From IMG/VR virus record IMGVR_UViG_3300032287_000751, positions 1 to 22,035 of that record: a stretch of DNA of 22,035 bases, one strand, 5' to 3'. The translations under genes were made by a program, and so were the position numbers. How positions within the stretch are numbered: the first letter of the stretch is position 1; each line of letters starts with the position of its first letter. Below, in pieces: positions 1 to 22,035 of the stretch. Below the pieces are notes generated by a model. The model had not been told where the DNA came from, searched no databases, and worked only from the letters and a program-made list of their open reading frames with translations. Origin of the DNA: a virus.

Positions 1-1
1 C

Positions 2-697
2 ATGAAGTTTATAGCATATTATCGAGTAAGCACCGACAAGCAAGGCCAATCTGGACTAGGCCTCGAGGCTCAAAAACAAATTTGCTTTTCATACGCCCAG
101 CAACAAGGCGACGAGATCGTTACAGAACTCACCGACATAGAATCTGGCAGTCAAAATGATAGAGTGAATTTAATTGTAGCTTTAGACATGCTAAAGAATG
201 ATCGCAGTTGTAAATTATTGGTAGCCAAACAATGCCGTCTTACAAGATCAGTTGCATTGATGTCAAAGCTATTGGAAGAATTACCACCTAACAGCATTGT
301 CGTAGCCGAAAGCCCTCAAGCATCTATCTTTGAATTACATATCAGAGCTGTATTAAATGAGGAAACAAGGCGACAGATCTCAATCAATACAAAGAACGCA
401 TTACAGGCCGCCAAAGCCCGTGGCATCAAGCTAGGCGCGCCACCTAAAGACATTAAAAGAATTTCCCAATCTGGTGGTGATGCAACAAGGCGCAAGGCAG
501 CAGAGTTTTCGCTTGGCATGGTTGAAGTTATACAGATTATTAAGGGTAGGAATCATTGCTTTGATGCAGAGAAGTATGCAGAAGATTTAAACGCATTAGG
601 CATATTGACTTACCAGCGTAAGAAGTGGAACAGAGGTAGCGTTTATCGTTTGATGGTAAACATTCATAAATTAAATAAGGATATCAATCTATGGTAG
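2..697 (+). CDS. Small serine recombinase (resolvase/invertase family)
   Basis: 231 residues. The N-terminal resolvase fold starts with YYRVSTDKQ, giving Arg8 and the nucleophilic Ser10 that attacks DNA in this family. The second arginine pair is in CRLTR (Arg79, Arg82), where most relatives have DRLSR, so the Asp is replaced by Cys. A long helix around residues 115-145 (ETRRQISINTKNALQAAKAR) matches the E-helix dimer region. The C-terminus (about 185-222, LNALGILTYQRKKWNRGSVY) resembles the short recombinase helix-turn-helix segment. It would cut and rejoin DNA at a specific site, either for phage integration/resolution or for DNA inversion; the sequence does not say which. The ATG lies one base from the window edge and the N-terminus looks complete. 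It overlaps the next gene by 7 nt, so it is probably cotranscribed with the recombination genes. Confidence 0.85.
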   Translation: MKFIAYYRVSTDKQGQSGLGLEAQKQICFSYAQQQGDEIVTELTDIESGSQNDRVNLIVALDMLKNDRSCKLLVAKQCRLTRSVALMSKLLEELPPNSIVVAESPQASIFELHIRAVLNEETRRQISINTKNALQAAKARGIKLGAPPKDIKRISQSGGDATRRKAAEFSLGMVEVIQIIKGRNHCFDAEKYAEDLNALGILTYQRKKWNRGSVYRLMVNIHKLNKDINLW

Positions 698-1641
698 GCA
701 AATTAACACCCAATGACATTTTGTCATGCAGCAGACTCCCAGCCGTGCTTGGATTTAGCAAGTTTCGCACAGCTAACGATGAGTTAAAAGTATCTATTGA
801 TTCATTGCATGGCAAAGAGCCAGAGTTTATTACTAACGAGGCTATGGATTGGGGCAACAAGCTAGAGCAAACAATTTTGGCTGAGTCAGCAACAAGGCTC
901 GGACTTGAATCGTATGATTTAGAACACGATAAAGCATACTTTCATCGCGACATTCCACTAGCTTGCAGTCTTGACGGCACAGCCAAAGGTAATGATTCTG
1001 TTATTTACACAGATGTTGATAAGGGTATTTATGTTATGAATAAAGACTTTATCAAGTTAAGTGGCACAGGCATACTTGAAGCTAAATTAACAGGCCAAGA
1101 AGTTGAAAATACACCAGCAGTTTATCGTGGCGTCATTCAATTACAAGGTCAGATGGACATCATGGAAGCCTCATGGGGCGCGCTTTGTGTTTTATACAAG
1201 GGAACGCAGTTAAGAATATTCCTATATGAGTATAATGAAGATCAAGTCAATATGGTGCGTCAAGCTGCCATGGAGTTCAATGAGAAGATAGAAAAGTATA
1301 AGCGTGATTCTGAGATTGATTGGTATCCATTAGCAACAAGTGCAGAAGCAACAAGGATCTTTGACCATGCAGAAAAAGAAGTTATTGAGATTCCAGAGAT
1401 TGAAATACAAGCTGAGAAGATCATTACTTTAAGAGAAGCTATTGCAGAAGCAGAAGAAGCTATTGATAGATTACAGCGCAACATTATGGATCAGATGCGC
1501 GACAAAGAGATATGTCATGCGGGTCGTTACAAGATCTCATGGCCTATGCGTCAGTATAAAGCACAGCCAGCAAAAACTGTGCCAGCAAAAGAAGGTTATG
1601 TTATTCGTCAATCTAAACTATCTATAAGGGATCGTATATGA
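691..1641 (+). CDS. YqaJ/lambda-exonuclease-like viral recombinase nuclease
   Basis: 316 residues. The PD-(D/E)XK nuclease core of the YqaJ family is visible in order: WGNKLEQ (Glu59), ACSLDGTA (Asp95), GILEAKLTG (Glu130 and Lys132) and the downstream Tyr145...QLQGQM motif. Members degrade one strand of double-stranded DNA ends from 5' to 3' and hand the 3' tail to an annealing protein. The ERF protein 130 nt downstream is the natural partner. The C-terminal third (about 230-270) is rich in Glu/Ile/Leu heptads and is probably a coiled coil, an addition outside the nuclease core. The start ATG overlaps the recombinase stop, and the stop overlaps the next gene in an ATGA junction, suggesting translational coupling. 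Confidence 0.85.
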   Translation: MVGKLTPNDILSCSRLPAVLGFSKFRTANDELKVSIDSLHGKEPEFITNEAMDWGNKLEQTILAESATRLGLESYDLEHDKAYFHRDIPLACSLDGTAKGNDSVIYTDVDKGIYVMNKDFIKLSGTGILEAKLTGQEVENTPAVYRGVIQLQGQMDIMEASWGALCVLYKGTQLRIFLYEYNEDQVNMVRQAAMEFNEKIEKYKRDSEIDWYPLATSAEATRIFDHAEKEVIEIPEIEIQAEKIITLREAIAEAEEAIDRLQRNIMDQMRDKEICHAGRYKISWPMRQYKAQPAKTVPAKEGYVIRQSKLSIRDRI

Positions 1642-1772
1642 AAGATTTGATTTGTGCATTATGGGGGTTAGGTATTTGTGGTGGACTCCTATTGTTAATG
1701 GTAATAGTAGCAGTAATATGGGCAGAAATTAATCTCAAGAAGAATGAATCATTTTTTGAAAAGGATAAATAA
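1638..1772 (+). CDS. Small single-span membrane peptide (44 aa), unknown function
   Basis: A 44-codon gene starts in an ATGA overlap with the nuclease stop and ends 2 nt before the ERF gene, so it fills the gap between them exactly. The peptide has a short N-terminus (MKDLICALWG), one strongly hydrophobic segment at about residues 8-29 (GGLLLLMVIVAVIW) and a charged tail ending in FEKDK. This is a typical single-pass membrane peptide with a charged cytoplasmic or periplasmic end. The tight packing and continuous frame argue that it is real. It could be a small inner-membrane accessory or superinfection-type peptide, but no family is recognisable and no role can be assigned. Confidence 0.6.
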   Translation: MKDLICALWGLGICGGLLLLMVIVAVIWAEINLKKNESFFEKDK

Positions 1773-1774
1773 AC

Positions 1775-2425
1775 ATGAAAGTTATAGCAGCAGCCTTTGT
1801 AAAGGCACAGAAAGAGTTTGCACCAGCATTAAAGACATCAACAAACCCTCATTTTAGATCTAAGTATGTAGCTTTAGATGGCTGTATTGAGGCCGTGCTT
1901 GATGCATTAAACAACAATGGCATAGCATTGATTCAACAAACTCACGATTGTGAGAATGGTATCCGTATTGAAACAATCCTATTACATGAGTCTGGTGAGC
2001 AGTTAAGTGGTGGCATCTTACATGTGCCAGCACCTAAGCAAGATCCTCAAGGGTATGGTAGTGCATTGACATATGCCCGTAGATATAGCCTTATGGCCAC
2101 TTGTGGCATAGCCCCAGAGGATGATGACGGCAATTTAGCAACAGAAAGAGCTGGCAGTGTGGTAAAAAAGCCACAAACTAACGCTTTATCCTTCTTTATT
2201 CCTGGCAAAGATGCAATTAGTTGCCCAGATCTATTGACATGGGAGAAGAATTTTGATGCAATGTCAGAACAGCTAGTTAATTCTAGCCTTCCAACAGAGG
2301 ATAAAGTAGCAAAACTCAAGGCACTAATAGACGTAAACTTACCGACATTAGACCGCTTACCCGTAGATAAGAAGGTTCTATACATAGGCAGACAAGCCAC
2401 TAGGATCAACAGAACAAAAGGATAA
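1775..2425 (+). CDS. ERF-family single-strand DNA annealing protein
   Basis: 216 residues with clear ERF-family landmarks: NPHFRSKY (24-31), the segment GIALIQQ, HESGEQLSGG (71-80), then DPQGYGSALTYARRYSL (90-106) and EDDDGN (115-120). P22 Erf-type proteins form rings on single-stranded DNA and anneal complementary strands, which drives phage recombination, genome circularisation or repair. The YqaJ-type nuclease immediately upstream would generate the single-stranded substrate, so the two form a Red-like module. The C-terminal half (about 125-216) is not conserved in my reading and may carry partner contacts. An AAGGA Shine-Dalgarno sequence lies upstream of the ATG within the end of the preceding small gene. 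Confidence 0.9.
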   Translation: MKVIAAAFVKAQKEFAPALKTSTNPHFRSKYVALDGCIEAVLDALNNNGIALIQQTHDCENGIRIETILLHESGEQLSGGILHVPAPKQDPQGYGSALTYARRYSLMATCGIAPEDDDGNLATERAGSVVKKPQTNALSFFIPGKDAISCPDLLTWEKNFDAMSEQLVNSSLPTEDKVAKLKALIDVNLPTLDRLPVDKKVLYIGRQATRINRTKG

Positions 2426-2427
2426 TA

Positions 2428-2628
2428 ATGAAACCAGTTAAGACAGACTTCAATGCTTTTGAATGGCGTTTTCCACGCTCGTTTAAAGAAATTAATGGAT
2501 ATGAATACGAAGTGAATTTAGAGTCGCCAAAAGAAAAAAGGCAACGCGTATGGAGAGCAACAAAGATCTCCGTAGGCATTGCCCTTAGCCTTATGGCTTG
2601 GATTACTTATTCATTACATACATTGTAA
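2428..2628 (+). CDS. Small protein with C-terminal membrane anchor, unknown function
   Basis: 66 residues, starting 2 nt after the ERF stop with an AAGGA ribosome binding site 5 nt before the ATG. The N-terminal 40 residues are soluble and charged (EYEVNLESPKEKRQRVWRAT). The last 20 (ISVGIALSLMAWITYSLHTL) form one hydrophobic segment, so this looks like a tail-anchored inner-membrane protein with a basic patch before the membrane. No family is recognised. The final eight sense codons and the stop are overlapped on the opposite strand by the end of the pqqA-like gene (2603-2628), so the two genes share 26 bp in antisense. Confidence 0.65.
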   Translation: MKPVKTDFNAFEWRFPRSFKEINGYEYEVNLESPKEKRQRVWRATKISVGIALSLMAWITYSLHTL

Positions 2629-2674
2629 CTTCGAAGCCAAAGCGCATTTCAGTAGCTGCTGGAGTTGTCCACAT
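2603..2674 (-). CDS. pqqA: PQQ precursor peptide PqqA
   Basis: A 23-residue peptide encoded against the surrounding + genes. It begins MWTTPAATEM and contains RFGFEVTMYV. Known PqqA peptides are about 23-24 residues with Trp2, Pro5, an acidic residue at 9, Arg11, Gly13 and the invariant Glu15-x-x-x-Tyr19; all of these are present at the same positions, with Asn22 and a basic last residue (Lys23, often Arg). In PQQ synthesis, radical-SAM enzyme PqqE, with chaperone PqqD, links Glu15 to Tyr19, and the pair is cut out and oxidised to PQQ, the cofactor of methanol and glucose dehydrogenases. One peptide is consumed per cofactor. An AAGGA Shine-Dalgarno sequence lies 8 nt before the ATG. No pqqB-F genes are visible, so the host must supply the enzymes. 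Function in the phage is inferred; family identity is strong. Confidence 0.88.
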   Translation of the reverse strand: MWTTPAATEMRFGFEVTMYVMNK

Positions 2675-2682
2675 GGTGTTAG

Positions 2683-2688
2683 TCCTTA
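2683..2688 (-). promoter_or_regulatory. Ribosome binding site of the pqqA-like gene
   Basis: On the minus strand this reads TAAGGA, 8 nt upstream of the ATG at 2674. It is as good as the AAGGA sites before the virion genes (for example those at 6431, 11386 and 18526). This supports real translation of such a short gene and fixes its start. Confidence 0.7.
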
Positions 2689-2787
2689 TTTATGACAAGC
2701 AAGATTACTTGTTACGCAAATTATGCGTATTTTGCGATACAAAGTATATAAGCAAAAACATTAAACATACCTAATGAAAGGAAATTT
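2689..2787. promoter_or_regulatory. Divergent control region between pqqA and the downstream small-gene cluster
   Basis: This is the only sizeable untranslated stretch in the left block, lying between the 5' ends of two divergent genes. It holds nested inverted repeats: ACAAG (2695-2699) with CTTGT (2708-2712); ACGCA (2714-2718) with TGCGT (2724-2728); CGCAAA (2715-2720) with TTTGCG (2731-2736); and ATAC (2737-2740) with GTAT (2744-2747). An AT-rich TATATAAG follows at 2745-2752, and a GAAAGGA ribosome binding site sits before the ATG at 2788. The clustering of TGCG half-sites looks like an operator for a dimeric repressor. I could not find a convincing -35/-10 pair in either direction, so promoter activity is inferred from position. 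Confidence 0.4.
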
Positions 2788-3078
2788 ATGTTAGATGCAG
2801 AAGATCAAGCGGTATTAGACACAACAGACTTATATCGGTTCACTCCGGAAGGTAAGTTATTTATAGCATTATTCTCAAGTGCCATGCATGACGCAATAAA
2901 TAATAAATGCACGTTACTAGAGAGATGCAATGCAATTAGTTTTTTAACTAGAGAGCCACAGGATTTACGAGATATATGTTTATCCATTGCTGGCTATCAT
3001 AAAGACTATGTAAAGAAGAAGTTGATGCAAAGTCTTGGAGTTAAAGAGTTTTTCACTTTACAGGGCAAGATAAAATGA
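2788..3078 (+). CDS. Hypothetical phage protein (96 aa)
   Basis: 96 residues, soluble and mostly helical in appearance, preceded by a good GAAAGGA ribosome binding site. The middle (about 57-76, TREPQDLRDICLSIAGYHKD) loosely resembles small phage proteins in which a segment of the type 'DF..VCELAG.D...V' follows a helical region, but I cannot tie it to a named family or a function. It is the first gene after the control region, and its stop overlaps the start of the cell wall hydrolase in an ATGA junction, so the two are probably coupled. No membrane segment or catalytic motif is visible. Confidence 0.6.
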   Translation: MLDAEDQAVLDTTDLYRFTPEGKLFIALFSSAMHDAINNKCTLLERCNAISFLTREPQDLRDICLSIAGYHKDYVKKKLMQSLGVKEFFTLQGKIK

Positions 3079-3422
3079 TAAGTGCAGCAATGATGTGTAT
3101 GGCATTAACGATTGCTCACGAAGCTGGTGCAGAGCCAGTTAGTGGGCAAGTGGCAGTGGGTTACGTTTTGTATCGCAGAGCTAACTATGACCGCAACAAA
3201 GTATGTCTTGAAGTTTATAGGCCATACCAATTTGAATGGACTACCAAGCCAAAAGATTATGACATGCAGAAGTTGCGACCATATTTAGATTTAGCTGAAA
3301 AAATTCTAAACAAAAAGATCAAAGATACAAGTAAGGGCAGCACACATTTTCATAGCGTAGCTTTACCTAACCAGTGGGGCAAGCCTATAAAAGTAGTAAT
3401 TAACAATCATATATTCTATTAA
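3075..3422 (+). CDS. SleB-like cell wall hydrolase (Hydrolase_2 family)
   Basis: 115 residues. The sequence AHEAGAEPVSGQVAVGYVLYRR (about 14-35, the family's EA..E...GQ.AV..V..NR block), the later VC..VYRPYQFEW and the GSTHFHS segment (about 94-100) match the SleB/CwlJ type peptidoglycan hydrolase domain. That domain cleaves the glycan backbone, with the Glu in the first block as the presumed catalytic acid. The protein is just the catalytic domain, shorter than spore SleB, with no peptidoglycan-binding repeats. The N-terminus (MISAAMMCMALTIAHE) is hydrophobic but part of the domain, so no separate signal peptide is claimed. It sits away from the holin/M15 cassette and on the other strand, which suggests a role other than, or in addition to, final lysis. 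Confidence 0.75.
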   Translation: MISAAMMCMALTIAHEAGAEPVSGQVAVGYVLYRRANYDRNKVCLEVYRPYQFEWTTKPKDYDMQKLRPYLDLAEKILNKKIKDTSKGSTHFHSVALPNQWGKPIKVVINNHIFY

Positions 3423-3432
3423 GGAGAAAAGT

Positions 3433-3624
3433 ATGGAAAATACAGAAGCAGAAGATAATTTTAACGCGTGGGTAGATATCGTTAAGAGGAATCATCCAGA
3501 TGTAAATATCACAAAAGAGCTAATGGATATCTTGTTTGATACATTTGCAGCTGGAGCAGTGACTGTTTATCTTGACGGGCCAATAGACGTTACTGTAGTG
3601 CAGCCAAACTCACGAATGCATTAA
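3433..3624 (+). CDS. Hypothetical acidic protein (63 aa)
   Basis: 63 residues, acidic N-terminus (MENTEAEDNFNAWVDIVK), no membrane segment and no recognisable motif. An AAGGAG ribosome binding site precedes the ATG by a proper distance. It is the last gene of the + block; a hairpin with a T-rich tail starts about 20 nt after its stop. No function can be suggested. Confidence 0.55.
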   Translation: MENTEAEDNFNAWVDIVKRNHPDVNITKELMDILFDTFAAGAVTVYLDGPIDVTVVQPNSRMH

Positions 3625-3643
3625 GTTGATATGATGGTATAGG

Positions 3644-3690
3644 TGACTCACAGATCGTTCGTTATAGAGCGATTGTGTGGGTCATTTTTA
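3644..3690 (+). terminator. Rho-independent terminator at the convergence point
   Basis: GACTCACA (3645-3652) pairs with TGTGGGTC (3676-3683, one G-T wobble), and ATCG (3654-3657) pairs with CGAT (3670-3673) across a small internal loop, with a 12 nt apical loop. ATTTTTAG follows on the + strand. It would end the recombination-block transcript. In the minus direction there is no T-run after the stem, so minus-strand transcripts may read through towards pqqA. Confidence 0.7.
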
Positions 3691-3888
3691 GTGTAATTGC
3701 GTTGGTTTTGGTGTGACTATGGACATTTCCATATATTGAGCATAGATAAGTATAAAATCATCTTCATTTTCACTGAAAAAAATTCTAACGATAGTTTCGT
3801 TATTTTCCTCAATGATTTCGATATCCCATATCTTACGTCCTATGAGTTTATCTAAAGCATGTAACTGTTCTGATGTAGGGTTTTCCAC
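3688..3888 (-). CDS. Hypothetical protein (66 aa), last gene of the late block
   Basis: 66 residues starting with GTG, which overlaps the stop of the phosphoesterase gene in a TAGTG junction, so it is likely translated by coupling. Composition is acidic with alternating beta-prone stretches (IWDIEIIEENNETIVRIFF, about residues 20-38). No family is recognised. Its stop codon lies inside the T-rich tail of the opposite-strand terminator, so the two convergent transcription units meet here without spare DNA. Confidence 0.55.
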   Translation of the reverse strand: MENPTSEQLHALDKLIGRKIWDIEIIEENNETIVRIFFSENEDDFILIYAQYMEMSIVTPKPTQLH

Positions 3889-4601
3889 TACACAATTTTA
3901 CCATTCCATTTACCATTTGTATTAAGAACCATTGGCATTAATTTTGGTTGGCCATCAAGGATCATTCCACAGCCAACAATAAATCTAGTCTTGAAGTTTT
4001 TAGCATAGTTAAATGCCATTGACTTCTGATTGATAAGTGAGCCTACTTGCATACCCCAAACTAAAGCATCTGGGTTAGAGTAGTATCCAATACTAAACTT
4101 AGTATGATAGTGGCCTTGCACTGTGTTCATACCATACTGCATAGCTACCTTTAATACGTCAGCAGATAGTCCATGTGTAAAGAAGCAACGTGATCCATCT
4201 GATAGGTTAATAGTAATATCTTCTTCCCATTGCCAGCCTGTGCCAACACCTAAGAAATCATTGTAATGTTTAAGGTAGCCTTTGGGAACGCCATGCTTTA
4301 ATGCACGTCTGTATAACATAGATGAGTGATTGCTATGCACAATCTGCATCTTAGGGAATATCTTTTCTAGTGTTTGAATATATGCAATAGACGCTGCCAA
4401 CTCATGGCCAGCAGAGAATAGATCTGGATCACTATCATGCATAGACATCGCGTGCATATCAAGCTCGTCACCAATATTAATAACGAGATCTGGTTTGTAT
4501 TTTGTCTTGAGCGCTTTAAGAAAATTGAATGCATCTGGATGGTGATATGGTATATGTAAGTCGGATATTACTAATACGGATTTGTATGATTTAGTAGCCA
4601 T
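3888..4601 (-). CDS. Calcineurin-like metallophosphoesterase
   Basis: 237 residues. Metal-binding motifs of the superfamily appear in order: SDLHIPYH (Asp and His, about 13-20), INIGDELD (about 41-48), SNHSS in place of the usual GNHE (about 90-94), FTHG (about 140-143) and GHYH (about 158-161). These bind two metal ions and hydrolyse phosphomono- or diesters. The substrate cannot be told from sequence; nucleotide, nucleic acid and protein phosphatase activities all occur in phage relatives. The GNHE-to-SNHS change replaces the Gly and Glu but keeps the Asn and His. It sits directly after the lysis genes. The start ATG is inside a predicted hairpin (4599-4629), so its translation may be restrained. 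Confidence 0.8.
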   Translation of the reverse strand: MATKSYKSVLVISDLHIPYHHPDAFNFLKALKTKYKPDLVINIGDELDMHAMSMHDSDPDLFSAGHELAASIAYIQTLEKIFPKMQIVHSNHSSMLYRRALKHGVPKGYLKHYNDFLGVGTGWQWEEDITINLSDGSRCFFTHGLSADVLKVAMQYGMNTVQGHYHTKFSIGYYSNPDALVWGMQVGSLINQKSMAFNYAKNFKTRFIVGCGMILDGQPKLMPMVLNTNGKWNGKIV

Positions 4602-4629
4602 AACGATCCCATGTAGTTAGGTATCGTTA
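4599..4629 (-). promoter_or_regulatory. Hairpin occluding the phosphoesterase start codon
   Basis: TAACGAT (4601-4607 on +) and ATCGTTA (4623-4629 on +) are perfect inverted repeats, extended by two C-G pairs after one mismatch, with a loop of about 9 nt. In the minus-strand mRNA the stem contains the A of the AUG and the only purine-rich stretch (GGGA) that could act as ribosome binding site. This could restrain translation or stabilise an mRNA end. It has no T-run, so it does not look like a terminator. Confidence 0.5.
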
Positions 4630-4641
4630 AGATATCATGCA

Positions 4642-5079
4642 TTACTTGAACTGTCTAGTGCCTTGTTTATCAATGATTAAAGTTTGTTTACGAGGGATGT
4701 AACCTTCTTCTGCAAACGCAATATGAACCCAGCGATCAAACTCCAATATAAGTTGATCGTAAGCCACGTTGCTAGACGATAATCGTTTAACAATTTCTTT
4801 AGGTGTGCCAAAACCTGGACAGACAAAATCTGCCGCCAGTCCTTTGACGTGAGCGCTTGTCGGCTTGCTTCCAAGTAGAGAATTAACCATGAGGCAACGA
4901 TAAGCACTGTTAATATGAATAGGGCTTCCCAAACATTCACGAACATCCTCCAAATTCTTGGCTAAAAATTTTAGGTGATTCTTTACTTTAACATCTGTTG
5001 GCTGATTGTCTATGCCTTGTCTATCAGCCAGCTCAGAGGCAGTTAATTCTTTGAGTGTAAAGTGTGGGGACAGATTCAT
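4642..5079 (-). CDS. Peptidase M15-type endolysin (zinc D,D/L,D-peptidase)
   Basis: 145 residues. The M15_3-type metal site is clear: SAHVKGLAADF gives His77 and Asp84, and WVHIAF gives His119, the three zinc ligands. INSAYRC (about 56-62) is the conserved block before the site. The enzyme would cut peptide cross-links in peptidoglycan. The N-terminal MNLSPHFTLKELTASE is the usual opening of this phage family and is not a signal peptide, so export needs the holin encoded immediately upstream. The ATG overlaps the holin stop in ATGA. The length is typical for single-domain phage endolysins of Gram-negative hosts. Confidence 0.85.
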   Translation of the reverse strand: MNLSPHFTLKELTASELADRQGIDNQPTDVKVKNHLKFLAKNLEDVRECLGSPIHINSAYRCLMVNSLLGSKPTSAHVKGLAADFVCPGFGTPKEIVKRLSSSNVAYDQLILEFDRWVHIAFAEEGYIPRKQTLIIDKQGTRQFK

Positions 5080-5441
5080 TTCTTTTTAATATAGAATAGT
5101 GAACGCTCACCAAATAGATAGAAGCCAACTGCTGATGCAAAGTTATTAACTTCATCTGACATCGTGCCATGAAATACTGTGTATGCCCATGTGCCTAATA
5201 CAATGATGCCAATGATAGGGCGCATCAATCTAACACTAGCCTCTACCCATGGATATGATGGGTTGCCACTACCAGCTTCATTCATTACCTTAAAGAACTC
5301 AAGATCAATCTGCTTCATTTGAGCATATTGTTCTATGGTGGCTGGCTTGAATACATCTGGTGCTACAAACTTATTGATTAAAGATTTACCTAAGTCCATG
5401 ACTACTGGAGCAAAGGCTGATAGTAAGGTTATCGGGTCCAT
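5076..5441 (-). CDS. Holin of the 3TM (GTA-holin) type
   Basis: 121 residues. The N-terminal helix (about 5-25, TLLSAFAPVVMDLGKSLINKF) is amphipathic. Two hydrophobic spans follow at about 74-92 (RPIIGIIVLGTWAYTVFHG) and 101-116 (FASAVGFYLFGERSLF), ending in a basic tail (YIKKK). The layout, with a conserved P-W-[VE]-x-S-x-R-x-x-R-P stretch before the first span, matches the 3TM holin superfamily found in phages and gene transfer agents. It would permeabilise the inner membrane to release the M15 peptidase, whose gene overlaps by 4 nt. A strong GAGGAG ribosome binding site sits in the end of the preceding gene. Confidence 0.75.
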   Translation of the reverse strand: MDPITLLSAFAPVVMDLGKSLINKFVAPDVFKPATIEQYAQMKQIDLEFFKVMNEAGSGNPSYPWVEASVRLMRPIIGIIVLGTWAYTVFHGTMSDEVNNFASAVGFYLFGERSLFYIKKK

Positions 5442-5780
5442 TTAAAACTCCTCTTTATTAAATCCGTATATGTTGCATATCATGTTAGCATATTTGTTAA
5501 ACTTTTTTTCATGTTGATCAAAGTCATTGTGGTTATGGTAATACAATAGACAATGGATCATCTCATGCATCAATGTTTCGGTTATCTTTAGGTAGGTATC
5601 ATTAGATACATCTACTTCAATGCGTGTAGGATCTGTATGAAAGTATCCAAGCACATCACCATTGGTATTAATGATACCGAACTGAACCTTGTGCGGTGCT
5701 GGCATGCGGTAGCCAGAAAATGGTGGCAACTTAACAAAGCATGCGTATAGTTTGCGCAAGTTTTGTTTAGTAAGAAGCAT
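5442..5780 (-). CDS. SprT-like zinc metalloprotein
   Basis: 112 residues. TETLMHEMIHCLLYYH carries the HExxH zinc site (His72, Glu73, His76), followed by DFDQHEKKF, whose His90 fits the third ligand of SprT-like proteins. The C-terminus (FNKYANMICNIYGF) is the usual helical end. SprT/Spartan-type proteins cut proteins attached to DNA; small phage members near lysis or tail genes are known but their substrates are not. It abuts the holin start and follows the small membrane peptide by 2 nt. A muralytic role is an alternative suggested only by the neighbours. Confidence 0.65.
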   Translation of the reverse strand: MLLTKQNLRKLYACFVKLPPFSGYRMPAPHKVQFGIINTNGDVLGYFHTDPTRIEVDVSNDTYLKITETLMHEMIHCLLYYHNHNDFDQHEKKFNKYANMICNIYGFNKEEF

Positions 5781-5782
5781 GT

Positions 5783-5953
5783 CTACTTGTTAAATATCTG
5801 CGTCAGTAAGAATACAATGATAAAACCAGCAGTGCCTAATAGGATCTGCTCTAATCGCTTGAGTCGTGCATTGATAGAATCATATCTAAATGCACAGATC
5901 TCCTCGTGTGTGCTTAGTCTTGATTCTAATTCAGCTTGAGTGGGCTTAGACAT
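5783..5953 (-). CDS. Small XhlA-like membrane peptide (56 aa)
   Basis: 56 codons, overlapping the preceding gene by 8 nt and ending 2 nt before the SprT-like gene; GGAG lies 5 nt before the ATG. Residues about 1-36 form a charged coiled-coil-like helix (ELESRLSTHEEICAFRYDS then INARLKRLEQ), and about 38-52 form a single membrane span (LLGTAGFIIVFLLTQIF). The order of short coiled coil then C-terminal span is that of haemolysin XhlA-type phage lysis accessory peptides, although sequence similarity is too short to be sure. Likely a holin partner or spanin-like accessory in the lysis cassette. Confidence 0.6.
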   Translation of the reverse strand: MSKPTQAELESRLSTHEEICAFRYDSINARLKRLEQILLGTAGFIIVFLLTQIFNK

Positions 5954-6431
5954 TACTACTCCAAGATTGATTGTTAAGTATAGCTATGAGTCCTTCAACT
6001 GAATCAACTAGATTAATCTCTGAATCTAATCTATTAGCTTCTGTCACAATAGCACTACGCTTGTCTGCAATATCAGTAGGAATATCTACACTGCGTTCTG
6101 CCTTGCGGATAACATACCAATCTGTATTAGCCAATAGTTTGTTAGCTGTATCTTTAACTTGTGCTTTGAAGTTAGACTTCAATCCTTTAGTCGTATACTC
6201 TTTGCCATCAACAGTTTCAGTTACATCTTCTAATGCTTTAGGGTTATCAAGGTTGCCATCCCAATAGAATCTATCATCTGCTCGAACAACATCTGCTACC
6301 CATGTGATACCAATGGCTACCTTCTGTTCTTCTGTAGATTGATTGAGCCATCCACTAGGATACTGTGTGCCATTAGCATCATAGAATGATACGCCTTCTT
6401 GTAATAATTTTCCGTCTATATAAAATGCCAT
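5946..6431 (-). CDS. Putative tail-fibre-associated/assembly protein
   Basis: 161 residues, directly after the large adhesin gene with an AAGGA site 7 nt before the ATG. The N-terminus (MAFYIDGKLLQEGVSFYD) is typical of small proteins encoded after tail fibres. The C-terminal half holds TDWYVIRKAE (about 103-112) and a helical stretch with VTEANRLDSEINLVDSVEGL (about 129-148). Similar small proteins in other phages are annotated as tail or fibre assembly chaperones. Position and overall shape support that; no catalytic motif is present. The 8 nt overlap with the lysis peptide ties fibre assembly genes to the lysis cassette in one transcript. Confidence 0.45.
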   Translation of the reverse strand: MAFYIDGKLLQEGVSFYDANGTQYPSGWLNQSTEEQKVAIGITWVADVVRADDRFYWDGNLDNPKALEDVTETVDGKEYTTKGLKSNFKAQVKDTANKLLANTDWYVIRKAERSVDIPTDIADKRSAIVTEANRLDSEINLVDSVEGLIAILNNQSWSSNV

Positions 6432-6440
6432 AATTTTTCC

Positions 6441-9400
6441 TTATCTTGCGTTAGCGTTTTTGAATGGGTTTTCTGCCCAACAAGCGTATATATAAGATTC
6501 ACCACTTGCATTTTCTGAACCATTAGTATAACTTCTAAGTTTAAATCCATTACTTAAAAAGTCTGCATATAAAGTTCCTGTATTTTCAGCATTAGATGTA
6601 TTAACAGTTATGATTGCATTCTCTACATTATATGTTTCACGAGTAGAATCCCATACACACCAAGCATTACCAGCACTAGATGAATATCTTTTTACCATAA
6701 TATATTTTGGTCTAAATCCTGTATATACAAATGGGCCATCATTTGATCCGTTTCCAACATACGATCCAAACTTACTAAACCCTGCTATTTCTGCCCAGCA
6801 ATAAGCTACTTGTCCACCAAGATTTGCATTTGTTGATCCTTGAGTTCCTACAGAATATACAGTAGAAGTTGGTGCAGTATTATTCCAATATGTTGAAGAT
6901 GTTGATGGTGTTGCAGTAGTTTCTAAAAAAAGTGCAACATTTTGTGAATTGGTTAGAGATTTATGATAAACAGTCCAACTTGTTGCTAAACTTAATCCTT
7001 TTGTAATTATCATGCTTGGTGCTACACCTAAACCATGACCTACAGTAGATGCCACACCATTGCCACTAAATGTAACTACACTAAATCCAGCAGTTGTGTT
7101 TACAGATACAGTAGATGTAATAGAGCCTGAAGTATTTGTTGTATTTGTTCCTTGACCAGCTTGCCATTGCCATGCTACATAAGTTGAACCATTAGCATTA
7201 GTCCAATTATTATTATAGCTAATAGTAAATCCATTAGAGTTAAGTGATGAAACATCACCACCTCCTGTTGCAGAATCAGCATTTGCGTTATTAGAAGAAA
7301 GTCTAACTGAAAGACCTCTTACAGAGTCCTGTATATTATGAATATCTGCACCACTTCTAATTTTTATCCATACCAAATCAGGTTTAAAACTACCAGCATT
7401 AGTCACACTTAAAGCATTTGGTGCATTTGTGCCATTACCTGTATATAGCGTTGCATCCATCATAGTATTGCCTTTTTTGATAGTGCTATCAGGTAGGTTA
7501 AATGTGTTTAGTCTTTTAAATCCTGTAGGTGGTGTGTAAGCAAATGGTCGTTGTCCAAAGTTAGCATCACAAGTATTTGCTCCAGAAGTTGTAGCCAATG
7601 AAACAGCTGGCACATAAGGACCACTTGTTAATCCTGTAAATGCTGCATTAGTTCCAGCAACTGGATCTCCACTTGCTTGAAATGTTCCATTTTTGCTAAA
7701 ATATAATTTACCATTGTCAGCATCAAAAGCTATGCCAATAACATCTCCAGCAGTCCAAGTAGCACCATAAGCTACACCAGCATTATTATTCCATTTGTTT
7801 CCATCTGTAAAATATCCATATCCTGTTGCATCATACCCAACCCAATTTGTTGCACCAGCATAATAACTTGTTGTAGTAGCAGTTACTATTCCATGCATTT
7901 GAGAATATATGTTATTCATAGTGACTTCCCAATACCACTTACCAGATGACACAGCAAATGTTGCTAAAGCTCTCATCCAGTTAGAGTTACCAGAAGTAAA
8001 TTGAAGATTTCCTTGTGATACTACATTGTATCCACCATAGTAAGGAAGCGGATTTAATACACAGTAATTTGCAATAGTATCGCTTGTTAATGTTGGACTA
8101 TCATACATTACACAATAACTTTTATCTGATATATCGTTTGCGTTCCATCCAGTTCCAATAAGCCAATTATTATAGTTTCCACTATAATCAACAGCAATAG
8201 ATGGTGTTGCATAAGGAACTATTCCAGCTGATATTGAGAAACTACCATTGTTTGTTAGTGTAAAATTATTAGTAGAGTTATCAATTAACGTAGCATCTTG
8301 TAATGTCAATAACTGTGTATTTGTTATTGCTGTTAATTTAGTTGTCGTTGGTTTAAATTTAGATGTATATACAGCAGTACCATTTACAATTCTAAATCCA
8401 TGTAAGAATGCACTTAAATAACTTGTAGAATCTCTGCCAATTCTAAATGCACCAGATGTTGCTGGATAGTTAATAGAACTTGTGCCTATAGTAATTGTAG
8501 TTGGCAATGGAATACCATTAATATAAGCAGTAATAGTTGTTCCATTCCTAACGATAGCAAGATGATACCACTGATTCATTTGGAAATTATGCGCACCAAA
8601 ACTTGTATCTGTATTATTAGAACCATTAGTTGAATATGCTAAGTTTAAATTACCACCACTGTAGTAAATAACCATACATCTATTGGTGCTACCTTCATAA
8701 CCATAATTAAAAAAGCATTGATTTGTTGTTCCATTAGGCCATATAAATGATTCAATAGTCCAATTATTATTACTAAAGTTAAATGCTGTTGTTGGAGTTA
8801 ATGAAACAAATTGACTTGATCCATTAAGTAAAGCTCCATATTGTGATGATAGTGAATTAGAATCATTAGCAAACTTTAAGTAAAATCCATTAGTGCCATA
8901 TGTGCCTGTGTATTTCTTAGCTACCCATGAGCCAGTGACTGCATCTGTTTCACCAAATGATGATGGTGTTAGAGCTTGTCCGTCAATGAAGTTAATGTCA
9001 GTCATGTAACCATCATAAAATTGACCACCAATATTTCCAGTAATTCCTATTCCTAAATTTAAAACACCTCCAATATTAAGAGATTGACTTATGGTTGGAT
9101 AGGTAGCAGTTGAAAATGAAGTTATCTGCGTTCCATTTACATATATTTTTGCACGATTAGCAGCAGTTGCTTGTGTTGTATCTATTGCTAATACAATATG
9201 ATACCAAGCAGATGGATCACGAAATACTTGAGTTGTTACTAAATTTAATCTATAAGCATTTAAATAATCATAAAATATTAAAGTATCTGATGATGTAAAT
9301 TCAATACCAAATGATTGATTAACTCCATTTGAAGTCCCAAAAATAGTTTGTGCAGAGCCAAGTTTTCCTCTTTTAATCCAAAAAGACCATGTGTCTATTG

Positions 9401-9518
9401 TTCCGCTAGAACTATATGCTTTTGATAGATAAGCAGATGCACTACTTCTAAAGCGAAGTGAGTTATTTATGTCATAGCCACCACTAGAGATAGCATTACT
9501 ATTTTGAAGCAAGCTCAT
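6441..9518 (-). CDS. Large tail adhesin with LamG-like, SPRY-like and repeated C-terminal modules
   Basis: 1025 residues from the ATG at 9518, which overlaps the fibre stop as TAATG; a TTG 27 nt upstream is in frame but less likely. The N-terminus MSLLQNSNAISSGGYD leads into a concanavalin-like fold (about 25-215: DTWSFWIKRG, WYHIVLAID, AKIYVNGTQI). A second LamG-like unit follows (about 220-420: WTIESFIWPNGT, WYHLAIVRNG, FRIGRDST). Next comes a SPRY-like region (about 500-660: GKWYWEVTM, GDVIGIAFDADNGKLYFSKN). The last 350 residues contain three related units (FKPDLVWIK, VAPSMIITKG, FRPKYIMVKR, each ending near a W/A-W-x-A segment). These domains bind sugars or proteins, so this is probably the host-recognition protein. 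Asn/Thr/Ser/Gly-rich throughout. Confidence 0.75.
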   Translation of the reverse strand: MSLLQNSNAISSGGYDINNSLRFRSSASAYLSKAYSSSGTIDTWSFWIKRGKLGSAQTIFGTSNGVNQSFGIEFTSSDTLIFYDYLNAYRLNLVTTQVFRDPSAWYHIVLAIDTTQATAANRAKIYVNGTQITSFSTATYPTISQSLNIGGVLNLGIGITGNIGGQFYDGYMTDINFIDGQALTPSSFGETDAVTGSWVAKKYTGTYGTNGFYLKFANDSNSLSSQYGALLNGSSQFVSLTPTTAFNFSNNNWTIESFIWPNGTTNQCFFNYGYEGSTNRCMVIYYSGGNLNLAYSTNGSNNTDTSFGAHNFQMNQWYHLAIVRNGTTITAYINGIPLPTTITIGTSSINYPATSGAFRIGRDSTSYLSAFLHGFRIVNGTAVYTSKFKPTTTKLTAITNTQLLTLQDATLIDNSTNNFTLTNNGSFSISAGIVPYATPSIAVDYSGNYNNWLIGTGWNANDISDKSYCVMYDSPTLTSDTIANYCVLNPLPYYGGYNVVSQGNLQFTSGNSNWMRALATFAVSSGKWYWEVTMNNIYSQMHGIVTATTTSYYAGATNWVGYDATGYGYFTDGNKWNNNAGVAYGATWTAGDVIGIAFDADNGKLYFSKNGTFQASGDPVAGTNAAFTGLTSGPYVPAVSLATTSGANTCDANFGQRPFAYTPPTGFKRLNTFNLPDSTIKKGNTMMDATLYTGNGTNAPNALSVTNAGSFKPDLVWIKIRSGADIHNIQDSVRGLSVRLSSNNANADSATGGGDVSSLNSNGFTISYNNNWTNANGSTYVAWQWQAGQGTNTTNTSGSITSTVSVNTTAGFSVVTFSGNGVASTVGHGLGVAPSMIITKGLSLATSWTVYHKSLTNSQNVALFLETTATPSTSSTYWNNTAPTSTVYSVGTQGSTNANLGGQVAYCWAEIAGFSKFGSYVGNGSNDGPFVYTGFRPKYIMVKRYSSSAGNAWCVWDSTRETYNVENAIITVNTSNAENTGTLYADFLSNGFKLRSYTNGSENASGESYIYACWAENPFKNANAR

Positions 9519-11386
9519 TAAGCAAGCGCTCCAGATGCTGTGCAATAAGCATTAGTTCCGTTATCGTAATATGATATGAGATATGTGCCAGCAGTAGATA
9601 CAGTAGCTAACAATGCAGCAGTCACCTTAGTAGTCGCAGCAGCAGAGATAGCATAGCCACCAGTGTTGATTAACAATACATAGCCAGATTGACCAGCAGT
9701 ATGGTTAGTAAATGTTAATGTGCCTGTGCCTGTTGGTGTGCATGTGAAGTTATTAGTAGCAGATAGATCAAATGATAAGTCATTATCTGTGGTGATTGTT
9801 CCACGTTGTGATGATGTAAATGTTTGTGCAGCATTAATAACAGCAATGTTAGCACCAGCTAATGTAGTAGCTCCAGTGCCACCTTGAGCTATAGGAACAA
9901 CTGTAGTAAATCCTGTATAGTCAGCATCCCATGATGCAGCAGTTGTGCCAGAAGTTAATACACACGTTACAACAGCAGTGGTATTTCCTGTTACTACAAT
10001 TACAGAATTTAAACCAGAAGATTGGACAGTAACAGATCCAGTAGAGTTGTTATGTATTTCAAATCTTTGTCCAACTGTTAATGTGCTTGCTACTGGTAAC
10101 ACTACTGTTTGTGTAGTTGTGCCTGTAAAGTATTGTAGCTGTGTGCTAGATACAGTAAGCGTAGTTGTTCCAGATGCAGTAGCAGTTGATGTATATCCTT
10201 GTGTAGCAATAGTTGCAGCTGCTAAAGTTGTAGCACCAGTTCCACCTTTTAATATAGGGACTATGCTTTCTATAGCTACTGTTCCTAAGCCTAAGTTTGT
10301 TCTAGCTGTGGAAGCACTTGTAATATCAGATAAGTTATTAGCTTTTAATACATAGTCACCACCAGATACATAAGCAGCTACCCATGCTGATCCAGTATAT
10401 AAACGCATTTCTGGAACAACTGTATTAAAGTAAAGTGACCCAGCAAGTAACGCATTACCATCATTATCTAGTGTTGGATTAGATGCTTTAGCACCTAGAT
10501 ATCTATCATCAAATGAATCATATGCAGCTAGTGTTGCATCACGTGCAGCCTCGGCAGCAGTTTGTGCATTAGACGCATTAGTTGCAGACGTTGAAGCACT
10601 AGAAGCTGATGTGCTTGCATTAGATGCAGATGTGCTTGCATTAGAAGCTGATGTTGAAGCATTCGATGCGCTTGTTGAAGCAGCACTTGCAGAAGAAGCA
10701 GCGGCACTAGCAGATGTTGTAGCAGAAGCAGCATCTACAAGAAGTGACCATTTAGCTACGTCAGCATTACTTGATATAGGTTGTGATCCTGTAGATGTAT
10801 GTGCAGTTAAGCATATATAAATGTTATTGTTTGATGTGTCTTTAATAATGTCATAAACAATATATGCTGTAGATGCAGCCCAATTGCCTTTATAAGTTCC
10901 TACTGCATTGTTTACTGTAGGATTACCATCAGCATCAAATGATAGGAATTTGTTAGCACGTGTAGTATTGAATGGTAACGTCATGTTAATAGACGTTGGA
11001 TCTGTGACAGGCGCTTTGAGTCCACGCTCTGCTGTTTCAGCAATTTGCTGAATAAAGATTGTTTCTGAATCTAATTCTGTATTAAGTGTGTTAGCAAAGA
11101 AATCACCACCAGTTACGAAGTCTGTTGATCTTTGAATAGATCTTGCACCTACGATAGTGATACGATCAGCTCCTGTAGCAGCTACCACTAATGTGACTGA
11201 TCCTTGACCAGTAGTTCCGCTAATGGTTACAGTGTAGTCTGTCGTTAAAGTAAGAAGTGTAGTGTTCTTGTATACTGCGATATCTGTATTTACTAATACA
11301 GGGAATGAAAAGGCATAAGGCCCCACACCCGCAGATCCTGTGTATACTACTCGTCTTGCTACGTTCGTTATTGCATAGTCAGCCAT
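9518..11386 (-). CDS. Tail fibre with T7-type N-terminal anchor
   Basis: 622 residues. Residues 1 to about 140 match the T7 gp17-type tail-fibre N-terminal domain (NVARRVVYTGSAGVGPYAFS, then YTVTISGTTGQGSVTL, GADRITIVGARSIQRSTDF, LDSETIFIQQIAETAERGL), which plugs the fibre into the tail tube. About 165-212 is a small CBM5/12-like segment (GNWAASTAYIVYDII). About 219-270 is an Ala/Ser/Asn repeat rod. The distal half has three GGTGATTL-type motifs (about 379, 500 region) and Thr-rich beta segments. AAGGA lies 7 nt before the ATG. It is short for a whole fibre; the adhesin encoded next, coupled by TAATG, may form the tip or a second fibre. Confidence 0.85.
   Translation of the reverse strand: MADYAITNVARRVVYTGSAGVGPYAFSFPVLVNTDIAVYKNTTLLTLTTDYTVTISGTTGQGSVTLVVAATGADRITIVGARSIQRSTDFVTGGDFFANTLNTELDSETIFIQQIAETAERGLKAPVTDPTSINMTLPFNTTRANKFLSFDADGNPTVNNAVGTYKGNWAASTAYIVYDIIKDTSNNNIYICLTAHTSTGSQPISSNADVAKWSLLVDAASATTSASAAASSASAASTSASNASTSASNASTSASNASTSASSASTSATNASNAQTAAEAARDATLAAYDSFDDRYLGAKASNPTLDNDGNALLAGSLYFNTVVPEMRLYTGSAWVAAYVSGGDYVLKANNLSDITSASTARTNLGLGTVAIESIVPILKGGTGATTLAAATIATQGYTSTATASGTTTLTVSSTQLQYFTGTTTQTVVLPVASTLTVGQRFEIHNNSTGSVTVQSSGLNSVIVVTGNTTAVVTCVLTSGTTAASWDADYTGFTTVVPIAQGGTGATTLAGANIAVINAAQTFTSSQRGTITTDNDLSFDLSATNNFTCTPTGTGTLTFTNHTAGQSGYVLLINTGGYAISAAATTKVTAALLATVSTAGTYLISYYDNGTNAYCTASGALA
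10566..10691 (-). repeat. Six tandem 21-nt units in the fibre rod
   Basis: Six imperfect 21 bp units lie end to end within the fibre gene (starts 10566, 10587, 10608, 10629, 10650, 10671). The third and fourth are nearly identical (gatgtgcttgcattaga plus a variable end). They encode a 7-residue unit of the type SASNAST, giving a low-complexity rod. The period is a multiple of three, so unit gain or loss keeps the frame and changes fibre length. Confidence 0.75.
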
Positions 11387-11427
11387 GATTTTTCCTTTGC
11401 CTTATTTTAACTATATTCTTGTTTTTG

Positions 11428-11454
11428 TCTATACCATTTTTGCTACTGTGTCAA
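11428..11454 (-). promoter_or_regulatory. Candidate promoter before the tail fibre gene
   Basis: On the minus strand TTGACA (11449-11454), a consensus -35 box, is followed after 15 nt by TATAGA (11428-11433). The spacer is two bases shorter than optimal. It lies at the end of the upstream virion gene, about 40 nt before the fibre start, in the only untranslated gap of the structural block (11387-11442). It could give the fibre, adhesin and lysis genes their own late transcript. Confidence 0.35.
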
Positions 11455-13965
11455 TAAAGTTTCACTAGATATCTCTGGCGCACGATCTGGAGCAGTGTAG
11501 CCAGGCTTCCACCAAAACTCTTGTCCTGTTTCATTAAGATATTTATTCTGCATTCTATTCAATCTATCCATGTAATTAGGATCAATCCATAGCTGCATTC
11601 TTTCCCATAATTCTCTTTGCATCATAAGATTTATATACCATATAGTTGAGCCTGGGAAATAAGTTTGTATCATCTTAAGTGTTTCGCTGGCTACATTAGT
11701 ATCTTCGCCTTTTGATGCTTGTGATATATTACCTATAGTTAAATTTTTAAGATTGTTTATCAAGTTAATAACTGGACCAGCTAATGTATCTTCCAAGCCA
11801 GCACCATAACGATTGACGTTACTAAACAATAAGTCACCATATATACCTAAGCCACCACCTTGCATCAAAGCAGCTCCCCAAAATTCCTTTGTATCCATAG
11901 CTCTTGGATCTCTGCCCTTACGCATTTCTTGTAATTGCAATACTAATCCACCCATAAGCATACTTGATACAACTAAGTCGCCTACAGATCCAGCTTTGCC
12001 TTTTAATGTAGCTTCTGAAAGCGCCCTCATAATATGAGTATGATATAGCGTTACAGAAAAGTTTTTATACATAGCAAAGCTACGAGATATTTCACCTAGT
12101 ATAGTGCCAGCTTGAGATGCACCTATCAATGTAGCCTTACCTCTTACAGTTGTTGTTGGCACAGCAAATTCTGTTTCTGTTTGAATCATCTCTAAGAATC
12201 TTGTAGATAATTCTTGAGCCTCATCTTCCCCTAAATGAGCAGCCAAGCGTATTTCTTCCGGGCGTAAGAATTTAGATCCCTCAAACTCATACAGATCTGA
12301 CTTGCGAAGCATATCCCATTGAGCCTCATTAAAGCCATAACGCTTCAATCCTTTTTGTAATGCTTTATCCAACTCTCCAAATGACTTGCCTACGTTATCT
12401 GATATGTAGCCCATAAATTCCATACCAAAAGCAAATCTTCCAGCCTGTGTCCATGCTGATAATCCAGAGGCTCTCATTACCATATCAGATATGCGCTGTG
12501 TCATTTCTGGCCCTGTAATATCACCAGCAAATCGTGCTTGAGCTTGAGCTAAACCAATCCATGATTCAGCAATTAACCCCATACGAGATGCTAAACGGCC
12601 ACGTTCTTCTACGCCTAATGGACTAAGGTTTTTTAATATACGGCGCATCACACGATTGGTTGGAATGCCGTTAGCTTTAGCAGTTATTCTTTGGTAGGAT
12701 AAATCGCTAAGTGATGTAATTGCTGTGCCACCCAAAAATGCAGAGTTAATAATATTACGAACACCTTGGAATGTTCTAGGCACAACATCAGCAGCAGATG
12801 CATATGCAGATCCATTAAAAACTTGCCACATCTCATCCATAAAGTTAATTTCTTTTTCAGCTTTAGCAACAAATGTCTTGGAAAGTAATGATGCCCTTTT
12901 GCCTGTAGTATTTGCAAGATCTTTTTGAGCTGCATCTTTTATTACAGACTGCCTAATAAAGTTCATAGTAGCATTAGGGTTAGGGCCTAAAATTTCCATA
13001 GAAGCTGTATCGTGTGACATTTTATGTAAATAACTAATCATAGTATTAAATACATCTGGATCTCCAAATGCTTTTTGATACTCAATCCATGAATCAGCAT
13101 CTTTAAATACCAAGAATCTATGATCTAAATAACGATTAGATACAGATCTTACGTTTGTATATAATTGTCCAGATGGCTTAACCTTACTATATCCATCAGT
13201 GCCTATAGTGTCATATACTTCATTAAGAGCTAGGCTCAATTCTTCTTTAGTAAATGTTAGTCCTGTTTTCTCATTTCTCATAAGATTGAGATCTAATAAC
13301 GGAGTTACAAATTTAGTCCACATATCACGACCAGCCTTACGCACAGCTACTCCATTATGCTTTTGTGGTAATCTCCATGTAGCTAACTTAACAATAGCTC
13401 CGCCAGCTTTATTAAATCTTTGTCTAGCTAACTCTGCTGTTTTAGTCCATGCTTCTGCTATTTCTTTAGCAGCAACATTTTTTGTATCTGCTCCCCATAA
13501 TTCTTTTACAACATCATACAGGGTATCAATATTAGCCATATTGCCAGTAATACCACGCCTTCTAAATAGGCCTAATGCTCTGTCCATGTAAGATAAATAT
13601 TGACCAAATATAGCCTTTTGTCTACCTTGAACATTGCTATATGTAGAATATCTGTCGCCATCAATTAATGCTTGCGCTCCTAATCCTGGCTGATCTCCAC
13701 CACGATAACCATCTTGTCCAAATAGTTTACGAGCTACATCTGCTTGCTTTTCTTTAGATAAAAGCAAATTACGTTTTTTATGGCTTAATTGATCTTCTAA
13801 AACTTGTAGCGTTTCTTTAGTAGCTAACACCTCTGCCGCATCATCACTCATTTGACCTTTATGTAAGTTCAACCTTTGCTCATGCATTTGTTGAGCAGCC
13901 TTAGCTTGCTCTGGGGTTAGATCGCCATCTTTAGTTCCATTAACAATACAATCTTTAAATGCCAT
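11443..13965 (-). CDS. Large internal/ejected virion protein
   Basis: 840 residues from the ATG at 13965, which overlaps the previous stop as TAATG; an in-frame TTG at 13974 is a weaker choice because GAAAGG is better spaced for the ATG. The N-terminal 90 residues are helical and charged. RYLDHRFLVFKDADSWIEYQ (about 278-297) and the hydrophobic segment near 403-425 (NIINSAFLGGTAITSLSDL) resemble large phage virion proteins of the ejection type. Further hydrophobic helices occur at about 660-690 (DLVVSSMLMGGLVLQL). The place after gp14-, gp15- and gp16-like genes and before the fibre suggests a protein injected with, or lining the path of, the DNA. No enzymatic motif is recognised. Confidence 0.6.
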   Translation of the reverse strand: MAFKDCIVNGTKDGDLTPEQAKAAQQMHEQRLNLHKGQMSDDAAEVLATKETLQVLEDQLSHKKRNLLLSKEKQADVARKLFGQDGYRGGDQPGLGAQALIDGDRYSTYSNVQGRQKAIFGQYLSYMDRALGLFRRRGITGNMANIDTLYDVVKELWGADTKNVAAKEIAEAWTKTAELARQRFNKAGGAIVKLATWRLPQKHNGVAVRKAGRDMWTKFVTPLLDLNLMRNEKTGLTFTKEELSLALNEVYDTIGTDGYSKVKPSGQLYTNVRSVSNRYLDHRFLVFKDADSWIEYQKAFGDPDVFNTMISYLHKMSHDTASMEILGPNPNATMNFIRQSVIKDAAQKDLANTTGKRASLLSKTFVAKAEKEINFMDEMWQVFNGSAYASAADVVPRTFQGVRNIINSAFLGGTAITSLSDLSYQRITAKANGIPTNRVMRRILKNLSPLGVEERGRLASRMGLIAESWIGLAQAQARFAGDITGPEMTQRISDMVMRASGLSAWTQAGRFAFGMEFMGYISDNVGKSFGELDKALQKGLKRYGFNEAQWDMLRKSDLYEFEGSKFLRPEEIRLAAHLGEDEAQELSTRFLEMIQTETEFAVPTTTVRGKATLIGASQAGTILGEISRSFAMYKNFSVTLYHTHIMRALSEATLKGKAGSVGDLVVSSMLMGGLVLQLQEMRKGRDPRAMDTKEFWGAALMQGGGLGIYGDLLFSNVNRYGAGLEDTLAGPVINLINNLKNLTIGNISQASKGEDTNVASETLKMIQTYFPGSTIWYINLMMQRELWERMQLWIDPNYMDRLNRMQNKYLNETGQEFWWKPGYTAPDRAPEISSETLLTQ

Positions 13966-16328
13966 TAAATACAACCTTTCAATCGATTTAGCGCTCTTTC
14001 GTCTTGAGCCAATTCATCCATAATCTGTTTAGCAGTTTGTGTTGTTTGAATAACTCCGCCCGTATTAGGATCTATCTTTTCTACATATACTGGAACATCA
14101 GCCATTTCTGGAGCCATTTGCATTTCTTCTCTAACAATAACATCTAAAGATTTGGCTTGCTCTTTTTCACCTTTAGATCCTATGCCTTCATCAAATAAAC
14201 TTAGCTCTCTTGCTGCGGGTTCGCTGATCTTATTTGCTTCCTTCGCAATTGCGATATCGATGCCATCTCCGCTAGTTGTGATCCTATCATACTCGCCCTT
14301 TGCAATCGATTCTCTAACTCTGCTTGCGAACTCTCTGGCATATCCTTGTAAACCTTTGCTTCCGCCTTCTTTAAATTCTTTTGCGAGATTTGTGAGGGAC
14401 TCTGAGATTGGTCCTTTGGTATTCGCGTTTGCTTTGATGATTTGGATTGCTTTTGCATATATAGCCTCGTTTGATTGATTATTAACTTTATTTAATACGT
14501 TACCAGATTCTTCTATTTTGTCAGCATTTTCAATTAAGCTTTTAAATAACTGCTTGTCATTCTTAATCACTGACATTGATGTATCTAATATTTTTGCTCT
14601 TTCTAGCAATAGACTTTCAGATATAACTTCTTCGCCAAATAAACTTTCTTGTGTAGATTTGATAAAGCCTGTTTCATTCATTTGTCTAACAATGGCTTCT
14701 GCTTGGTTAGTATTAGATGGATCTAATCTTTTAAGCATTTCAATAACTGCAATTTGATCTGCTTGGTCAGTAATGTTTCTACCTACAATAGCACCATAGT
14801 TAGCTGGAATAACGTCATTCTGAATAAGTCTAAATGCATCATCACTTAGCTGTATAAGGCCTTGAGCTTGTTGCACAATAGCAGATCTTGGTGGTAATGT
14901 GCCTAACAAATCTGGAGATAGTTTAAGCACCTTAGCTGCGTCTATAGCCGTTCCTGTGCCTTCTTTAATATTCTTAAATGCAGCAATCATCTTAGCTTCT
15001 TCCATAGATACATTATCTATCTCTCTTAATGGAAAGCCTATAATATCTATTTTTTGATTTGGATTTTCTGCAAGTAGTTTTTTAGCTAAAGCTAATCTTT
15101 GATGGCCATCTACAATAAACTTATCGCCATCAGCTTTTTCATACACAATGACTGTATTGGCGCTGATAGGGTCCCACTCTTTAACCCCTTGCAATCTTTC
15201 AGTAACGCCATAAATATCACCACCAGCTTTAAACTGAAATGTTTCAGCATCTACCTTGATTTCATTTGGATCATAAAATTTGATATGATCTTTATTTCGC
15301 TCATAGTGATAAATGTCTTTAGGAACTTTAGGGTCAGATGGTGGATCTTTAGGTAGCTTAGTTAAGTCTTTAGTAGACATAGCATCTACAGTTTGATCTA
15401 ATCTATTTTGATGCTCTAAGTTACCAGCGTCATTATTAATTGGATTAGTGCTATTGATATATGTATCAATTTCATCTCTAGCTTTAATAGCTTCAAGATC
15501 TACATTCTTCTCTGCTTTCTCACCAAAGCGTTTAGCATAAGCGTCTTGCAATAACTCAATGCCTTTTAATGTTTTGTCTTTAGTAAATCTATATACTCTT
15601 GGTGTTTTAGCAAGACCTTCAAATGCGCCAGTAAGAGCTATAGTGCCTAATGCTACATCACGCTCATGCTTTAAAAATTCATCAAATGTGTATTGATCGC
15701 CTGTAACTTCCTCAGTCCATGATTTAATTTCTGGATACTTAACAGCTTCTGTTCCAGTATTAATAATTACGTTTTGAAATATTTTGCTAACTAAATCGTT
15801 TAGATATGGTATTTTCTTTGTAGGCACTGCCAAGCTTAATGCATCTGTAAATGAAGAAGCTCCAGCTGCTGTTCCTATAAATTCACCAATACCACCACTA
15901 AATGTTTGACGTGATGCAATGCTATCTCTATCTTCTAATCTTTGACGTGTATATTCTTTAGCTTGTTCTTCTAAAGACTCAAGCGTTATATTCTGAAATT
16001 CTTCTTCTGGAAATAACTCTGGGTTCTCTTTAATATACTTTATAGAATTATTAACAGTTTCTACATATGGTTTGTTTACAACTGTAAAGTTATCTAATGC
16101 GCCAAACAATTTAGTTTTTTCAAGTTGTGGCATTTTGACACGATCTAAAAATTTCTTTTTAGTTGGATACCATACTTTGTCTATAGCTACAGCTTTAGAG
16201 TTATCGTCACCAAACGCATCTTCTGCAAGATAAGACGCTTTAATGTTTTCTATAAAGCCAGTATCTTCCCCACCAAAACTTCCTTTAGCATAGGTAGACG
16301 TATCAACTTCTGTATAATAAATACCCAT
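13965..16328 (-). CDS. Internal virion protein with embedded ParB/Srx-like domain (gp16-position)
   Basis: 787 residues, ATG overlapping the previous stop as TAATG. The N-terminus has a glycine/alanine-rich hydrophobic patch (about 145-168, GGIGEFIGTAAGASSFTDAL), as in ejected core proteins that enter membranes. Residues about 350-465 look like a ParB/sulfiredoxin-fold domain: DPNEIKVD, ISANTVIVYE, then FIVDGHQRLALAKKL (404-418) with the DGHxR motif, and MEEAKMIAAFKNI. In plasmid ParB this fold binds CTP; in phage and conjugative 'polyvalent' proteins it is delivered into the recipient cell. A lytic transglycosylase domain like that of T7 gp16 is not seen. Codons in 14207-14447 differ from the rest of the gene. 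Confidence 0.65.
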   Translation of the reverse strand: MGIYYTEVDTSTYAKGSFGGEDTGFIENIKASYLAEDAFGDDNSKAVAIDKVWYPTKKKFLDRVKMPQLEKTKLFGALDNFTVVNKPYVETVNNSIKYIKENPELFPEEEFQNITLESLEEQAKEYTRQRLEDRDSIASRQTFSGGIGEFIGTAAGASSFTDALSLAVPTKKIPYLNDLVSKIFQNVIINTGTEAVKYPEIKSWTEEVTGDQYTFDEFLKHERDVALGTIALTGAFEGLAKTPRVYRFTKDKTLKGIELLQDAYAKRFGEKAEKNVDLEAIKARDEIDTYINSTNPINNDAGNLEHQNRLDQTVDAMSTKDLTKLPKDPPSDPKVPKDIYHYERNKDHIKFYDPNEIKVDAETFQFKAGGDIYGVTERLQGVKEWDPISANTVIVYEKADGDKFIVDGHQRLALAKKLLAENPNQKIDIIGFPLREIDNVSMEEAKMIAAFKNIKEGTGTAIDAAKVLKLSPDLLGTLPPRSAIVQQAQGLIQLSDDAFRLIQNDVIPANYGAIVGRNITDQADQIAVIEMLKRLDPSNTNQAEAIVRQMNETGFIKSTQESLFGEEVISESLLLERAKILDTSMSVIKNDKQLFKSLIENADKIEESGNVLNKVNNQSNEAIYAKAIQIIKANANTKGPISESLTNLAKEFKEGGSKGLQGYAREFASRVRESIAKGEYDRITTSGDGIDIAIAKEANKISEPAARELSLFDEGIGSKGEKEQAKSLDVIVREEMQMAPEMADVPVYVEKIDPNTGGVIQTTQTAKQIMDELAQDERALNRLKGCI

Positions 16329-18526
16329 TAAAGTCTTTTCTCGTCCTTAAGTTTTCTGTATAAAACATCAAGATTAATAACTAAATCATATCCGCCTTTA
16401 AGGGTCAATAATGAGTTACCTATACGCAATTTAGCTCTGTTATTGTCAATAGGTATCAATACAGCACCCTTAAGTTTGTCTGATGTATACTCAAGACTGT
16501 TGTCATCAAATAATCCATTGGTATTTGCGCGACGTGCAAAATTATCAGCAGAATATCTAAAGTCTGCCAATGTAGCTTTATCCATAACATCATCAAATTG
16601 CTTTGTTGGAATGCTAGATGGAATAGATACTTTTACGCCGTTATACTTAACAATGCCACCATACAATGTTCCATCTGAACTTGACTTTTGGCCAGCAGCT
16701 TTTTGTAAGGCTTGTTCAAATGCTGACTCGCTAAATTTAGCGTAATTTTTTCTGACTGCTTCTTCTGCATATAATGCTTTAGCTGTTTCAACTATGGCTG
16801 TTTGTATCTTAGGAACATCATAAAATGCATCCCCTACAACATTTCTAATTACAGATGATTCTCTTGTTGGATTTACATCATATTTAATTCCAGAGTTAAT
16901 AATTTCTTGCCCTTTAACTACAGCATCAAGAGTTTCTTTATTTGACTGATTGATAAATAATCCACCAAGATGTCCCATTACTGGATCTTTGGGAGATAAC
17001 TGATCGAATATTACACCAGATTTTGCGCCAAATGTTTTAACAATTCTACCTACTAATAACTGTTTACTTTCTGTATTTGATTTTTGATACTCAGCTCTAA
17101 ATGCTTCTATTTCACCTTCATCAAAATATTTAGGTTTAACTTGGTTTACACTTCCAAATTGATCTGCCAACAATATTCTATTGTCCGCTTGAGCTTGAAA
17201 TTGAGAATCTGGCAATGAAAAGTCTAATATGCTGCCCTTGTATTTATCTTGCTTTTTCATTGTGCCAACAAAATCTTTAGATATATTATCTCTATATTTG
17301 CTATTAGCTTCTTTAACAAAATCATATGCTACATAATTATCTAATGTAACATTAGCTCGCATCTTTTCTTCATAAGCTTGCCTGTCTGATAAAGACAAAC
17401 TGTTTAAATCTTTATTAACTTTTAATAATGTAGTTAATGTTTCAGCTTCTTTTCTTGCTGGACTATCTGCTTTTAACGTTTCCATACCAATAGCAAAACG
17501 CTGCAAAGTTTTATTGTCTGGCTCAAGGCCATCTTGAAGCATACTCTTTATAGATCCAAATTCTGATTTAAATTTACGTTCAGCTTCTTCTGCACCAGCA
17601 CTTTTAAAGCTAATCTCTTTTGACACAAATCTTCTTAAATCATCTTTTTGATCTGGAGTTGCTGCATTCCAAAACGCAGTCCATTTGCCAGCTTTACCTT
17701 TTTCTAATGATTTCATAGCTACCGCTTCATTACCAAAAGCATTAGCCATATCTTCTGCAAACTTATTATTAATTGCATATTCTAGTTGTTTGCGTAATTG
17801 GTTATTATATGCTCCTCTATGAGATCCTTGTTTAAATGAAAGATCACCATCTTGAAGTTTTGTATCTAATAATCCTTTTAATACAATAGGATCATATTGA
17901 TTAATTAGATCCTTTTCAAACATCTTAGTTAAAGCATTCATTGTATCAGATGCAGTTAGATCTACACGTTCTCTAGCTTGCCTATCAAGCTCGTTTAAAG
18001 CACCTTTATAGTATGTATTAGCATATGACTTTAATTTAGCGTCATAAGACAATCCTGTTTCTACATCTATTTGGCCTAATACATTTTTTTGTGGTTCAAT
18101 AACTGAGTTAAGTGCTTGCTTAATTTCATCTGGATTTGTTAGCTCACCACTTTTAACTCTTTTGTCTACATCTTCAAAGTGAGTATAGGCAATGTTAGTA
18201 AACTCTGCTGACGCTTGTTGAGCATAAACTTTCTTAAGAGTTTCATTGAATATTGTGCCACCTTTTAAGTCTTTAGCGATAGGATTGCTATTGTTCTTTT
18301 GGGCGTCAATAAGTTGTTCTTGAGTAACAGGGTTATCAAGGCTATACTTAGCAGCTGCTTCTATTGCATATTTCTTGCCAATGTCAGTAGTAATGCTAGT
18401 CATTTGATCTAATGCCGCACCAATACGTCTATTAGCATTAAGTTGTTCTTGTAGATCTACAGGCTGAATATTAGGCATATCAGCATAGACTAGATTTGCT
18501 CTTTGATAACGTGGACTATCTGCCAT
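16328..18526 (-). CDS. gp15-like internal virion protein
   Basis: 732 residues, mostly charged alpha-helix with no membrane segment and no enzyme motif. It begins MADSPRYQRANLVYADMPNI after an AAGGA site 7 nt before the ATG. Long helices with Asp/Lys/Ala runs (about 75-260, including NELDRQARERVDLTASDTMN) and its size match T7 gp15-type core proteins, which are ejected into the periplasm and form a DNA conduit. The identification rests mainly on size, helical content and order (tail tubular B, gp14-like, this, gp16-like), since these proteins diverge quickly. Its stop is shared with the next start (TAATG). Confidence 0.6.
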   Translation of the reverse strand: MADSPRYQRANLVYADMPNIQPVDLQEQLNANRRIGAALDQMTSITTDIGKKYAIEAAAKYSLDNPVTQEQLIDAQKNNSNPIAKDLKGGTIFNETLKKVYAQQASAEFTNIAYTHFEDVDKRVKSGELTNPDEIKQALNSVIEPQKNVLGQIDVETGLSYDAKLKSYANTYYKGALNELDRQARERVDLTASDTMNALTKMFEKDLINQYDPIVLKGLLDTKLQDGDLSFKQGSHRGAYNNQLRKQLEYAINNKFAEDMANAFGNEAVAMKSLEKGKAGKWTAFWNAATPDQKDDLRRFVSKEISFKSAGAEEAERKFKSEFGSIKSMLQDGLEPDNKTLQRFAIGMETLKADSPARKEAETLTTLLKVNKDLNSLSLSDRQAYEEKMRANVTLDNYVAYDFVKEANSKYRDNISKDFVGTMKKQDKYKGSILDFSLPDSQFQAQADNRILLADQFGSVNQVKPKYFDEGEIEAFRAEYQKSNTESKQLLVGRIVKTFGAKSGVIFDQLSPKDPVMGHLGGLFINQSNKETLDAVVKGQEIINSGIKYDVNPTRESSVIRNVVGDAFYDVPKIQTAIVETAKALYAEEAVRKNYAKFSESAFEQALQKAAGQKSSSDGTLYGGIVKYNGVKVSIPSSIPTKQFDDVMDKATLADFRYSADNFARRANTNGLFDDNSLEYTSDKLKGAVLIPIDNNRAKLRIGNSLLTLKGGYDLVINLDVLYRKLKDEKRL

Positions 18527-18535
18527 AACTTTTCC

Positions 18536-19189
18536 TTAAGCTGTTTTCAATGTGCTATATAAATAAGCTGCTTTGCCAACACTTGCAAATGCATCATAAT
18601 AAGATCCGGTAACAGCTTTTTCTGATGCTGCTGATAACATACTGTTTTGTATTTGACCATATGTTCCAGATGTTGCAATGTTTTGCTGGATAGTTTCCAT
18701 GTCTTGACCAGCATATTTTGCATTAACATCCATAAGCAATGCGCTTGATCCTTCAAAGCTTTTAACTCCACCAGCATAACCACGAGCTGCTGCTGATGCA
18801 TTAGATTGCATCAATCTTCTTAATACGTCATTACTTTGTCTTGTAAGATTAAGTCTATCATTTTGCACTTTTGCTTGTAATTGTAATTGTTGTAGTTTAT
18901 ACATACTAGCTTGTGTTTGACCAGTCTGTATAGCATTAACACCTTGCAATGCTTGTGTTATGGGAGAGATAATCTCCATGTATGGTTTAATAGCACTAAA
19001 AGCACTACTAAGACTACCAAAGAATGATGGTGTTGATGATACCAATATTGATGGCACAACAGTTGATGCCGCAATAGGCGCAGCTGCTGCCGTTCCAGCC
19101 CAAAAAGCTGTAGAGCCAAAGGCTGTAGTTGCTGCCGTTGCTGCTGCTGTTGATCCGGCTATGGCTGGTGCTGCTGCTAAAAAACTCAT
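18536..19189 (-). CDS. gp14-like internal virion protein
   Basis: 217 residues. The first 55 are Ala/Thr/Ser-rich and hydrophobic (MSFLAAAPAIAGSTAAATA, then SVVPSIL-like segments), as expected for the T7 gp14-type protein that forms a pore in the outer membrane on ejection. A glutamine-rich helix follows (about 90-118, QTGQTQASMYKLQQLQLQAK) and then AAARGYAGGVKSFEGSSALL (about 132-151), a block common in podovirus internal virion protein B. It starts 1 nt after the tail tubular B stop, with GGGGA nearby as ribosome binding site. Confidence 0.7.
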   Translation of the reverse strand: MSFLAAAPAIAGSTAAATAATTAFGSTAFWAGTAAAAPIAASTVVPSILVSSTPSFFGSLSSAFSAIKPYMEIISPITQALQGVNAIQTGQTQASMYKLQQLQLQAKVQNDRLNLTRQSNDVLRRLMQSNASAAARGYAGGVKSFEGSSALLMDVNAKYAGQDMETIQQNIATSGTYGQIQNSMLSAASEKAVTGSYYDAFASVGKAAYLYSTLKTA

Positions 19190-19190
19190 A

Positions 19191-21419
19191 TCATGTCCCC
19201 TGGTGAACTGCTACTTTATATTCCATACCTAATAAGGTAAACTTTAATGGTGCGCTCTGAGTAATGGTAATCTTAGCTTCATTACTATACCCTAGAATTC
19301 CGTTTAATACTTTAGTTCCTGTAAATTCTGGCACGTCTGCATCTAATGTAGATGGCGTATCAAATGATCTAAATGGAATTTCAATGCCATTTATTACCAT
19401 ATTCTGTGTTTCCAATACTAATGCATTAACTTCAACAATACGTTTTTTAAAGCCAAGTCTTGTGCCAGCTTGAATTTTTAAATCAATAGGCATTGTAGTA
19501 GCTTGCACTGTAATTGGCAATCCCACTTCGTAAGAAGTTGTAGATGACCTAGGGAATGTTACTGTTCCTCCAGACCCTACTGTTTGGTTAGCTTGCACAA
19601 TACCATCTAATATAATATTAACTTCTTTGCCAACTAAATGGCTCATAGACACTGACGCTGCTGCACCACCAGTTTTAGCACTGTCTGTTAATAATGCATG
19701 CTCTACTTTTTCTACGTAATATTGATCTACTCCAGATATGGTTCTTTTAATAACTGTATAAATTGTAGTAAGATCTACACCAACATCAATAAATGATCCT
19801 TGAGCTGTTACAAGCTCTGATGGCGCTATAACATTTTGTGTTCTCATTAATGAGTATGATGCTAATGTGCCATCATCACCATTTACAATAAGAAGCAAAT
19901 CATTTTCATCTGTATCTACTGCACGTCTTAATGACATACGTTTAGGTGTTTTTAATAGATGGCCAGACAATAGAGATATTTTTGATGTAACATAAGTAAG
20001 TTGTGTATCAGAGTATGCAATTTCAGATAATGACTTACCTTGTCTTTGCACAAATATAACACCGCCTTCAAGTTGCTGCACTCGTATGCCAGGTTTACTT
20101 CCATTACGGCTAGTAGACTGCACAAAGAATGATAAAGGTGTAATGGGTTCTAGGCCATTTTGTGGGACATAAAATTCGCCACCAGTTGTAAAAATAGTAA
20201 GATCTCTACCAGAGATAATATCTGTAATAGCATTAAATGTATTAGTATCCAATGTGGCTTCTAGTGCGTCATCATCTAAACCTTCTGTTGGTTCAAAATC
20301 AAAGAACAATCCTACAATAGACCCCCAAATAGTAGATGGTCTTGATCTAGATCCGCCAAAATATAAACGACCTTGATGAAATGTTACTGTTCTAGGCCAG
20401 CCTTTTGTTGATGACCAAACATCTTCATAGCCAGATTCAATATCCCAATTGCCATTAGCAATAGCTGTAAGATCAAAAAATGGAAACTCTGTAACTACAT
20501 TAACTGTTGTAGTAGTTAAAAATTGAACTATTTTTGCACGGCCTTGTGGTTCAGCATTAATATATTGTCCAACATTTCCAGCAGAAAAAACAGCAGATGA
20601 TGCAGTAATTTTAACCTTACCAGAAATAGCTGATGGAGTAATTGTTCCAGCTGGATTGCTATATGCTAATATAAATGCATATTTAGGAATACTATCAAAA
20701 GTTAATGCTGATGCCGTCCATGATGAATCAGATGCTCCACGAACAATTTTTACTGGATTCATATCTTCATGCGTGAGAATTAATGTGTCGGCAGATTGAG
20801 TCCATGATATTTCATTTAATCTTGGGCCAAATAACCCAACACTAGATGTATCTAAGTAATTAAGGCCAGTGCTATTAATGTTTGTAATTAATGCACCATT
20901 TTTGTAAATATACGCTTGGTTATTAATTAAACACAACATGTAACTATCAGATGTTGAAAATTCAAATGGAACAAGTCTAACACCAAGATCTGCTGAATTA
21001 TATATTCTATATACAGATGTATTGTTTGGAGTTGTTGTCCATGCAGTTGATACAGTAGCTACCTTAGTAGATCCAACATATGATGTTATTTGTCTTGTTT
21101 GTCCAGAGCCAGTGCCACTAGTTATTGTGATATACATATAACTATAAAAACTATTAGACGCACTTGCGCCAGATGCTAATGTAATTGTGCTTGCTGCTCC
21201 AGTTTGAGCTGTTCCTGTTGCAAATGTATCAGATATTGAAGGTAAAGAATTTATATAACGTGTGCCAGATCTGCGCGTAATTCCACCTTGTGGCTGACAG
21301 AATACATTTTGAGCTGTTTCTAATGCATTCTCATAAGACTTTAAATCAATACGCGCTCTTAATAGTGGATCTAATTCGCCTGTAGTGAAGTTTGTTTGGA
21401 CTGTAACAAAGCGAGCCAT
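19191..21419 (-). CDS. Tail tubular protein B (gp12-like)
   Basis: 742 residues. The N-terminus MARFVTVQTNFTTGELDPLL, then NALETAQNVFCQPQGGITRR (about 32-51) and SGTRYINSLP, is the signature opening of podovirus tail tube/stabilisation proteins. Further family landmarks are WPRTVTFHQGRLYFGGSRSR (about 340-359) and IWGSIVGLFFDFEP. It forms the tail nozzle below the gatekeeper and binds fibres. Mostly beta-rich. Its ATG overlaps the tail tubular A stop (TAATG) with GAGG 5 nt upstream, so the two tail proteins are probably made in a coupled ratio. Confidence 0.85.
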   Translation of the reverse strand: MARFVTVQTNFTTGELDPLLRARIDLKSYENALETAQNVFCQPQGGITRRSGTRYINSLPSISDTFATGTAQTGAASTITLASGASASNSFYSYMYITITSGTGSGQTRQITSYVGSTKVATVSTAWTTTPNNTSVYRIYNSADLGVRLVPFEFSTSDSYMLCLINNQAYIYKNGALITNINSTGLNYLDTSSVGLFGPRLNEISWTQSADTLILTHEDMNPVKIVRGASDSSWTASALTFDSIPKYAFILAYSNPAGTITPSAISGKVKITASSAVFSAGNVGQYINAEPQGRAKIVQFLTTTTVNVVTEFPFFDLTAIANGNWDIESGYEDVWSSTKGWPRTVTFHQGRLYFGGSRSRPSTIWGSIVGLFFDFEPTEGLDDDALEATLDTNTFNAITDIISGRDLTIFTTGGEFYVPQNGLEPITPLSFFVQSTSRNGSKPGIRVQQLEGGVIFVQRQGKSLSEIAYSDTQLTYVTSKISLLSGHLLKTPKRMSLRRAVDTDENDLLLIVNGDDGTLASYSLMRTQNVIAPSELVTAQGSFIDVGVDLTTIYTVIKRTISGVDQYYVEKVEHALLTDSAKTGGAAASVSMSHLVGKEVNIILDGIVQANQTVGSGGTVTFPRSSTTSYEVGLPITVQATTMPIDLKIQAGTRLGFKKRIVEVNALVLETQNMVINGIEIPFRSFDTPSTLDADVPEFTGTKVLNGILGYSNEAKITITQSAPLKFTLLGMEYKVAVHQGT

Positions 21420-22033
21420 TAATACCTCACATTAATCAATGAGAAGTCTTGTATAGCGTTTACTGGTTGTCCTTGACCATCAATATTCATAGCTTGACGC
21501 ATATAGCCACCACGACCATTTTCGCCTGGTGATCCTGTAGCTACACCTTGCCAATATTGAGCCTTATCTACTTGGTCTGTAATAGGCACACATAAATGCC
21601 ATGCCATCATATATTTAAGTAATTGAATAAAATAAACAGGCATATTTGGTTCTGTCACTGAGTATTGATAATCTACCCATACTTCTTCGTAGTTAGTTAA
21701 AACCTTATCGCCCATGATTCTATAATCATTTCTAACAGGCGATCCTACTTCGTTAGCATCATAGATTGCTCTTGGAGAGCCTAATCTATCTGATGGTAAT
21801 TGGTATTCGTATTTATATTCGGTAGCCGGTGTAGTGACCAGTCTAGCACATTGAACTTTTTTAAATGAGAATGACCATGGATAAATCATTAACGCTTGAT
21901 CTCTTATATCAAAATAAAGACGATCACATGTAGATGATTCATCAGTGCCTTCTGTGAATGAAGAAATAGGCTTTGCGCCTAATAATATTAGTGCATCAGA
22001 ACAAACTGATAATGCTGAATCTCCAGCTGCCAT
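21419..22033 (-). CDS. Tail tubular protein A (gp11-like)
   Basis: 204 residues, ATG 2 nt from the window edge; the N-terminus MAAGDSALSVCSDALILLGA matches the usual start of T7 gp11-type adaptor proteins, so it is probably complete. Other landmarks are the YPWSFSFKKVQCARL block (about 51-65), YEYQLPSDRL and a C-terminal helix around LLKYMMAWHLCVPI. It forms the ring joining portal to nozzle. It comes first in the block as seen here; head genes are expected upstream, outside the window. Confidence 0.85.
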   Translation of the reverse strand: MAAGDSALSVCSDALILLGAKPISSFTEGTDESSTCDRLYFDIRDQALMIYPWSFSFKKVQCARLVTTPATEYKYEYQLPSDRLGSPRAIYDANEVGSPVRNDYRIMGDKVLTNYEEVWVDYQYSVTEPNMPVYFIQLLKYMMAWHLCVPITDQVDKAQYWQGVATGSPGENGRGGYMRQAMNIDGQGQPVNAIQDFSLINVRY

Positions 22034-22035
22034 AC

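Follow-up and report, generated by a model that had tools for sequence, protein, structure and literature searches.

Positions 2,603 to 2,674 of a 22,035-base virus record (the window hereafter, i.e. the whole stretch of DNA that was analysed) raise the question why a virus should encode, alone between its recombination block and its late genes, a 23-residue precursor peptide of PQQ that is identical to the PqqA of Methylotenera and Methylophilus in every residue. Our analysis argues that this pqqA is likely to be a functional phage auxiliary metabolic gene, which would supply consumed substrate to the host enzymes PqqBCDE under control of the host PQQ regulon. The usual view of an auxiliary metabolic gene is that of an enzyme; in this case the product is a consumable substrate, and at 23 residues its gene is mostly skipped by gene finders. 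The coordinates of all features are given in the table below.

The preliminary description of the window had proposed a complete minus-strand PqqA frame with an AAGGA 8 nt before the ATG and with Trp2, Pro5, Glu9, Arg11, Gly13, Glu15, Tyr19, Asn22 and a basic end at PqqA positions. Read from 2674 to 2603 the window indeed yields MWTTPAATEMRFGFEVTMYVMNK followed by TAA, all of these residues occupy PqqA positions, and the AAGGA is found at the expected distance (plus strand 2683-2687). The profile search that had been proposed gave a match to PF08042 of 40.3 bits against a cut-off of 21.1 (E 3e-10), spanning the full profile (positions 1-19 of 19), and NCBIfam TIGR02107 was matched with 38.8 bits against a cut-off of 20 (positions 1-21 of 21). 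A host-only profile made from 69 host PqqA peptides scored 57.8 bits on the window pqqA and 5.1 bits on the next best frame of the window; since the best frame among 200 shuffled windows reached 10.6 bits with this profile, the PqqA match is not due to chance. The peptide also shows the E-x3-Y spacing of Glu15 and Tyr19, the residues cross-linked by PqqE; it has a typical PqqA length (23 residues; typically about 20-30), and the gene has its own start codon and its own ribosome-binding site.

The setting is that of a genuine phage: structural, lysis and recombination genes surround pqqA, and complete cultured phage genomes carry the gene as well. On the plus strand, positions 2 to 2425 encode a serine recombinase (DNA invertase/integrase family), a RecE-like exonuclease and the Erf-like annealing protein; the minus strand from 3688 on encodes mostly tail, head and lysis genes. 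The earlier placement of pqqA as antisense within the recombination block holds for the strand, which is indeed the opposite one, but only the last 26 nt of the gene (2603-2628) overlap a plus-strand ORF, and the remainder lies between this ORF and the next one, which starts at 2788. The overlapped 66-aa ORF has no PHROG match, and its length and its overlap with pqqA are nearly unchanged in close relatives. No PHROG match was obtained for the divergent 96-aa ORF either; the 113-nt gap between this ORF and pqqA contains the pqqA promoter region. The late genes and pqqA share a strand, so that late transcription might also extend into pqqA by read-through. No pqqBCDE neighbours are present near the window pqqA, which leaves its membership in the PqqA family standing because OM43-type hosts also keep pqqA apart from pqqBCDE; the OM43-like genome G004, for instance, has a pqqBCDE cluster without an adjacent pqqA. 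On the far side of the promoter region, endolysin-family genes at 3075-3422 (plus strand) and 4642-5079 (minus strand) flank a metallophosphoesterase (3888-4601) that is common to the window and pelagiphages.

Table. Features of the pqqA locus in the window (positions refer to the window).
Feature	Position	Strand	Remarks
Erf-like ssDNA annealing protein	1775..2425	plus	anchor for fetching relatives
ORF, 66 aa, end of recombination block	2428..2628	plus	tail-to-tail overlap of 26 nt with pqqA
pqqA (PQQ precursor peptide, 23 aa)	2603..2674	minus	ATG to TAA, peptide MWTTPAATEMRFGFEVTMYVMNK
Shine-Dalgarno AAGGA	2683..2687	minus	8 nt before the pqqA ATG; a similar purine-rich Shine-Dalgarno sequence precedes other listed pqqA copies
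Predicted transcription start	near 2713	minus	consensus-based
Predicted -10 hexamer CATAAT	2720..2725	minus	consensus-based; 39 nt from the upstream element
PQQ-box-like element TTAATGTTTTTGCTTATA	2747..2764	minus	degenerate copy of CTCATGAAAATCATGAG; centre about 42 bp before the predicted start
ORF, 96 aa, divergent from pqqA	2788..3078	plus	no PHROG match

Conservation of the gene was assessed in relatives that were fetched by their Erf protein regardless of pqqA content, the denominator for the 19 nearest relatives being independent of pqqA. The antisense gene, for which a search in related phages had been suggested, is present in all 19 closest Erf relatives (66-99% identical), on the opposite strand and at nearly equal distance behind erf. 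The dN/dS test proposed at the same time gave a value of about 0.08 across 27 Erf-ascertained pqqA alleles, so that window-type pqqA is under strong purifying selection. In the pqqA frame pN/pS amounts to 0.11. Of the remaining five frames, four have values of 1.6-6.9 and one, on the other strand, has a value of 0.21. Glu15, Tyr19, Arg11 and Gly13 are invariant in the 27 alleles. The preliminary description had let its assignment depend, as far as sequence can decide, on a profile match and on the persistence of Glu15, Tyr19 and the frame in relatives, and all of these were found. Seventeen larger contigs with a more distant Erf (best segments 46-79% identical) are without pqqA; a methylotroph host is not implied for them, and a control kinship search on a pqqA-less Erf relative yielded no clear host.

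The gene is by no means confined to the relatives of the window. By tblastn against phage records, pqqA was located in P19250A, MEP301, Venkman, MEP401, MEP402 and four Melnitz isolates, i.e. in all nine cultured Methylophilales/Methylophilaceae phage records that were found, and also in the metagenomic phage ctXG6705 from Manatee Spring. It is unannotated in P19250A, MEP301, Venkman and MEP401, and the records of Melnitz and ctXG6705 annotate an opposite-strand ORF in its place. In Melnitz-1 (L126, 74848-75053) the gene masked in this way stands directly before a tRNA-Leu gene. A degenerate DNA pattern for PqqA identified at least 120 loci in viral contigs. Among the matches listed, every copy with a complete frame in the locus encodes a full-length PqqA, nearly all copies have a purine-rich ribosome-binding sequence, and most viral PqqA peptides are of the Methylophilaceae type, a minority resembling those of Burkholderiales or other methylotrophs. 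The pqqA-bearing records that were checked as a whole hold exactly one copy each.

Between otherwise unrelated phages a pqqA-sized stretch is often the sole shared DNA. By blastn, the window has only the 72-75 nt of pqqA in common with P19250A and Venkman (90% identity). Likewise, within 8 kb around pqqA in P19250A only the pqqA stretch is common to ctXG6705, MEP401, MEP402 and MEP301, and within 5 kb of MEP401 only this stretch is common to P19250A, MEP301, Venkman, ctXG6705 and Melnitz. As nothing but the pqqA stretch is shared, the gene either moves as a tiny cassette or has been acquired repeatedly among unrelated methylophages.

In the hosts, pqqA was detected in 120 of 120 Methylophilaceae genomes, with a median of 4 copies (range 1-12) and more than one copy in 114. 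Since Methylophilaceae keep a median of 4 copies, pqqA dosage appears to matter in hosts. Many pqqA copies lie apart from pqqBCDE in the host genomes G001-G121 (family of L160), and some of the multiple Methylophilaceae copies might be phage-derived. The viral side looks different in its partner genes: PqqE scored over the cut-off in none of 41 pqqA-bearing viral records (the window itself is not among the 41), and a methanol dehydrogenase was found in one of them, a 72-kb contig (G135). Given that none of these 41 records has PqqE over the cut-off, phages of this kind seem to provide the precursor and to leave its conversion to the host. The methanol dehydrogenase of the 72-kb viral contig (L046; G135:C1:34049-35731) is PQQ-dependent and occurs together with pqqA, as in Lake Baikal methylophages.

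When the 200 nt upstream of phage pqqA were searched for motifs de novo, in a set of 109 non-redundant sequences, the search returned the element TT[A/C]ATGATTTTCnnTA[T/G] with a log-likelihood of 596, compared with 54 in shuffled sequence. It is present at a score above 10 in 92 of the 109 upstreams; above 14 there are 82 matches within the 200 nt upstream of pqqA versus 8 in the remaining phage DNA of those loci, which makes the element about 900-fold denser upstream of pqqA than elsewhere in the phage loci, both strands considered. Because this model had been trained on the same phage sequences, the test was repeated with a motif derived from hosts only. The host-only motif is a 17-bp palindrome with the consensus CTCATGAAAATCATGAG (log-likelihood 415 versus 34), here named PQQ box, and is present in 56 of 115 host upstreams. 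Applied to the phages, it exceeds a 1% threshold in 51 of the 109 upstreams, with about 1 expected, and it is about 110-fold enriched upstream of phage pqqA. In four Methylophilaceae genomes CTCATGAAAATCATGAG with at most one mismatch occurs at 2-3 sites per genome, with no site for the reversed control, and all nine sites adjoin pqqA or pqqB. The palindrome is probably the operator of a PQQ regulator. Both Methylophilaceae and other Betaproteobacteria have it next to pqqA and pqqB (L328-L336; host upstreams L129-L247), and Methylophaga has the variant CTCAGGAAAATCCTGAG.

Of the 57 phage upstreams with a -10 hexamer, 35 have the element starting 38-39 nt ahead of it, whereas random placement gives a peak of at most 6. 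At this spacing the palindrome would be centred about 42 bp upstream of the predicted transcription start, the location of class II activators. The main palindrome of the hosts is more distant, its -10 following at 60-61 nt; at +24 there is a partial second site whose distance to the -10 is roughly that of the phage element. In layout, phage pqqA promoters thus resemble that half of the host arrangement which is nearer to the promoter. Across the phage pqqA family, then, a putative host operator is found at an activating position, and the window's own match is weak: the element TTAATGTTTTTGCTTATA scores 12.5, and values of 12.1 and 13.1 are reached elsewhere in the window. At the aligned position the closest relatives (L252-L265) mostly have TTTCATGGTTTTACTGAT or TTTCATGGTTATCCGTAT. 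A generic sigma-70 scan found no promoter near the window pqqA, and over the phage upstreams a simple sigma-70 score was barely above that of shuffles (8.34 versus 8.12). As MEP401 is without the element and that of Venkman is weak, not every phage pqqA makes use of it.

From these data we infer a supply of PQQ precursor during infection, and this reading gains support from the PQQ-box-like element and from the lack of a detectable pqqE and, in all but one case, of a methanol dehydrogenase gene among 41 pqqA-bearing viral records. In detail, host RNA polymerase and the activator of the host pqqA genes, bound at about -42, would transcribe phage pqqA during infection. The phage peptide would enter host PqqD/PqqE, where Glu15 and Tyr19 would be cross-linked, and then the later steps of PQQ synthesis in the host; additional precursor would maintain the PQQ supply once host transcription falls, and sustained PQQ would keep the PQQ-dependent methanol dehydrogenase yielding energy and carbon for virus production. 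The virus thereby probably keeps the methanol metabolism of its host supplied during infection. One PqqA is consumed per PQQ made, and with several copies in the host the precursor becomes a plausible bottleneck once host transcription falls, although the several copies that hosts already have make a limitation by precursor less certain. If the proposed role is true, cofactor supply limits phage production in methylotrophs.

Other readings of the gene have to be weighed against precursor supply. A short mosaic patch common to otherwise unrelated genomes would also be left by a neutral passenger, in which case recombination would have distributed a small piece of host DNA that brings the phage no benefit. 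Such a passenger is hardly credible in view of strong purifying selection across many synonymous changes; dN/dS already largely refutes it, all 19 relatives keep pqqA, and phage pqqA genes have good ribosome-binding sites and a preserved promoter spacing. Phage PqqA might instead be a decoy, reducing PQQ production by tying up PqqD/PqqE and so redirecting, e.g., metabolism or S-adenosylmethionine, and a competitive inhibitor would likewise appear as a standalone peptide without partner enzymes. In a decoy one would expect Glu15 or Tyr19 to have been lost, whereas the cross-linked residues and their surroundings are kept and the peptide is the host's own; moreover, the phage gene bears an element like that of host pqqA promoters. 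Because the cross-linked residues are kept, we regard a decoy role as very improbable.

Two further readings accept a working pqqA and differ in its purpose or its control. The PQQ made from phage PqqA could serve an end other than methanol oxidation, be it redox protection or competition for a TonB-dependent PQQ importer, a protein that may act as a receptor in phage entry. According to PMC12124388, PqqU-type PQQ importers are widespread in Gram-negative bacteria. Among the matches listed, on the other hand, the gene is concentrated in methylotroph-type PqqA, and the cultured carriers, where a host is named, infect Methylophilales or Methylophilaceae, so that a use unrelated to methanol seems improbable. 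It is unlikely, too, though less remote, that pqqA is functional and the upstream element is a generic promoter or the site of a phage regulator and not a means of host PQQ-regulon control. The window copy is degenerate, some isolates are without the element and the activator is putative, all of which would suit a generic element; phage DNA, by contrast, contains the element hardly anywhere except upstream of pqqA, and every site of the palindrome in four host genomes adjoins pqqA or pqqB.

Taking the phages together, we are moderately confident in a more general form of the precursor-supply reading: across unrelated Methylophilaceae phages, pqqA would be a near-obligatory, mostly unannotated cassette of about 70 nt, wired into the host PQQ regulon via a previously undescribed operator and supplying a cofactor precursor to hosts of the dominant aquatic methylotroph group. 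Compared with Methylophilaceae PqqA (PF08042, TIGR02107), the window gene has the same 23 residues, keeps the cross-linked residues and has an upstream element of like kind; it differs in being phage-encoded, single-copy, alone, antisense to a recombination block and without adjacent pqqBCDE. A precedent for a phage metabolic gene that uses the site of a host regulator is provided by cyanophage pstS and phoA, which stand under host PHO boxes. The likeness lies in a phage metabolic gene being read via the binding site of a host regulator (putative here); the difference is that here the regulon is that of PQQ and not of phosphate, and the product is a consumed peptide substrate.

Phage pqqA itself is not new in kind. 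The preliminary description had left undecided whether such a gene was already on record, and it is: pqqA has been described together with methanol dehydrogenase in the T4-like metagenomic methylophage population VP_266 from Lake Baikal (PMC7678222), and it appears among viral genes in PMC13188868. In a paper on RiPPs (PMC11118758) PqqA figures solely as a bacterial family whose expression accompanies that of defence genes, and the papers on Melnitz, Venkman and MEP301 (PMC9004378, PMC8163748, PMC8024684) make no mention of pqqA. For the Lake Baikal populations VP_266 and VP_139 (PMC7678222) phage pqqA was likewise proposed to support methanol oxidation; these are T4-like metagenomic populations with methanol dehydrogenase, whereas here small phages carry pqqA alone. 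Our study extends that case to many unrelated methylophage lineages and adds selection tests as well as a promoter element that phages have in common with hosts. What is new is the PQQ-box-like element upstream of most phage pqqA genes, akin to the host pqqA palindrome; no description of a pqqA operator or PQQ box was found in a literature search for which subscription papers were mostly out of reach. The PQQ box offers a concrete starting point for finding the regulator that governs PQQ synthesis in Methylophilaceae and other Betaproteobacteria.

One candidate was dropped as phage evidence. The record named 'Acinetobacter phage MD-2021a' (CAKLQF020000010.1, L128) holds a bacterial pqqABCDE cluster beside ppk; with polyphosphate kinase adjoining pqqABCDE, the record looks contaminated or mislabelled. 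A PqqA of the type DMRFGFEITMYIANR or similar, which resembles that of Burkholderiales, was seen in several putative phage contigs (L004, L034, L043, L049, L057, L071, L077, L107, L114), and these Burkholderiales-like peptides hint at pqqA in phages of other hosts. Some of the putative phage contigs with pqqA are large, namely L049 with 166 kb, L057 with 148 kb and L031 with 356 kb.
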